This document shows positions 1-64,000 of a stretch of DNA of 64,000 nt, piece by piece. The position numbers and the translations under genes are program-made. Position 1 is the first letter of the stretch, and each line of letters starts with the position of its first letter. The DNA is from Psychrobacter sp. GP33 (lineage in GTDB: Bacteria; Pseudomonadota; Gammaproteobacteria; Pseudomonadales; Moraxellaceae), in NCBI RefSeq assembly GCF_014119005.1, contig NZ_JACGYX010000004.1, forward strand, positions 248,001 through 312,000. Reading direction: 5' to 3'. Below the pieces are notes generated by a model. It was not told where the DNA came from. It saw only the letters and a list, made by a program, of their open reading frames with translations, and made no database searches.

Positions 1-149
1 CCCAAGGTTTATGGGGTCATGGCAACGTCTTAAGCGACCAAGACGCTGTCGATGTTGCAGAGTTCTTTACCCACATGCCACGCCCTGACTTTGCTAAAAA
101 GGACGGTGACTGGCCAACTGCGAAAAGACCAAAAGATGCGCGTTATTAA
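1..149 (+). CDS. C-terminal fragment of a c-type cytochrome, TsdA-like (partial)
   Basis: The reading frame is open from the left edge and stops at TAA 147-149, leaving about 48 residues. The visible tail contains HGN..., a stretch reading FFTHMPRPDF, then a Lys/Asp/Trp/Pro-rich end closing in DARY. This resembles the C-terminus of periplasmic di-heme cytochromes of the thiosulfate dehydrogenase (TsdA) family, which end in a similar DWP...KP.DARY pattern. No CxxCH heme motif lies in the part present, so the assignment rests on the tail alone. The rest of the gene is outside the window. Another class I cytochrome c is possible. Confidence 0.5.
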   Translation, partial: QGLWGHGNVLSDQDAVDVAEFFTHMPRPDFAKKDGDWPTAKRPKDARY

Positions 150-205
150 ATTCTACTCATAGCTTCATAACGCAGTCTTATAAAGCAACCTATTAATATA
201 GTCCA

Positions 206-246
206 CAAAAAATCTCAAGTGTTTAATAACCTTGAGGTTTTTTTAT
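206..246 (+). terminator. Rho-independent terminator of the cytochrome gene
   Basis: The arms CTCAAG (213-218) and CTTGAG (231-236) form a short hairpin flanked by an A-run and by a run of T at 238-244. It lies about 60 bases after the upstream stop codon. The stem is short, and flanking A/T pairs extend it. Confidence 0.6.
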
Positions 247-377
247 TTCCTAAATGTCTATTAGTACAAAACTAACAATACGATAAAGTTGCAATTTTTT
301 ACTGGTTATTCTATAGATATCATTTAGTATTATTTAGTAATCACCATTTATCTATTTACTCACTTACGAGGTCTATC

Positions 378-2732
378 ATGCGCAAAATTCCTGTTTATAC
401 GCACCCTGCAGCGGGCTGGCCTGCGCTGATTGCCTCCACTCGTAAGCTGATGGATTACAAGGCGTTTTTACGCGGTAGTATAAGCGTATTAGGCAGCAAT
501 CAACCCAAAGGCGGATTTGATTGCCCGGGCTGCGCATGGCCTGATCACAAAAGTCATAAAACACTCGATGTTTGTGAAACTGGTATTAAAGTAATTGCCA
601 GTGAAGCCATGTCAACACGTGCTGATGCGGCATTTTTTGCAAAGCATACGGTGACTGAGCTACAAGGGTGGTCGGGTTATGAGCTTGAGCATAGCGGACG
701 TTTATCAGAGCCACTTTATTATAATGCGACAGAAGAGCGTTACTTGCCCATTTCTTGGCAGAGCGCTTACACACTTATCGCGGAGCAGCTAAAGGGTCTC
801 AACTCACCGAATGACGCTTTATTCTATACTTCAGGGCGCGTCACCAATGAGCCGGCTTTTATGTATCAGTTGTTTGTCCGTCGTTTTGGGACGAATAATT
901 TGCCCGATTGCTCCAACATGTGTCATGAACCGACGTCGGTAATGTTAGGTAAGCAGTTGGGCATTGGCAAAGCGACTGTGGTGTTAGAGGACTTTGAGCA
1001 AGCCAAGCTGATTATCATGTTTGGGCAAAATCCAGCAACCAATCACCCACGAATGCTAGAGATGCTCGCCCATGCACACAAGCAGGGCTGTCGGATTATT
1101 TCTGTCAATCCTATGCGCGAACAAGGCTTACGTAAATTTAGAAACCCACAAAAACCAACTCACATGGCAGCAGGTCAAAGCGATGACATGGTCGATGAGG
1201 TGATTCAAATCCAAATCGGCGGTGATGCCGCACTATTAACCGGCATGGCAAAATGGCTGATTAAGAATAATAAAATTAATAACGATTTTATCCAAATACA
1301 TACCTCAGGATTTGAGCCGCTAAAGCAGTGGCTTGAGCAGCAATCTTGGGCAGATATTGAGCGGGGCTGTGGTATCGCTCAGGCAGATATTATTAATCTC
1401 GCACGCTTGGTTGCCAACAGTCCAGCAACCATTTGCACGTGGGGTATGGGCATTACTCAGCACGTGCAAGGCGATGACAATGTCGCCATGATTACCAACT
1501 TATTGCTATTGATGGGTATGATTGGCATTGACGGTGCAGGCGCATCGCCAATTCGCGGACATTCCAACGTGCAAGGCGATCGGACGATGGGTATCCATGA
1601 GCGCCCTAAACAGAGCTTACTCGACACCCTTGAGCGCGTTTTTAACCGTCCAATGCCGCAAGAGGACGGTCTTGATGTCATTGCGGGAGCAAAGGCAATG
1701 ATAGCGGGTGATATTAAAGTCTTTATGAGTATGGGCGGCAACTTTTCGGTTGCTGCGCCTGATACCAGTACCATTCAACAGGCATTAACCCAAAATCAGC
1801 TTAATATTTTTGTGGCGACTAAGCTTAATGAAACCATGCTCTATCCAGGTAAGAATAATCTGATTTTACCTTGCATTGGTCGTACCGAACGCTTAATCAC
1901 CGCTCATGGCGAGCAGTTTGCCACCATTGAAGATTCTATGTGCAAGATTGTGCGCACTCAAGGTAGTCTAAAACCCATTAGCGATACGCTAAAATCTGAG
2001 GCGCAAATTGTCGCTGATATCGCTACTCAAATGTTTGGGACTGACACCTCAATCCCTTGGCAAGCCATGGGCGAGGATTTTAATGTCACACGTGATTATA
2101 TTGCTCAAGCTATTGACGGCTTTGAGGACTTTAATCAGCGTATTCGTACCGCTGAGCGCGGCTTTAATTTATATCATCCGGCGCGTCATCGTGAATGGAA
2201 TACGGATAGTGGCAAGGCGCAATTTGAAGTACCACAATATCCTATTACTTATGTTGCTGACCAAATGGCAGAAGATACGGCAAAGCTTAAAAATGATTTA
2301 AATATGCAAAGTATTGCCAGTCAACTCAGTAGCACTCAGCCTCATGAACAAGCGGTCTGGCAACTCACCAGCGTTCGCAGTCATGATCAATTTAATACCA
2401 TGATTTTTGGTTATCAAGATCGTTATCGTCAAACCAATCGCCGCGATGTGTTATTTATGCATCCTGACGAGATGAACCGCTTAGGTTGGCAAAAAGGCGA
2501 TACCATCATGGTATCACGCCAAGACAGTCATAATCAGGCACGCACCTTAGGACCGCTTATCCTAACTGACATGGACATTGCCGCCAACGCCGTCGCCACC
2601 TACTATCCTGAATGTAATGATTTATTTGACTTAGATACTTATGCTCCCGACTCTCATATCCCTTCTTATAAATCAGTCACTGTGGTTTTAAAAAGAGTGA
2701 AGGCAACTGATAAAGTTACTGATGTTGCTTAA
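378..2732 (+). CDS. ydeP: FdhF/YdeP-family molybdopterin oxidoreductase
   Basis: This 784-residue protein matches the YdeP family of cytoplasmic molybdopterin-dependent oxidoreductases related to formate dehydrogenase H. The N-terminus carries CPGC (Cys49, Cys52) in the motif FDCPGCAWPD. The motif NMCHEPTS places Cys182 where FdhF has its selenocysteine molybdenum ligand. Further family motifs are NPATNHPRM, GMGITQH and GHSNVQGDRT, and the molydopterin-dinucleotide-binding domain is C-terminal (from about residue 660). No Tat or Sec signal is visible, so it should act in the cytoplasm. The substrate of YdeP is not firmly established; in E. coli the gene has been linked to acid resistance. fdhD follows 75 bases downstream on the same strand, consistent with a need for cofactor sulfuration. 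True formate dehydrogenase activity should not be assumed. Confidence 0.9.
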   Translation: MRKIPVYTHPAAGWPALIASTRKLMDYKAFLRGSISVLGSNQPKGGFDCPGCAWPDHKSHKTLDVCETGIKVIASEAMSTRADAAFFAKHTVTELQGWSGYELEHSGRLSEPLYYNATEERYLPISWQSAYTLIAEQLKGLNSPNDALFYTSGRVTNEPAFMYQLFVRRFGTNNLPDCSNMCHEPTSVMLGKQLGIGKATVVLEDFEQAKLIIMFGQNPATNHPRMLEMLAHAHKQGCRIISVNPMREQGLRKFRNPQKPTHMAAGQSDDMVDEVIQIQIGGDAALLTGMAKWLIKNNKINNDFIQIHTSGFEPLKQWLEQQSWADIERGCGIAQADIINLARLVANSPATICTWGMGITQHVQGDDNVAMITNLLLLMGMIGIDGAGASPIRGHSNVQGDRTMGIHERPKQSLLDTLERVFNRPMPQEDGLDVIAGAKAMIAGDIKVFMSMGGNFSVAAPDTSTIQQALTQNQLNIFVATKLNETMLYPGKNNLILPCIGRTERLITAHGEQFATIEDSMCKIVRTQGSLKPISDTLKSEAQIVADIATQMFGTDTSIPWQAMGEDFNVTRDYIAQAIDGFEDFNQRIRTAERGFNLYHPARHREWNTDSGKAQFEVPQYPITYVADQMAEDTAKLKNDLNMQSIASQLSSTQPHEQAVWQLTSVRSHDQFNTMIFGYQDRYRQTNRRDVLFMHPDEMNRLGWQKGDTIMVSRQDSHNQARTLGPLILTDMDIAANAVATYYPECNDLFDLDTYAPDSHIPSYKSVTVVLKRVKATDKVTDVA

Positions 2733-2807
2733 ACAATATCGAAGACTAATAAGGTAAAAGGATGATAGATATCAATAAACTAAATATGATGCCAATAACG
2801 AGCGCTT

Positions 2808-3833
2808 ATGACGTCTAATTACAAGCATTTATTTTTAGATACTGAATTGCTAGACACTGACGCAACAAACTTGCCAGAAATGCCACTTGCACGCGAGCAT
2901 TCAACGCAAAAGCACTCTTATCCTTTGAATAAAGGTAATCGCAGTGGCAGTCGTTCTACCAATCAAGGAGATACGCTCCAGCTTGAGATTAAAAATACTC
3001 AAGATAGTTTGGTAGTAGAAGCAGCAGTCGCAATTGTTATTAACGGTATTCATTATGCCGTGCTTATGGCAAGTCCTTGCCAGCTGGAATACTTAGCTAT
3101 TGGTTTTTTATTTAGTGAAGGTTTAATTCAGAACAGTCATGAATTGCTTGATTGGGAAGTGACGCAATTAACGAATGATACAAATTTTTATAAGTTTAGC
3201 GAAGATAAAAACGATGATATCAACGCATCAAAGCTCGTCGAACAACTGCAGGATTACGATATTTATGTGGTGGAACTGGTCTTAAATCAGCGCTGCCATC
3301 AACGTATCCAAGCCCAAAAACGCCAACTTGCAGGACGTACAGGCTGCGGTATGTGTGGCATCACCGGATTAACGCAAGCATTACCAGATTTAAGCGTTTA
3401 TACGAAAAATAAGCTACAAAATAATCATACAGATAATTCACAGATGACAGCCTCTATACCAACGCTCGATTATTTGTTAAACATACGCGCAAAAATTGAC
3501 GCGGCACAGCATACTCACCAATTAACAGGTGCAGTTCACGCTGCTGCCACTCTGTATCATGAGCAGTTGCATTTGTTTGAAGATGTCGGTCGTCATAATG
3601 CCCTTGATAAACTTATCGGTTGGAAGCTACGTCATAAAGCAGATATTGAATGTGTGGTCGTGACTTCACGACTGTCGATTGAACTGGTACAAAAATCTAT
3701 CCGTATTCAAATACCGTGGCTGGTTGGCATGTCTGCGCCTACTAGCACAGCGGTGCGTGTTGCTCAACGTTATGGGTTGGGATTAGCAGGGTTTTTACGT
3801 GATAATCGCGTGACATATTACTCAAGGTTTTAA
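2808..3833 (+). CDS. fdhD: Formate dehydrogenase accessory sulfurtransferase FdhD
   Basis: FdhD passes sulfur from a cysteine desulfurase to the molybdenum cofactor of formate dehydrogenase-type enzymes. The signature GRTGCGMCG supplies the Cys180 and Cys183 pair that carries the sulfur. The C-terminal motifs HAAATLY, FEDVGRHNALDKLIG and VTSRLSIELVQK are typical. At 341 residues it is longer than the usual 260-280, because about 60 polar residues precede the conserved core (which begins near residue 65). There is also a short insertion before the last domain. Its position directly after the YdeP-type oxidoreductase suggests that enzyme is its client and that the two are co-transcribed. Confidence 0.92.
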   Translation: MTSNYKHLFLDTELLDTDATNLPEMPLAREHSTQKHSYPLNKGNRSGSRSTNQGDTLQLEIKNTQDSLVVEAAVAIVINGIHYAVLMASPCQLEYLAIGFLFSEGLIQNSHELLDWEVTQLTNDTNFYKFSEDKNDDINASKLVEQLQDYDIYVVELVLNQRCHQRIQAQKRQLAGRTGCGMCGITGLTQALPDLSVYTKNKLQNNHTDNSQMTASIPTLDYLLNIRAKIDAAQHTHQLTGAVHAAATLYHEQLHLFEDVGRHNALDKLIGWKLRHKADIECVVVTSRLSIELVQKSIRIQIPWLVGMSAPTSTAVRVAQRYGLGLAGFLRDNRVTYYSRF

Positions 3834-3912
3834 ACGCTTACTCACCAAGAATAGTTTAAACGTTTAAAAATTGAAGGCTTAAAAAGTTCTAGTAAAAATA
3901 TTGAAAATAAAT

Positions 3913-4023
3913 AGACACAAAAAAACCCAAGTAAAGAAATACTTGAAGCTGAAACCTTGCTTAAACTTAAAACGTTAACTAAGTTTTAAATATAGCGTAG
4001 CGGACGAGACTCGAACCCGCAAC
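3913..4023 (-). pseudogene. Decayed duplicate of the tRNA-Asp 3' end plus its terminator
   Basis: This stretch repeats, base for base apart from scattered changes, the block at 5347-5458. That block is the terminator, spacer, CCA end, acceptor arm and T-arm of the intact tRNA-Asp gene on the same strand. In the copy, AGCGTAGCGGACGAGACTCG matches GGCGCAGCGGACGGGACTCG of the gene, with differences that are mostly transitions. Homology stops inside the variable loop: after CCCGCAAC the sequence diverges, and anticodon and D arms are absent. The copy cannot make a tRNA. Its terminator hairpin (CAAGTA 3928-3933 with TACTTG 3940-3945) keeps a core stem and may now end ppiC transcripts. Confidence 0.85.
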
Positions 4024-4047
4024 ATAACAATCTAGACTCACTAAACT

Positions 4048-4326
4048 TTATGTTCTATAAAGCACTTTAACCACATGCCAACCAAACTTAGTTTTTACTA
4101 AATGCGGGGTGAAAAGTTCACCATTGAAGCAGATTTTATCAAATGCTGGTACCATTTGGCCCTTTTTAAATTCACCTAAGTCGCCGCCTTTTTTACCTGA
4201 TGGGCAGGTTGAGTGTTTCTTGGCCAGTACGTCGAACATAGCACCTTTCTTTAGCTTAGCCATAATGTCGTCAGCCAGTTCTTTTTCTTTTACTAAAATA
4301 TGTAATGCGCTAGCTGTACGAGCCAT
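4048..4326 (-). CDS. ppiC: Peptidyl-prolyl cis-trans isomerase C (parvulin)
   Basis: This is a 92-residue single-domain parvulin, very close to E. coli PpiC in length and sequence. It has ALHILVKEK at the start, [21 protein letters not shown] in the middle, GQMVPAFD, and [10 protein letters not shown] at the end. It catalyses cis-trans isomerisation of X-Pro bonds. No signal peptide is present, so it is cytoplasmic. ATG at 4324-4326 is preceded by AAGGG at a suitable distance. The gene sits alone between a tRNA-Asp remnant and an orphan gene. Confidence 0.93.
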
Positions 4327-4457
4327 AATGTAAACCCTTCATAAAATATCGATTATCGGGATATTATATCATTACTTACCTTGGTTGCTAACCTCACTTT
4401 TATGCTCCACTTCATCAAAAGTCATTATCTAAACAGAGGCTACAATTTGAATGAGAA

Positions 4458-4745
4458 TTAGTGCTTTTTGAGTGTCGCTGCCACTACAGTCTTTGAACTA
4501 CAATATTTGATGGTAACGACAATCTCTGTGGCAGTCTGACCTTTTGCATATGAGCAAGGATAAGAAAATGTCTGGGAGACACTTGCCCTAAGCATAAGAC
4601 GTAAGGCTGTGTCTATAGAGGATAGGATCTTATCATCAAGACCTAAATTATGGGTTTGGTGCTTACTGATCAATACAGTATCAAAACTTCTCATGCTACC
4701 AGCCATGTGCTCGGCCAGTTTTTTAATGTCAGATTGAGTGGTCAT
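4458..4745 (-). CDS. Hypothetical protein, 95 residues
   Basis: I do not recognise this protein. It is a 95-residue soluble sequence with a helical, charged N-terminal half (TTQSDIKKLAEHMAGSMRSF) and a C-terminal half rich in Ser/Thr/Val that looks like beta strands (EIVVTIKYCSSKTVVAATLK). It has no membrane segment or signal peptide. ATG 4743-4745 is preceded by a weak purine-rich GAGAG. It lies 131 bases upstream of ppiC on the same strand, inside the interval bounded by the two tRNA-Asp 3' ends, so it could be cargo of a lost element or an orphan gene. A non-coding origin cannot be excluded. Confidence 0.5.
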   Translation of the reverse strand: MTTQSDIKKLAEHMAGSMRSFDTVLISKHQTHNLGLDDKILSSIDTALRLMLRASVSQTFSYPCSYAKGQTATEIVVTIKYCSSKTVVAATLKKH

Positions 4746-5346
4746 TGCTTACTCTCTGGTTAGTGAGTTATAAGCATCTACACAGTTTTTAGGAAAAGAC
4801 CCAAAATCAAAGCCCCCCTGCCTTAAACGTAATCTAATACTCCTCGGTACTAAATTTGACTAGCAAAGTGTTTACCTAGCTAAATTAACCAGATTAACGC
4901 TTTTAACTATTTTTGACCCTATTAGGCATATTGGACAAGCTAGGTTACCATATGGTAGAGGAGCAATCATCAAAGGTTGTTAGCTGTGCCGTTATCTACA
5001 CTGATCAAAAAGCAGGCAAAAATCTACCAGACAATTTGACCACTGGAGCAGAGATTGAAGGCTTTACCAAATTTTATAAAGTTCCGATTGCTGTTCCTAT
5101 TCTGGACAATTAAACATCTGAATAAACCTTGCCAAATGGGATCGACTACTACAACTAACTTCTAACAATCTTGGTCACCAAATGGTCACTGTTTAGTTAG
5201 CGAGCACTTGGTCACTGATTTTCTCAAACCAATTTACTGCCTATAAAATTATATTAGATGAGATAATAGAGAGTAAGCTGCTTCTGAGAAACTAGTACAA
5301 AGTAAGTAGAGAACCTATACATATAGAGAACTTAAAGAGGAGTAGC
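4746..5346. other. Intergenic stretch with three TGGTCAC repeats
   Basis: Apart from the doubtful ORF at 4913-5113, no gene is visible. Three copies of TGGTCAC lie close together at 5172-5178, 5183-5189 and 5209-5215. The stretch ends at the tRNA-Asp terminator. Confidence 0.5.
4913..5113 (+). CDS. Doubtful small ORF, 66 residues
   Basis: An open frame starts at TTG 4913 (first ATG at 4952). The product is short, with no family I recognise and no strong ribosome-binding site. It could be a fragment of a degraded gene, since it lies in the interval bounded by the intact and decayed tRNA-Asp 3' ends. It is listed because nothing else explains this stretch. Confidence 0.15.
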   Translation: MTLLGILDKLGYHMVEEQSSKVVSCAVIYTDQKAGKNLPDNLTTGAEIEGFTKFYKVPIAVPILDN

Positions 5347-5350
5347 AGAC

Positions 5351-5388
5351 ACAAAAAAACCCCAAGTAAATAAATACTTGGGGCTGAA
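5351..5388 (-). terminator. Terminator of the tRNA-Val/tRNA-Asp operon
   Basis: On the minus strand CCCCAAGTA pairs with TACTTGGGG (plus-strand arms 5360-5368 and 5375-5383) and is followed by seven T (A-run at 5353-5359). It starts about 45 bases after the 3' end of tRNA-Asp. Confidence 0.85.
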
Positions 5389-5427
5389 ACTTTGCTTAAA
5401 CTTAAAAAGTTAACTAAGTTTTAAATA

Positions 5428-5504
5428 TGGCGCAGCGGACGGGACTCGAACCCGCGACCCCCGGCGTGACAGGCCGGTATTCTAACCAACTGAACTACCG
5501 CTGC
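5428..5504 (-). tRNA. tRNA-Asp (GTC)
   Basis: The 77-base cloverleaf reads GCAGCGG...CCGCTGC with a D-loop AGTTGGTTAGAAT, anticodon stem and loop CCGGCCTGTCACGCCGG (anticodon GTC), T-arm GCGGGTTCGAGTCCCGT and an encoded 3' CCA. It is the second gene of a tRNA operon, downstream of tRNA-Val. A truncated copy of its 3' end is found about 1.4 kb further downstream. Confidence 0.97.
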
Positions 5505-5558
5505 TTAGGTCGTTTTTAGCGTCTTGCTCTTATTAAGGAGCCCACTTCGCTAAAAGAG

Positions 5559-5634
5559 TGGTGGGTGATGACGGGCTCGAACCGCCGACATTCTGCGTGT
5601 AAGGCAGACGCTCTACCAACTGAGCTAATCACCC
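5559..5634 (-). tRNA. tRNA-Val (TAC)
   Basis: The 76-base cloverleaf has acceptor arms GGGTGAT and ATCACCC, the D-loop AGTTGGTAGAGC, the anticodon loop CTTACAC (anticodon TAC) and T-arm GGCGGTTCGAGCCCGTC, with an encoded CCA end. It is the first gene of the operon; tRNA-Asp follows after 54 bases. Confidence 0.97.
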
Positions 5635-5808
5635 TGAGAAGCGTTTAAAAATTGCAGTGCAATTTTAGCTTCGCAAGAGAAAATACTTTAAATAATATTT
5701 TCTAAAGCTTTATTCACTAAAGGAGTCATTCTTTAGTCAACATTCGAGATATCTTAACGATATATCTAACAGCGTGGAACTCATTAAAGCCCGTTGCTGT
5801 GGGTGTGT

Positions 5809-5836
5809 ATTATATAGATTTATAAGCACCTGTCAA
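5809..5836 (-). promoter_or_regulatory. Sigma-70 promoter of the tRNA operon
   Basis: On the minus strand a perfect TTGACA (5831-5836) is followed after 16 bases by a perfect TATAAT (5809-5814). It lies about 175 bases upstream of tRNA-Val in an otherwise gene-free stretch (5635-5946), so a long 5' leader would be removed during tRNA processing. The remainder of that stretch is AT-rich and empty. Confidence 0.8.
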
Positions 5837-5946
5837 ATATTATTTAACTTTTTAGTGTTAATTTTAATATTATTTATCAAAAATTATGACAAGTATTTGT
5901 TTTTAATAGATTTATATTTTTAAAATATATAATTAAATTTACTAAG

Positions 5947-6438
5947 CTACTGCTTAGTATTGTTTATTGCTTGTTCAATATCAGCTGCTATTGCTTTAGG
6001 CTTCGTCGTGGGTGCGTAGCGCTCAATGACTCGTCCCTCACTATCTACTAAAAACTTAGTGAAATTCCATTTAATACCATCGGTTAAGACTCCACCCTTC
6101 TGCTGTTTTAGCCAATCAAATATTGGATGCGCATCTCGACCATTAACCTCCACTTTAGCCATCATAGGAAAGGTTACCCCGTAGTTTTTTTGACAAAATG
6201 CACCAATTTCATCATTAGTACCAGGATCTTGACCGCCAAACTGATTGCAAGGGAAACCTACAATCACTAGCCCTTGTGTCTTATATTCTTGGTACAACGC
6301 TTCTAAATCGGCAAACTGAGGAGTAAATCCACATTTACTCGCCGTATTGACGATAAGCAACACTTTTCCTTTATAGTCAATAAATGCTTGCTGAGTACCA
6401 TCCATACGCTCAGCGTTAAATTCATAAATAGTACTCAT
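5947..6438 (-). CDS. Glutathione peroxidase family protein (BtuE/Gpx type)
   Basis: This 163-residue thiol peroxidase reduces hydrogen peroxide and organic peroxides. It has the peroxidatic Cys36 in NTASKCGFTPQ, and FPCNQFGGQ and KWNFTKFLVD supply the rest of the Cys-Gln-Trp-Asn catalytic set. Many bacterial members use thioredoxin rather than glutathione; the extra Cys in FPCNQ and GAFCQKNYG would fit that, but this is inference. No signal peptide is present. The start ATG 6436-6438 is preceded by AGGAG (GGAGACATT on the coding strand). msrB lies 156 bases upstream on the same strand, another oxidative-damage enzyme. Confidence 0.93.
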   Translation of the reverse strand: MSTIYEFNAERMDGTQQAFIDYKGKVLLIVNTASKCGFTPQFADLEALYQEYKTQGLVIVGFPCNQFGGQDPGTNDEIGAFCQKNYGVTFPMMAKVEVNGRDAHPIFDWLKQQKGGVLTDGIKWNFTKFLVDSEGRVIERYAPTTKPKAIAADIEQAINNTKQ

Positions 6439-6594
6439 TGAATGTCTCCTAATTTAATAACTTAGCTAATTATTATGATGGTCGATTAACACAGCTTAGC
6501 TTGATGGCATCAATTGACACCGATAAAGTAAATAAGATAAGACTGATTGATGCGCTTATCTTATTCATTGTCAGCTATATTTTTTTACTGACTA

Positions 6595-7017
6595 TTATTC
6601 TTGTTGGTCTAAATCAATAGAAACTGAGTTGATACAATAGCGCATACCTGTAGTCTCACGTGGACCATCAGGGAATACATGACCCAAATGCGCGCCGCAG
6701 TTACTACAAGTCACTTCAGTACGTGTCATGCCTAATGAGTTATCAACGTGCTCATTAATAGCACTGTTATCAATGCTTTGATCAAAGCTTGGCCAGCCGC
6801 AACTGGCATTGAACTTGCTTCCAGAGTCGAATAATTGAGCGCCACAGCCTTTACAGCGGTAGATGCCCTTTGCACTATTATCATTATAGACACCAGTAAA
6901 TGGACGCTCTGTACCTTTTTCGCGCATGACATGATATTCGTCAGCACTAAGACGTTGTTTCCAATCCGCTTCTGTTAATTGAGCGATTTCTTCTTTAGTA
7001 AGTTGACTGTCTTGCAT
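6595..7017 (-). CDS. msrB: Peptide-methionine (R)-S-oxide reductase
   Basis: MsrB repairs methionine-R-sulfoxide in proteins. The 140-residue sequence has the two zinc-binding pairs Cys55/Cys58 and Cys104/Cys107, the motif [17 protein letters not shown], and the catalytic Cys128 in RYCINSVS. It is a single-domain form without MsrA and without a signal peptide, so it is cytoplasmic. ATG 7015-7017 follows AAGGAAAA at good spacing. It precedes the glutathione peroxidase gene on the same strand. Confidence 0.96.
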
Positions 7018-7501
7018 GATTTTTCCTTTTCGAATAAGAATGAGTGTGGAGTTAAAGCCTACTATTTATCAAGATAACGCATTCACGCTTATAGACGCAA
7101 TGCGTTATAACTACTTTTTACCAAATCCCCACGTAGATTTTTACTCTCGTATTTTTATAACTAAAATGACTACCTTTAGAGTATTTATCATACCTTGTAT
7201 TGCTATCTCATCAAGAATAATAAACACGTTTCGAATGAAAGTATATCTTGCATTTTAGAGAGACTTATTACAAAATGTTGCTTGCTTATCATAAAAAATT
7301 GCAATAATATCTTGCAATGAAAGCAGTAAAGCAAGTTTATCTTGCCTTAGCGTTATCAATTAATTTAGAAGTAGATAAGTCACTATTGATAGTAGATACT
7401 TACGATATGTTGAAATGTAAGTGATCACAATAGTGACTCTCATAATGGTGGGTTTGGTAGCATCAAGATTTGCTAAGTTTGCATAAAAGGCTTTAACGAT
7501 T
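7018..7501. other. Divergent regulatory region between msrB and the XRE-AlaA gene
   Basis: This 484-base stretch is AT-rich and shows no convincing gene. A plus-strand frame at 7016-7258 gives a low-complexity product without family features. The main structure is the nested inverted repeat at 7378-7438. Confidence 0.5.
7378..7438. promoter_or_regulatory. Nested inverted repeat upstream of the XRE-AlaA gene
   Basis: The arms AGTCACTATTG (7378-7388) and CAATAGTGACT (7428-7438) are perfect 11-base inverted copies. Inside them ACTTAC (7398-7403) and GTAAGT (7417-7422) form a second pair. The element ends 63 bases before the start codon of a gene whose product begins with a helix-turn-helix domain, so an autoregulatory operator is plausible. 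It could also form an RNA hairpin if transcribed. There is no T-run after it, so a terminator is unlikely. Confidence 0.5.
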
Positions 7502-9226
7502 ATGAATACTGATAAGGATAAGATGGGTCAAGCTCAGCGGTTGGTTCACTTGCGCCGTGAGAAGGGGCTGACTGCCGAGCAGCTGGCACAAGCAATGACA
7601 AAAGCGGGCACTAAGGTCAGTCGCGGTGCTATTTCTAACTGGGAACGTGGCACCAACGGTATTGTTTCCTCAAAGTTGCCGATACTTGCGCGTATTTTAG
7701 GCTGTAGTGAGGGTTATTTATTACGAGGCGATATCAATGCAAATAGTAGTGACGATCGCCCTGTTCATGATGCAAAGAATGCGTCTATCGAAAACAATAA
7801 GAAGGTAACTATGACAACTCTAAGCGATTCAAATACTAAGAATGTAACCCTTGCCGTTCCTACAGATACGCAAGCAAATAGCGATAACACAACAACAAAA
7901 CATAGCCAGGCAAACTCACAAAATAGTTCAACGATGGATGGTAAACCTATGTCTGTTTTAAAAAAATCCGATAAATTACAAAACGTTTGCTACGACATTC
8001 GTGGTCCTTTGCTACAAGCTGCCAATAAAATGGAAGCAGAAGGTCAACGTATTTTGAAGCTCAACGTGGGTAATCCAGCACCATTTGGCTTTGAGGCTCC
8101 GCATGAGATCTTACGTGATGTAGCATTGAATTTACCCGACGCTACTGGTTATTCAGACTCACAAGGTATCTTCTCAGCGCGTAAAGCGGTTTTGCAATAT
8201 TATCAATCAAAAGGTCTGTTATCTGCAGTAGATGTACGGGACGTATATTTAGGTAATGGTGTATCTGAGCTGATCGTGATGACCATGCAAGCGCTCATGA
8301 ATGATGGCGATGAAGTATTGATTCCTATGCCTGATTATCCATTATGGACGGCAGCGGCGAATCTTGCTGGTGGTACAGCGGTACATTATCGCTGTAACGA
8401 AGAAGATAACTGGCATCCTGATATTGAAGATATCAAATCAAAAATTACCAGCAAAACTAAAGGCATCGTGGTTATTAACCCTAATAATCCAACGGGCGCC
8501 TTGTACTCAGATGATATCCTTAAACAAATCATTGAAGTGGCTATCGAGCATGACCTAATTATCATGGCAGATGAGATTTATGACCGTGTGCTTTATGACA
8601 ATGCTGTTCATACGCCGATGAGCACTTTGACAGACGATGTATTAGTATTGTCTTATAATGGTCTCTCAAAATCGCACCGTATTGCAGGCTTTCGTGCCGG
8701 TTGGATGATGTTATCAGGCAAAAAACATCACGCTTCTGACTTTATTGAGGGCTTAAACATGCTGGCCTCTATGCGTCTATGCTCGAACGTGCCGGGACAG
8801 TATGCCATTCAAACCGCAATGGGCGGCTATCAAAGTATGAAAGAGCTGACCTCAGAAAAAGGTCGTTTATTTAAACAACGTGAATTAGCAATCTCTCGTT
8901 TGAATGCCATTCCAGGTATCTCTTGCACTATGCCACAAGGCGCATTTTATTGCTTCCCAAAAATGGATCCTGAAATCTATCCGGTCAAAGATGACATGGA
9001 ATTTATGATGGATTTGTTGAATGAAGAACAAGTTCTGATGGTACAAGGTACTGGCTTTAACTGGGATGCGCCTGATCACTTCCGCGTGGTATATCTGCCT
9101 AACGTTCATGACTTAGAAAACGCCATGGATCGTTTAGATCGCTTCTTTGCTAAGAAACGTCAGCAATATGGTACAGAGAAGCTAGTAAATAAAGAATCAT
9201 CAAAAGCCAAGTCATTAAGTGCTTAA
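7502..9226 (+). CDS. alaA: XRE-type HTH domain fused to alanine aminotransferase AlaA
   Basis: The 574-residue product has an XRE/Cro helix-turn-helix at residues 8-75 (LRREKGLTAEQLAQAM, VSRGAISNWERG). A polar Asn/Ser/Thr-rich linker runs to about residue 149. The complete class I aminotransferase begins MSVLKKSDKLQNVCYDIRGP and matches AlaA, which makes alanine from pyruvate and glutamate with PLP. The Schiff-base Lys390 lies in GLSKSHRIAGFRAGW, and LNVGNPAPFGFEAP and NPNNPTG are typical. Met150 (7949) corresponds to the usual AlaA start. An inner ATG at 7811 (residue 104) has AAGAAGG six bases upstream, so a shorter enzyme might also be made. XRE-aminotransferase fusions differ from the better known GntR-type MocR fusions. 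Confidence 0.9.
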   Translation: MNTDKDKMGQAQRLVHLRREKGLTAEQLAQAMTKAGTKVSRGAISNWERGTNGIVSSKLPILARILGCSEGYLLRGDINANSSDDRPVHDAKNASIENNKKVTMTTLSDSNTKNVTLAVPTDTQANSDNTTTKHSQANSQNSSTMDGKPMSVLKKSDKLQNVCYDIRGPLLQAANKMEAEGQRILKLNVGNPAPFGFEAPHEILRDVALNLPDATGYSDSQGIFSARKAVLQYYQSKGLLSAVDVRDVYLGNGVSELIVMTMQALMNDGDEVLIPMPDYPLWTAAANLAGGTAVHYRCNEEDNWHPDIEDIKSKITSKTKGIVVINPNNPTGALYSDDILKQIIEVAIEHDLIIMADEIYDRVLYDNAVHTPMSTLTDDVLVLSYNGLSKSHRIAGFRAGWMMLSGKKHHASDFIEGLNMLASMRLCSNVPGQYAIQTAMGGYQSMKELTSEKGRLFKQRELAISRLNAIPGISCTMPQGAFYCFPKMDPEIYPVKDDMEFMMDLLNEEQVLMVQGTGFNWDAPDHFRVVYLPNVHDLENAMDRLDRFFAKKRQQYGTEKLVNKESSKAKSLSA

Positions 9227-9274
9227 GCATAAGATGAAAGCGTAACAATGATAACTACCCTATTATAGCTGCCA

Positions 9275-9316
9275 TAAAAAACGCTTATCGACTGAATACC
9301 GATAAGCGTTTTTTTG
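9275..9316. terminator. Bidirectional terminator between alaA and the phosphate transporter
   Basis: ACGCTTATCG (9281-9290) pairs with CGATAAGCGT (9300-9309), with an A-run before and a T-run after. It can serve the plus-strand aminotransferase gene and the minus-strand transporter gene. Confidence 0.88.
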
Positions 9317-9413
9317 TGTCAGATACTTTTGGTTTACGTAAGTTCAAGTTATAAACTGATAACTTGAACTTATAAATATAAGTCTTTAAGATAATTGGTT
9401 TAAAATATATGAT

Positions 9414-11018
9414 TTAGAATATTTGTTTCAAAATCATAAAGCTGACTGCGGACATGATTGCAGCGGCAGGTAGGGTGATTATCCATGCCAATCCAATTGG
9501 TTTCATTAATGCCCAATTGGTGTCTTTATTTACAATACCAATGCCCAATACTGCACCCACTAAAGTATGCGTACTTGATACTGGTAAGCCCATCGTTGAT
9601 GCGCCCATAACCACTGCTGCTGCCGCAAGCTCTGCTGAAAAGCCAGAAGCGGGATGCATTTTTGCTAAGTTTGTTCCAACTGTTTGAATTACTTCCTTAC
9701 CAATGAACCACAAACCTACAATCAGCGCCACGCCAAAAGTCAGCATAACCGCTGGAGGTACAGCTGCTTGTGAGGCAATCTCATTGGTACGAATAACATC
9801 CATAATCGCTGCAAACGGACCAACAGCGTTGGCGATATCGTTTGAACCATGACTAAAAGCAAACGCTGACGCGGTAAAAACCTGCATCCAGCTGAACATA
9901 ATAAAGGTCGCTTTAGTAAGATCTTCTTTATGCTTACCACGGATACTTTTGGTATAAATAAAGGTCGCAAGCCACACTAGCGCGCTTACCATACCCATAA
10001 TCAAGAAGCCATTTAGATTAGTCATATGGCTAGTGACATTTTTGAGCCCTTTAAAGACAACCATCGCCGTCATGACTGCCGCGCCTGCAGCAGCGATAAT
10101 AGGCACCCATTTTTTAAGGGCTTTTAGTGTATCTAAGTCACCACGTTCACGATCAAGCGTATATAGTTTTTGGTAATAATCCGTTTCAAGTTCTTCGATC
10201 GTACAGTCATCGTCTTTATAGATTTCTTGGTCACGCAGCATTGCTGAAGTATAAGATAGCTGTTCTGATTCTGACAAATCAGCTAAGAATATTTTATGCT
10301 GTTCTTTGACACTTTTTTTGCTGTCTTTTAACTCAACTAGGTGTGCTTCTGTTCTATCATTATAGTCAATAATATTCTTTTTAATTTGACCATATAACAA
10401 GTAAGCAATCACGCCGCCAAGCAATGGCGAGATAACCCAAGAGATAGCAATTTGCCCAATCGTTGCCCAATTGATAGTAGATAGCGCCATTTCGCTGCCA
10501 CCCAAATCAAAACCAAGCACAATAGAGCTACCAATTACACCGCCAATAATGGCATGTGTAGTTGAAACAGGTAGTCCTTTTTTGGTGGCAAACAATAGCC
10601 AAAATGCCGCTGCAATAAGTGCAGATAACATCACATAGATAAATTCATTTGGTGTTACAGAGTAACCATCCAAATCAACAATGCCTTTACGAATAGTGTC
10701 GGTAACTTCGCCACCAGCAAGGACCGCTCCTGATACTTCAAATATCGCCGCCACACCGAGTGCTTGCGGAATTGTTAACGTCCCTGCACCGACCGAGGTG
10801 CCAAACGAGTTAGCAACATCGTTACCACCAATATTGAACGCCATAAAGATACCAAATGCGGTAGCTATAACGAACAATAAGGTTTGCTGGTGCATCGTGT
10901 AATCAAGACCCCACCACAAGAAATAAGCGGTCATCCCGACTAATAATAAAGCGAAGAATACATTGACTTTCATAGTACCGATGTTTGCCGATTTTACAGA
11001 CTGATTGCTAATACCCAT
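9414..11018 (-). CDS. Inorganic phosphate transporter, PiT family
   Basis: This 534-residue inner-membrane protein has both PiT (Pho-4) signature repeats: GGNDVANSFGTSVGAG near residue 65 and FSHGSNDIANAVGPFA near 390. Both are followed by PVSTTHA or PVSSTHT segments. Each half has several hydrophobic helices, and a charged cytoplasmic loop (about residues 215-305) separates them. PiT carriers import metal-phosphate by proton or sodium symport with low affinity. The polyphosphate-using kinase lies next upstream on the same strand after a 593-base gap, so the neighbourhood concerns phosphate. ATG 11016-11018 begins a short polar N-terminus before the first helix. Confidence 0.92.
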   Translation of the reverse strand: MGISNQSVKSANIGTMKVNVFFALLLVGMTAYFLWWGLDYTMHQQTLLFVIATAFGIFMAFNIGGNDVANSFGTSVGAGTLTIPQALGVAAIFEVSGAVLAGGEVTDTIRKGIVDLDGYSVTPNEFIYVMLSALIAAAFWLLFATKKGLPVSTTHAIIGGVIGSSIVLGFDLGGSEMALSTINWATIGQIAISWVISPLLGGVIAYLLYGQIKKNIIDYNDRTEAHLVELKDSKKSVKEQHKIFLADLSESEQLSYTSAMLRDQEIYKDDDCTIEELETDYYQKLYTLDRERGDLDTLKALKKWVPIIAAAGAAVMTAMVVFKGLKNVTSHMTNLNGFLIMGMVSALVWLATFIYTKSIRGKHKEDLTKATFIMFSWMQVFTASAFAFSHGSNDIANAVGPFAAIMDVIRTNEIASQAAVPPAVMLTFGVALIVGLWFIGKEVIQTVGTNLAKMHPASGFSAELAAAAVVMGASTMGLPVSSTHTLVGAVLGIGIVNKDTNWALMKPIGLAWIITLPAAAIMSAVSFMILKQIF

Positions 11019-11611
11019 AATTGGTATGCCTTGCGTAAACTTAGTGAAGATACATGCAATTGATAATATTACTCTTATGTGTACGGTATCAATAAACCAA
11101 CATTCTAATATTAGAAGTAAGATAGACTTAGACTCGATCGCATAAGTGAAGCAATATCATCTCCTCTTGATATAAAAATTAAAATATAAAAACTTATAAA
11201 ATCATGACATAAATTGTATTAAATAATCATTTGCCTTAATATGAACATGGTTTGTAATAATTTCTAAGCGCTTTATTATAAGAATATATTAAAAAACGTA
11301 ATATAAAACCATGTATCCAGCGGGTGACATAGTAATAGATAATAAACTGGATAACGCTCAATTTATGAAGCGGTTCATTAGCAAATATCTTTAATATAGC
11401 GTCTTGTAAGCTGAAAGTTTTACTGCCTGTGCAGTCGTTGATGACGCACGGAAATGTGGTTGATACTTTGGTTAATAAATGGTTATAAAGTGACGCAATA
11501 ATAGACACGTTGTTAATTTGCGTGCGCTATTGCGTGCCTATTATATTCAATATAGGCAGACAATGCATGATGAAGGTGAATTTTTTTTCAAAATATGGTT
11601 ATTAACTTAAT
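11019..11611. other. Long AT-rich intergenic region upstream of the phosphate transporter
   Basis: This region has no recognised gene. The only candidate is the GTG-started minus-strand frame at 11236-11508. It should contain the transporter promoter, but no clear Pho box could be identified by eye. Confidence 0.4.
11236..11508 (-). CDS. Doubtful hypothetical protein, 90 residues
   Basis: A GTG-started frame encodes 90 residues with an aromatic, hydrophobic C-terminal half (VIQFIIYYYVTRWIHGFILR). No ribosome-binding site is obvious and I recognise no family. The high Tyr/Ile content may reflect AT-rich non-coding DNA. It is included because the flanking gap is nearly 600 bases. Confidence 0.22.
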   Translation of the reverse strand: MSIIASLYNHLLTKVSTTFPCVINDCTGSKTFSLQDAILKIFANEPLHKLSVIQFIIYYYVTRWIHGFILRFLIYSYNKALRNYYKPCSY

Positions 11612-13414
11612 TTATAACTGTTTTTGAAGCTGCAAAATAGCATAATCAAGTACCTCTAAACGAGCAAGGCGCTTGTCATTACTAGCGACCACACACCAGG
11701 GTACCGCCTCTGTACTGGTACGTGCCAGCATATCTGCAGCAGCTTGTACATAGTCTTGCCACTTATCACGATTACGCCAATCGTCGTTCGTTAATTTAAA
11801 CTGCTTGTATGGCGTATCATCACGTTCTTCAAAGCGTTGCAATTGCTCTTGTTTATCAATAGCCAGCCAATATTTTAATACAATGATATCAGCAGCTTTT
11901 AACTGTGCCTCAAAGCGATTTATTTCAGCGTAAGCGCGCTGCCATTCATTAGGAGTGGCGAGGTTCTCAATACGCTCAACCAGAACTCTGCCATACCACG
12001 TTCGATCAAAAATAGCGATACGACTCAGACGCTCGGTTTGCTCATTGGGTAGCTTTGTCCAAAATCGCCATAGATACGGATGCTGCAATTCGTAAAGCAT
12101 GGGTGCGCCAACATTATAAATTTGGTATTCTCGAGGATCGAGCGGTGCAACCAATCGTTTAATTGCCCCGCCCTTACCTGCTGCATCCATTCCTTCAAAA
12201 GCGAACACTACATGACGCTTGCCACGCGCCCGTAAAAGCTTAGCAAGCGTTGCTTGTTTAATCGCCAACTGCTCGTTATAGGCAGATTTATCTATCTCTG
12301 ATTTTTGAATATCTATTAATAATTTAGGTATTTCCACCGGCATAAATAACGCTGATTCATACGCCAAGCAGGCGTTATTTTTATTAACAGCGGCTAACAG
12401 TAAAGCATTAGTATCAACACTTTTGTTACTCTCTTCTTCATTACTTTCTCTGCTATCACCACCCTCCTTATTCTCTGTATTCACGCTTCCTTCATCACTA
12501 TAATCGTATGCGGTAACGAGCATTTGGCTACTTGCAAGCGCAGCTTGCATCGCTTGTAGTACTTTATGACAAAAATTGGTGGCAGCTTTTGACTTGTCAC
12601 TGCCATCAATAATAATCCAATCGCCTTGTTGACTTAAAAGGGTAACCGCAACCTTATTAAACTCCTGAACAATGTATTCATCACTCCAATCAATTTGATA
12701 TAAGAATTCTGGATCTGCCTCATCATCATGTAAGCGCGCACTTAGGGTTGCTGCATCGACATGAAACCAACACTTTAGTACTTTAGTATGGTTGGTCACA
12801 AGGTCACTCTCAAAGGCTTGCAATTGTCGCAGTTGCTGTTGTAAATAATGTTGCCATTCTACGATAGGCAGTTTCTTACTGGTTACCATGCGCATAACGT
12901 TGTAGAGCAAATCAGCATACCAATTACCAAAATAAACCATCACGTCACCGTGGCGTGGCATCACTTTAATATGTGCCTGCCAAATCGGCTGATGTGCTAG
13001 TGATGGATAACCAATAGTTGCCTCAACTTTTAACAGCCGCGGATCGACCCATTGGCGTAACTGGGTGACTGCTGTACCTTTTCCGGCTTGCTCCATACCA
13101 TTGACCAATACCAGTAATCCTGTGGGTTTGGTTGTTGCTGGAGAGGTTTGCTGGCGAGTCGCGCGTAAGGCAAACTGAGCGGTGACCAATGCCAATCTAA
13201 GTTCATCCTCACCTAGTGAAAACTGACTGAGCGGATTAAGCGTCAATCGAGCTTTCACTTCATGTATGCTGAACGATTCGTTCAGCGTTTGCTTTGGTTT
13301 TTGAGTAGGTGACGATGATAATTTTTTAACTAGTAAATTGTCCTTATTGGCTTTAGGTGCGAGCTTATTTTCTTCTTTCTTGTTTGAGTTATTATTTAAT
13401 TTATTATTTGGCAT
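11612..13414 (-). CDS. pap: Two-domain PPK2, polyphosphate:AMP phosphotransferase
   Basis: This 600-residue protein has two PPK2 domains, the arrangement of class II polyphosphate:AMP phosphotransferase known from Acinetobacter johnsonii. That enzyme makes ADP from AMP and polyphosphate. The N-terminal domain has a Walker-type loop NGMEQAGKGT near residue 107 and FGNWYADLLYN where active domains have DRSWY. The C-terminal domain has FEGMDAAGKGG and FDRTWYGRVLVERIE and is probably the catalytic one. An acidic, Ser/Asn-rich linker joins them. The ATG at 13412-13414 is preferred to a TTG nine codons upstream, and the first 50 residues are a Lys/Asn-rich tail. No partner gene is adjacent. Confidence 0.9.
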   Translation of the reverse strand: MPNNKLNNNSNKKEENKLAPKANKDNLLVKKLSSSPTQKPKQTLNESFSIHEVKARLTLNPLSQFSLGEDELRLALVTAQFALRATRQQTSPATTKPTGLLVLVNGMEQAGKGTAVTQLRQWVDPRLLKVEATIGYPSLAHQPIWQAHIKVMPRHGDVMVYFGNWYADLLYNVMRMVTSKKLPIVEWQHYLQQQLRQLQAFESDLVTNHTKVLKCWFHVDAATLSARLHDDEADPEFLYQIDWSDEYIVQEFNKVAVTLLSQQGDWIIIDGSDKSKAATNFCHKVLQAMQAALASSQMLVTAYDYSDEGSVNTENKEGGDSRESNEEESNKSVDTNALLLAAVNKNNACLAYESALFMPVEIPKLLIDIQKSEIDKSAYNEQLAIKQATLAKLLRARGKRHVVFAFEGMDAAGKGGAIKRLVAPLDPREYQIYNVGAPMLYELQHPYLWRFWTKLPNEQTERLSRIAIFDRTWYGRVLVERIENLATPNEWQRAYAEINRFEAQLKAADIIVLKYWLAIDKQEQLQRFEERDDTPYKQFKLTNDDWRNRDKWQDYVQAAADMLARTSTEAVPWCVVASNDKRLARLEVLDYAILQLQKQL

Positions 13415-13712
13415 GGCTATTCTCTCTAGCGGAGGATGCAAAGGAGTAACGGTCCTAGGTCAGCAATCAATAAATCATAACATTCACTGCTACTATAAAT
13501 AATGCGGCTATGTAACCATTTGCTATTTGTATTCTGCCTACTTTTATTCTAAGGTGGCGTACTAAAATAGTAATATGCTTTATACTTACTTTTGTTGTCT
13601 ATTTTTTAGCTATTACTTTTATCATTGTTCATGATATGAATTGCCCGCCAATTTTTTGGTATCACTATTATTTATCTTAACAGCCATACTTATTTATAGA
13701 GGATGATCTACC
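13415..13712. other. Divergent promoter region between pap and the FFLEELY-motif gene
   Basis: No gene or clear hairpin is visible in these 298 bases. The stretch AGAGGATGATCTACC just before 13713 provides the ribosome-binding site of the next gene. Confidence 0.4.
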
Positions 13713-14426
13713 ATGTCTGCATTATCTGAATTACAACAACATTTAACCCGTTATTGGGCATTGCCTTATCATAACGATGCGACCCTTGAAGCCAAACTGG
13801 TTGAAGTACAGACTTGGCAACGGGCACGGCTTCAGCGTACACACAGCGAGTTATTTGAACAACCAAAAAACAAACCAATGGCAGATTATTTTCTGACTCA
13901 ATTATATGGTGGCGGAGAATTTAAATTATTAGCCGAGCAGCTGGAACGCATTTTACCAAAAGCCAAAAAACTTGAACGTTTAGCAAAGGAGACGGTTCTT
14001 GAAACCGGTAGCCTAGCAATTCAAGCAGCAATTTTAGCGATTGAGCTGGATATGCATTTAGCGCAGTGGTTAGTTGCCCAAGATTTACCCGTAAATGAGG
14101 AAAATATACTTGCGGCTTATCAAGCGATTGATGAATCGGCTGAACGCCGTGTGCAAATTAACAATCTTAAAGATGTCTGCTATCGTACAGATAAATATCT
14201 GAACTCATTTATGCTTAAAAAGGCATTTGCGTTGGCGAAAGGTACGGCATATCGTCATAATTTCCAGCCGATGTATGATTTTATTGACGCTGGCTTTAAA
14301 GCGATGAAACCACTTGATAGCGTGGGCGGCTTTATTGAACCCTTCTGTAAACGTGAGCTGCTGATTATCGATCAAATTCATGCTGCTGGCAATGAGGGCA
14401 AGGTTGCGGCATTTGCTGTATCATAG
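13713..14426 (+). CDS. FFLEELY-motif family protein of unknown function
   Basis: The 237-residue soluble, helical protein contains YFLTQLYGGGEF near residue 58. This corresponds to the FFLEELYG..DF motif that names a poorly characterised proteobacterial family. The rest is long amphipathic helices, with no signal peptide, membrane segment or catalytic motif that I can identify. The start ATG follows AGAGGATG. ubiE begins 66 bases downstream on the same strand, so co-transcription with the ubiquinone genes is likely. A role in quinone synthesis or its regulation would be a guess from position. Confidence 0.7.
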   Translation: MSALSELQQHLTRYWALPYHNDATLEAKLVEVQTWQRARLQRTHSELFEQPKNKPMADYFLTQLYGGGEFKLLAEQLERILPKAKKLERLAKETVLETGSLAIQAAILAIELDMHLAQWLVAQDLPVNEENILAAYQAIDESAERRVQINNLKDVCYRTDKYLNSFMLKKAFALAKGTAYRHNFQPMYDFIDAGFKAMKPLDSVGGFIEPFCKRELLIIDQIHAAGNEGKVAAFAVS

Positions 14427-14492
14427 TCTTATCTTTTATAACACCATTTATATATAGTACCACTCATAAAAAACACATAAACGGATATTCTT

Positions 14493-15596
14493 ATGTCTGA
14501 TTCATCAAATGATACTTTACATGATAAATCGAATCCTGTTGCAAAATCAGCAACAGCAAACGGTCACATTCAAGATAAACTTATCAAAGATAGCATTGCT
14601 CATAGCCAAGATATCAGCGCCAAAGCACAAGCACGTAACAGTGCAACGTTAGAATCGCCTGCGGCAAATGACTTTACGCAAGCGCAAGACTTGCCAGTAG
14701 GAACGCCACAAGGTCAGCAAACGATTGCGCCTAACGACAGCGCTGATGATAGTAAGTCTGAGACAACTGCTAGCAATAAAGCATCAGCGGTGAAAGCTGC
14801 GCTATTTCATGAGCGCGACGATATTAATAATCCGCATACACCAGATACCGATGGCGAAGAAAAGACGCATTTCGGCTATAAAACGGTTAATAAAGCGGAA
14901 AAACAAGCGCGTGTGGCGGATGTCTTTACGTCTGTTGCCAAAAAATATGACATTATGAACGACCTTATGTCATTTGGTATCCACCGTTTATGGAAGCGTT
15001 ATGCCATTAGCTTATCGGGCGTGCGCGCAGGTCAGCATGTGCTTGATATTGCCGGCGGTACGGGCGATTTGGCAAAAGTATTTAGCCGTGAAGTGGGTAA
15101 AAATGGTCATGTGGTGTTATCTGATATCAATGCGGCAATGCTTGAGGTTGGTCGTGAGCGCTTGATTAATGCTGGCTGTAATAACGTTGATTTCATCCTA
15201 GCCAATGCCGAAACCCTTGCCCCATTTGAAGACAACAGCTTTGATTTAGTCACCATCAGTTTTGGTTTGCGTAACGTGACTGATAAAGATGCGGCGCTAC
15301 GTGCCATGCACCGTGTGCTTAAGCCGGGCGGTCGTTTATTGATTTTAGAATTCTCAAAACCTATCTTTGAACCTTTATCTAAAGCTTACGACTTGTACTC
15401 ATTTACCGCATTGCCGCTCATGGGTAAACTTGTCGCCAACGATTCTGAAAGCTATAAATACCTAGCAGAGTCGATTCGCATGCATCCTGATCAGCAGACG
15501 TTAAAGCAAATGATGGAACAAGCGGGCTTTGAAAATTGTGATTTTAATAACTTGACCGCTGGTATCGTAGCGGTGCATCGCGGCTTTAAAGCATAA
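14493..15596 (+). CDS. ubiE: Ubiquinone/menaquinone C-methyltransferase UbiE with a long N-terminal extension
   Basis: UbiE performs the SAM-dependent C-methylation of 2-polyprenyl-6-methoxy-benzoquinol in ubiquinone synthesis (and of demethylmenaquinone where present). The conserved enzyme begins at THFGYKTV (residue 125) and continues with [18 protein letters not shown], the SAM motif [12 protein letters not shown], and [24 protein letters not shown]. It ends in a normal AVHRGFKA. Before it lie about 120 polar residues rich in Ser, Ala, Asn, Gln and Asp, predicted to be disordered. E. coli UbiE has only about ten residues there. I found no Met near residue 120 that would remove the extension. 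ubiJ and ubiB follow, the usual proteobacterial order. Confidence 0.96.
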
Positions 15597-15649
15597 TCAT
15601 TTTCGTGGCCTTAAGGTTTTAAAACCTGAAATCCTAATAAAGCTTTAAA

Positions 15650-15684
15650 ATAAGGGCGATAGCTATAAAACGTATCGCCCTTAT
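15650..15684 (+). terminator. Hairpin after ubiE
   Basis: AAGGGCGATA (15652-15661) pairs perfectly with TATCGCCCTT (15673-15682). The following T-run is weak (TTATTC), so it may be a leaky terminator or an mRNA-stabilising hairpin within the ubi cluster. Confidence 0.6.
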
Positions 15685-15770
15685 TCATGTATTTATTTAC
15701 TATTTAAAATCTTAGATGACTGTCTTTATTTCACGCTTTTAATCCATTTAAAGATTTAATACGAGAGAAT

Positions 15771-16472
15771 ATGATGCTGACTGTATTACTTTTGGCAGGT
15801 GCTGAAAAGCTTGTTAATATAGCAATTGGCAGCGACGAGATTACTAAAGCAGGACTTGCACCGCTTACAGGTAAAGTATTGCGGCTGAATATAGCGATGC
15901 CTGAGCTACAAGTCGATATTTTATTCAACCATGCGCATGTGCGTTTTGAGCCTGTCACCACAAATCATTTGTTTGAGGCACAGGCTCAAACAAATGATGA
16001 GCGCATTCGAGCAAGTAAAGACAGGGTACGTTTGGGTCATAGCCTACCTGACTGTACGCTCAACGTTGAAAACTTTGCCCAGGTGCTTAATTTAATGCGC
16101 AGCGCTGAAGGTAACTTACCGATTGCAGGTGATTATAAAGTGCTGATGCAAATTAAGCAGTTGGTTGCTGGTTTTGACCCTGATATCGCAGGACAGCTGG
16201 AGCCTATTATTGGTAAGCCGCTTGCCAGCCAATTACAGCTACTTATCTCGCAGCTCAAACGTAGCTTTGGCGAAAATGCCAAACGCGCCTTTGGTGATGT
16301 GAGCGACTGGGCGAATGAATTAGCAGGTAACCATGCACCTAACCCGTATGATAGAGCGCAATCTGATGCGTTAAAGCAGCAATTATTAAAGCTACGCGCT
16401 GATACTGAGCGTGAAGAGGCACAATTGCAGGCTATTAAAGCAGAGCAAGCGCGCTTGAGCCATAATCGATAA
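15771..16472 (+). CDS. ubiJ: Ubiquinone biosynthesis accessory factor UbiJ (SCP2 domain)
   Basis: UbiJ is a non-catalytic, lipid-binding member of the soluble Ubi metabolon. This 233-residue protein lies exactly between ubiE and ubiB. It starts with a short hydrophobic stretch, has an SCP2-like region (residues about 20-120, KVLRLNIAMPELQVDILFN), and ends in a coiled coil (KQQLLKLRADTEREEAQLQAIKAEQARL), as UbiJ proteins do. Sequence identity in this family is low, so the call relies largely on position and architecture. The start has GAGAG six bases upstream. Confidence 0.82.
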   Translation: MMLTVLLLAGAEKLVNIAIGSDEITKAGLAPLTGKVLRLNIAMPELQVDILFNHAHVRFEPVTTNHLFEAQAQTNDERIRASKDRVRLGHSLPDCTLNVENFAQVLNLMRSAEGNLPIAGDYKVLMQIKQLVAGFDPDIAGQLEPIIGKPLASQLQLLISQLKRSFGENAKRAFGDVSDWANELAGNHAPNPYDRAQSDALKQQLLKLRADTEREEAQLQAIKAEQARLSHNR

Positions 16473-16567
16473 TAACTATTAAATATACAATCGTATTTTT
16501 CCTTTCTTCGTATAGCCATTTAGAAGTATTATCTAAAACAGCTAGTTATTTAGAGTGACCCACGCTC

Positions 16568-18229
16568 ATGCTACTATCTCATCGTGCCCGCCTACTTGAG
16601 CTTTGGCGCATTGCGGCAAGCTATCGAATCGATACTCACTTTCCGCTAGAAGACGCGCCGCAGCTGCAACCATTGGCGCGGCTGATTCGATTGCATCCCG
16701 CAGCTTGGGGCAAAAATCATCAGCCAAATGCGATTAAGTATGCACTTGAAGATATGGGCACGCTATTTTTAAAGCTGGGTCAATTGCTCTCTACCCGCCG
16801 TGACCTCGTTCCTCCTGAAATTATTAACCAATTGGTTCAGCTACAAGACCAAGTCAAACCCTTTCCGGTTGACATTGCCATCACTCAAATCGAAGATACC
16901 AAACATGGTTTAGGTGAATCTATTGCTACGCTTTTTGCCCGTTTTGATAGCAAACCGTTGGCAGCAGCATCCATCGCGCAAGTACATACAGCATCGCTCA
17001 GAGATGGACGCGAAGTAGTGGTAAAGGTGGTGCGCCCTGATATTCGACCCATTATTATTGCAGATTTTGAACTACTGCGGACGATTGCCAATTGGGTATC
17101 GGCACGGGTCGAAGCAGCACGCGCGGTACATATTATTGATATTGTCGAAGATTATCGGCAAGTGATGCTAAATGAGCTGGATCTCACCTTAGAGGCAGAA
17201 AACACCACACAGATGCGTAATAACTTCTTAGGCTCGACGTTGATGTATGTGCCAGAAGTTTATGACGCAGCTAAAAATGTAATGGTAATGGAGCGTATAC
17301 AGGGTGTGCCCATCTCTCAAACTGAGCTTTTTGATACATTAGGTTACGACCGCGCTACATTGGCAGAAAAAGGTCTGACGATATTTTTTACCCAAGTTTT
17401 TCGTGATAACTTTTTTCATGCCGATATGCATCCGGGTAATGTCTTTGTTGAAACGCCGCCCGTCCATACGCTAAATGCTACGATGTCGCCTATAGATTTG
17501 GGTCATGAGCCACGTTACATTGGGCTTGATTGTGCCATTATGGGTACGTTATCTCACAACGATCAGCTGATTGTGGCGCGCATGCTGCTAGCGGTAATGA
17601 ATAATAATTTTACAGCCTTGGTCAATATTGTTAGCCGCGCAGGTTGGATACCACCGAATACGGATAAGCACGCCTTGATGCGTGATATGAGTCGCACTGT
17701 CGCGCCCATGTTGCAAAAATCCATTAACGATATCGACTTTGCTGGCGTATTGATGCAAATACTGGATATCGCACGCCGTCATCATATGACCATTCCACCG
17801 CAGTTGATGCTACTGCTAAAAACCTTAGTGCATGTCGAAGGTTTAGGGCGTGACCTCTACCCTGACCTTGATATTTGGGCGCTTGCCAAACCTATTTTAA
17901 GCAGCTGGGTAAAAGAGCAACTCGACCCGATGCGGAACTTACAACAACTGCGCGATCGGTTACCAGAGCTGTTACTATCTGCCACCGATATTCCAAAATT
18001 ACTTGATAATGGCTTGCAAAGTCTTGCGTCACAAGGTTCGAGGCAAGACAGTCAATTGCGAGAAATACAACAAATTCGTGCTGACATGCTTAATGATCGC
18101 CGTCGTGACTGGATAGCATTAGCAGGCTTTGTGCTGTGTATTGCAATCGCTATGCAAGTGGTCGGTTGGTTATCACCTGTGTTTTATATATTAGCCATAG
18201 TTAGTGTTTTTTGGCGTATCTTAGCCTAA
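16568..18229 (+). CDS. ubiB: Ubiquinone biosynthesis regulatory kinase-like protein UbiB
   Basis: UbiB is an atypical ABC1/ADCK-family kinase-like ATPase needed for ubiquinone synthesis. The 553-residue sequence has the family motif KLGQLLSTRRDLVPPEI. The Ala-rich nucleotide loop is AAASIAQVHTA, followed by VVVKVVRP (catalytic-type Lys). ELDLTLEAEN and FFHADMHPGNVFV follow, with the metal-binding residues GLDCAIMG. Two hydrophobic helices at the C-terminus (about residues 507-550) anchor it to the inner membrane. The gap to ubiJ is 95 bases. The metal motif reads LDCAIMG where many members have IDFGMVG, which is common in UbiB. Confidence 0.95.
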   Translation: MLLSHRARLLELWRIAASYRIDTHFPLEDAPQLQPLARLIRLHPAAWGKNHQPNAIKYALEDMGTLFLKLGQLLSTRRDLVPPEIINQLVQLQDQVKPFPVDIAITQIEDTKHGLGESIATLFARFDSKPLAAASIAQVHTASLRDGREVVVKVVRPDIRPIIIADFELLRTIANWVSARVEAARAVHIIDIVEDYRQVMLNELDLTLEAENTTQMRNNFLGSTLMYVPEVYDAAKNVMVMERIQGVPISQTELFDTLGYDRATLAEKGLTIFFTQVFRDNFFHADMHPGNVFVETPPVHTLNATMSPIDLGHEPRYIGLDCAIMGTLSHNDQLIVARMLLAVMNNNFTALVNIVSRAGWIPPNTDKHALMRDMSRTVAPMLQKSINDIDFAGVLMQILDIARRHHMTIPPQLMLLLKTLVHVEGLGRDLYPDLDIWALAKPILSSWVKEQLDPMRNLQQLRDRLPELLLSATDIPKLLDNGLQSLASQGSRQDSQLREIQQIRADMLNDRRRDWIALAGFVLCIAIAMQVVGWLSPVFYILAIVSVFWRILA

Positions 18230-18282
18230 TATTAAAATCTGTAGAATGCTAGAAATATTAAAGACTGCTCATAATTTAGATA

Positions 18283-18323
18283 AAAAAATGCCCATACTTT
18301 GTTTAAAAGATGGGCGTTTTTTC
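18283..18323. terminator. Bidirectional terminator between ubiB and ruvB
   Basis: GCCCAT (18290-18295) pairs with ATGGGC (18310-18315), extended by the A-run at 18282-18288 and the T-run at 18317-18322. It sits between the convergent ubiB and ruvB genes. Confidence 0.75.
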
Positions 18324-18339
18324 TTAAAAAAATCGGCCA

Positions 18340-19332
18340 TTACATTTGATCAATCGCCATTTGTGTCAGTACCCGTCCGCGCGCAGTTCGCAGTACATAG
18401 CCTTGCTGAATCAAATACGGCTCAATCACATCCTCAAGCGTACCACGATCTTCCGCCATAGCAGCCGCAACCGCTTCAACACCTGCAGGACCGCCATCAA
18501 AACGCTCATGCAATATCTCGATATAACGTCTGTCCAAATGATCCAAACCACGTCTATCGACTGCCAACATATCGAGGGCACTTGCTGCAATCACCCCATT
18601 AATACTGCCATCACCCCTGACCTCCGCGTAATCACGTACACGGCGCAGTAAACGGTTGGCAATCCGCGGTGTACCACGCGCACGGCGCGCAATCTCAACC
18701 GCCCCATCCTCACTCATTGGCACACGCATCAACCTTGCCGCACGGCTAACAATCGTGGTCAAATCAGCAATATTATAAAACTCTAAACGCTGCACAATAC
18801 CAAAGCGATCACGCAATGGCGAGGTTAATAACCCAGCACGCGTGGTAGCAGCAACCAAGGTAAAAGGCGGCAAATCAAGCTTAATCGAGCGTGCCGCAGG
18901 TCCTTCACCAATCATGATATCAAGCTGGAAATCTTCCATAGCAGGATACAGTATTTCTTCAATCACGGGGCTGAGACGATGAATTTCATCAATAAATAGT
19001 ACGTCACCTGCTTCTAGATTAGTGAGCATCGCTGCCAAGTCGCCTGCGCGCTCAAGCACTGGTCCTGATGTTGAGCGCAAATTACCACCCATTTCACGGG
19101 CGATAATATTGGCAAGGGTCGTTTTACCCAACCCCGGAGGACCAAAAATTAAGGTGTGATCAAGCGCCTCATCACGTGCCCGCGCTGCACCAATAAAGAC
19201 TTCCATCTGCTCACGTACCACAGGCTGTCCGATATATTCAGCCAGTAACGCTGGGCGGATATTCGCATCAGGAGCATCACCTACCCCTTCTAGCGGATTA
19301 ATCAAACGGTCTTGGCTCATAGGTTTTATCAT
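18340..19332 (-). CDS. ruvB: Holliday junction branch migration ATPase RuvB
   Basis: RuvB is the AAA+ motor that drives branch migration with RuvA. Walker A is [10 protein letters not shown], Walker B is [10 protein letters not shown], followed by [17 protein letters not shown] (sensor 1 region) and [16 protein letters not shown] (sensor 2). A winged-helix domain ends in [18 protein letters not shown]. The frame remains open to 19386, but those 18 residues are hydrophobic and unlike RuvB. Starts [10 protein letters not shown] (19332) or MSQDRL (19320) fit the family; the former is used here. ruvA is upstream on the same strand, separated by a hairpin at 19431-19458. Confidence 0.97.
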
Positions 19333-19430
19333 TATATAGTCAGAGGAAAAATAGGAGAACAGTAATAAACAGCATAACCAAACCATCAGAATAAGTCATG
19401 CAAAAACGCTGAAAAAGAGGCTTCAACATA

Positions 19431-19458
19431 AAAAAAGCGACAACCAGTGTCGCTTGTT
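19431..19458 (-). terminator. Hairpin between ruvA and ruvB
   Basis: AAGCGACA (19435-19442) and TGTCGCTT (19448-19455) form a perfect stem. On the minus strand it is followed by TTTTTTT, so it can terminate or attenuate transcription from ruvA before ruvB, which is unusual for genes that act together. Confidence 0.75.
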
Positions 19459-19519
19459 CATTAATAAGATAATAGTTTGATGGTAAAAGACTTTATAGGT
19501 TTATAAAAAATAAAGACAA

Positions 19520-20140
19520 TTAAAATCCAGACAGCTGTTGCAACGTTGCTTTTAGTAAGCCTTGCGTATCTTCAAAAATATCGCCGTTACTTTTCGCCGC
19601 TTTTATCGCCAGTTGCGCCTCTTTTTCTTTATAGCCCAAGCTCATTAGTGCGCCTTCTACTTCAGCGATGATGCTACCTTCGTGCGACACTTGCACCGAT
19701 TGCGGGATATATTCTAAGTGACCGCTATCAACTTCGATATTTTTTAGCTTGTCTTTTAGCTCAATTAATAAGCGTTGCGCTGTTTTTTTACCAATACCCG
19801 GAATACGCATAAGAGCCGTTTCTGAATCTTGCTCAACATGCATTTTTAGCTCAGCTGCGGACATCGCCGACAACATTGCTAGTGCCATTTTTGCCCCGAC
19901 ACCGTTAATTTTAATCAGTTGCCGAAACACATCACGCTCTTTACGGTCGATAAAACCAAACAGCAATTGCGCATCTTCACGCACATGAAAATGCGTCCAG
20001 ATACTCGCTTGCTGATGCAGATGCAACTGGCAAAATGACGGTAATGGTAGCTCAATATCATAGCCCACGCCAGAGGTAGTCATGATGCACGCCGTTGGTG
20101 CCATCAAATACTGCACCTGCCCGGTAATCAATCCGATCAT
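19520..20140 (-). CDS. ruvA: Holliday junction branch migration protein RuvA
   Basis: RuvA binds Holliday junctions as a tetramer and loads RuvB. The 206-residue protein starts MIGLITGQVQYL and has an OB-fold N-terminus, helix-hairpin-helix motifs INGVGAKMALAML and IPGIGKKTAQRLLIEL, and a C-terminal UBA-like RuvB-binding domain (LMSLGYKEKEAQLAIKA). ATG 20138-20140 follows AGGAAAAGGT. ruvC is not next to it but at 36042, in the same window. Confidence 0.97.
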   Translation of the reverse strand: MIGLITGQVQYLMAPTACIMTTSGVGYDIELPLPSFCQLHLHQQASIWTHFHVREDAQLLFGFIDRKERDVFRQLIKINGVGAKMALAMLSAMSAAELKMHVEQDSETALMRIPGIGKKTAQRLLIELKDKLKNIEVDSGHLEYIPQSVQVSHEGSIIAEVEGALMSLGYKEKEAQLAIKAAKSNGDIFEDTQGLLKATLQQLSGF

Positions 20141-20235
20141 AACCTTTTCCTATTAACATCAACTATTTGTGATTAATCATGGCATAAAATGAGCTACTAT
20201 ATCATTATTCAATATAATCACTTAACCCCATTCAT

Positions 20236-21273
20236 TTACGCGTAAAAATCTACCATGCTTTCCAGACTAATCGGACGGATTTTATCCGCTTGACCAGCTG
20301 AACCAAAGGCTTCAAAACGATCCATACAAATAGCTGACATCGCAACCATAGAAGCTTTGAAGTATTTACGGGGATCAAATTCACTAGGATTTTCGGCAAG
20401 GAATTTACGGATAGCGCCAGTTGATGCGAGACGTAAATCGGTATCAATATTGACTTTACGCACACCATGTTTAATCGCTTCAACGATTTGTTCAACGGGC
20501 ACGCCATACGTTTCGCCAATATTACCGCCATTTTCATTGATAACTTTTAGCCACTCTTGCGGTACAGACGACGAGCCATGCATCACTAGATGCGTATTAG
20601 GAATACGCGCATGAATCTCTTTAACCCGTTCAATGGATAAGATATCGCCAGTCGGTGGACGGGTAAATTTGTACGCGCCATGACTGGTGCCAATAGCGAT
20701 GGCTAACGCATCAACGTTGGTGTCTTTGACAAACTGCTCTGCTTCATCCGCACTGGTTAATAACTGTTCGTGATCAAGTATGCCTTCTGCGCCAGAACCA
20801 TCTTCTTCACCAGCCATACCCGTCTCAAGGCTACCCAAACAGCCAATCTCGCCTTCAACAGACACACCGCAGGCATGGGCAAGTTTCACTACTTCACGAG
20901 TGACGCTGGCATTGTATTCATAATCCATTGGCGTTTTGCCATCTTCTCCTAGCGAACCATCCATCATCACCGATGAAAAACCAAGCTGAATTGAACGCTG
21001 ACAAACCGCTGGTGACATGCCATGATCTTGATGCATTACGACTGGGATATGCGGCCATTCTTCAATCGCAGCAGTAATTAAATGCCGTAAAAATGACGCT
21101 CCTGCATAGCCACGTGCGCCTGCACTTGCCTGAACAATCACTGGTGAATTGCACGCATCTGCTGCCATCATGATTGCCCGCATTTGCTCTAAGTTATTCA
21201 CATTATAAGCTGGAACACCGTAGCTATGTTCAGCAGCGTGGTCTAAAAGTTGACGCAAGGAGATTAAAGCCAT
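20236..21273 (-). CDS. fba: Class II fructose-bisphosphate aldolase
   Basis: This 345-residue zinc enzyme interconverts fructose 1,6-bisphosphate with glyceraldehyde 3-phosphate and dihydroxyacetone phosphate. It has [11 protein letters not shown] (first zinc His), [30 protein letters not shown] and [10 protein letters not shown] (zinc His residues), and [11 protein letters not shown]. The length and the DE/GS pattern fit the class IIB (Calvin-type, CbbA-like) subtype used in glycolysis and gluconeogenesis by many proteobacteria. It starts with ATG 21271-21273, preceded by AGAGAATG. pgk is two genes upstream on the same strand. Confidence 0.95.
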
Positions 21274-21709
21274 AACACATTCTCTAATTAAGGTTTAAAA
21301 ATGGTGACATGCTGAGGTAAAGGGTTGGAAATCGTACGACATGAACAAACGGGTGTCATAAAAATTAAGCAGTAAGCCCGCAAAATGTCCAATATTAAGC
21401 ATGTACTATCACCCTTTATTCTCAAGCGCATATTATAGCAAAATTTATCCACGTCTCGCAGAGGTTAGCGCAGTATTTATCTGTTCAACAGATTTTCTAT
21501 CTATTTTTAATGACTTGTGAACATTCATATCTCATTCATATAGCGCAACCAAATGTCCGTATAAATTTTACATAAAAAAGCCTTGATAGGTATCAAGGCT
21601 TTTTTGATAGTGCAAGAGTCGTTATAATTAAAAAACTGCTATGTAAATGTTTATATAATAGTATCTGATTATAACTTTCTTAGACTATCTAGTACTGACA
21701 TATTAAATA
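21274..21709. other. Upstream region of fba
   Basis: These 436 bases hold the terminator at 21571-21607 and otherwise no gene. A minus-strand TATAAT (plus 21432-21437) could be the -10 of an fba promoter, but I see no matching -35. Confidence 0.35.
21571..21607. terminator. Strong bidirectional terminator after the lipoprotein gene
   Basis: AAAAAGCCTTGATA (21575-21588) and TATCAAGGCTTTTT (21591-21604) form a perfect stem with a two-base loop core. It separates the lipoprotein gene from fba, which therefore needs its own promoter. Confidence 0.9.
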
Positions 21710-22150
21710 CTAGTACTTTTGATCTTCAGAAACGGCTTCTTTTACAGCAGGGTCAGCTTTCAAGTCAGTTGCAGGCTTCGCTGCGGCATCAGCAGCAACG
21801 TTAGATGCGCCATCAGCTACTGCACTGGCACCCTTAGCGACAGCATCAGCAGTACCTTCAACGGCTTTATTAGTACCATCTGCGATTGCTTCACCAGTAT
21901 TCACTACAGCACCTGCAGCAACTGCGCCCGCCGTTTTAGCACCATCAGCAATTTCTGCACCAGTATCTTGAGCAGCTACTTCAGCTTCAGCAGCAGCTTG
22001 TTCAGTATTAGCAGCAATATCATCGCCTGCAGCTTCAGCAGCCGCTTCAACGTTACCCGCATCAGCTTGTTCTTCTGTTTGCTGGCTACATGCAGTGACT
22101 GCAAAAGTTCCAGCAAGGATGCTAGCAAGTAACAAATGACGTTTTAACAT
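21710..22150 (-). CDS. Alanine-rich lipoprotein of unknown function
   Basis: A lipoprotein signal peptide (LLLASILAGTFAVTAC) places the lipidated Cys at residue 21. The mature part is about 125 residues made almost only of Ala, Glu, Asp, Gly, Thr and Val in heptad-like runs (ADGAKTAGAVAAGAVVNTGE, GTADAVAKGASAVADGASN). This resembles small alpha-helical envelope lipoproteins with LEA-like or YtxH-like repeats. It is acidic and probably periplasmic, facing from the inner or outer membrane. The residue after Cys is Ser, so outer-membrane sorting by Lol is expected. It has no recognised enzyme domain. It is located between pgk and fba but ends in its own terminator. Confidence 0.8.
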   Translation of the reverse strand: MLKRHLLLASILAGTFAVTACSQQTEEQADAGNVEAAAEAAGDDIAANTEQAAAEAEVAAQDTGAEIADGAKTAGAVAAGAVVNTGEAIADGTNKAVEGTADAVAKGASAVADGASNVAADAAAKPATDLKADPAVKEAVSEDQKY

Positions 22151-22417
22151 AATAAACCTCTAGTAAATAATGCATGTCAAATACATGGTGACGCCATTTT
22201 ATAGTCAGCAAATACGACATGCAATAACAATTTTCAGTATATTAACAATATAATAACTGCTCAATAATCGTGGTCAAAATTCATTACTATAATTCAGCTC
22301 GCTAAAATATTTATCCAATTAGATTAGCGCTACTGTATCGTTTTCTAATACTCGCAAGATTTTGACAACCTGTTAGACTACCTTAGTCAATAAACAGTTG
22401 TTGTACAAATCATGTTA

Positions 22418-23632
22418 CTAGGCAGGCATTTGCAGCGCTGCTACGGCAGGTAAAGTCTTGCCTTCAACAAACTCTAAGAACGCGCCACCACCTGTTGACA
22501 TGTAGCTGACACCTTCGGCAACTTGGTATTTATCAATAGCTGCAAGCGTATCGCCACCGCCAGCAATTGAAAAACCAGCGCTCTGCTGTACGGCTCTGGC
22601 TAAAATCTCAGTACCTGCGCCAAAGGCATCGACTTCAAACACCCCAACTGGACCATTCCATAAAATAGTTTTAGCATTCATAATGGCTTCAGCTAACTTC
22701 TCTGCACTTTGCGGAGCGATATCTAATATCATATCATTATCCCCAATGTCGCTAACGGCTTTTACCGTTGCCGTGGCAGCTTGTAAAGAACCAATAAAAT
22801 CATCAAAATCAATCTCTTTTTTATCAGCAACAACCACATATTCAGGCAGTAAAATCTCGGTTTTTTGCATGATGTCACGCGCGGTATCCACTAAGTCAGC
22901 TTCATACAATGATGCACCAACACTATGACCTTTTGCCGCTAAGAAAGTATTGGCAATGCCGCCACCGACGATAATTTGGCTGCATAGCTCTGCCAAGCTA
23001 TGTAAAACTTCGAGTTTAGTGGATACCTTTGAGCCACCAACGATGGCTAACATCGGTTGCGCTGGTGTGTCCAGTCCTTGCGTCAATGCATCAAGTTCTG
23101 CTGATAATAAAGGTCCTGCGCATACTGTTTTACCAGCAGCACGCATCGCTTGCGTGACTCCTTCGGTAGAGGCTTGTGCCCGATGCGCAGTGCCAAAAGC
23201 ATCCATCACAAACACATCACACAAGTCAGCATAAGCTTTCGCTAAACTTGGCGAGTTTTTCTTCTCCCCAGCGTTAAAACGTACGTTTTCTAGCAGGATA
23301 ACTTCACCTGCTTTCACATTCACACCTGCAGTTAGATAATCACGATTTAAGCTAACCGGCTGCTTAATTTGTGTACCTAATTTATCGGTTAAATAATCGG
23401 CAACAGGCGCAAGCGAATATATTTCTTCAGGACTACCTTCGGTTGGACGACCCAAATGTGAGCAGACAATAACGCCAGCACCCTTTTCTAACGCTAATTT
23501 TATCGTCGGCAAACTGGCTTGTAAACGTGCATCACTTGTCACTTTGCTATCTTTAATAGGCACGTTCAAATCTTCACGAATCAACACGACTTTTTCAGCT
23601 AAATCCAACTCACTCATACGCAAAAAATTCAT
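22418..23632 (-). CDS. pgk: Phosphoglycerate kinase
   Basis: PGK transfers phosphate between 1,3-bisphosphoglycerate and ADP. The 404-residue sequence has the N-terminal substrate motif [23 protein letters not shown]-like [39 protein letters not shown] and the C-terminal ADP-binding region [14 protein letters not shown]-like ([14 protein letters not shown]), WNGPVGVFE and GGGDTLAAI. The length is typical. It starts at ATG 23630-23632. An Ala-rich lipoprotein gene and then fba lie downstream on the same strand, a partial glycolytic cluster. Confidence 0.97.
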
Positions 23633-23972
23633 TCACTACTCCTGATATTAATTAATGATTAAAAAATATGAATTAACAATTATTCGATTTATAAACACTA
23701 TTTGATAGCAAAGGTGCTGTTTATTTACATGACAGCTTCTTTTTAATAGTAATTTCTGCTAATGACTTTAGATAAGGGGTCTAACAAATTTAGGACGTGA
23801 GTGTAGCATAAGGTGAACTTTTCTAAACAGGTCTATCCGATGAAATTTAGCTGTTTATTGACAACGGGTTTTAATATATTAAAAGTTCGATAACATTTCG
23901 TGGTGGCGCGTGGTCTTCATAGCTCTTATGATGAATAGCCGAACAATAACTATAATCTCTGGAGAGAATATC

Positions 23973-24302
23973 ATGAGCATCAACTTAGATACCGCCAAAA
24001 CCAATTTATTGGCTTTAAAAGACGAATATGAAACCCGTATTGATAAAATAGAAGACCATATTCAGCATCCACAAGATGATTTAAATGAGCACTGGGACGA
24101 CCAAGCGATTTCCTACAGCCAAAACGACATGCGCAAAAACTTGCTGATAGAAGCGAAGCAAAGCTTGGTTTATGTTAGAAATGCGCTCAGCCGCATTGAG
24201 AATGGCACTTATAGTGACTGTGAAATCTGTGGTAAAGAGATTGCAGAACAAAGACTAGAAGCGTTGCCGTACGCCACATTATGTATGGAGCATGCTAAAT
24301 AA
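23973..24302 (+). CDS. TraR/DksA family zinc-finger protein
   Basis: The 109-residue protein has an N-terminal coiled coil and a C-terminal zinc finger, CEICGKEI...CMEHAK, like DksA-related proteins that bind in the RNA polymerase secondary channel. It is shorter than DksA (about 150 residues), so it is a relative rather than DksA itself. The finger is C-x2-C followed by C-x2-H instead of four Cys. The frame is open back to 23910, but ATG 23973 has GGAGAG seven bases upstream and starts the conserved part, so this start is used. Confidence 0.85.
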   Translation: MSINLDTAKTNLLALKDEYETRIDKIEDHIQHPQDDLNEHWDDQAISYSQNDMRKNLLIEAKQSLVYVRNALSRIENGTYSDCEICGKEIAEQRLEALPYATLCMEHAK

Positions 24303-24381
24303 ACTTGCTGTTGAGCTAAATTAATATTTTAATCAAATGCTAATTTATAAGATAACTTGTCAAAAGCTAAGCAGGCGTGTG

Positions 24382-25023
24382 CTATGAATGTAGCGCCTGC
24401 TGCCATTGATGACAGCGCTCTGCTATTTTATCCACTGGCAAATCCATAATGTCACCCACTATCGCGATATAAGTTAGTGGTAGCTCTGCTAAGTTTGCTA
24501 TGTTTTCAGCGGTTAAGCCACCAATAATGCAAATATCAATCTCTTGCTGGCAGCCATCAATCAGCTGCTGGCGCGTGATGGTCGCCGCATTTGGCTTGGT
24601 ATGCGATGCAAATACTGCGCCCATTGCCGCATAATCTGCTCCATCATCCTTAGCTTCTTTAACAAGTTCAATATCACCATGACAAGTGCGCCCGATAATT
24701 TGATTGGGCAACAGTCTTTGTTTTGCTGCGCTGATGTCACCATCGCCTTGTCCAAGGTGCACACCTACCCCAAGCTTAGCCGCTAACTCAATATCATCGT
24801 TAATAACAACTTTAATCTGATATTTTTTGGCTAATGCAACAATTTGCGCAGCCTCATGATATAACTTGGCTTGCCCTTGCTGCTCCGCCAATACCTTTTT
24901 GCGCCGAACTTGTAATAACGCAATGACGCCTGTTGCTAAGGCAATTTCCAGCTTAGCATATAGCAAGTCAAACACATCATCGTTGGTCAGTAGATAAAGC
25001 TGCGGTATTAGTGGCTGAGTCAT
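24382..25023 (-). CDS. thiE: Thiamine-phosphate synthase
   Basis: ThiE couples hydroxymethylpyrimidine pyrophosphate and thiazole phosphate to thiamine phosphate. The 213-residue TIM barrel has LLQVRRKK (family QLRxK), VVINDD (family INDR), GVHLGQGD, IGRTCH (family GxSxH), and a C-terminal IGGLTAENI. The exchange of Arg in INDR to Asp and of Ser in GxSxH to Thr-Cys is unusual and could weaken pyrophosphate binding; activity is likely but not certain. ATG 25023 is used, because AAGGA lies seven bases upstream; an upstream ATG at 25047 would add eight residues. No other thi gene or TPP riboswitch is adjacent. Confidence 0.88.
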   Translation of the reverse strand: MTQPLIPQLYLLTNDDVFDLLYAKLEIALATGVIALLQVRRKKVLAEQQGQAKLYHEAAQIVALAKKYQIKVVINDDIELAAKLGVGVHLGQGDGDISAAKQRLLPNQIIGRTCHGDIELVKEAKDDGADYAAMGAVFASHTKPNAATITRQQLIDGCQQEIDICIIGGLTAENIANLAELPLTYIAIVGDIMDLPVDKIAERCHQWQQALHS

Positions 25024-25050
25024 GTTAATCCTTACGCTTTTATACACCCA

Positions 25051-25086
25051 AAAAAAAGAGCCGTTATATGAATAACCGCCCTCTTT
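25051..25086 (-). terminator. Terminator after the D-Ala-D-Ala hydrolase gene
   Basis: On the minus strand AAAGAG and CTCTTT arms (plus 25081-25086 and 25055-25060), with an inner GTTAT/ATAAC pair, precede a run of T (A-run 25051-25057). An asymmetric internal loop is present. Confidence 0.6.
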
Positions 25087-25145
25087 ATATTTATAACTTT
25101 CTAATTTTTATTACTTCTTAATAAAAACCAGAATAACAAGTTACC

Positions 25146-26207
25146 TTAAACGGTACGGCGACTTGATAAACTGTTTAAGATATTCTTAGCATCACCCCAA
25201 CGAGTATCTGAGCTACCAGCACCTAAAATCACGATAATCGCTGGTCGGTTATTGACTTTAGTTTCCATCACCACGCAACGACCGGCTTCATTAATAAAGC
25301 CTGTTTTAGAGATACCAATTGGATAGTTACCTGAACGTACTAGCGAGCTAGTATTACTGGCTTTATAGGTGCGATTGCCACTACTATAGTTAGCAACGTA
25401 GAAATCATAGTCTTTGGTGGTTGAAAAACGACGGATCACATCGTAATTGCCAGCAGCACGTACCATTTTCACTAAGTCATTTGATGACGCAACATTACGT
25501 GCATCAAGACCTGTTGGATCACCGAAGAATGCTGTGGTCATGCCTAGAGATTTGGCTTTATTATTCATTGCACGCATAAAGGCACTATAACCACCCGGAT
25601 AATTACGCGCTAATGTTTTTGCAGCCGGGTTTTCAGATTTCATCAATGCCATAAGTAATATTTCAGCGCGATTCATGCGATCGCCTACTTTTAGACGCGT
25701 ACTCGCACGTTTAGGACCGACGAAATCTTCTGCATCAAAGGTAATCTCTTCACGCATATCAAGATTAGCATCTAGTACTACCATTGCTGTCATGATCTTA
25801 GTGATACTCGCCATAGGACTTGCGGTATTGGCATTTTTTTCATAAATTGTTTCGCCAGTTTCCACATCAATCACCGCCACACTGCGCGAACTGGTGCTGA
25901 TCGGAATCATATCGCTACTGCCAAAGCCGCCTTTATAAATCGTATTGTAAGTATTACGATTGGCGCTGCTATCAGCATTGGTTAAGCTGGTCGTGCCGTA
26001 TCCGTTATCGACCTTTTTAATCGCTGAGCCTTGTGACTTTGACATGATATTGCGAGCTTCAGATAAACTGTTAACCCCGCCCCAGCTTACGCGCGCAACC
26101 GATTCGGTATTACCATTAATGGTCAATGCAGCTTGTGCGGCACTGCCCAAACTCAATGAGATAATGGCAGCAACCAACTGCTGTTTGGTTAATGGTAGAT
26201 TTTTCAT
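25146..26207 (-). CDS. D-alanyl-D-alanine carboxypeptidase/endopeptidase, PbpG-like (S11)
   Basis: This periplasmic low-molecular-mass penicillin-binding protein trims or cleaves peptidoglycan peptides. The signal peptide (about 26 residues, ending GSAAQA) follows the ATG at 26207, which has GGAGGAAG directly upstream; a GTG-like extension further up is less likely. The active-site motifs are SITK (SxxK), SEN (SxN) and KTG in ISKTGFINEAGRC. The PbpG/PBP7 subfamily pattern ASPMASITKIMTAMVVLDA and FGDPTGLDARNVAS are present. About 100 low-complexity residues rich in Ser and Asn precede the catalytic domain. There is no clear C-terminal amphipathic anchor as in DacA. PBP7-type endopeptidase is the better guess. 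Confidence 0.9.
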   Translation of the reverse strand: MKNLPLTKQQLVAAIISLSLGSAAQAALTINGNTESVARVSWGGVNSLSEARNIMSKSQGSAIKKVDNGYGTTSLTNADSSANRNTYNTIYKGGFGSSDMIPISTSSRSVAVIDVETGETIYEKNANTASPMASITKIMTAMVVLDANLDMREEITFDAEDFVGPKRASTRLKVGDRMNRAEILLMALMKSENPAAKTLARNYPGGYSAFMRAMNNKAKSLGMTTAFFGDPTGLDARNVASSNDLVKMVRAAGNYDVIRRFSTTKDYDFYVANYSSGNRTYKASNTSSLVRSGNYPIGISKTGFINEAGRCVVMETKVNNRPAIIVILGAGSSDTRWGDAKNILNSLSSRRTV

Positions 26208-26673
26208 TCTTCCTCCGGCTATTGTTATCACAATATTGTGATACAGGTTGACGTGAGTAACTTACGTAGCGATTGTGGATGCGTTTGTAGGCACTCGTAT
26301 AGAGTTTTTGTACTTTTAGTGTATCATGGATTGCATTCAAGGGTAATCCAATGACGTTATGACATTGAAATTAATCATCTAAATTGAATATTTGCTACAC
26401 TTGCTTTGCTTTTGTGCAATGTTCATTAACATATGAGTCATATTCTCTTTCACTTTGTATTTTAAGCAGTATCTTGGAATCTATATATAAGTGATAATAG
26501 ATGAGATGATATTTTTTCATGTCTTTGAACTCAAGACTTTTCTGATATTCCATATATTCATTTAATATAGATAAGTAGCATTATAAAGTTCAATATCCGC
26601 ATTTTTTTCTTAACTAAAAAAATCGTTAAGACGAAACAATTGTTAAAATAAAACAATTACTAAGAGTTTAACT
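26208..26673. other. Divergent regulatory region between the PbpG-like gene and gacA
   Basis: No gene is seen. Near the gacA side AAACAATTGTT (26634-26644) and AAACAATT (26651-26658) repeat in direct orientation, of unknown meaning. Confidence 0.35.
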
Positions 26674-27309
26674 ATGATTCGAGTATTGGTAGTAGATGAT
26701 CACGATTTAGTGCGAATGGGCATCAGTCGTATGTTGTCTGACAGCACTGATATTGAGGTGGTGGGTGAAGCGGATAGCGGTGATATGGCAATCAAACTTG
26801 CCAAACAGCTGAACCCTGATGTGGTGCTATTAGATGTTAACATGCCTAATATTGGCGGGCTTGAGGCGACTAAACGTTTGATTCAGCTAGATATGAACAT
26901 TAAGATCTTAGCGGTGAGTAGTATGGTGACTCAGCCCTATCCTTCTATGTTATTGAAGGCTGGAGTTAATGGCTATATTACCAAGGGCACCCCGTTAGAT
27001 GAGATGATACGTGCTATTAAAAAACTGTATCAAGGCGGACGTTATTTTAGCCATGATATTGCTGAGCAATTAGCTGAAGTTTTATTATCCGATAATGCCT
27101 CTTCACCATTTGACTTACTGAGTGATCGCGAAAAACAAGTTGCCATGATGGTTGTGAACTGTCAAAGTCCACAGCAGATTGCCGATCAGTTATTTGTTAG
27201 TGTCAAAACCATCAACACCTACCGCTACCGTATTTATGAAAAAGTCGGTGTGGATAGCGATGTAAAATTAACTCATATGGCGATTCGTCATGGTCTCATT
27301 CATCCTTAG
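26674..27309 (+). CDS. gacA: GacA/UvrY-like response regulator
   Basis: This 211-residue NarL-family regulator has a receiver domain with phosphoacceptor Asp54 (VVLLDVNMPNIGGLEAT), acidic pocket VDDHD and conserved Lys104 region (YITKGTP). Its LuxR-type HTH reads LSDREKQVAMMVVNCQSPQQIADQLFVSVKTINTYRYR. The C-terminal LTHMAIRHGLI is characteristic of GacA/UvrY. GacA normally responds to a hybrid kinase GacS/BarA and activates Csr-antagonising small RNAs. No GacS gene is nearby. pilS begins 17 bases downstream on the same strand, so gacA may be co-transcribed with pilS-pilR. Confidence 0.88.
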   Translation: MIRVLVVDDHDLVRMGISRMLSDSTDIEVVGEADSGDMAIKLAKQLNPDVVLLDVNMPNIGGLEATKRLIQLDMNIKILAVSSMVTQPYPSMLLKAGVNGYITKGTPLDEMIRAIKKLYQGGRYFSHDIAEQLAEVLLSDNASSPFDLLSDREKQVAMMVVNCQSPQQIADQLFVSVKTINTYRYRIYEKVGVDSDVKLTHMAIRHGLIHP

Positions 27310-27326
27310 AATGCTGTAATCTTGTT

Positions 27327-29168
27327 ATGAGAACACCTATTTCCTTCATTAGCGACTATTTGCAGCACGGCAATGTCTTGCCTGCGCCTCAACTGCGGCG
27401 TTTAGGTCTGCTTTATAGCAGCTATCGGCTGGTCATCAGCATTTTTTTTGTGGTGATGAGCTATATTACTGCTCATTCTGAGGGCAGTTTGCTGTTGCCC
27501 AGTTTGTTATCGCAAACTGCGCTTAGTGTTTATGTGTTGGTAAGCTTTGGCCTGTTTAATTTATTTTATGTGATGCACAAGCTGGCCTCTCAACAATTAG
27601 CATTTGGGCTGACCCTTGATATCATTATGCTTAGCTTATTGCTGTATACCAACGGCGCTCCAGACTTACAATTAACCTTGTTGTATATGGTCGTGGTTGC
27701 TACCAGCTTTATGCTACTGCAAGGCTCGCAAGCGATTATCATCACTTTATTAGCGGTCATTTTTGTCATCTACCAGCAGTTTTTTTATGCTATTACCAAT
27801 AGTATGAGCCTCACTGACTTGGTCGATGCTCTCCTCATCTCTTTTAGTTTTTTGGCAGTCGGTTTTTTAAGTTGGTCAGTCTCTCAGCGCTTGATTCATG
27901 TTGAAAAAATGGCTTTCCAGCAGGCACAAGAGGTAAAAAGGCTCAGTCATATCAATCAAGAAGTCATCAGTCAGATGCTTAATGGCGTGATGGTCATTGA
28001 TAAAGGCAAGATTGTGTTGGCTAATACTGCAACTTATCAGTTACTGGATCTAAAAGGCATCCGTATAAATGATTCAGGCACTTCACCTGAAACGCTAAAA
28101 AACCAACTCTTTAATTCTGATAAGCCACGTTTTTTACAGTGGTTGCGCCCTACTATTAATCAAAAAAAAGCCACTAATAATCAGCAAAGTAGTGCGCTTC
28201 TGACCGTTCAACAACAAATCCAAGCGTTGCACGCACCATTATTTGATAGTTGTTTAACTGTGGCTGCCGGAATGTCACGAAATTTTATTTATGAGCTACC
28301 GGTAGAGACAAGTACCGCGTTAAGCAATAAGCTACGCATTCAAATTATTCCACTTAAAGATAGTAGCCAACTGATTTTATTGGAAGATTTGCAGCGTGAG
28401 CAAGCGGGCGCTCAACAGTTAAAGCTTGCCTCATTAGGACAATTGACCGCCAGTATCGCTCATGAAATTCGTAATCCATTAGCATCTATCTCACAAGCAA
28501 GTCAGCTATTAATGGAAGATATCATGTTTGATAATGCCAAAAATAGTGATGATGACGGTGTTGAGAATTATGAGCATTCAATAGCTGTCAATCATTCATC
28601 TGCTACGTCATTCAATCATCATGATATATCAGGTAATTATGAGCTATACAAAATTATATTTGCTCAGACCAAACGCGTAAATCGTATTATTGAAGACGTA
28701 TTAAAGTTGTCGCGACAACAGCCCCCAAACCAGCAAACCATCTCTATTATACCGTGGATACACCAGTTTTTAGTTAACTACTTTCCGAATAACGTGGTAC
28801 TTCATGTCTATTCTCAACCCATTATCGAGTTTGATACGCACCAATTAGAGCAAATATTAATTAATCTTATTAATAATGGATTGCGCTATGGTCATCGTGT
28901 CAACCCAGAATCGTCTGTCGAAGTTGAAATTTATAATAAGCAAAATAATGTTATTATTGACATTCTAGATCATGGTAATGGTGTTGATACTGCGCACTTA
29001 AAACAGCTATTTAATCCATTTTTCACCACTGACAAATCAGGAACTGGATTGGGGCTTTATTTATCGCAAGCATTTAGTGAAGCCAATCATGCCCGTTTAC
29101 GCTACGCACCTGAGCATAAGAAAAGCTGCTTTCGTTTGATTATTCCTGCTTTATCGCTGGAAACATAA
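27327..29168 (+). CDS. pilS: Sensor histidine kinase PilS
   Basis: PilS is the inner-membrane kinase that controls PilR and hence type IV pilin transcription. The 613-residue protein has about six hydrophobic helices in residues 30-185, a PAS-like region (about 210-330), the H-box SIAHEIRNPLASISQASQLL with His379, and the ATPase domain with NNGLRYG (N box), ILDHGNGVD (G1) and DKSGTGLGLYLSQ (G2). An insertion of about 45 residues, acidic and then His/Ser-rich, separates the H-box helix from the second dimerisation helix; PilS of Pseudomonas lacks this. pilR follows 137 bases downstream. Confidence 0.92.
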   Translation: MRTPISFISDYLQHGNVLPAPQLRRLGLLYSSYRLVISIFFVVMSYITAHSEGSLLLPSLLSQTALSVYVLVSFGLFNLFYVMHKLASQQLAFGLTLDIIMLSLLLYTNGAPDLQLTLLYMVVVATSFMLLQGSQAIIITLLAVIFVIYQQFFYAITNSMSLTDLVDALLISFSFLAVGFLSWSVSQRLIHVEKMAFQQAQEVKRLSHINQEVISQMLNGVMVIDKGKIVLANTATYQLLDLKGIRINDSGTSPETLKNQLFNSDKPRFLQWLRPTINQKKATNNQQSSALLTVQQQIQALHAPLFDSCLTVAAGMSRNFIYELPVETSTALSNKLRIQIIPLKDSSQLILLEDLQREQAGAQQLKLASLGQLTASIAHEIRNPLASISQASQLLMEDIMFDNAKNSDDDGVENYEHSIAVNHSSATSFNHHDISGNYELYKIIFAQTKRVNRIIEDVLKLSRQQPPNQQTISIIPWIHQFLVNYFPNNVVLHVYSQPIIEFDTHQLEQILINLINNGLRYGHRVNPESSVEVEIYNKQNNVIIDILDHGNGVDTAHLKQLFNPFFTTDKSGTGLGLYLSQAFSEANHARLRYAPEHKKSCFRLIIPALSLET

Positions 29169-29305
29169 TTATTATTATTAATTAATATGGACAGTTAGTG
29201 TTTAAATATACCTATTCAAGCTCTTTTTAGCATTCGTTTTAACCCTTTAGATTCGACCCACAATTTTTTATTATTTGTACATATTGAATACATTTGAGGT
29301 GATAT

Positions 29306-30988
29306 ATGACAGCAACAGCGCTGATAGTTGATGACGAAGTAGATTTATGTCGGCTGATGCAAATCACTTTGACAAAGATGGGTATTAAAAGCGATGTTGC
29401 CTATAGTTTAGCTCAAGCCGAAGGGTACTGGAATTCTAATAGTTATGACTTTTGTTTAACTGATTTAAATTTACCAGATGGTTCGGGACTGGATTTGGTC
29501 AAGCGCATCAGCAGCAGTTCAAGTACCCCGATTGCGGTTATTACAGCACATGGTAGTATGGATTTAGCGATTGAGGCATTAAAGCTTGGGGCATTCGATT
29601 TTGTGAATAAACCGCTTGAATTGCCACGCCTACGCCAACTGGTTGAAAGTGCTTTGAAAGTGATTCGGCAAGATAGCAATGTTAAAGTAGTAAGCCTGCA
29701 TACACCAGAGCAACAGCTATTAGACAGTCGTCTTATCGGTAACTCAGCTGTCATGCATCATCTCAAAAGCACTATTTTAAAATTGGCACGCTCGCAGGCA
29801 CCTGTATTTTTATCAGGGGCATCAGGCACGGGTAAAGAAGTGGTGGCACGACTCATTCATGATTTGAGCGCCCGCCGAGATGGAAGTTTTGTACCTGTCA
29901 ACTGCGGGGCAATCCCATCGGAGCTCATGGAGTCTGAGTTTTTCGGTCATAAAAAAGGAAGCTTTACCGGTGCAGTGGCGGATAAGCAAGGACTATTTCA
30001 GCAAGCCAGCGGCGGCACACTATTTTTGGATGAAGTCGCAGATTTACCGCTTGCCATGCAGGTAAAGCTGCTACGCGCCATTCAAGAAAAAACGGTTCGT
30101 GCCATTGGTGATACGCGTGAAATTCCTGTCGATATCCGGATTCTTTCAGCCACTCATAAAGATTTAAATCAATTGGTACAAAGTGGCGCTTTTAGACAAG
30201 ATTTATATTATCGTATTAATGTTATTGAGTTAAAACTACCCGCGCTTAACGAACGCTATGAAGATATCCCCGCGTTAGCCCAACATTTTTTAATGCTCAT
30301 TGCCGAAGAATGGCAATTAGAACACCCATCCGAATTATCACCTGCTGCTTATCAACGTTTACAACAGCATAATTTTGCTGGTAATGTTCGCGAACTGCGT
30401 AATATTCTCGAGCGCGCCATTACCTTATCGGAAACGATTTTGATTGAGGTGGCACATTTAGGCTTGCCTGAAATAACTGCCCATGATGAACCTAATGATA
30501 AAAATACAACAGTTAAACAGACTATAAACGACAAGCCATCCAATACTCAGAATACCAGTAATACGACTTCGGCTTCTCATTTACGGCCGTCTGATAGTAC
30601 AGTACCACCTATTCAAGCCAATGTTCAAAACAAGACGGGACAAATAGCGCTAAATTCTTATCGCACCAATGGCTATTCTTACTCTAGCGCTATTAAAGGG
30701 ATTATCTCTCAGCATTTTGAGTCGACTTTTGCGCAAAACAAATTGACCGATGATAAGACTATTAAAAATACAGATACGCTATCTGATACCTCATCAGTGC
30801 TGCCAGAAGATAGGGACGAATTACCTACAATAGGGCTAGAAGCATATTTACAAGAGCAAGAAGAGCGTCTAATTATTAAAGCGCTGCAACAAACCAGAGG
30901 TAATAAAACTCAAGCAGCCGAACTACTGGGCACGACTTTTCGCTCGCTACGTTATCGAATGAAAAAGCTAGAAATCGATGACGATTAA
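29306..30988 (+). CDS. pilR: Sigma-54-dependent response regulator PilR
   Basis: PilR activates pilA with RpoN. The 560-residue NtrC-type protein has a receiver domain with Asp53 (CLTDLNLPDGSG). The AAA+ domain carries Walker A GASGTGKEVV near residue 171, the sigma-54 contact loop GSFTGA, Walker B GGTLFLDEVADLP and the arginine finger region FRQDLYYRINVIELKLP. A Fis-type HTH closes the protein (TRGNKTQAAELLGTTFRSLRYRMKKL). A long Asn/Thr/Ser-rich linker (about residues 395-505) is inserted between the ATPase and HTH domains, longer than in Pseudomonas PilR (total about 445). The pairing with pilS makes the assignment firm. Confidence 0.94.
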   Translation: MTATALIVDDEVDLCRLMQITLTKMGIKSDVAYSLAQAEGYWNSNSYDFCLTDLNLPDGSGLDLVKRISSSSSTPIAVITAHGSMDLAIEALKLGAFDFVNKPLELPRLRQLVESALKVIRQDSNVKVVSLHTPEQQLLDSRLIGNSAVMHHLKSTILKLARSQAPVFLSGASGTGKEVVARLIHDLSARRDGSFVPVNCGAIPSELMESEFFGHKKGSFTGAVADKQGLFQQASGGTLFLDEVADLPLAMQVKLLRAIQEKTVRAIGDTREIPVDIRILSATHKDLNQLVQSGAFRQDLYYRINVIELKLPALNERYEDIPALAQHFLMLIAEEWQLEHPSELSPAAYQRLQQHNFAGNVRELRNILERAITLSETILIEVAHLGLPEITAHDEPNDKNTTVKQTINDKPSNTQNTSNTTSASHLRPSDSTVPPIQANVQNKTGQIALNSYRTNGYSYSSAIKGIISQHFESTFAQNKLTDDKTIKNTDTLSDTSSVLPEDRDELPTIGLEAYLQEQEERLIIKALQQTRGNKTQAAELLGTTFRSLRYRMKKLEIDDD

Positions 30989-31059
30989 CAAACTAAGAAC
31001 GCTTAGCCACTTACTTAATAGCGCGTACGGTTTTAAAGTAAAGTCATCAATAAGCTTTA

Positions 31060-32793
31060 CTATTTATCAATAATGATGCTACTTTTTGCCTCATTATTTT
31101 TATGATCAATGCTTTTAGAATCAATGTTTTTAGAATTAATACTTTTAGCGTCACCTTGTACAAGACGAATACCAGAGGAGCTGATTTGCTTGCGTAATAA
31201 TGCAAGTGCTTGTTGCTCCCAACCTTGTTCATTGCCTGATAAGCGCACATCTGGCTGTACGCCAATTTTTTCTATTTGCTTACCGTTTGCTGTAAGATAA
31301 TGAGCAACGGTAAGTTTAATTGCTTGCTCATTATTAAGCGGTATCACTGATTGTACTGACCCCTTACCATAGCTGACCTCGCCCACAATAGTGGCGCGTT
31401 TTTGCGTTTGCAAACTACTGGCAAGTACTTCAGCAGCAGAGGCTGAATACCGGTTTTGTAGTATCATTAGCGGCAATGGCTTAAGCACAGCGCTACCCCG
31501 CGTGGTTAAGGTGCTGGTTTCACGTTGACGTCCTTTAACTTGTACTACCTTGGTATCTTCCATAAATAAGCTGGCTACTTGTACCGCTGAGGTCAGTACG
31601 CCGCCCGGATTATCACGTACATCCAATAATATAGCCGTGACAGGAGCATTTAAGTCAGTTAAGCTTTTTAAAATTTGCTCCCGACTGTTATTTTGAAAAG
31701 CAGGCAGCCGCACAATAGCAATACCGTTTACAAGGCGCGTTTCAATCGCTTGAGAGTGCATATTATTGCGCTGCAAGGTGCTGCTATGTTTGCGACGTCC
31801 TGCTTTTGAGGTAATGACATCAACTTGTGTGCCTGCAACGCCGGTGAGCAACTGCTGAATATCATTATTAAGCTTACTCTCATCCAATTTAAATTCATCA
31901 ATTTGATGCAGATAATCCCCAATAGTGATGCCTTTTTTATCCGCAGATGAATTATTTTTAACATCAGTGATTACCCAATAACCAAGTTTGGAATCATAAT
32001 CAGCCTTAATCCCGACATCCCCAACATCACCTTCGGTAAAGGCACGTAGGTTTTCATAAGCCGCAGCATCTAAAAATTCAGCGTGACTGTCCAAATTAGT
32101 CAACATACCGCTCATAGCGTTATTGAATAATACTTCATCATTAACCGGCTCAACATATTCGCGCCGTATCAAGTCAACTACCGACACAAATGTCTTTAAG
32201 GTTTCAGGTGAAATGGCATTTAGAGATACTTGTGCGACGCTATCAGGAATATCAGTATTAATGTTCGGAGGCGTGGTGGGTCGTTTAACATTCGCATTGT
32301 TGATAATCGCTGTGGTATCTGGTGCTTCATCAATCCAATCATCGGTTTGATCCACAACCGCTGCAATATCATCTAGCTCATCGGCACCATCCTCTGCACT
32401 GACTTCATCACTTTTTAGATTAATGAGTTTTAAACCCGCAGTAGGATTAAGAATAGTTGATTTAATAACCGGTTTGACAGGGGTCTTAATCGTATTAACT
32501 GGCTTCTTTTTTACCGACCTGCTTGATACTTGCTTAGCTGGCACACTTTTGGTTGACCCTGTTTTACTTTGAATGGCGCTCTTATTTTTTACCGCACTGG
32601 CAATGGGCGCTTTTACATTAGGCGACTTAACAGGGCTGGCTGCCAGTGCCGCTTGAGAATAGATATTAAGCACCCCTAACAGCCCAAATAACGCTATTTT
32701 TATTATCGGTCGCTGCCATACATACGTAACGGACGACAATAATTTTAATGGGCACGATAAGGGATGAGCGGATAAGCGCATAAAAAGACTCAT
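31060..32793 (-). CDS. Carboxyl-terminal processing protease, S41 family (CtpA-like)
   Basis: This periplasmic serine protease cleaves exposed C-termini of envelope proteins. An N-terminal hydrophobic segment (IIKIALFGLLGVLNIYSQAALA) acts as a signal or anchor, followed by about 110 Lys/Ser/Asp-rich residues. Then come the S41 N-terminal helices (FVSVVDLIRREYVEP), a PDZ domain (DVGIKADYDSKLGYWV to GTQVDVIT) and the protease core. The core has nucleophile Ser in NRYSASAAEVLASSL and general base Lys in SYGKGSVQSVIPL. The frame stays open to 32934, but the gpmI terminator at 32873-32901 lies in that part, so a start at 32793 or 32781 is more likely. The C-terminal tail is Asn/Lys/Ser-rich. Confidence 0.88.
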   Translation of the reverse strand: MSLFMRLSAHPLSCPLKLLSSVTYVWQRPIIKIALFGLLGVLNIYSQAALAASPVKSPNVKAPIASAVKNKSAIQSKTGSTKSVPAKQVSSRSVKKKPVNTIKTPVKPVIKSTILNPTAGLKLINLKSDEVSAEDGADELDDIAAVVDQTDDWIDEAPDTTAIINNANVKRPTTPPNINTDIPDSVAQVSLNAISPETLKTFVSVVDLIRREYVEPVNDEVLFNNAMSGMLTNLDSHAEFLDAAAYENLRAFTEGDVGDVGIKADYDSKLGYWVITDVKNNSSADKKGITIGDYLHQIDEFKLDESKLNNDIQQLLTGVAGTQVDVITSKAGRRKHSSTLQRNNMHSQAIETRLVNGIAIVRLPAFQNNSREQILKSLTDLNAPVTAILLDVRDNPGGVLTSAVQVASLFMEDTKVVQVKGRQRETSTLTTRGSAVLKPLPLMILQNRYSASAAEVLASSLQTQKRATIVGEVSYGKGSVQSVIPLNNEQAIKLTVAHYLTANGKQIEKIGVQPDVRLSGNEQGWEQQALALLRKQISSSGIRLVQGDAKSINSKNIDSKSIDHKNNEAKSSIIIDK

Positions 32794-32869
32794 ATAAAAT
32801 AAAAAAGAGAGGTCAAATGGAGATATAAAGGTAATGAGCAGTAGTATAGCAATAAATACGCGACACATG

Positions 32870-32903
32870 AAAAAGGGAAGGATAATAGATATCCTTCCCT
32901 TAA
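32870..32903 (-). terminator. Terminator of gpmI
   Basis: AAGGGAAGGATA (32873-32884) pairs perfectly with TATCCTTCCCTT (32890-32901) around a five-base loop. Read on the minus strand it is followed by TTTTT. It lies about 100 bases after the gpmI stop codon. Confidence 0.88.
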
Positions 32904-32998
32904 CAAGTTGTAAATAACCATTAAGTGTCGACAATGTTAAGCTGTAAAGATTCGGATAGCCACATTTATTACTATAGTTATAATTTAAGAATTTATAA

Positions 32999-34639
32999 TT
33001 AAACTGGAATTAGTAAATTCTCGCCCGTCATCTCAGTAGGCGCATCAAGATCCATCAATGCCAAAATCGTTGGTGCGATATCACTCAACTTGCCACCTTT
33101 ACGCACTCGCACTTTTTGCTCACCAACATAAATAAGCGGTACATGCTCTGTGGTATGCTGAGTGTGGACTTGCCCACTTTCATAATCTTGCATTTGCTCG
33201 CAATTACCATGATCAGCGGTAATCAGAATGTCGCCGCCCGCAGCACGCACTGCTGATTCAATACGACCTACGCACACATCAAGCGCTTCTACGGCTTTAA
33301 CGGTCGCATCAAAAACGCCCGTATGCCCGACCATATCGCCATTGGCATAGTTCACGATTAATACATCGTATTCACCAGATTCAATAGCAGCAACTAACTT
33401 ATCCGTTACTTCAGGCGCACTCATTTCTGGTTGTAAATCGTAAGTAGCTACATTTGGAGAGGGTACTAAAATACGCGTCTCACCGGTGTATTCTGCCTCA
33501 CGGCCACCACTAAAGAAAAAAGTGACGTGCGCATATTTTTCAGTTTCAGCAATACGTAGCTGGGTTTTGCCGTTATCTTGCAGATATTCGCCTAACGTAT
33601 TACTCAATGACGTTGGATAGTAAGCAATACTAGTATTTGCGCTATCTGCCAAAATATCTGAGTACTTGGTCAACATTACAAAGGCAGCAAGCTTAGGACG
33701 CTTATGACGGGCAAATCCTGAAAACTCATGGTCAGGCAAGACAAATGCCTGTGCCAACTCACGCGCACGGTCAGAGCGGAAGTTCATAAATATCAGCGCA
33801 TCATTATCATCAACGGTAAATGGCATCTCATCACGACCGATTACAATCGTTGGATTAATAAATTCGTCAGTCTCACGTGCTTTATAAGCTGCTTGTATCG
33901 CCCCATCAGCACGAGTAGCTAGGCGATCCGCTTTACCTTCTGTCAACAGCTCATAGGCTTTTTGTACGCGATCCCAGCGATTGTCACGATCCATCGCATA
34001 ATAACGCCCGATGATACTGGCAATGCGTACTCGACCTTCGTAATGAGCATTCAGCTTTTCAATATAATCACGCAAGCGATTAATATACTTATCAGCAGAC
34101 TTAGGTGGCGTATCGCGACCATCTAAAAAGCAATGCACAAAAACATTCTTCGCCCCATGGACTAAAGCGGAGTGACACATGCCCTCAATATGATCTTGAT
34201 GTGAATGCACACCACCATCCGACAATAAACCCATGATATGTACGTTACCACCCAGCTCATTCGCCGCTTGTACCGCGCCAACTAATGCCTCGTTTTTATA
34301 AAAATCGCGGTTAGCCAATTCATTTGAGATACGCGTTGAGTCCTGATAAAGCACACGTCCAGCACCTAAATTCATATGCCCCACTTCAGAGTTACCAAAC
34401 TGACCATCTGGCAATCCCACATCCTCTCCCGATGCAGATATCAGCCCATGTGGATACTGTTGATAAATCTTATCTAGATTGGGCATATTGGCAGCAGCGA
34501 TGGCGTTATCCTTCACCTCTTCACGATGTCCAAAGCCATCCAATATCATTAACACATGCGGTATTTTTTTATTTAGCTTGTTATTAGCTTGGGTCTGATT
34601 CTCGTCAATAGACTCTGATTGTTGCTGCGTACTGGTCAT
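32999..34639 (-). CDS. gpmI: 2,3-bisphosphoglycerate-independent phosphoglycerate mutase
   Basis: GpmI interconverts 3- and 2-phosphoglycerate through a phosphoserine intermediate with two manganese ions. The 546-residue protein has the metal-binding start [13 protein letters not shown] (Asp34), the catalytic Ser84 in [11 protein letters not shown], and [39 protein letters not shown] and [11 protein letters not shown] (metal ligands) complete the set. About 25 extra Gln/Asn-rich residues precede the core. The start ATG 34637-34639 is preceded by GAGGAGCGG. Together with fba and pgk in this window it covers the lower part of glycolysis and gluconeogenesis. Confidence 0.97.
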
Positions 34640-34877
34640 AGATTACCGCTCCTCAAGTGAATGAACGCCTATCGTGCATTATTAGAATGAATTAGCATTG
34701 ATACTTATCAAGTCATACATACTACCACAAATACTAAAATACATGAAAAATCAACCCTTTTTAAAAAAGTTCATACCTATTTTTTAATTGACCTTATTAA
34801 TATTTAACCTAGATCATTGATAATATAGAAGTGATAGACCTCCTAGTGACTCTCACGTATCAAACTGTAAATCAGAC

Positions 34878-34906
34878 TTGCAATCGCGTTTTTCATTGGG
34901 TAATAT
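34878..34906 (+). promoter_or_regulatory. Sigma-70 promoter of the 6S RNA gene
   Basis: TTGCAA (34878-34883) and TATAAT-like TAATAT (34901-34906) are separated by exactly 17 bases. The predicted start, 6-7 bases later, coincides with the closing stem of the 6S RNA. Confidence 0.78.
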
Positions 34907-34911
34907 GGTTT

Positions 34912-35104
34912 TATTCTGGAGTGTTAGCTAGTAGATGTTTATTCCCTGAGCCGATAATGTTATACCTGGATGCGCTACCTATTGCTTCATTGTGTATGCC
35001 TGCACCGCTTGCGGTGACTCAGGAAACCTGCAGAGGCAGTGACGTATCCGCCCTGAACTTCACGGTTCATGGGTCATCATCTTACGGCGGCACTCCGGTT
35101 GTTA
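34912..35104 (+). ncRNA. ssrS: 6S RNA
   Basis: 6S RNA binds sigma-70 RNA polymerase as a promoter mimic in stationary phase. The segment contains CCCTGAGCCGATA (34944-34956), identical to the conserved 5' half of 6S RNA. Its partner side reads CCGCCCTGAACTTCACGGTTCATGGG and then CTTACGGCGGCA, which parallels the E. coli 3' half (CCTTGAACCAAGGGTTCAAGGG, CTGCGGCGGCA). The ends close as TCTGGAGTG with CACTCCGG, and the length of about 193 bases is typical. A promoter lies at the expected distance. The exact 3' end is estimated. It stands alone between gpmI and fxsA, not beside zapA or fau as in enterobacteria. Confidence 0.9.
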
Positions 35105-35189
35105 ATTTAAGTGACTGTCATTTATTATTTAGCAAAAGTGCGATAGAAATGATATGTCCAAGTATTGTCCATAGACATTAAGATAAATA

Positions 35190-35231
35190 TTAAAAAGCCC
35201 CTTTAACTAATCATTAAAGGGGCTTTTTTTA
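35190..35231. terminator. Bidirectional terminator between 6S RNA and fxsA
   Basis: AAAAAGCCCCTTTAA (35192-35206) pairs with TTAAAGGGGCTTTTT (35214-35228), a perfect 15-base stem with T- and A-runs on both sides. It lies downstream of both the plus-strand 6S RNA and the minus-strand fxsA. Confidence 0.92.
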
Positions 35232-35255
35232 TATAAGATACTAGGTATTTATAAA

Positions 35256-35912
35256 TTATTCATCATTAGCAGATTTAGTAATTTCCTTAACATCTTTTGG
35301 AATATCTTTAGCCGTACCATCAACGGTTGTATGCTGCTTAAACACATCGCCAAATGGGTTTTGTTGCTGCTGACTAAATGGGTTTTGTTGCTGCTGACCA
35401 AATGGGTTTTGTCCACCCATACCGCCTGCACCACCGAACGGGTTTTGTCCGCCCATTCCTCCCATGCCACCAAAGGGATTCTGTCCACCACCCATTTGAC
35501 CGCCCATCTGTTTTGCCATCATTTCCATCATTTTTTGCTGATTATTCATGACATATTTATTCGCCATATCTTTTAGTTTCTTTTGTACAGGCGGTAATAC
35601 AACCAATAATGCTAGCAAATCACTAATAACACCAGGAATCAGTAGTAATAGCCCAGCGACCGCCATGGCGACGCTTTTAAGCATAGTAGACTCTTGCGGA
35701 CGCATAGCAGGGTTCATCATACCGCCGGCTTTCATTTGCTGCGCCATCGGATTTAGCGCCACCATACCTTTGCGAATGAGCGAAATACCAATCACAGCAG
35801 CAATGATAAACCAGCCAAATACTAGCCAGCCACTAACAAACTGTGCCATTAAGTACCACAGTAGCATTTCAATAATAAACCAAACGATGGCAATACCGAC
35901 TATCTGACCCAT
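35256..35912 (-). CDS. fxsA: FxsA family membrane protein with NPFG-repeat tail
   Basis: FxsA is a cytoplasmic-membrane protein; in E. coli its overproduction relieves phage T7 exclusion by F plasmids. The 218-residue protein has hydrophobic helices at residues 5-45 and about 75-100 (AMAVAGLLLLIPGVISDLLALLVVLPPV, the FxsA core, IRKGM upstream). The second half is unusual: Gly/Met/Gln-rich repeats with five QNPF units (GGMGGMGGQNPFGGAGGMGG), then an acidic and Lys-rich end. E. coli FxsA is about 158 residues with a different tail. The underlying DNA has near-identical 24-base units around 35345-35412. The 5' end diverges from ruvC. Confidence 0.88.
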   Translation of the reverse strand: MGQIVGIAIVWFIIEMLLWYLMAQFVSGWLVFGWFIIAAVIGISLIRKGMVALNPMAQQMKAGGMMNPAMRPQESTMLKSVAMAVAGLLLLIPGVISDLLALLVVLPPVQKKLKDMANKYVMNNQQKMMEMMAKQMGGQMGGGQNPFGGMGGMGGQNPFGGAGGMGGQNPFGQQQQNPFSQQQQNPFGDVFKQHTTVDGTAKDIPKDVKEITKSANDE

Positions 35913-36041
35913 AAAGTGTCGTCCTGTAAAATAATAAAATAAAATCTGCGCATAAATTAAAATGGTTAACTTATGATGTATATGGGGATGGCTTGCTATA
36001 CTATCAAACTTGTAAGCATTTTTTAAGTGATATGGAAAACT

Positions 36042-36626
36042 ATGGCAATTATTATCGGGATTGATCCCGGCTCAAGAATGACTGGTTATGGGATTATTCA
36101 GCAAACGGGCGATAAACTGACGTATATCGATGCCGGTACGATTCGTACAGATACGAAGGAGATGCCGGAACGACTTAAGCGTATTTTTAATGGTTTAACC
36201 CGTATTACCCAGCATCATTTAAAGTATAGCGATGAGCCTATTTATACGGCGATTGAGCAAGTTTTTATGGCAGAAAATCCTGACTCTGCCCTTAAGCTAG
36301 GTCAAGCGCGCGGTGCCGCAATAGCCGCGATGGTCGCTTTAGATTTGGAAGTGTCAGAGTATACCGCGCGCCAAATCAAACAGGCGGTCTGTGGCTATGG
36401 TGCTGCTGCTAAAGAGCAAGTGCAAGAGATGGTTTGTCGTATTCTTAAGCTTGATGTGGTACCGCAACAAGATGCCGCTGATGGTCTTGCTTGCGCCATC
36501 TGTCATGCACACTCAAGTCATTCTATGAGCAAGCTGCTACTCAACAGTGGTATGAGTGGGCGCGGTGCTACAAAGAAAAAAGGACGCTGGCGATTAACGG
36601 AAGAAGACTTGAACAATCGTCAATAA
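36042..36626 (+). CDS. ruvC: Crossover junction endodeoxyribonuclease RuvC
   Basis: RuvC resolves Holliday junctions. The 194-residue protein has the catalytic acids Asp8 ([14 protein letters not shown]), Glu in [20 protein letters not shown], and the pair in [34 protein letters not shown] is also typical. The frame opens at a GTG at 36027, but ATG 36042 gives the family start [10 protein letters not shown] and has GGAAA upstream. It is about 16 kb away from ruvAB, which is common in Moraxellaceae and unlike E. coli. Confidence 0.96.
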
Positions 36627-36653
36627 TAGCTACTTTTATTTATTAACTCCTAT

Positions 36654-36694
36654 AAAAAAATACGTGTCCAAATGAAAGGTCACGTATTTTTTTA
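36654..36694. terminator. Terminator after ruvC
   Basis: AAAAAATACGTG (36655-36666) pairs with CACGTATTTTTT (36681-36692) around a 14-base loop. It lies between the convergent ruvC and META-lipoprotein genes. Confidence 0.82.
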
Positions 36695-36785
36695 TATTAA
36701 ATATATGGTTTTGAACGGTTATAAAATTTGGACTATGACTTGATATTGCTATTGCTATTGACCACTTTCTCTGCTGTTAGTACCA

Positions 36786-37676
36786 TTATTTTACCTTTGT
36801 ACTTTCAATGACCGCATCAAAGACATATGCATGCTTTTCTTTAGCTGAATTATCACTACTATTTATTGAATAACGCTGTAAACGCAGTACTTCATCGTGT
36901 GTATTATTATGTTGATAACCTTCAATATTACCGGAAAATTCTACCAACTTACCTTCACTGACCTTGATACCTTGCTCATCAAAAGTCACTGGTTTGATTT
37001 GCAAGCACTGTTGACTTCTATTGTCCACGCAAGGTTGGGTTTCAGCGCTTACTGACCAAAATAGTGTGTCTCCTTTGCTGTTATATTTTGCCTGAGACGT
37101 CATTCTTCCTGTCCAAACTAAGGTTTCAGAGTCATCGGTAACTTGGGTAAGTGTTGGTGTGTCGCCACTTACCATACTAATTTGACTGTCACCCTCCATG
37201 ATATCGTTAAATATATCTTCAGCGTTATCTAATTCTCGGCAAGACATTTTGGTACTCATACTGTCTTCAGTCGTCAAGCTAAAGCCTTGCAATTGGTAAT
37301 TTGCACTCATAATATTACAGCCAACACTATATCTGACAGTGTGTTGCCCCTCATACTGATTAAAGCTTAACGTCACCTGGTCTCTAATATTCATAAGCTC
37401 AGTTATGGGCTGACCATCATCATCACGTGCACTAGTCAGTGACCAGCGGTAATTGGCAAGATTATCAATCAATTGTTGTTCAGGAGTTGTCGCTGCATCT
37501 GTAGGCGTAACATCCACAGGACTTGTATCCGCAATAGATGCGCCAGTATCTTTGTCCATCTCTACATTATCATTGTTAGGCCCATCAGTCGGCGTAGACG
37601 GTTTTTGGCAAGCAGTCATAGTCAAACTCACTGCCAATAATGTCGGCATTATTATAAGTTGCAAAGGTGATGTCAT
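36786..37676 (-). CDS. META (HslJ-like) and DUF4377 domain lipoprotein
   Basis: A lipoprotein signal peptide ends in LTMTACQ, with the lipidated Cys at residue 23. After a Thr/Asp-rich spacer a META domain runs from about residue 70 to 185 (YRWSLTSARDDDGQPI, YSVGCNIMSANYQL, STKMSCRELDNAE), as in HslJ. A C-terminal region (about 205-296) with QQCLQIKPVTF and EFSGNIEGYQHNN...VLRLQRYSI matches DUF4377. This pairing is seen in envelope lipoproteins of Acinetobacter and relatives; the function is unknown. HslJ has been linked to novobiocin resistance in E. coli, which cannot be transferred here. It stands as a single gene. Confidence 0.8.
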   Translation of the reverse strand: MTSPLQLIIMPTLLAVSLTMTACQKPSTPTDGPNNDNVEMDKDTGASIADTSPVDVTPTDAATTPEQQLIDNLANYRWSLTSARDDDGQPITELMNIRDQVTLSFNQYEGQHTVRYSVGCNIMSANYQLQGFSLTTEDSMSTKMSCRELDNAEDIFNDIMEGDSQISMVSGDTPTLTQVTDDSETLVWTGRMTSQAKYNSKGDTLFWSVSAETQPCVDNRSQQCLQIKPVTFDEQGIKVSEGKLVEFSGNIEGYQHNNTHDEVLRLQRYSINSSDNSAKEKHAYVFDAVIESTKVK

Positions 37677-38024
37677 AATGGGTATACCTATAGAGTTACA
37701 AAGCGATATGTCTTGTTGAAATGTATCTTATTAAATCAGTTGTAGTAAATCACAATATCTTGATTACTTTTATAGCAGATAAGATTATTTACGTACTATA
37801 ACCTTGCTACTCCAAAATTTTGTAATAAAGTGTTTGGTTTCATAACCAAAATTTTTATAAGCCTTATTTAATATTGACATTTTAAAATAACATTCTTCTT
37901 AATTAGACATTACCTTGTTAAATTTTCATCCATGAAAAACCATAAAAAAATGGACATCCACTTGTGATGTCCATTTTTTTATCAATAATTGATACTATTT
38001 ATTTGATTAAATATTTATTATTTT
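37677..38024. other. Intergenic region upstream of the META lipoprotein gene
   Basis: This AT-rich stretch has no gene. It holds the terminator at 37943-37982 for the gene to the right. Confidence 0.45.
37943..37982. terminator. Terminator after the GST gene
   Basis: AAAAAATGGACATC (37945-37958) pairs with GATGTCCATTTTTT (37966-37979). It is symmetric and can act on both strands; the minus-strand GST gene ends about 45 bases before it. Confidence 0.88.
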
Positions 38025-38690
38025 TTACCTGTCATCAGCATTAGCAGGTTTAGCTTTCGCCATAGTTTGAATACTAAAACGTTCATGCATACGCTTATAA
38101 AACTGAGCAAGATTGTCGCCTTGCTTGGTCGGATTCACCTTAAGTGCTTTACCAAAATCCAGTCCAATATATAGGACGATATCAGCAAAGCTAAGCTGAT
38201 CACCAACTAAGTAATCATGTCCCTCAAGCGCCTTTTCAAAATACGGCAATGCTTTTATGGCACGTGCCACTGATTTTTCAGCAAATTCAGGTACTTGATC
38301 TACACGCTCAGCTTTAGAAGGACTACTGTGCTGAAACGCTAGCATGAAGTTATATAAAACCTCAAACTCGGCAATCCGGCGCATGGCGCAAACTTGAGCA
38401 CGTTGCACCACATCATTGCCCATCACAGAGCGCTCACCATAAACGCGGTCAAGGTACTCACAAATAGCTTGTGAATCATTTAACACAGTACCGTCATCTA
38501 ACTGCATCACTGGCAACGTTTGCATTGGGTTCAGCTTAGTAAATGCATCGGTCATATGCTCTTTATTAGCAATGTCAATATCAACCACATCCAGGTCGTC
38601 CATGTCATCGATATCGATACCTTTAGAAGCAAGTAAAATAAGTGCTTTGCGCGGATTTGGCGCGATACGAGATAAGTATAATTTTTTCAT
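38025..38690 (-). CDS. Glutathione S-transferase family protein (GTT2-like)
   Basis: The 221-residue protein has a thioredoxin-like GST N-domain (KKLYLSRIAPNPRKALILLASKGI, LNPMQTLPVMQLDDGTVLNDSQAICEYLD) and an all-helical C-domain (YLVGDQLSFADIVLYIGLDF). The PNPRK start resembles the fungal-type GTT2 subgroup found in proteobacteria. Its substrate is unknown; conjugation or peroxide-linked redox activity is possible. The frame stays open to 38756, but ATG 38690 has AAGGA eight bases upstream and starts the fold, so this start is used. The 1-Cys peroxiredoxin gene lies just upstream on the same strand, separated by a terminator. Confidence 0.88.
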   Translation of the reverse strand: MKKLYLSRIAPNPRKALILLASKGIDIDDMDDLDVVDIDIANKEHMTDAFTKLNPMQTLPVMQLDDGTVLNDSQAICEYLDRVYGERSVMGNDVVQRAQVCAMRRIAEFEVLYNFMLAFQHSSPSKAERVDQVPEFAEKSVARAIKALPYFEKALEGHDYLVGDQLSFADIVLYIGLDFGKALKVNPTKQGDNLAQFYKRMHERFSIQTMAKAKPANADDR

Positions 38691-38878
38691 GAAAAAATCC
38701 TTGTAAAAAATATGAAGCAGCGACAATGCGCCGTTAGTTTTTATTTTAAGAACCACTAAATGTCGATCTAATGGTAGCGACCAATACCTAATTTTTATCG
38801 TTTAAACATAAGATTAAGATAATGAGCGACTCTAATCATCATAGCAAAAGCTTATCAACACTTGTCAAAAACCTGCTA

Positions 38879-38929
38879 TAAAAAAGCAAAAGCCCCACAA
38901 CGTTATGTTATGAAGCTTTTGCTTTTTAA
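38879..38929 (-). terminator. Terminator after the peroxiredoxin gene
   Basis: AAAAAGCAAAAGC (38881-38893) pairs with GCTTTTGCTTTTT (38915-38927), with a 21-base loop. It lies about 30 bases after the peroxiredoxin stop codon. Confidence 0.82.
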
Positions 38930-38954
38930 TATAAGATAAGTTTTTATAGCATGC

Positions 38955-39593
38955 TTATCTATTAGGTGCAGGTGTGATACGTAAATAGGGCTTAATTTCA
39001 GTATGACCTTTTGGGTACTTAACAGCGATGTCTTCATTTTTTACACTGGTTGGAATGATAACGTCATCACCATCTTTCCAATCTACTGGCGTGGCAATAT
39101 TATATTCATCAGACAATTGTAGCGCATCAATAACGCGGATAATTTCTTCAAAATTACGACCGCAGCTGGCAGGATACGTTAATATGAGGCGAACTTTTTT
39201 GTTCGGATCAATGATATAGACACTTCTAACGGTCGCCGTTGTACTGGCATTCGGATGCAACATGTCATAAAGATTCGCCACTTCTTTATTAGGGTCAGCG
39301 ATGATTGGGAAGTTCAAGTCAGTGCCTTGGGTCTCGCCAATATCTTTTGCCCACGCATGGTGATCGTCTAACCCATCTACTGAGATACAGATTGGCTTCA
39401 CATTGCGCTTTTGGAACTCGCCATTCAATGCCGCTGCGCGACCAAGCTCAGTGGTACATACTGGGGTAAAGTCTGCTGGATGTGAGAAAAAAACCACCCA
39501 GTTATCGCCTGCCCAATCATAAAAATTGATATCGCCGTCGGTAGTGCTTGCATTAAAATTCGGTGCGCTATCGCCTAAACGTAAATGTGCCAT
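38955..39593 (-). CDS. 1-Cys peroxiredoxin (Prx6 type)
   Basis: The 212-residue thiol peroxidase has the peroxidatic Cys46 in DFTPVCTTELGRAA, preceded by FFSHPADF, and the Prx6-type C-terminus (PASCGRNFEEIIRVIDALQ, TPVDWKDGDDVIIP). A second Cys in PASCGRN is conserved in many Prx6 proteins but is not a classical resolving Cys. It detoxifies peroxides in the cytoplasm. No LsfA or OxyR gene is visible next to it. ATG 39591-39593 follows AAGGAC. Confidence 0.95.
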   Translation of the reverse strand: MAHLRLGDSAPNFNASTTDGDINFYDWAGDNWVVFFSHPADFTPVCTTELGRAAALNGEFQKRNVKPICISVDGLDDHHAWAKDIGETQGTDLNFPIIADPNKEVANLYDMLHPNASTTATVRSVYIIDPNKKVRLILTYPASCGRNFEEIIRVIDALQLSDEYNIATPVDWKDGDDVIIPTSVKNEDIAVKYPKGHTEIKPYLRITPAPNR

Positions 39594-39956
39594 TCTTTTG
39601 TCCTTATTTTTTAGCTATTAAAAATTTAGCCGTTATTAAGCGGTGATCAAAGAGTTATCAATTATCAGAGTAATTAGCGCCAATCTCAGTCAGTATCGGT
39701 ACTAGATATTATTGTTTTTCGGATATTTTTTCATATATATTGTTTATAAGTAGCGCTAGGCTAGCACTTCTAGGTCAGCGCTATCATATTAAAAAATCCA
39801 TTTCATCTTAACAAACTGGTTATGAATGTCTTGTGACAGATTGTAATGCGCTTATTCCATTTTGAATTAAGCGAATTATACTTTATATAAACTAAAGCCC
39901 CCGTTGTCTGAAGTGAGGCTTTATCAATGGCAATAGTGAATCATATTGTTTCTGGA
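39594..39956. other. Intergenic region between the PLD-like gene and the peroxiredoxin gene
   Basis: There is no gene in these 363 bases. The right part should carry the peroxiredoxin promoter. The left part holds an imperfect hairpin at 39893-39923. Confidence 0.4.
39893..39923 (-). terminator. Possible terminator after the PLD-like gene
   Basis: TAAAGCC (39893-39899) pairs with GGCTTTA (39917-39923). The loop is long and the T-run after it on the minus strand is interrupted. Confidence 0.4.
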
Positions 39957-40703
39957 CTAGATAACCATGCCTGTATCCCACAAGCAAAAATCACCAAATT
40001 TACCGCGTTTGCTCACGCCACCTGCTGCACTGCCGGCATCAGTCAGTACGAGCTCGCCTTCTTTCTCTTCAAGATATCCTGCTGCGACCAATTTATCTTT
40101 TAACTCTTGGGTTTTGAAGCCAAGTTCTTGTGCCAATTTAGAAGTGGTTAATTTTGAATAAGTAGGCTTATCAGCTGCTACTGCTACTTTAGCTTCAGAA
40201 GGTGCGACATCATTTACTGTTTTATCAGAAGCATTATTGACATTATCTGCTGTGGTTATTTTTTCAAGCGACATCCGTACTTCATCGCTGATACGAATAA
40301 TACGCTGCGCTTCATCGTAAGTATCAGCGTATAGTTTTGCATCGTCATTACGATTAATCAGTACGCCCATCTCATTATTATTGACTTGGCTAAACTCATA
40401 AAGATTTAGACTGGTAATGATGCATTCATTTTCATTTAGATAGCATTTAGCATGCAAATTTTTGCAAAAGCTGGTACGAATAAAGGTCAGATTTTTAAGC
40501 CAGTTGATTTCTTCGGGTTGCAAGTCATTCTTGCCATAAACAATACGAATGTCAATTTTCAGGCGATTTCTATCTTCTAATAACTCTTTGATACGGTCGT
40601 TTAGCTTCAGATAAGGGCTAATAATAATCAGCCTATCAGATGCATTTTTAATTAACTCTTCTAGATGATAGGTCGTACCACTACTGTTTAAAAACTTTGC
40701 CAT
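39957..40703 (-). CDS. Phospholipase D-like domain protein
   Basis: The 248-residue protein has one PLD-like domain (residues 1-150). Its half-site is HAKCYLNENECIITSLNLYEFS, with His-x-Lys and the later Ser/Asn that replace the full HxKxxxxD motif. Such single-domain PLD proteins act as dimers; members cut nucleic acids or phosphodiesters, but the target here is unknown. A Thr/Val-rich linker follows. A C-terminal domain (about 180-248, TTSKLAQELGFKTQELKDKLVAAGYLEEKEGELVLT) looks like a winged helix that could bind DNA. No signal peptide is present. ATG 40701-40703 is followed by a typical MAKFLNSSGTTYHLEELI start. Confidence 0.75.
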   Translation of the reverse strand: MAKFLNSSGTTYHLEELIKNASDRLIIISPYLKLNDRIKELLEDRNRLKIDIRIVYGKNDLQPEEINWLKNLTFIRTSFCKNLHAKCYLNENECIITSLNLYEFSQVNNNEMGVLINRNDDAKLYADTYDEAQRIIRISDEVRMSLEKITTADNVNNASDKTVNDVAPSEAKVAVAADKPTYSKLTTSKLAQELGFKTQELKDKLVAAGYLEEKEGELVLTDAGSAAGGVSKRGKFGDFCLWDTGMVI

Positions 40704-40767
40704 AATTATATCCCTACTCTTTACTATTTTTAATAATGACTATTGCCAAAAAAATTATTATTGCTCA

Positions 40768-40806
40768 TAAAAAAGCCCATCCCTAACGTACTAGAAATGA
40801 GCTTAC
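40768..40806 (-). terminator. Terminator after glnS
   Basis: AAGCCCAT (40773-40780) and ATGAGCTT (40797-40804) pair with one mismatch. On the minus strand a T-run follows (A-run 40769-40774). It begins about 50 bases after the glnS stop. Confidence 0.6.
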
Positions 40807-40854
40807 TTGCAAACTACTATTGTTGAGTTTGGCGAGTTAAGCCGATGTCATTAA

Positions 40855-42582
40855 TTACGCAGGTTTATAGCTGTCACGCAAGCTGACGATTTGATTAAAT
40901 ACTGGCTGCTCGGTGCTGTGTTCTTGCTCATCCGAGATAAAGTAGCCTTCACGCTCGAACTGAAAACGCGTGCCAGCAGGTGCATTGACTAATGACGGTT
41001 CAACGACGGCGGCAAGCTCAGTCAGTGAGTTTGGATTAAGCGCTTCATGAACGTCGCTCACACTGCTTGGGTCTTCAACACTGAATAACTGCTCATAAAG
41101 ACGCACGGTGGCGGGAATCCCTTGGCTTGCCGATACCCAATGAATCACGCCTTTTACTTTGCGACCTTCAGGATTTTGACCTAAAGTGGTTGGATCAATG
41201 GTGGCTTTTAGCTCAATCACCTTGCCAGCATCATCGAGCACATGCTCAGTGACGGCCAAGACATAAGTATTACGTAGGCGAATCTCATTTTTCTCTGGTG
41301 ATAAACGCTTATATCCGGCTGGCGGTTCAATCTCGTAATCGCCTTGGTCAATATACAAGTCTTTGGTAAACGGAATTTCACGCTCACCCATATCAACATT
41401 TGGATGGTTTGGTTGCACCAGCCATAAGGTTTGTAACTCTTCGTCCCAGCGTGCTTTGACGCCCTCTGCTTTTAAGGATTCCCAGTCTTTTACCGCTTCG
41501 TCAAAGTTGGTAATCGTCACTTTTAACGGTTTCAATACTGCCATACCACGTGCGGTAGTATTATCCAGCGATTGACGAATACTAAATTCTAATAAACGAA
41601 AATCAACGACGCTGTCTACTTTGGTTACACCGACACGCTCACAGAAGTCGCGTAAGCCCTCAGGGGTATAACCACGGCGGCGCATGCCAGCAATCGTCGG
41701 CATACGCGGATCATCCCAACCACTGACGATATTTTCATCAACCAGCTGCTTTAATTTGCGCTTACTGGTCATGGTATGGTCAACATTTAGACGCGAGAAC
41801 TCATACTGATGTGGTGGTTGTGCAAAGCCAACCTTTTCTACTGCCCAATCATAAAATGGACGATGATCTTCAAATTCTAACGTACATAATGAGTGAGTAA
41901 TCCCTTCAATCGCATCAGAGAGCGGATGAGCAAAATCATACATCGGATAAATGCACCATTTATCACCCGTTTGGTGATGCACTTGATGCATAACACGGTA
42001 GATAACTGGATCGCGCATGTTCATGTTTGGGCTTGCCATATCAATCTTAGCGCGCAATATCGCTTTACCTTCAGCGTATTTGCCATTTTTCATGTCAGCA
42101 AAAAGCTGCAGGTTTTCTTCGACGCTAGCATCACGATGTGGTGACGCTGTGCCCGCTTCATTAAATGAACCACGACTTTCTTTAATTTGCTCAGGTGACT
42201 GCAAATCTACATAAGCATCACCTTGTTTAATGAGCTTTACTGCCGACGCATATAACTGATCAAAGTAACTTGATGTATATAGCGCCTCACCTGCCCATTT
42301 AAAGCCCAGCCATTTCACATCATTTTTGATATTATCAATATAATCTTGCTTTTCTGCAGTTGGGTTAGTGTCATCAAAGCGCAAATTACAAACACCATCG
42401 AACTCTTTTGCTACCCCAAAATTTAGACAGATAGCTTTAACATGACCCAAATGCAAATAACCATTTGGCTCAGGCGGGAAACGCGTGACAATTTGCTGGT
42501 ATTTCTGCGCGCTAACATCTTCACGAATCATATTACGAATAAAGTCGTTTTTTTGTTCAATAGTGCTCGATTGCTCACTCAT
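40855..42582 (-). CDS. glnS: Glutamine-tRNA ligase
   Basis: GlnS charges tRNA-Gln. The 575-residue class Ic synthetase has the HIGH-type motif FPPEPNGYLHLGHVKAI near residue 34. It also has DDTNP, YDFAHPLSDAIEGITHSLCTLEF, the KMSKS-type MTSKRKLKQLV, and two anticodon-binding beta-barrel domains (GVIHWVSASQGIPATVRLYEQLF). Length and order match E. coli GlnS. It starts at ATG 42580-42582 with AGGAG upstream. Confidence 0.97.
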   Translation of the reverse strand: MSEQSSTIEQKNDFIRNMIREDVSAQKYQQIVTRFPPEPNGYLHLGHVKAICLNFGVAKEFDGVCNLRFDDTNPTAEKQDYIDNIKNDVKWLGFKWAGEALYTSSYFDQLYASAVKLIKQGDAYVDLQSPEQIKESRGSFNEAGTASPHRDASVEENLQLFADMKNGKYAEGKAILRAKIDMASPNMNMRDPVIYRVMHQVHHQTGDKWCIYPMYDFAHPLSDAIEGITHSLCTLEFEDHRPFYDWAVEKVGFAQPPHQYEFSRLNVDHTMTSKRKLKQLVDENIVSGWDDPRMPTIAGMRRRGYTPEGLRDFCERVGVTKVDSVVDFRLLEFSIRQSLDNTTARGMAVLKPLKVTITNFDEAVKDWESLKAEGVKARWDEELQTLWLVQPNHPNVDMGEREIPFTKDLYIDQGDYEIEPPAGYKRLSPEKNEIRLRNTYVLAVTEHVLDDAGKVIELKATIDPTTLGQNPEGRKVKGVIHWVSASQGIPATVRLYEQLFSVEDPSSVSDVHEALNPNSLTELAAVVEPSLVNAPAGTRFQFEREGYFISDEQEHSTEQPVFNQIVSLRDSYKPA

Positions 42583-42830
42583 GGGGCATTGCTCCTAACG
42601 CAAGTTATCAGATGATACGACGCGCCATCACGCCGCATAAAAATGTCAAAAGGGGATAAAAAAGGATTGAGAAACATACGGAGAAAAATTAAAATGACCT
42701 TATTCTATCAGGTTTCGTAAAGCCATTAACAGCCTGATACATGACACAGGATAAAAAAGCCGTTAGACTAGCGACAACTTTAACGCCCCACAGTACCACT
42801 TTTGGTGCTGCAATTAGAAAGGATGACAAC

Positions 42831-43343
42831 ATGGTTGATATGCCAGTAGTACAACTTGACACCAATATGGGTGCAATCGTTATCGAACTTAACGAAGAAA
42901 AAGCCCCAAAAACAGTAGAAAATTTTTTAAATTATGTAAAATCTGGTCATTATGACGGTACTATCTTTCATCGCATCATCGACGGCTTTATGATCCAAGG
43001 CGGCGGTATGGACGCTGAGATGAAAGAAAAAGGCACAAATAAGCCAGTTGAAAACGAAGCAGACAACGGTCTAAAAAACGACGCAGGCACTATCGCTATG
43101 GCGCGTACTCAAGATCCGCATTCAGCGACCAGCCAGTTTTTTGTTAACGTAAAAGACAATGACTTCCTAAACCATTCTGGCAAAAACATGCAAGGTTGGG
43201 GCTATACCGTGTTTGGTAAAGTAACAAGCGGTATGGACGTGATTGAAAAAATGAAAGGCGTACCTACTGGTCGTTTTGGCATGCATGCTGATGTACCAAA
43301 AGAGCCTGTTGTTATTAATTCAGCGACAATCATTACTAAATAA
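42831..43343 (+). CDS. ppiB: Peptidyl-prolyl cis-trans isomerase B (cyclophilin)
   Basis: This 170-residue cytoplasmic cyclophilin isomerises X-Pro bonds. It has the core motifs [45 protein letters not shown] and DFLNH. The active-site Arg, Phe, Met and Gln positions are present. The frame extends 30 codons upstream to 42741, but that part is unlike PpiB, and AAAGGA stands seven bases before ATG 42831. lpxH follows 80 bases downstream, the same ppiB-lpxH order as in E. coli. Confidence 0.96.
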
Positions 43344-43423
43344 TTGACACTAAGTAATTGATGTTTTTTTAAGACACTGATTTTTTAAAATGTGATTTTA
43401 AAAATTTATTAGGATTATGATAA

Positions 43424-44311
43424 ATGCAGACGTTCAATCACCTTATTACCACCCGTCCTCATGACGTACGGCAAATATTGATAAGTGATTTGCATTTATC
43501 CCCTGAAGAGCCTGCCTTAGTGCAGGCTTTTTTGGCATTGCTTGATGACTGCCTTGCTCTGCCTGCGCTCAAATGCTTATTTATTTTAGGCGACTGGTTT
43601 GAAGTGTGGCTGGGTGATGATGCGTATCTCACATTGAGCGCAAACGCGCGCCAAACGCATTGGTTAAGCCCTATTATCGCCAAATTACAACAACTTCAGT
43701 CTACTGGCTGCGATATTTTAGTAATGCATGGCAATCGCGATTTTTTGTTGGCACAGGATTTTTGTGACTTGTTTGGCGGCAAGTTGATTTTTGAGCCGTA
43801 TACTCTACAGGTTGGTCAAGAAAAATATCGACTTGAACATGGCGACGCCCTATGTACCGATGATAAAAAATATCAGTTTTTTCGTAAAATAATGCGCCAT
43901 CGTTTGACCCAGTGGTATTTACTCAATAAATCATTAGAAAAACGCTTAGAAATCGCAGATAACATGCGTCAAAAAAGCCAGCAAAATAACACCAAAAAAG
44001 CCGCTTATATCATGGATGTCAATGACGCTGCGGTTAATCGAGCTATCTATAGTTTTGATGCGCTGCTACATGGACATACGCATCGTCCTGAGATTCATTA
44101 CAGCTCTGACGGCAAGACCCGCTATGTGCTTGGTGATTGGCGACTGCTTGATGCAGACACGCGCCAGCCTAAAGTTAGTGCAGTTATTGGCGTCGTTACA
44201 GTAGCTATCAATTCAAATAATAGTAATGGTAGTAGCAATAACACCCATAAAAACAATCACGACGACAACGCTGAATTTAATTTATTTGAATTTAATTTTT
44301 TACAACGATGA
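43424..44311 (+). CDS. lpxH: UDP-2,3-diacylglucosamine diphosphatase LpxH
   Basis: LpxH makes lipid X from UDP-2,3-diacylglucosamine in lipid A synthesis at the inner face of the inner membrane. The 295-residue protein has the metallophosphatase motifs ISDLHLSPEEP, LGDWFEVWLGDD, MHGNRDFLL, EHGDALCTDD and LHGHTHRPEIH, which supply the two manganese sites. A C-terminal tail of about 40 Asn/Ser-rich residues (NSNNSNGSSNNTHKNN) is extra compared with E. coli LpxH (240). Confidence 0.95.
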   Translation: MQTFNHLITTRPHDVRQILISDLHLSPEEPALVQAFLALLDDCLALPALKCLFILGDWFEVWLGDDAYLTLSANARQTHWLSPIIAKLQQLQSTGCDILVMHGNRDFLLAQDFCDLFGGKLIFEPYTLQVGQEKYRLEHGDALCTDDKKYQFFRKIMRHRLTQWYLLNKSLEKRLEIADNMRQKSQQNNTKKAAYIMDVNDAAVNRAIYSFDALLHGHTHRPEIHYSSDGKTRYVLGDWRLLDADTRQPKVSAVIGVVTVAINSNNSNGSSNNTHKNNHDDNAEFNLFEFNFLQR

Positions 44312-44352
44312 TTTTTTTGGACATAATAGAGTTTTATATCAGTAGAAACTGT

Positions 44353-44396
44353 TAAAAAAAAAGGGTCTGTCAAATAGTTAACATACCCTTTTTTCT
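44353..44396. terminator. Bidirectional terminator between lpxH and orn
   Basis: AAAAAGGGT (44358-44366) pairs with ACCCTTTTT (44385-44393), with A- and T-runs outside. It separates the convergent lpxH and orn genes. Confidence 0.82.
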
Positions 44397-44418
44397 TATC
44401 GTAATTAACAATAACTAC

Positions 44419-45006
44419 TTAAGGTAGCAAATTAAAGAAGTGCTGACGATAATGCTTTAGCTCACGAATAGAATCGCGAATATCGTCTAATGCTAAATGA
44501 CTGCCATTTTTTTCAAAGTTTTTAAGGATGTCTGGTCGCCAGCGAAAGCACAGCTCTTTGATAGATGACACATCAAGATTGCGATAATGGAAAAATCTTT
44601 CTAATTCTGGCATTTGGCGTGCCATAAAACGGCGGTCTTGACATATAGAATTGCCGCACATCGGCGACTTACCACAGTCGACCCATTTATCGAGAAACTT
44701 AATAGTTTCTGCTTCTGCTTCCCCCAAAGTCACTGTACTACGGCGCACGCGATCAATCAGCCCTGACTGTCCATGTTGCTTGGTATTCCAGTCATCCATC
44801 CCATTTAACTTTTGATCTGATACTTTGATCGCAAAAACAGGTCCTTCTGCTAAGACATTTAAATCTTCATCGGTCACGACGGTTGCAATCTCGATAATCT
44901 CATCCGTTAATGTATCGAGTCCGGTCATTTCTAAATCTATCCATACCAGCCCTTTTTTACCTTGGTTTTTGATTCTAATCTTATTGGGATGGTCGCCAGT
45001 ACTCAT
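44419..45006 (-). CDS. orn: Oligoribonuclease
   Basis: Orn is a DEDDh 3'-5' exonuclease that degrades dinucleotides, including pGpG from cyclic-di-GMP turnover. The 195-residue protein has [34 protein letters not shown] and [11 protein letters not shown] with the acidic residues and catalytic His. ATG 45006 is chosen, with GGAT seven bases upstream; the frame extends six residues further to 45024. rsgA starts 223 bases away on the opposite strand, the same orn/rsgA divergence as in E. coli. Confidence 0.96.
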
Positions 45007-45228
45007 ACAGTATCCTATGGTCAATAAAAATGGTCGATAAAGTTTGCAGCTACTAATAACCAGCTATATAACAATATCTTAAATAACATACAAAGGGGAA
45101 CGCGACCGTTATGGCTGCTTATGGTGCGTAAAACGTTACAAAACCACCGTCTCATGCAGTCGCTTAAGGCTGTATGTTAGCAAATTTTCACGCTACACTG
45201 AGCAATATTTTTATAATAGGTCTTACCC

Positions 45229-46332
45229 ATGGCATTAATTCGGCAACGCAAACTGACCAAACAGCAGATTCGTCGCATCGATAAACAGCAGCTGGAGAGT
45301 CAAACCAGCATTGATGACAGCTTGATGGATGGCGTGGTCATGGCACATTATGGCAAGCAATTAGAGGTGCAAGTGACCAGTCTGCCTGATTTTATTCCTA
45401 AGCAACCAGAAATCGCTCCTGATGATCCTGAGCCGTTTTGGCAGGAATTAGTGCTTGGCGACATTTGGCGCTGTCATGTGCGTACTAACTTGCCGATGCT
45501 AGCCGCTGGCGACCAAGTGCGTTGGAATGCCGATTCTAATACTGGATTTGGACGCATTGAGTCAGTAAAACCGCGCACCTCTCTTGTTTCGCGTCCCGAT
45601 CGTTATCATAAGCTTAAACCAGTTGCTGCCAATGTCGATATTCTTGCGATTGTATTTGCGCCATTGCCTGCCGCTGCACCTACTTTGATTGACCGTTATT
45701 TAGTCGTTTGTCATCATGCCGGTGTCAAGCCCCTACTGGTGCTGAATAAAGCCGATTTATTAGCTGAAGAAAACGGGGTCGATACCAATGAGCTGTTGGC
45801 GCAATATGCCGCACTGGGTTATGAAAGTGTGCTAACGTCAGTTGATTGCCCAGAAAATATTGCAGATAGCAATGATCAGCAAGGACTTGGCGATTTAAAA
45901 CAGTTTATTGATAACAAATTGGTCATCTTTGCCGGTCAATCTGGTGTCGGCAAAAGCAGCTTAATCAATGCCCTATTGCCCGACTCCGCGCAAAGCGTTA
46001 ATATCATCTCTGATAACTCAAAGCTTGGGCAACATACTACCACGACTAGCCGCTTATTGCCGTTTAATCCAGATGACCTGACCCAAGGCGGTATTGTTGA
46101 TACACCCGGTATTCGTGAATATGGCATTTGGCATCTGACACCTGATGATATTATCTCAGGCTTTGTCGAGCTTGCACCCTTATCTGGTGACTGTCAGTTC
46201 CGTGATTGTCGGCATACGCATAATAGTAAAGGCTGCGCCTTATGGCACGCAGTAACAGATGGTCAAGTACTCCAGCGCCGCGTTGAAAATTTAGTGACCT
46301 TGCGAGAAGAAGCCGATACCAAACCGTATTAG
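45229..46332 (+). CDS. rsgA: Ribosome small subunit-dependent GTPase RsgA
   Basis: RsgA assists late 30S maturation. The 367-residue protein has an OB-fold (about 40-130), then the circularly permuted GTPase order: G4 LNKADL, G1 GQSGVGKSSL, G3 DTPGIREYG. A C-terminal zinc-binding knuckle DCQFRDCRHTHNSKGC follows. The basic N-terminus (RQRKLTKQQIRRIDKQQ) is typical and binds rRNA. ATG 45229 is the start; only a weak purine stretch precedes it. Confidence 0.96.
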   Translation: MALIRQRKLTKQQIRRIDKQQLESQTSIDDSLMDGVVMAHYGKQLEVQVTSLPDFIPKQPEIAPDDPEPFWQELVLGDIWRCHVRTNLPMLAAGDQVRWNADSNTGFGRIESVKPRTSLVSRPDRYHKLKPVAANVDILAIVFAPLPAAAPTLIDRYLVVCHHAGVKPLLVLNKADLLAEENGVDTNELLAQYAALGYESVLTSVDCPENIADSNDQQGLGDLKQFIDNKLVIFAGQSGVGKSSLINALLPDSAQSVNIISDNSKLGQHTTTTSRLLPFNPDDLTQGGIVDTPGIREYGIWHLTPDDIISGFVELAPLSGDCQFRDCRHTHNSKGCALWHAVTDGQVLQRRVENLVTLREEADTKPY

Positions 46333-46513
46333 TGGTTATGAGTGACGATAAGAAAAGCTGAATACAAGTCACTTTTAAATCCAAAAGTAGCAAAATAGCA
46401 GTCGCGTTATCGCTCGTTTACTATGAATCGCCAAATCGGTATAATAGCGCCTTGTTCTCTGACTTAAGCTGTATCTGCAGTTTAATAGAACACTTATTTT
46501 TTGGAGGTATGTT

Positions 46514-46969
46514 TTGGATCGTGCGTTTGAATTTGTGGGTCACCACCCGTTTTTGTTTGGTATTTTAGCCGTACTTGCCGTCATGTTTTTTGCTATTGAA
46601 AACAAACGTAGCGGCAAAAAAGTGTCGCCTAATACGCTTGCTATGATGGTCAACTCGCAAAACGCGCAATTGATTGACATTCGTGCCAAAAAGAAATTTA
46701 CGACCGGCTATATCCAAGGCAGTCGCAACATCCCTTTTACTGACCTTAAAGACCGTATAGAAGAGATACGCGCTATTGAAGCCCCTGTTATTATCATCTG
46801 TGATATGGGCATACAAGCAGGCGCAGCTATTCAAATGATTGGTAAAGACAGCGTGTATCGTCTAGATGGCGGTGTTGGTGGCTGGCAAGCAGCAGGCATG
46901 CCCTTGGTTGGTATCAAAGACGTACCGGCTAAAAATAAAGGCAAATCTAAACCAAATTTGCTTAAGTAA
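46514..46969 (+). CDS. Rhodanese-like membrane protein (YibN-like)
   Basis: The 151-residue protein has one N-terminal membrane helix (PFLFGILAVLAVMFFAI) and a single rhodanese domain (LIDIRAKKKFTTGYIQGSRNIP, active-site loop with Cys in IIICDMGIQAG, VYRLDGGVGGWQAAGMPL). It is a counterpart of YibN, which precedes grxC and secB in E. coli; the same order holds here. Its sulfur acceptor is unknown. Start: TTG 46514 with GGAGG at 46503-46507. The nearby ATG 46509 is in another frame and too close to the GGAGG. Confidence 0.88.
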   Translation: MDRAFEFVGHHPFLFGILAVLAVMFFAIENKRSGKKVSPNTLAMMVNSQNAQLIDIRAKKKFTTGYIQGSRNIPFTDLKDRIEEIRAIEAPVIIICDMGIQAGAAIQMIGKDSVYRLDGGVGGWQAAGMPLVGIKDVPAKNKGKSKPNLLK

Positions 46970-47327
46970 ATTGATTTAAGCCTTATGTTGTTCATGTTGT
47001 ATAAGAGAGTATATAAAAAGACACGCCATTATGCCGTGTCTTTTTCACAATAGGACTTTTTTATAAGTGACTTTTTATGAGCGACTTTGTAAAACTTTAA
47101 TAATTGACGCTTGAATTTAGTCACCTTATCCCCACTTTATAATGAGCATAATAAAATATCGTATTATCTTCATATAGAGCTATAGCGCGCTACATAGAGT
47201 GATTATCAATATATATCTACCAGCAATACATAGCGACCGGCTTTGGTAATTTTTAGCAAAATGCTTTTTATTACACCGTTTGCTAGTTCCTCTACAGCTC
47301 GATACACTTAGAAATTAAGGATTTACA
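46970..47327. other. Intergenic region upstream of grxC
   Basis: No gene is visible. It contains the terminator at 47012-47046 and presumably the grxC promoter. Confidence 0.4.
47012..47046 (+). terminator. Terminator after the rhodanese gene
   Basis: AAAAAGACACG (47015-47025) pairs perfectly with CGTGTCTTTTT (47035-47045), with a nine-base loop. Confidence 0.85.
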
Positions 47328-47591
47328 ATGACTGTTTCTGTTAAAGTTTATACTACCCCTATCTGCCCTTATTGCACCAACGCTAAGCAACTTTTAGCAT
47401 CAAAAGGCGTTACCTACGAAGAAATTGGCATGCATGATATGAGCGGTGATGAGCGCCGTGCCTTGATGCAAAAAACCAATAACTATCGTACCGTACCGCA
47501 AATCTTTGTGGGTGATACCTTTGTTGGCGGTTTCGATGAGCTGAATCATTTAAATCAGCAAGGCAAACTTGATGAGTTACTAGCCGGTTAA
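47328..47591 (+). CDS. grxC: Glutaredoxin 3
   Basis: This 87-residue dithiol glutaredoxin reduces protein and glutathione mixed disulfides in the cytoplasm. It has the active site CPYC (Cys13, Cys16), RTVPQIFVGD (cis-Pro) and VGGFDEL, all typical of GrxC. ATG 47328 has AAGGA seven bases upstream. secB follows after 100 bases. Confidence 0.96.
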   Translation: MTVSVKVYTTPICPYCTNAKQLLASKGVTYEEIGMHDMSGDERRALMQKTNNYRTVPQIFVGDTFVGGFDELNHLNQQGKLDELLAG

Positions 47592-47691
47592 GGTGCGCTT
47601 TTGATTACCTGAAATATTCAGAGTATTTTATTCTGACTGTTTTTATAACGACCATAACGACAACAACATTTTTTATATTTGAGGATTTATA

Positions 47692-48144
47692 ATGGCTGAC
47701 GAACAAGTACAACCACAATTGGCACTAGAGCGTATTTATGTAAAAGACATGTCACTTGAAGTTCCAGGCGCAGAAGTCTTCACTAAAGAGTGGAATCCTG
47801 AGCTGGACATCAACTTATCTAGCAATGCTGATAAACTTGACGATGAGCATTATCAAGTGGTGTTAACGGTTAGCGTTAATGCTAAAAATGCTGGAGAAGC
47901 GGCATTTATTGCTGAAGTCCATCAAGCGGGTATTTTCTTACTAAAAGATATTCCAGAAGATCAAATCGGACAAATCCTAGGCGCATATTGCCCTAACGTA
48001 TTGTTCCCTTACGCGCGCGAAGTGATTAGCGACATCGTTACCCGTGGTAGCTTCCCGCAGTTATTGTTAGCACCGGTTAACTTTGATCAAGCTTATGCAC
48101 AAAGCCAGCAGCAAGCTCAAATCGATGCTGAAGGTAATGCTTAA
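47692..48144 (+). CDS. secB: Protein-export chaperone SecB
   Basis: SecB keeps preproteins unfolded and hands them to SecA. The 150-residue sequence has [18 protein letters not shown]-like start ([14 protein letters not shown]), [60 protein letters not shown], all diagnostic. The Gln/Ala-rich acidic tail is normal. ATG follows GAGGA. Confidence 0.97.
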
Positions 48145-48209
48145 GTTTTTATGAAGCTTTTAGCAGCTATTTGAGTAAGTATCTGATTATTTAAGATGTT
48201 TTCTATTAC

Positions 48210-48264
48210 TTTCAGCTAATAAAAAACCCTGCTTATTGTGAGCAGGGTTTTTTATTAGCTGAAA
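48210..48264. terminator. Long bidirectional terminator between secB and adk
   Basis: A perfect 24-base inverted repeat (48210-48233 and 48241-48264) surrounds a seven-base loop. The GC-rich core is ACCCTGCT/AGCAGGGT with A and T runs. It lies between the convergent secB and adk genes. Confidence 0.92.
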
Positions 48265-48285
48265 ATGACTGAATGAAAGTAACGA

Positions 48286-49050
<765 letters not shown>

Positions 49051-49171
49051 TTAAGCGTGATGAGTAAAATTCTGTTGATTTAGCTGTTCAGAGACAATTA
49101 TTAGACAGATATCAGTGCGCAAGCCTATGGCTAGCGCACTAATAAAATTAGAGTAGTATTAAGACATTCAA

Positions 49172-50452
49172 CTAAGGTACTTGTTGATTAATGTTAACTT
49201 TTACTTGGTTTTGCTCAGCACTAATCACTACAGGATTACCGGATAAATCACCGGACTCTGCAATGGCATTACCGCTATGACTGATACGGGCAACGACAGC
49301 AAGCTGGGTTTTGTCAGCGCGTGCTGATTTCAAATTACGCTCAGGCATCATAGCATCCAAATCACTTAGGCTAATGGTTGCCTGACCTTGCTTAATCACG
49401 CTAATCGGCAAACGCTTAGCAGCAAATGGTGGACCACCCTTAACATCACGAATTGCAACGAATAACACATCATCACCTTTAACAAGCGGCAATAAACTGG
49501 CATCAACTGTTACTGTGACATCAATACCTTGCGCTGCTTGAGCTTCTTGAGCACGCACATTGGCACTAAGCTCGTCCAAACTTGCCAGCGCCTTTGAATG
49601 GTCGCCAGGCTTAGCAGAAATACTATCACGTAAGCGCTTAATCCAGCCTTGTGCTTGCTCAAAGTTACTGCCACGCGCCTCACCCATTGCCATCAGCATT
49701 TGCGCACCTTCATGCTCTGGGTTCTTTTCTAATACGCCTTGCAACACGCGGCGGCTATTGGCATCAAGCTGACCTTCATTGGCAAAAAAGCTAATTTGCG
49801 CATAAGTTGTGGCAATTTCGTCATTGTCGGGCGATAAGCGATAAGCGCGCGACAAGGCTTCTATCGCATAATCAGTGGCTTCTAGTGATAAAAACAGCTC
49901 CGACAATCGCATCCAACGATCAGGGTCATCAGCATGACGATGGACATTGGTCTGCATTGCCGTTATCAGCTGACGACTGTCTTCGATTGCCCAAGCTGGT
50001 GGCTGGTCAATTTTCCCCGTTAATAAATCATCGGCAACTTGCCCAACTTTATCTTCTGCCTGCCAAAGCTCAAACACCGGTGTTCGATTGCCTATCATTA
50101 GATAAGCCATTGCGGCCAGTATAGGCACCCAAATTGCCACGATAAAACGACTTTTAACATTGGGCGTTATCATAGGTGCAACTTGGCGCTGAGCGTCTAA
50201 TAGTTGGCGCTCAAGCTCAAGCTTTTGGTTTTGATAATGACTGTCATCGATAGTGCCATTTTCGTTATCTGTTTTTAGCTCTGCGAGGCGCTCACGAAAA
50301 ACCGCTACGTTAATATCTAAGAGCTGATTATCAACGGGGTTTTGTTGCAAGCGTGATGCACGTAGCCATGGCATGATAACAATCAGTGCCAGTACTAAAG
50401 CAATGGTAGCGCTTAGGGCAATAAATAAGCCGATAGTAGAAAAAATGGTCAT
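49172..50452 (-). CDS. ccmI: Cytochrome c biogenesis protein CcmI
   Basis: CcmI holds apocytochrome c for heme attachment. The 426-residue protein has two N-terminal membrane helices (about 4-28 and 103-121) bracketing a leucine-zipper-like loop (NVAVFRERLAELKTDNENG, ELERQLLDAQ). A TPR region follows (LSLEATDYAIEALSRAYRLSPDNDEIATTYAQ). The C-terminal periplasmic domain contains DVTVTVDASLLPLVKGDDVLFVAIRD. Its ATG overlaps the ccmH stop by four bases, which implies translational coupling. Confidence 0.92.
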   Translation of the reverse strand: MTIFSTIGLFIALSATIALVLALIVIMPWLRASRLQQNPVDNQLLDINVAVFRERLAELKTDNENGTIDDSHYQNQKLELERQLLDAQRQVAPMITPNVKSRFIVAIWVPILAAMAYLMIGNRTPVFELWQAEDKVGQVADDLLTGKIDQPPAWAIEDSRQLITAMQTNVHRHADDPDRWMRLSELFLSLEATDYAIEALSRAYRLSPDNDEIATTYAQISFFANEGQLDANSRRVLQGVLEKNPEHEGAQMLMAMGEARGSNFEQAQGWIKRLRDSISAKPGDHSKALASLDELSANVRAQEAQAAQGIDVTVTVDASLLPLVKGDDVLFVAIRDVKGGPPFAAKRLPISVIKQGQATISLSDLDAMMPERNLKSARADKTQLAVVARISHSGNAIAESGDLSGNPVVISAEQNQVKVNINQQVP

Positions 50453-51042
50453 TTTTTGTCCTCAGGGCTTGTGATGTCATGATCGACATTCTTAGCACGC
50501 GATAATAGGCGATCTAGCTCAGCTTGTTCTGCAGGCGTTAATGCATCGTTAGTAGGGTCAACGGTGGCGTTACTGTGCCCACGAGCCACCACTTGGCGAC
50601 GCTTGGTTTGCCAAAACCAACCGATGATTAAAACGACTAATAATAAGGGTGGAAAGAACCATAATATCCATGTCGACGGACGAACTGGCGGCTTATAACT
50701 GATAAAATCCCCATAACGCTCCTGCATATAAGCGCGTATTTCAGCATCACTGCGCCTATCTTTGACCATATCAAAAGTTTTTTGCTTTAAGTCCTGTGCA
50801 ATCGGCGCATCAGATGCCGCAAGATTTTGATTCTGGCATTTTGGGCAACGCAGCTCTTCGATTAAACCACGATACTGGGCTTCTTGTTGTGGCGAGTCAA
50901 AGTCATAAACATCAATGGCAGCGAATGCGCTTGCGCTTAGCATACAAGCCAGCATAAAACCTACGATTTTTAAGAGTATAGATGACATTACATTAGACGG
51001 CATTAATATTGCTATTTTCAATGCTGATTTTTTCATTGACAT
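50449..51042 (-). CDS. ccmH: Cytochrome c maturation protein CcmH
   Basis: CcmH is a periplasm-facing thiol reductase for apocytochrome c CxxCH motifs. The 197-residue protein has a signal/anchor (IVGFMLACMLSASAFA), the motif LRCPKCQNQNLAASDAPIAQDL, MQERYGDFISYKPPV, and one C-terminal membrane helix (STWILWFFPPLLLVVLIIGWFW). It lacks the TPR half fused to it in E. coli; that part is the separate ccmI here. It overlaps ccmG by 10 bases and ccmI by 4. Several ATGs compete for the start. Confidence 0.95.
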   Translation of the reverse strand: MSMKKSALKIAILMPSNVMSSILLKIVGFMLACMLSASAFAAIDVYDFDSPQQEAQYRGLIEELRCPKCQNQNLAASDAPIAQDLKQKTFDMVKDRRSDAEIRAYMQERYGDFISYKPPVRPSTWILWFFPPLLLVVLIIGWFWQTKRRQVVARGHSNATVDPTNDALTPAEQAELDRLLSRAKNVDHDITSPEDKK

Positions 51043-51668
51043 GCCTCCCCAACCTGCTTCGCATCTGGGCTATTACCAGCTTTACTGGCATCATTAAGCA
51101 CCATTAAGCATGGCGTAATACGATTCTGCCAATTTTCCTCATTAATTTCACCGATAATATGCTGGCGAATAATGCCATCGCCGCCTACGACAAAGGTTTC
51201 AGGCGCACCGGTTAAGCCTAAATCTAAAGCAAACTGACCTGACAAATCTTGAATGGACATCGAGAACGGATCGCCGCGCTGGTTCAAGTAGCTGAGCGCA
51301 TTGCCAATCTCGTCTTTATAATTAACTCCAACAATATTCACGCCACGCTCTTTTAGCTGCATTAAAAATGGATGCTCAATAATGCAAGTTGGGCACCAAG
51401 ATCCCCAGATGTTGATTAAAAATGGCTGTTTGGGTAAATTGTCATTATTCATGGTACGAGTCGTGTCTGACAATAAAGGCAGTTCAAAAGCAGGTACGGG
51501 ACGCTCAAGTGCCGTATTTGTCACAATCTCTACCGGCTTACCAAGGCGCATATATAATATAATCATCAACCCAATAAAGATGATGAGCGGAATTAAAAAC
51601 CATACTTTAAGTTGTTTTTTATTCATGGTTTTGGTGCTTTTCTTTACAGTAGTATCAGACTCTTTCAT
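51033..51668 (-). CDS. ccmG: Thiol:disulfide interchange protein CcmG (DsbE)
   Basis: CcmG is a membrane-anchored periplasmic thioredoxin-like protein acting with CcmH to reduce apocytochromes. The 211-residue protein has one N-terminal membrane helix (VWFLIPLIIFIGLMIILYM), the active site WCPTC in NIWGSWCPTCIIEHPFL, and GLTGAPETFVVGGDGIIR (cis-Pro loop). It starts one base after the ccmF stop and ends overlapping ccmH, so the set forms an operon. Confidence 0.95.
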   Translation of the reverse strand: MKESDTTVKKSTKTMNKKQLKVWFLIPLIIFIGLMIILYMRLGKPVEIVTNTALERPVPAFELPLLSDTTRTMNNDNLPKQPFLINIWGSWCPTCIIEHPFLMQLKERGVNIVGVNYKDEIGNALSYLNQRGDPFSMSIQDLSGQFALDLGLTGAPETFVVGGDGIIRQHIIGEINEENWQNRITPCLMVLNDASKAGNSPDAKQVGEACQ

Positions 51669-51669
51669 C

Positions 51670-53673
51670 TTATTTGTCCCCCACGATGTTCAGGGTAGGC
51701 TCATTGTTAGGCTTTAGTAGCGTAGTAGCTGGCACTTTTTTAATACGGTAGCGCTTATCAAACATACTGATTAAACCGCCCAACGCCATAATAATCGTAC
51801 CTAACCAAATCCAACGTATCAGTGGTTTGACATAAATCCGTACCGCCCACTGATTGCTGCCTTCACCAATTGGTTCGCCAAGGGCCACGTAGACGTCACG
51901 CATAAGACTGGCGTCAATTGCTGCTTCAGTGATTGGCATACCACTAATTACATAGGTACGTTTTTCAGGATATAAGGTCGTCACTGCTCGACCATCTTTC
52001 ATAACTGCTACTTGCGCTTGCATACCATCAAAGTTACTGCCTTTAACTTCATGGAAGTCTTTGACTTCAAAATCATAACCTTGCACATTAACCGTATCGC
52101 CAAGTCCAAGCGCCACATCACGCTCGATACTTAAACTACTGGTAAATGCTACGCCAATCACCGCAATAACCACCCCAATATGGGCAGTTTGCTGACCCCA
52201 GTAGCTCAGGCGTAATTGACGCAAGCCACTAAATAAATTGGGTGCATTTTTAGTTTTGTCTTTAAAATCGACAAGCATCCATAACAATACCCAAAAGCTA
52301 ACAGCTAAAGTCACACCAATATTTAGCATCGATGATGGATGAACAAAATACGTAATAATTGCCGCTAAAACTAGGCTACTGACCGCAATGACCATACCCA
52401 CGCCCAACAACGGGCGCTTATCTTGCTTCCATCGAATATTAGACCCCATGCCCATGGCAATTAATAACAACCACGTTAAAGGAACAAACAGTGCATTGAA
52501 ATAAGGGGGACCTACAGATACCTGACCTAAACTAAAGGCATCAGCGATAATAGGATATAGCGTACCAAGTAGTACCACGAGTGTGGCAATCAAAATGATT
52601 GTATTGTTAATGACTAAAAATGACTCACGCGATATCAGCTGATATTGGCTTTCAACCGTCAAGCGCCAACCACGTACGGCAAACATCAATAAGCCGCCAC
52701 CCACAATAATGCCTAAAATTATTAAGATGACCAAACCACGAGTTGGATCAGCAGCGAATGAGTGTACTGAAGTAATTACTCCAGAACGTACTAAAAAAGT
52801 ACCTAACAAGCTTAAGGCAAAACCGAATATCGCCAGCATTATGGTCCATGCTTTAAATACCCCACGCTTTTCAGTCACCGCTAAAGAATGCAGCAACGCC
52901 AAACCTGCGAGCCATGGTAATAATGACGCATTTTCTACCGGATCCCAGAACCACCAGCCGCCCCAGCCAAGCTCATAATACGCCCACCACGAACCAAGCC
53001 CGATACCAATGGTCAAAAAACCCCAAGCAGCAAGCGTCCATGGACGTGACCAGCGTGCCCATGCCGCATCTAAGCGACCTGCCCATAAGGCTGCCATACA
53101 AAACGCAAATGGCACAACCATACCCACATAGCCCATATACAGCATTGGTGGGTGAATAATCAAACCAAAATCCTGCAATACAGGATTTAAATCGGCGCCA
53201 TCAACAGGCAAGTTAGGTAGCGTACGATCAAACGGCGATGAGGTGAAAATTAACATTGCTAGCATCATTAACTGCACGCCTGCTAGAATAATCAATACCC
53301 GCGCACGCATCGACAGCGGCAGACCACGGCTAAAGTACGATACCAGCGCACACCAGGTGGCCATAATCGTCATCCATAGCAACAGTGACCCTTCATGCCC
53401 GCCCCATGTTGCCGATAGCTTGTAATACCAAGGCAACAACGTATTAGAATGCTGCGCGACGTAAACCAAACTAAAATCATTATAATAAAATCCGGCCATC
53501 AACGCGCCGAATGAGACAATCATTGCGGCAAACTGTGCCCACGCTAAGCTTGGTGCCAAGCGCTGTAATGCGACTTGGTCACGCATCACGCCAAAGGTTG
53601 GTAATACCACTTGCAAAATCGCCAACATAAAGGCGGCAAGCAAGGCAAAATAGCCCAATTCTGTGATTAACAT
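51670..53673 (-). CDS. ccmF: Heme lyase subunit CcmF
   Basis: CcmF is the integral membrane part of the System I cytochrome c heme lyase. The 667-residue protein has about 15 hydrophobic helices. The tryptophan-rich WWD motif GWGGWWFWDPVENASLLPWL, conserved His residues in LPWLAGLALLHSLAV, and ATWGGHEGSLLLW near the start are diagnostic. It is the first gene of ccmF-G-H-I; ccmABCDE are not upstream, where a DUF445 gene stands instead. ATG 53671-53673. Confidence 0.96.
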   Translation of the reverse strand: MLITELGYFALLAAFMLAILQVVLPTFGVMRDQVALQRLAPSLAWAQFAAMIVSFGALMAGFYYNDFSLVYVAQHSNTLLPWYYKLSATWGGHEGSLLLWMTIMATWCALVSYFSRGLPLSMRARVLIILAGVQLMMLAMLIFTSSPFDRTLPNLPVDGADLNPVLQDFGLIIHPPMLYMGYVGMVVPFAFCMAALWAGRLDAAWARWSRPWTLAAWGFLTIGIGLGSWWAYYELGWGGWWFWDPVENASLLPWLAGLALLHSLAVTEKRGVFKAWTIMLAIFGFALSLLGTFLVRSGVITSVHSFAADPTRGLVILIILGIIVGGGLLMFAVRGWRLTVESQYQLISRESFLVINNTIILIATLVVLLGTLYPIIADAFSLGQVSVGPPYFNALFVPLTWLLLIAMGMGSNIRWKQDKRPLLGVGMVIAVSSLVLAAIITYFVHPSSMLNIGVTLAVSFWVLLWMLVDFKDKTKNAPNLFSGLRQLRLSYWGQQTAHIGVVIAVIGVAFTSSLSIERDVALGLGDTVNVQGYDFEVKDFHEVKGSNFDGMQAQVAVMKDGRAVTTLYPEKRTYVISGMPITEAAIDASLMRDVYVALGEPIGEGSNQWAVRIYVKPLIRWIWLGTIIMALGGLISMFDKRYRIKKVPATTLLKPNNEPTLNIVGDK

Positions 53674-53923
53674 ACGGTCTAACCTTGTTTACCTTAATAC
53701 GGTTTCAGTTGCGGATAGGACAGCTTTTTAATATTAAAAGCGCCTAGTATTTGTATGGCTGCTGGTGTTATAGATATCAATCTTAGAAAAAATAAATATG
53801 CTAAATCATTTAATTTACTTACGTTACAAAGGTGTACATTACCGATATTTTATTGCAGCGGTGTATCTGTGCTGTATGCACTTTGCATATGTATTTTAAA
53901 TAAAAACCTACTCAGAAAACACC
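53674..53923. other. Upstream region of the ccmFGHI operon
   Basis: The 250 bases hold no supported gene. The ccmF promoter should be here. No hairpin of note was seen. Confidence 0.35.
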
Positions 53924-55258
53924 CTACTGCATGGCTGGAAAAAACACCAATATAAGATGTAACCAACCTGCCAAAAATCCAGTTAAGCCACCCAATACAA
54001 TCAGTGTCATCTCATCTTCTTGAAACGCAGGACGCAATAAGTTTTGAAATTCATTAGGTGATAACGCACGAATACGATCCCGAAACAGCCCAAATATTTT
54101 ACTGGCGCGGCTCTCATTCAGCTCAGGGTCACGTAAAGGCACCATCGTTGCCGTGATTGACTTATCAATAATCGTGTTTTTCAATTGCCCAAACTCACGA
54201 CGACCTAAGCTCATACGCAATGTGGTCTTCACGACTGGCGACTCCAACACTTGATACAGATGCGACTTCATTAACTCGCGCGTCTGTGCTGCCCTTTCAC
54301 CGTACATCATCTCATTCATGATGTTTTCTAACGTAACTAAATCAGTCACTACTATCTCTGCAAAAACCTCAGACACTTCCTCTTGACGCTTCATAAAACC
54401 ACCTTGCCAGCGAAAGCGAGTGATATGCGGCAATTGCAACTTTATAAACGGAAAACCAGACACACGGGTAAAAAACTGAATATAGCGGATATAGCGCGGC
54501 TCAACCGGATTAAAGACCATCCAAATAGCAATCCAATTGGTCAAAAAACCCCAAATAGCAGCAAAAAATGGCACCGTCCAATGCGCTGGCACTACCAGAA
54601 AGATAAACATCTGGATAACACCAAAAATGAGTCCAATCAAAGCACTAATGTGCCATATAAAATCAATCTCTTTTTGTCCCACTTTCAAGAACATATTCAC
54701 CATCAAACGACGGTCACTTTCCATCTTATTGACAATCATTTGGCGCATATCGACCAACTCTTCGACATGATAAGTTAAATCAGTCACTAGCGCCTGCATC
54801 ATTTCCGGCAACGCTTCATGCGCTTGCTTATATATTCGCCGTTTCAGTGCATAAGGAATATTACCCCACAGCGTCTCTGAGCGCTCCAGCATAATCTCAT
54901 CAATCAACGCCTCAAGGTTTTCATCTACCGTATCGGTAATGAAGCTCGCCATCTGTGCAGGTTCCATCGCTTGAAAAAACTCATCGAGCGAACCCAGTTT
55001 TGAGAGTGTCTGATCGACAATAACGCCCGATATCTTACCCGCTTTGCGCGGCACGATACCTTGCCAGCCAATACCTGGTAAACCAAAAAAAGGAAAGCCT
55101 TTGATGCGAATACCACGAAATTTAATCGGATAAAACAGCATCTTGAGCGCCATCCATACATGTACCCACGTCACAAATGCGGTCACTGGCGGAATGGTCA
55201 GCATGGCAAAAAACTCTGGATGCTCAGCAAGCGTCTGCCATATTGAAGTTGCCACCAT
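53924..55258 (-). CDS. DUF445 family membrane protein
   Basis: The 444-residue protein belongs to the DUF445 (YheB-like) family. A hydrophobic segment near residue 20-45 (VTAFVTWVHVWMALKMLFYPIKF) is followed by the family signature PFFGLPGIGWQGIVPRKAGKI. Two central helices (ISALIGLIFGVIQMFIFLVV, FAAIWGFLTNWIAIWMVFNPVEP) form an internal second copy of the pattern. A C-terminal helix LGGLTGFLAGWLHLILVFF ends it. The two halves look like an internal duplication. The family's function is unknown. ATG 55256-55258. Confidence 0.85.
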   Translation of the reverse strand: MVATSIWQTLAEHPEFFAMLTIPPVTAFVTWVHVWMALKMLFYPIKFRGIRIKGFPFFGLPGIGWQGIVPRKAGKISGVIVDQTLSKLGSLDEFFQAMEPAQMASFITDTVDENLEALIDEIMLERSETLWGNIPYALKRRIYKQAHEALPEMMQALVTDLTYHVEELVDMRQMIVNKMESDRRLMVNMFLKVGQKEIDFIWHISALIGLIFGVIQMFIFLVVPAHWTVPFFAAIWGFLTNWIAIWMVFNPVEPRYIRYIQFFTRVSGFPFIKLQLPHITRFRWQGGFMKRQEEVSEVFAEIVVTDLVTLENIMNEMMYGERAAQTRELMKSHLYQVLESPVVKTTLRMSLGRREFGQLKNTIIDKSITATMVPLRDPELNESRASKIFGLFRDRIRALSPNEFQNLLRPAFQEDEMTLIVLGGLTGFLAGWLHLILVFFPAMQ

Positions 55259-55660
55259 GACTCTTTTTGCCCCTAACTTAACGAGTATTATTATTTAATA
55301 TAGAAGCCACCTATAAACGTCAAATGAACGAGGATAGCTGTGGTCAATAAAAACGTCCAATTTTAACATACTTGCTATTTATTAGCACATACTACCCTTC
55401 ATGATAAAAACACTGTTCAGTATTTTAATGTTTTTCATCTGCACTATGGCTTCTTATCCATACAGTATTAATCGTAATTGATAAACGTGACCATTTTTCT
55501 AGGCTGTACTTGTCGCTTTAGCTTGTGTTTTGTTATACCCATGTTCTGCTATAATTATCATCGCATCATTCTTTTAAGGATGTATCCGTTATAATTTCGC
55601 TTCTTTTTATCGCACTGACTGCCATTCTCTATACAGCCTGCGCTTTGGTAACAACTTTAC
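55259..55660. other. Divergent promoter region upstream of mrdA
   Basis: The 402 bases hold no gene. An extended -10 element TGCTATAAT (55547-55555) and a second TATAAT (55590-55595) point toward mrdA, without clear -35 hexamers. Confidence 0.4.
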
Positions 55661-57661
55661 ATGAATAAACCGATATCTCCCGATACTGATCAGATTGACC
55701 GTATTTTTACCCATCGCATTATTATACTTGGGCTGCTTATTTTCGCCGGTCTAGCGGTGTTGATACTGCGCTATAGCTACTTGCAAGTAGTCGCCCATGA
55801 CAAATATAAAACCCAAGCCAATAATAACCGCACTAAGCTGATATCGTCACCGCCCAGTCGCGGCTATATTTACGACCGTAATGGTATTTTACTGGCGGAC
55901 AATCAGCCGGTATTTACCGCTATGCTGAATCCCGATGAAGCTGAAGATCCTGAGCGCACTTTAACCTTACTTGCGCCTATTTTTGACTTAACTGATGAAG
56001 ACATTGTTAATATATTGGCAAGGTTAAAGCAAAGCAAAAAAAATGATCCGGTGACCATTAAAATTGATGTCACCGATGCACAATTGGCACAGTTTAGTGA
56101 ACGCCAGCCATTTTTTCATGGTGTGACTATAGAAAGTAAACTGACCCGAACCTATCCTTATGATGAGCTGTTCGCCCATGTGATTGGTTATGTCGGGCGC
56201 ATTAATGATAAAGAAAGTAAAGAGATTGATAAAGAACGTTATGGCGGCACTGATCTTATCGGTAAAATTGGTATTGAAGCCTTTTACGAAGATATTTTAT
56301 TGGGACAGCCCGGGCATAAAGCGGTAGAAACCGATGCGCACGGAAATCTGTTACGGCAGTTGGATACCAAAGCACCCATCGCTGGTAATGATATTACCTT
56401 AAGTTTAGATTACGGCTTACAAATGGTTGCCCAGCAGCAGCTTGCCGGACGTCGTGGCGCAATTGTAGCGATTGATCCACAAACAGGCGACGTATTGGCT
56501 TTTGTTAGTAACCCAAGCTATGACCCAAACCCTTTTATCTCTGGTATCTCGTTTAAAGATTATGGCGAGCTGCGTGAAGACCTCGATCAGCCGTTATATA
56601 ACCGCGCTCTACAAGGTATGTATCCGCCCGGCTCGACTATCAAGCCTTTTGAAGCAATGGGTGGTCTGCACTATGGTTTGCGCACTTGGAATACTACTAT
56701 TTTTGACCCAGGTTATTTTAGCCTACCGGGCAACTCGCATCGATTCCGTGACTGGAAAAAAGGCGGTCATGGCACGGTTAATATGACCAAATCTATCGTC
56801 ATGTCCGTGGATACTTATTACTATAAATTAGCATATGAGATGGGCATTCAGCGCTTACATGATTGGATGGTGCGCTTTGGTTTTGGTGAAAAGACAGGTA
56901 TCGACTTACCTAATGAAAAAGCTGGTATTATGCCCTCGCCTAAATGGAAGAAAGACAGCTATGGTACCGATTGGCTTCCAGGTGAAACTATTTCGGTCAG
57001 TATTGGACAAGGGTATTTTCTAGCAACGCCGTTACAGATTGCCAAAGCCACTGCCATTACTGCCAATAAAGGCTATAAAATTACACCACATCTATTAAAG
57101 AACAGTAAAGGCGCGGCTCCCGTCAACATTATCAAAAAACCAGATGGCAAACTTGACTATGATGGCGACGATGAGGACTGGACACGAATGCAAGAGACGA
57201 TGGAAAATGTCGTCAAACAAGGTACGGGGCGACGCATTTATACCTCAGATTATCGTATTGCCGGTAAGACAGGAACGGCACAGGTAAAATCTATTGCTCA
57301 AGGTAAAAGTTATAATAAAGCCGCTCTCGATAAGCGCCATTGGGATCATGCTTGGTTTAATGGCTTTGCTCCAGTAGACAATCCACAAATTGCCCTCTCT
57401 GTATTGGTAGAAAATGGTGGCGGTGGTAGTGTTGTTGCCGCACCAATTGGTCGCGCGCTGTTTGACTATTGGGTAATGCAGCGACACATTGACCCTATTT
57501 TACCGCCTACAGACAGTGAACTAAAAGCAATCAAACGCCAAAAAGCACTAGACAAGGCGCATCATGATGCTCTTCGCGATCAAGAAGATGCTATAGAAAA
57601 GAAAGCAATGGAAGAAAAAGCGCTTAAAGAAAAAACAACAACCACGCCAATTCCATCTTAA
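55661..57661 (+). CDS. mrdA: Penicillin-binding protein 2 (peptidoglycan transpeptidase)
   Basis: PBP2 cross-links peptidoglycan in the elongasome with RodA. The 666-residue protein has one N-terminal membrane helix (IIILGLLIFAGLAVLIL). A class B pedestal follows (PPSRGYIYDRNGILLADN). The transpeptidase motifs are Ser325 in PPGSTIKPF (SxxK), SVD (SxN-type), and AGKTGTAQV (KTG). The C-terminal 45 residues are Lys/Glu-rich (EEKALKEKTTTTPIPS). rodA does not follow; rsmD starts four bases after the stop if TTG is used, or 28 bases with ATG. Confidence 0.96.
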   Translation: MNKPISPDTDQIDRIFTHRIIILGLLIFAGLAVLILRYSYLQVVAHDKYKTQANNNRTKLISSPPSRGYIYDRNGILLADNQPVFTAMLNPDEAEDPERTLTLLAPIFDLTDEDIVNILARLKQSKKNDPVTIKIDVTDAQLAQFSERQPFFHGVTIESKLTRTYPYDELFAHVIGYVGRINDKESKEIDKERYGGTDLIGKIGIEAFYEDILLGQPGHKAVETDAHGNLLRQLDTKAPIAGNDITLSLDYGLQMVAQQQLAGRRGAIVAIDPQTGDVLAFVSNPSYDPNPFISGISFKDYGELREDLDQPLYNRALQGMYPPGSTIKPFEAMGGLHYGLRTWNTTIFDPGYFSLPGNSHRFRDWKKGGHGTVNMTKSIVMSVDTYYYKLAYEMGIQRLHDWMVRFGFGEKTGIDLPNEKAGIMPSPKWKKDSYGTDWLPGETISVSIGQGYFLATPLQIAKATAITANKGYKITPHLLKNSKGAAPVNIIKKPDGKLDYDGDDEDWTRMQETMENVVKQGTGRRIYTSDYRIAGKTGTAQVKSIAQGKSYNKAALDKRHWDHAWFNGFAPVDNPQIALSVLVENGGGGSVVAAPIGRALFDYWVMQRHIDPILPPTDSELKAIKRQKALDKAHHDALRDQEDAIEKKAMEEKALKEKTTTTPIPS

Positions 57662-57689
57662 AAAATTGCCTAAAAATAGTATAAACATT

Positions 57690-58349
57690 ATGAAAAAATT
57701 ATCAGCTTCATCAAGCAAGAACAGCAAGAAAAATGCAGTTAGCCAGGTGCGTATTATTGGCGGACAACATAAACGTCGCACCGTGAGCTTTATTGACGCT
57801 AATGGTTTACGCCCGACGCCCGATCGCCTCCGTGAAACCATTTTTAACTGGTTATTGATGGACATTCATGATGCGCGTGTACTCGACAGCTGCGCTGGTA
57901 GCGGCGTACTGGGCTTTGAAGCTTTATCACGTGGCGCGGCACACTGCACTTTTATTGAAGCCAATCGACTCCAAGCTGAGCAGCTTAACCAAAGTGGCGA
58001 GCAACTGCGTCTTGAACCTAATAGCTATAAGATTATTTATGGCGCAGCGGAACAGGTTTTAGAGCAAAATGCGAGTATAAACACACCATTTAATATCATC
58101 TTTATTGACCCTCCCTATGCCCAAGATCTTTGGCAACCTATTTTGACTGCGCTGATTAGCCGCGCGTTAATCAACGCCGATACGCTTATTTATTTAGAAG
58201 CAGATAAAGAATTGACACAGCCACTTGCTGAGCTGGCTGTATTATTACAGGACACGTTATCTGCCCAAGGATTAACAACTTTTGATTGTATTAAACATAC
58301 TAAAGTTGGGCAAGTTGTTGCTGGACTTTATCGGCTAACCTCGTCATAA
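57690..58349 (+). CDS. rsmD: 16S rRNA (guanine(966)-N(2))-methyltransferase RsmD
   Basis: RsmD methylates G966 of 16S rRNA in the 30S subunit. The 219-residue protein has RIIGGQHKRRTVSF, GLRPTPDRLRETIFNWL, the SAM motif VLDSCAGSGVLGFEALSRGA and the catalytic FIDPPYAQDLW (D/NPPY). Start ATG 57690 gives a basic Ser/Lys N-terminus; a TTG at 57666 would add eight residues. It lies directly downstream of mrdA. Confidence 0.95.
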   Translation: MKKLSASSSKNSKKNAVSQVRIIGGQHKRRTVSFIDANGLRPTPDRLRETIFNWLLMDIHDARVLDSCAGSGVLGFEALSRGAAHCTFIEANRLQAEQLNQSGEQLRLEPNSYKIIYGAAEQVLEQNASINTPFNIIFIDPPYAQDLWQPILTALISRALINADTLIYLEADKELTQPLAELAVLLQDTLSAQGLTTFDCIKHTKVGQVVAGLYRLTSS

Positions 58350-58467
58350 TTGAGCGGCTATTATTTTTAATAGTCTATAAAAGCCTTTAAGACACAAAAA
58401 TCACTAAAAAAACCTGCTATACATTATTATTTAATAGTCAGTAGGCGAAAATAAACCCCGATGCAGC

Positions 58468-58496
58468 TTGCAAGCGTAGGCGCTACTGCTTATAAT
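58468..58496 (+). promoter_or_regulatory. Sigma-70 promoter of rplM-rpsI
   Basis: TTGCAA (58468-58473) and TATAAT (58491-58496) are spaced by exactly 17 bases, about 70 bases before the rplM start codon. Confidence 0.8.
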
Positions 58497-58510
58497 GTGC
58501 AGTCTGTTTT

Positions 58511-58541
58511 TTGAGAGCCCCGTTCCCAGACAAACTCTCAA
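58511..58541 (+). promoter_or_regulatory. Hairpin in the rplM leader, possible autoregulatory element
   Basis: TTGAGAG (58511-58517) pairs with CTCTCAA (58535-58541) around a 17-base loop, within the predicted 5' untranslated region and 25 bases before the start codon. L13 represses its own operon in E. coli, so a similar role is plausible but inferred. Confidence 0.45.
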
Positions 58542-58566
58542 CGAATTTTAAATTTAAGGTTTTATC

Positions 58567-58995
58567 ATGAAAACACTTAGTGCAAAACCAGCTGAAGTGA
58601 CCCATGACTGGTTCGTCGTCGATGCTGACGGCAAAACCCTTGGTCGCTTAGCCACTCAAATTGCTAGTCGCTTACGTGGCAAGCATAAGACCAACTATAC
58701 CCCGCACGTTGACACTGGTGACTTCATTGTCGTCATCAATGCTGAAAAAATCGCAGTAACGGGTAAAAAAGCGCAAGATAAAAAATACTATCGTCACAGT
58801 GGCTACCCAGGCGGTATTAAAGAAACCAACTTCACTAAGCTGATTGCACATAAGCCTGAAGATGTTCTACACAAAGCGGTTAAGGGTATGCTTCCTAAAG
58901 GTCCTCTTGGCTACGCGATGATCAAGAAGCTAAAACTTTATGCGGGTACCGAACATCCACATGAAGCTCAGCAACCTAAAGAACTAGACATCTAA
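58567..58995 (+). CDS. rplM: 50S ribosomal protein L13
   Basis: The 142-residue protein is L13, an early assembly protein of the 50S subunit. It reads [20 protein letters not shown] at the start, with [35 protein letters not shown] and the end [11 protein letters not shown]. The start codon follows AAGG. rpsI begins 10 bases after the stop, the conserved rplM-rpsI operon. Confidence 0.98.
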
Positions 58996-59005
58996 GGATA
59001 CACTT

Positions 59006-59392
59006 ATGGAACGCAATTACGGAACTGGTCGTCGTAAGACTTCTACCGCTCGTGTCTTTTTAGCGAAAGGTACTGGTAGCATTGTTGTTAACGGCAAACC
59101 ACTTGACGAATACTTCAGCCGCGAAACGTCGCGCATGGTTGTTCGTCAGCCTTTAGAATTACTTGATACACCTACTGCTTATGACCTTTACATCACTGTA
59201 AAAGGTGGTGGTATTAGTGGTCAAGCTGGCGCAATCCGTCACGGCATCACGCGTGCATTGATTGAGCTTGATGAAACTAACAAACCTGCACTAAAAGCAG
59301 CTGGCTTTGTTACTCGTGACTCACGTCAAGTTGAACGTAAGAAATTGGGTCTACGTAAAGCACGTAAACGTCCTCAGTTCTCGAAACGTTAA
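59006..59392 (+). CDS. rpsI: 30S ribosomal protein S9
   Basis: S9 is a 30S head protein whose C-terminal tail reaches the P-site tRNA. The 128-residue sequence has [34 protein letters not shown] and the basic tail [13 protein letters not shown]. It is preceded by AAGGA and is the last gene of the rplM-rpsI operon. Confidence 0.98.
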
Positions 59393-59473
59393 TCAAAACG
59401 GTAACTTATTGCCTTATGGCTGTCGTTATTATTTGACACGTTCAGCTATAAGACTAATTAAGTTAATTGTTTT

Positions 59474-59515
59474 GCAAAACCTTATAAGTGCACTAGTACT
59501 TATAAGGTTTTTTTA
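59474..59515 (+). terminator. Terminator of the rplM-rpsI operon
   Basis: AAAACCTTATAAGT (59476-59489) pairs with ACTTATAAGGTTTT (59498-59511), followed by more T. The loop GCACTAGT is itself partly self-complementary. The stretch 59393-59661 holds no other feature. Confidence 0.9.
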
Positions 59516-59661
59516 TATCTTGTTACTTGTCACTTACTATCTACAATATAATTTTAATACTAGAAAGCTTTATAGGTAAGCAAGTAGCATTGTAAAATCA
59601 CCTTGCAAATTTATACAGGCTGCCCCATCATCATAGTAACTCTTTACTATTAGTTATTATC

Positions 59662-60765
59662 ATGAAACCCCCTGAGCAATACGATCCCCGTCCTCATTCT
59701 AAGCAAGATATTAAATCTTCACCAATTTCGCCTAATCATCAAGGTACGCATAACCAATCACCTGCGCTACCCGTTGGCACACCTACGATTACAGAAACGC
59801 ATAAACGAACGGCAGAAGCTGTTAAAAAGCCTTTTCAATGGCACTTTTTGCTGCCTAAATACTGGGGGATTTGGCTTTTATTAGCGATTATTTTGCCATT
59901 AATACTGCTACCGTTACATTGGCAATTTTGGTTAGGTCGCCAGCTCGGTATAGGTATTTATAAAATAGTAGGATCAAGAAGACGTGACACGCTTATTAAC
60001 CTGAGCTTGGCGTTTCCTGAGAAGCCTGAAGCTGAGCGTGAGCTGATGGCAAAGCAAGTGTTTGTTAATCAAGGGATTGGTGTCTTTGAGACCTTATGTG
60101 CCTGGTTTCGACCCAATGTCTTTACCCGCACAGTGTCTATTTCTGGATTACAGCATATTATTAATGCACAAAATGACGGTCGCGCAGTTATCTTGTTGGG
60201 TGCTCATTATACGATGCTAGACCTAGGCGGTATGTTCTGTACTCAGTTTTTTCCAATGGATGGTATGTATCGTCCGCAGAATAACTCCCTATTAGATTGG
60301 TTTATTTATAATGGTCGCACCAGTATCATGGGCAAGCAAATATCCAGTCGCGACATGCGAAGCTTAGTCAGCTCTATTAAAGCTCGGCATGTGATTTGGT
60401 ATTCGCCCGATCAAGATTACGGTCTGAAACAAGGGGTGATGGCACCATTTTTTGGTGTACCTGCTGCGACCATTACCGCGCCAAGACGACTGGCAAAACT
60501 GGGCAGTAAAGAGCACCCACCAGCTATTATGGCTTTGCATACCTATCGGCAAACGCCAGATAGTCTGCCAAAAGGCAAGCGTCCCCATTACCATCTGACC
60601 ATTACGCCAGCACTGGATAATTACCCTACTTCTGATGAAGTTGCCGATGCCACGCGTATTAACGAACTGTTAGAAGGGTTGATACGCATTGATCCTACCC
60701 AGTGGATGTGGTTTCATCGACGTTTTAAAAATGGTTCCCATGGTCGCACAGATACCTATAATTGA
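59662..60765 (+). CDS. LpxL-family lipid A acyltransferase
   Basis: This 367-residue inner-membrane acyltransferase adds a secondary (lauroyl-type) acyl chain to lipid A. The catalytic HxxxxD is His182 to Asp187 (GAHYTMLDLGG). YRPQNNSLLDWFIYNGRT, WYSPDQDYG, FFGVPAATITA and WMWFHRRFK are family motifs. A membrane helix lies near residues 70-88 (YWGIWLLLAIILPLILL). About 60 Pro/Ser/His-rich residues precede it and are extra. LpxL, LpxM and LpxP cannot be told apart with certainty; the HYTMLD and PDQDYG pattern favours LpxL/HtrB. It is a single gene. Confidence 0.88.
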   Translation: MKPPEQYDPRPHSKQDIKSSPISPNHQGTHNQSPALPVGTPTITETHKRTAEAVKKPFQWHFLLPKYWGIWLLLAIILPLILLPLHWQFWLGRQLGIGIYKIVGSRRRDTLINLSLAFPEKPEAERELMAKQVFVNQGIGVFETLCAWFRPNVFTRTVSISGLQHIINAQNDGRAVILLGAHYTMLDLGGMFCTQFFPMDGMYRPQNNSLLDWFIYNGRTSIMGKQISSRDMRSLVSSIKARHVIWYSPDQDYGLKQGVMAPFFGVPAATITAPRRLAKLGSKEHPPAIMALHTYRQTPDSLPKGKRPHYHLTITPALDNYPTSDEVADATRINELLEGLIRIDPTQWMWFHRRFKNGSHGRTDTYN

Positions 60766-60826
60766 TAATAATAATGCGCTATAAATGGTTCAATAGTAGC
60801 GAAAGGATATCAGCGAAGCTGCAAAT

Positions 60827-60836
60827 TTGCTATACT
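60827..60836 (+). promoter_or_regulatory. Possible extended -10 promoter of trpS
   Basis: TTGCTATACT (60827-60836) matches an extended -10 (TGnTATACT). No -35 is clear. It lies 73 bases before the trpS start. Confidence 0.35.
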
Positions 60837-60908
60837 CTTCAGCGACTATCTCGTACCCCTAACTTGCCTTTTTTATAACCTCTTAATAAAAATACTAATG
60901 GATTTTTC

Positions 60909-61994
60909 ATGACAGATATCGTGAGTACCGCCCCTTCAAATCAATCTTCTAAGACTGTAGCCAAGCGTATTTTAACGGGCATTAAACCAACTGGCACCTT
61001 GCATTTGGGTAATTACGTTGGCGCTATTCGTCCGGCTATCGAATCTATTCACAACAGTACGGATGAAGCATTTTTCTTTTTAGCGGATTATCACGGTATT
61101 ATCGGCTGTTATGACCCTACTATTATTCATGAATCTACTAAAGCCATTGCCGCAACTTGGCTTGCCTGTGGTCTTGATCCTGAGCGCGTGACTTTTTACC
61201 GTCAATCGGATGTACCAGAAATATCTGAGTTGGCTTGGATTTTAAATTGTTCGTGTGCCAAAGGACTAATGAATCGGGCGCACGCTTATAAAGCAGCGGT
61301 CGATATCAATGCAGAGAAAGCTGATGTTGATCCCGATCAAGGTATCACGATGGGGCTATTTGGCTATCCGGTACTTATGGCAGCAGATATTCTGATGTTT
61401 AATGCTACCGATGTACCGGTTGGTCGCGATCAAATTCAGCATATTGAAATGGCACGTGATATAGCCGGTACTTTTAATCATAAATATAAATCCCTTTTCA
61501 CTCTACCTTCAGCCTTAGTTGATGATAATATCCCGTTATTAACTGGTCTTGATGGACGTAAGATGAGTAAAAGCTATAACAATACTATCCCCTTATTTGG
61601 TGAATTAAATCCACAAGTCAGCGCTGAAAAACAGATGCATAAAGCCATCATGAAAATTGTGACCAACTCACAGTTGCCTGCTGAGCCAAAAAATCCTGAT
61701 GACTCGGCTATTTTTGAGATTTATAAAGCTTTTGCAACTCCTAACGAAATCGCTGATATGCGTGCGCAATTCGCTGCTGGTATTGGTTGGGGTGATGCTA
61801 AGCAAGCGCTTTTTGAAAAAATAAATACTGAGATTGCCCCATTCCGCGAGCGTTATCAAGAATTAATGGCAAATCCAAAAGAGTTGGAAGAGATATTGCA
61901 AATGGGTGCAGAAAAAGCACGACGTCATAGTCGTAAACAGTTGGATAAAGCACGACGGGCTATTGGTATCCGCCCACTGGCTAAATTAAAATAG
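60909..61994 (+). CDS. trpS: Tryptophan-tRNA ligase
   Basis: TrpS charges tRNA-Trp. The 361-residue class Ic synthetase has the HIGH-type [44 protein letters not shown] and the KMSKS loop [17 protein letters not shown] 20-residue Ser/Thr-rich N-terminus precedes the core. scpA starts 32 bases after its stop on the same strand. Confidence 0.97.
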
Positions 61995-62026
61995 ATTATT
62001 TTTTATAATAATAATAGACTGTCGCC

Positions 62027-62848
62027 ATGCAACGTGAACGACCAACTGAGTTTAGGGCTGACGATACGCTTGATATAGCATTACGTATTTATCAGACGCC
62101 AGTACAGCAATTGCCGGAGGATTTATATATCCCTCCGCAAGCTTTTGCCATTTGGCTTGAGCAGTTTGCCGGACCCTTAGATTTCTTACTCTATTTGGTT
62201 AAAAAGAACAATGTCGATTTGACTCAAATGCAAATATTGCCCATCACTGAGCAGTATTTGGCATATATTAGCGAGCTCGATACGGCGCATTTTGAATTGG
62301 CGGGTGACTATTTACTCATGGCGTCTACCTTAATTGCCATTAAAACTGAGCTATTACTGCCTACATCGCAAATGTCAGCGGACGAACGTGACCCAAAAGC
62401 CGAGCTGATCGAACGTCTTACTGATTACGCCCAAATTAAGACAGCCAGCCAGCGCTTGGACAATCTAGTACGTCTTGAGCGCGACGTATTTTTAGCAATG
62501 GTGAGTTTGCCCAGTACGGATGTCATGGCTGCGGAGCTTCCCAATTACTCGCCGGAGCTTCTGATTAACAGCTTAGTAAATATGCAGCTGCAGACAGATT
62601 ATCATATGCATACGATTAAGGTAGATATTGTGCCTTTGTCAGAGCGTATTGCCAGCATCAGTCGCCAGCTAAGCAATAGAGGGGCGCGTTCGTTTTACCA
62701 GCTCCTTGATAAATCGCAAGGGAAAGTTGGCGTAGTGGTTAGTTTTGTTGCGGTGCTTGAATTGCTTAAGCGCCAATTAATAGCGGTGGTCAATACTGAT
62801 ACACCACATGATTCGCTTGAACAGTTAACCTTAGAATGGTTAGCTTAA
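62027..62848 (+). CDS. scpA: Segregation and condensation protein A
   Basis: ScpA is the kleisin that bridges the SMC ATPase heads and joins with ScpB to compact chromosomes. The 273-residue protein has the kleisin start FAGPLDFLLYLVKKNNVDLTQMQI, YLLMASTLIAIKTELLLP, and a C-terminal winged helix (KVGVVVSFVAVLELLKRQLI). scpB follows 71 bases downstream. smc is not in the window; many gammaproteobacteria with MukB lack ScpAB, so this supports an Smc-ScpAB system. Confidence 0.94.
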   Translation: MQRERPTEFRADDTLDIALRIYQTPVQQLPEDLYIPPQAFAIWLEQFAGPLDFLLYLVKKNNVDLTQMQILPITEQYLAYISELDTAHFELAGDYLLMASTLIAIKTELLLPTSQMSADERDPKAELIERLTDYAQIKTASQRLDNLVRLERDVFLAMVSLPSTDVMAAELPNYSPELLINSLVNMQLQTDYHMHTIKVDIVPLSERIASISRQLSNRGARSFYQLLDKSQGKVGVVVSFVAVLELLKRQLIAVVNTDTPHDSLEQLTLEWLA

Positions 62849-62919
62849 TCCGTGTTAGAGCTATAGTCTATTTAGAATATTAGGATAAAAGCATCATAGT
62901 TATATAAGAGCAAATTGTA

Positions 62920-63480
62920 ATGGCAAACGTAGGTAATACTGAAGAATACCGACTATCTATTGAAAAGATAAGTAAACATATCGAAGTACTACTGCATGCA
63001 TCAGAATCCCCACTTACGGCAAACATGCTAAAAAAACAGCTCTTACTATCTAATCAAGAGTTGGAACTTGCATTAGAGGCACTAAAAATTCGCTTAACAG
63101 AGAGCGTCCTTAGCCTTCATGAAACTGCAAGTGGCTACCGTCTTCAAATCGCCGATCATTATAGCCCTTTGATTCAACGCATTTTTCCCCAACGACAAGA
63201 GCGTTTAAGCCAAGCGTTATTAGAAACCTTAAGTGTGATCGCTTATAAGCAACCAGTAACTCGTAGTGATATTGAATATATACGTGGCGTAACATTATCA
63301 AGCAACATTTTGCGCCAACTGTTTGATAAAGGCTGGATTGTGGAAAAAGGTTATAAAGAGACTTTAGGGCGTCCAGCACTTTTGCACACTACTACGCAAT
63401 TTCTAGATGCGTTTGGATTAAGTCACTTAAATGAGTTACCGCCATTACCAGAATTATCGAAAATCAGAGCAACTTCTTAG
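62920..63480 (+). CDS. scpB: Segregation and condensation protein B
   Basis: ScpB is a dimeric tandem winged-helix protein that binds ScpA. The 186-residue sequence has IEVLLHASESPLTANML, the motif ALLETLSVIAYKQPVTRSDIEYIRGV, and KGWIVEKGYKETLGRPALLHTT, typical of the family. It starts at ATG 62920 and is the last gene of trpS-scpA-scpB. Confidence 0.95.
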   Translation: MANVGNTEEYRLSIEKISKHIEVLLHASESPLTANMLKKQLLLSNQELELALEALKIRLTESVLSLHETASGYRLQIADHYSPLIQRIFPQRQERLSQALLETLSVIAYKQPVTRSDIEYIRGVTLSSNILRQLFDKGWIVEKGYKETLGRPALLHTTTQFLDAFGLSHLNELPPLPELSKIRATS

Positions 63481-63489
63481 TTGGCTTAT

Positions 63490-63533
63490 AAACAAACACG
63501 ATTTGCCAAAAACTTAGCGAATCCTGTTTGTTT
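63490..63533. terminator. Hairpin between scpB and the Wzi-like gene
   Basis: AAACAAACA (63490-63498) and TGTTTGTTT (63525-63533), joined through GATT (63500-63503) and AATC (63520-63523) with one mismatch, form a long stem between the convergent genes. T-runs are short. Confidence 0.6.
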
Positions 63534-63568
63534 AACAACCTAATTAACTATAAACTCACAAGAATAAA

Positions 63569-64000
63569 TTACCGATATTTTAACTCAAGTCCTATTGCAG
63601 CGCCAACTTCAGTCGATTCTACTTTTGAATCTACTGCCCATAACCTGGTAGTCATCAATGCTTGAGGTTTAAGCTTGTGCGACCAAGCTACATCAACAGC
63701 TTTTAAAGTATCCGTTGATGGAAAATTTTGATTGGTTTTTTTATCAGATTGATTTACTTTTGCGTACTGTAGTTTTGTCGTCAGAAAATCTTTTTCATTT
63801 AGCCAAACCTTGCTACCAACTGCGATGCTTTCAGCATCGCCGCCTAGCCCATAACCTAAAGGATATCCTTGCTGATAATAACCATCTTTATAAGTACTAT
63901 GGTTATATGAGATACCTCTTACCTCGCCACCCGTACGCGTATCAGTATATTCAGCGTAGAGCTGGTAAGGCTTATCATAAATGCTAGAAGCGTAATCGGC
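63569..64000 (-). CDS. Capsule assembly Wzi-like outer-membrane protein (partial, C-terminal part)
   Basis: The frame enters from the right edge and stops at 63569-63571, giving 143 residues. Alternating strands such as PYQLYAEYTD, GISYNHSTYKDGYYQQGYPL and GYGLGGDAESIAVGSKVWL, then KLQYAKVNQSD, form a beta-barrel pattern. The motif ...GYPLGYGLGGDAES resembles Wzi-family (PF14052-type) capsule-anchoring outer-membrane proteins. The last residues GLELKYR end in Arg rather than Phe. The N-terminal part and signal peptide are outside the window. A general porin is the alternative. Confidence 0.65.
   Translation of the reverse strand, partial: ADYASSIYDKPYQLYAEYTDTRTGGEVRGISYNHSTYKDGYYQQGYPLGYGLGGDAESIAVGSKVWLNEKDFLTTKLQYAKVNQSDKKTNQNFPSTDTLKAVDVAWSHKLKPQALMTTRLWAVDSKVESTEVGAAIGLELKYR

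Follow-up and report, generated by a model that had tools for sequence, protein, structure and literature searches.

A helix-turn-helix head on the alanine aminotransferase of Psychrobacter suggests a self-regulating enzyme with exchangeable heads

Trigger enzymes such as PutA, BirA and NadR are catalytically competent, bind DNA and control genes of their own pathway. MocR, GabR and PdxR consist of a GntR-type N-terminal DNA-binding domain, a flexible linker and a PLP-dependent body of fold type I with its lysine, and according to PMC5320631 the operators of MocR proteins are direct or inverted repeats. Here we analyse a gene of Psychrobacter sp. GP33, located in a 64,000-nucleotide stretch of contig NZ_JACGYX010000004.1 (the whole stretch analysed, hereafter the window), whose product has the same succession of DNA-binding domain, linker and PLP fold, so that the comparison with MocR drawn in a preliminary description of this DNA was the right analogy. 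The head, however, is not GntR: it is of the XRE type here and StbA-like or of other types elsewhere, and the body looks like a working alanine aminotransferase (AlaA), the only close match to this enzyme in the genome. As proposed below, the fusion would share with PutA, BirA and NadR the pairing of an enzyme with control of genes of its own pathway, but the enzyme is unrelated to those three and its DNA-binding part varies among close relatives. Compared to E. coli AlaA (PDB-code: 4cvq), the enzyme span is the same and about 150 residues are added at the N-terminus.

Among the titles and abstract openings listed from the open-access literature, including those on StbA, trigger enzymes and MocR, none describes this fusion. 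The architecture may already have caught the eye of annotators, since “bifunctional HTH-domain containing protein/aminotransferase” is a label given to some Acinetobacter genes; the phrase led to no paper in the open-access literature. A plasmid-borne copy in A. baumannii is annotated simply as an aminotransferase.

The fusion gene and its conservation in Psychrobacter

The 574 codons of the gene form one uninterrupted frame in the window (Table 1). According to Pfam, residues 17-73 match HTH_3 with 28.3 bits, above the gathering score of 23, and residues 184-545 match Aminotran_1_2 with 201.4 bits; the HTH families listed for the fusion are HTH_3, HTH_19 and HTH_31 only, with no GntR-type winged HTH among them. 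The nearest PDB chains to the head belong to the P22 C2 repressor (E 5e-4), while 4cvq aligns with residues 149-550, nearly the whole enzyme, at E 4e-170. The layout originally proposed, with an XRE domain, a linker and AlaA in the same frame, the usual AlaA start at Met150 and the PLP lysine at position 390, is therefore borne out. Lys390 lies within an NGLSK motif and is a lysine in all 160 distinct homologues aligned. The best of 71 NCBIfam families is PRK08363 (alanine aminotransferase), but its 363.9 bits fall under the curated cut-off of 534, and therefore the name AlaA rests on the 4cvq alignment. The genome contains one such gene, and the next match is 29% identical. In sequence the body looks like that of a working AlaA, for which alanine-pyruvate transamination is predicted.

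Table 1. Coordinates of the fusion gene, its parts and neighbouring features in the window
Feature	Position	Strand	Basis or remark
XRE-AlaA fusion gene, 574 aa	7502..9226	+	single ORF without internal stop; present in all 77 Psychrobacter-titled loci of the 80 listed
XRE helix-turn-helix head, residues 10-76	7529..7729	+	Pfam HTH_3, P22 C2 match, pLDDT, dN/dS
Hypervariable, probably disordered linker, residues 77-153	7730..7960	+	identity 22%, dN/dS 0.68, pLDDT <50
AlaA-type aminotransferase domain, residues 154-552	7961..9157	+	4cvq match; conserved motif positions
PLP lysine Lys390	8669-8671	+	NGLSK motif
Candidate primary operator ATTGCAATAATATCTTGCAAT, 7-bp arms ATTGCAA/TTGCAAT	7298..7318		TTGCAATAATATCTTGCA single in genome; inner 17 bp genus-wide
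Candidate second operator GCAAGTTTATCTTGC	7331..7345		centre 30 bp from that of the first operator
Degenerate third copy or half-site	7234..7254		direct-repeat family D1
Divergent msrB (methionine sulfoxide reductase B)	6595..7017	-	translation; shares intergenic region with fusion gene
Possible internal start Met104, AAGAAGG upstream	7811..7813	+	comparable sites in few close relatives only
ATG of Met150, native AlaA start, inside linker	7949..7951	+	ATG kept in 75/83 Psychrobacter proteins

In a structure prediction the head adopts a five-helix fold with block pLDDT values of 73-95, and residues 79-167, covering the linker, stay under 50. The enzyme part of this model was poor (pTM 0.46) because the alignment was shallow, with only 24 sequences, and it was not used.

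Among the best 80 loci listed, all 77 titled Psychrobacter carry the fusion, and every match begins at query residue 1-10. A comparison of 84 distinct Psychrobacter-type proteins gives 92% identity and a dN/dS of 0.019 for the head, 90% and 0.027 for the enzyme, and a mean identity of 22% with a dN/dS of 0.68 for linker residues 77-149; these dN/dS values are medians of sampled pairs with dS near saturation. All 21 aminotransferase-motif positions that we chose are invariant in 113 of 113 fusions with four head types. They include Lys390, Arg528, Asp357, Tyr360 and Asn329, which we take to be active-site residues in their usual roles, and 16 more; 47 headless AlaA proteins show a few exceptions at the 21 positions, never at Lys390. 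The low dN/dS of head and enzyme together with the invariant motif positions indicates that neither end is decaying. The fusion is real. A chance frame, or the sequencing error raised in the preliminary description as an alternative, fails against its genus-wide presence and the similar purifying selection on head and enzyme, and so does the idea that relatives keep the HTH as a separate gene: with a crude test for a simple HTH-like motif, no same-strand upstream ORF of this kind was found in 46 headless loci.

Different heads in the Moraxellaceae

A match at E <= 1e-80 is present in 194 of 199 genomes of the family, and translation of the loci reveals unlike extensions attached to the AlaA N-terminus at the same place, genus by genus. 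Type (a), the XRE head, occurs in g1 (the genus of the window), g7, g8, g10, g14 and g16, as well as in a named Moraxella catarrhalis copy, by resemblance to which g10 is called Moraxella-like. Type (b), found in Acinetobacter and a neighbouring genus (g15 and g9), is a StbA-like domain of about 57 residues, and a named A. baumannii locus falls in g15. It matches StbA of plasmid R388 (PDB-code: 7pc1) at E 4e-5 alone and at E 1e-16 once the profile includes plasmid relatives; the match to NF041290, at E 0.006, is far under the cut-off of that full-length model. A plasmid relative of this head is located before stbB.

The type (c) head of g11 is 34-36% identical (E 7e-4) to a small protein encoded beside mobC on an IncQ2 plasmid. 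According to PMC3098194, iterated search identifies TraK of RP4 and a MobC of pTF-FC2 type as StbA homologues in a similar location, and because such mob-region proteins are linked to StbA there, type (c) is a plausible candidate for an oriT-region DNA-binding protein. Type (d), in g13, appears HTH-like by eye, and its plasmid relative (38.6%, E 1e-4 with a consensus query) is divergent to a repressor-type gene with an S24 peptidase, which is the position of Cro. Searches of Pfam, PHROGs, NCBIfam and PDB with the heads of types (c) and (d) gave nothing convincing. PMC9723621 concerns ArdK/KorA and is not used as support.

The remaining family genera that were read (g2-g6 and g12) and the outgroups of the order have plain, headless AlaA, which also occurs inside headed groups, namely at one locus of the Moraxella-like genus (L170) and in 33 of 119 Acinetobacter genomes, the remaining 86 being headed. 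A quick enzyme tree was built from 98 rows, with 11 of 72 Psychrobacter-type rows kept; in it, a branch with 100% support separates type (d) from a clade of types (a) to (c). The five head states require 12 label changes on this tree, where many branches are weak and support is too low for counting gains or losses. The matches listed for 293 genomes of the order included no XRE fusion outside the family; those listed for the class, where 31 of 369 genomes passed a strict cut-off, showed no coverage of the StbA head elsewhere, and no such head was found in viral contigs.

Several single records deserve mention. Two Moraxella phage records, Mcat18 (L238:114-1670) and Mcat15 (L239:658-2214), contain an unannotated XRE-AlaA gene near attL, 67% identical to that of the window; the Mcat18 record starts a short way before the gene and lacks the operator motif, which Mcat15 has. 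A locus titled Streptomyces cinereus JCM 3040 (BMPS01000003.1) holds an XRE-AlaA of Moraxellaceae type whose enzyme is nearly identical to that of a family genome (L156), which makes a mistaken title or culture probable. Halanaerobium salsuginis, a distant halophile, has a headless AlaA 62% identical to the enzyme of the window, which suggests horizontal transfer. In Acinetobacter, enzyme-free frames of 121-145 codons match the StbA-type head with 49-53% identity and are possible donors (G878:C2:4713-4886, G084:C6:11078-11266 and G934:C5:11820-12002), and a StbA-head frame at G879:C1:1736599-1736913 spans just 191 codons, so that either the enzyme is interrupted or the sequence contains an error.

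Upstream motifs and their match to the heads

Upstream of the fusion gene lies a palindrome whose inner 17-mer TGCAATAATATCTTGCA occupies window positions 7300-7316. An exact match to TTGCAATAATATCTTGCA is found once in the genome, at the XRE-AlaA gene; relaxation adds one site with two mismatches and 14 with three. The resulting 16 sites, as opposed to 3 with the reversed pattern, leave room for additional weak targets. With at most one mismatch, all 80 Psychrobacter genomes searched contain TGCAATAATATCTTGCA, at 87 sites in total (0 for the reversed pattern), and 73 of them contain it once. Where alaA could be placed, it lies less than 700 bp upstream of the gene in 49 of 50 genomes, with 3 sites elsewhere, and the one exception (G062) has a sequence that ends 182 bp upstream of the head. 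Two GCAAN6CTTGC sites are present in 73 of 83 Psychrobacter upstream regions, and one in the other 10.

The preliminary description had named 7370-7500 for a gel shift, but the likely operators lie further upstream, at 7298-7345. We rejected an operator within 7370-7500, where the perfect 11-bp inverted repeat AGTCACTATTG/CAATAGTGACT (7378-7388 and 7428-7438, 39 nt apart) is confined to the genome of the window, one of 83 Psychrobacter upstream regions. Two Psychrobacter loci (L102 and L023) have the same upstream stretch and both end 182 bp before the head; its outer part looks unlike that of relatives and possibly marks a mobile element between operator and gene. Rfam gave nothing at the gathering score for 6500-9500.

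A comparison of head type and motif was made over 159 distinct loci, after one headless locus with short upstream sequence had been dropped. The XRE motif is present in 79 of 90 XRE loci and 0 of 69 others, the StbA motif in 14 of 14 StbA loci, 1 of 90 XRE loci and 0 of 55 others, and the type (d) motif in 6 of 6 type (d) loci and 0 of 153 others; the 46 headless loci and the 3 of type (c) had none of the three. The 11 XRE loci without the motif comprise L023, which ends 182 bp upstream, and 10 loci outside Psychrobacter. Some of these loci had served to spot the motifs by eye before these were tried on further genomes, so the scans of the 80 Psychrobacter genomes and of the Acinetobacter genomes are the better tests. 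A tree-aware pair test points in the same direction, with one supported independent pair in the Acinetobacter group and three overall, which is below the reach of significance.

The Acinetobacter-type motif AGCAAAAAGTAAGCAA has two TTGC cores 11 bp apart and reads TTGCTTACT-TT-TTGCTT on the other strand. R388 StbA, according to PMC3098194, binds 9-bp repeats TTGCATCAT spaced by 2, that is with an 11-bp period, so that type (b) resembles StbA in both the domain and the core and period of its upstream repeats; it differs in being fused to AlaA, and a role in plasmid stability is not implied. The repeats extend from about 116 bp before the start codon of the head to about -51. In a scan of 119 Acinetobacter genomes, many of them outside the motif discovery set, 72 of 74 decidable headed genomes have a tandem repeat that starts 110-119 bp before the head, and 0 of 31 decidable headless ones have it at alaA. 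At one mismatch or fewer, the two headed exceptions have sites only elsewhere (G137) or none (G881), and for 12 of the 86 headed genomes sites are present with their placement undecided among the sites listed. The 33 headless genomes divide into 17 with no site, 13 with sites only elsewhere and 3 unplaced among the sites listed, one of which (G119) is clear at alaA by direct reading. In an earlier set, a longer form of the motif stood at alaA in 12 of 13 headed genomes (g15 and g9) and in 0 of 9 headless ones.

The type (d) motif ATAGGNAATANCCTAT is found exactly once in each of 7 of 8 genomes, against 2 hits for reversed controls, and this site is at alaA in all 6 genomes with alaA placed. 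In g10, several loci have TGCAAG-N5-CTTGCA palindromes, and a loose XRE motif occurs in 22 of 22 genomes, mostly several times, 3 of them without a headed alaA. A AAATCGGTTAA shared by the three type (c) loci is not claimed as the operator of the mob-region head, as it comes from 3 loci only. At the level of sequence, three of the four head types are thus paired with an upstream motif of their own, the motifs being conserved and in several genera almost gene-specific.

Probable self-regulation and its alternatives

We consider it very probable that AlaA is an autogenous trigger enzyme whose heads bind operators upstream of their own gene and control it. A conserved candidate operator does precede the gene, as would befit a trigger enzyme; the near-uniqueness of the strict sites in Psychrobacter and g13 points to autoregulation, and self-switching is the most likely role because related genera carry different heads, most of them with a matching motif. 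Aminotransferases with the fold of AlaA are generally homodimers, and a homodimer with a head on a flexible linker in each subunit should present two DNA-binding domains at once and so recognise palindromic or directly repeated sites, as MocR proteins do. For DNA binding, dimer geometry, sign of control and ligand we infer the following. The AlaA part would form the usual homodimer and make alanine from pyruvate and glutamate, while its heads would sit on the upstream operators and control alaA, most likely by repression; the divergent gene, which we take to be msrB from its sequence and the A. baumannii annotation, is perhaps under the same control. The state of the PLP site, occupied by substrate or product, probably tunes DNA binding, and the simplest logic would be feedback repression by alanine or the PLP/PMP state. 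The sequences lend support to the original suggestion of a moonlighting regulator with a seemingly intact enzyme; the sensing of alanine, pyruvate or PLP suggested along with it is putative.

Could the head mainly regulate msrB-gpx, and thus oxidative repair, and merely ride on AlaA? The operators lie within the shared intergenic region, a divergent msrB adjoins alaA in 138 of the 151 loci whose upstream sequence is long enough, and of the 9 XRE loci outside Psychrobacter in which no msrB neighbour was detected, 8 lack the XRE motif. This is nevertheless improbable, as the motif is present in two XRE loci where no msrB neighbour was detected, the Acinetobacter repeats are on the alaA side (median 249 bp to msrB), and 40 headless loci adjoin msrB while all three motifs are absent from the 46 headless loci tested. 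A broader regulatory role with many targets, which the many loose matches in Moraxella-like genomes, the 14 three-mismatch matches in the genome of Psychrobacter sp. GP33 and 58 further sites (at most one mismatch) in headed Acinetobacter genomes with listed sites might suggest, seems more improbable still, given a single strict site in 73 of 80 Psychrobacter genomes and one exact site in 7 of 8 genomes of the fourth group (type d). We give hardly any credence to the head as a non-functional relic or a tag for folding or solubility: headless forms do exist within headed groups (L170 and the 33 Acinetobacter genomes), yet the head evolves at a dN/dS of 0.019, unlike heads occupy the same place, and the motifs match head type and are absent from headless loci.

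The remaining alternative, that the enzyme is mainly a short form started at Met150 or Met104 and the long form a minor regulator, is rather doubtful, although a second, enzyme-only product from an internal start is possible on the sequence. The ATG with AAGAAGG at 7811 that the preliminary description had pointed out exists, but only a few close relatives share it, and the widely kept ATG is that of Met150. Sites like that at 7811 were seen in 6 Psychrobacter-type loci representing 4 distinct sequences, namely the window and three relatives, whereas 75 of 83 linkers, for all their hypervariability, retain the Met150 ATG, in most cases with no evident ribosome-binding site before it, and a methionine near the native start is also found in translations with other head types. 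Against a short main product, linker ATGs rarely have a Shine-Dalgarno match of at least 4 (18 of 83, vs. 61 of 84 first ATGs in Psychrobacter-type loci), and a short form would in any case be compatible with autoregulation.

With autoregulation as the preferred reading, the head would be a replaceable module, unlike heads having been gained within one family, apparently from mobile elements. As sources we propose a phage-repressor-like XRE protein, a plasmid StbA-type protein, a plasmid mob-region protein and an HTH-like domain from the Cro position. On balance, AlaA is likely a plug-in chassis that has accepted four unlike, probably DNA-binding heads from plasmids or phages, each with a new private operator that is lost together with the head in headless Acinetobacter. 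Trigger enzymes are usually single cases; here one housekeeping enzyme has apparently become its own regulator repeatedly, with interchangeable heads. The family thus supplies natural replicates in which to study how gene control by enzymes evolves, and its headless members can serve as controls. If the chassis reading is true, there would be strong recurrent selection for feedback by alanine, or by the PLP state, through the enzyme itself, and the family would offer a natural series for the origin of allosteric enzyme-repressors. Our analysis leads us to expect that alanine metabolism in Acinetobacter, Moraxella and Psychrobacter is under a regulator that has gone unrecognised.
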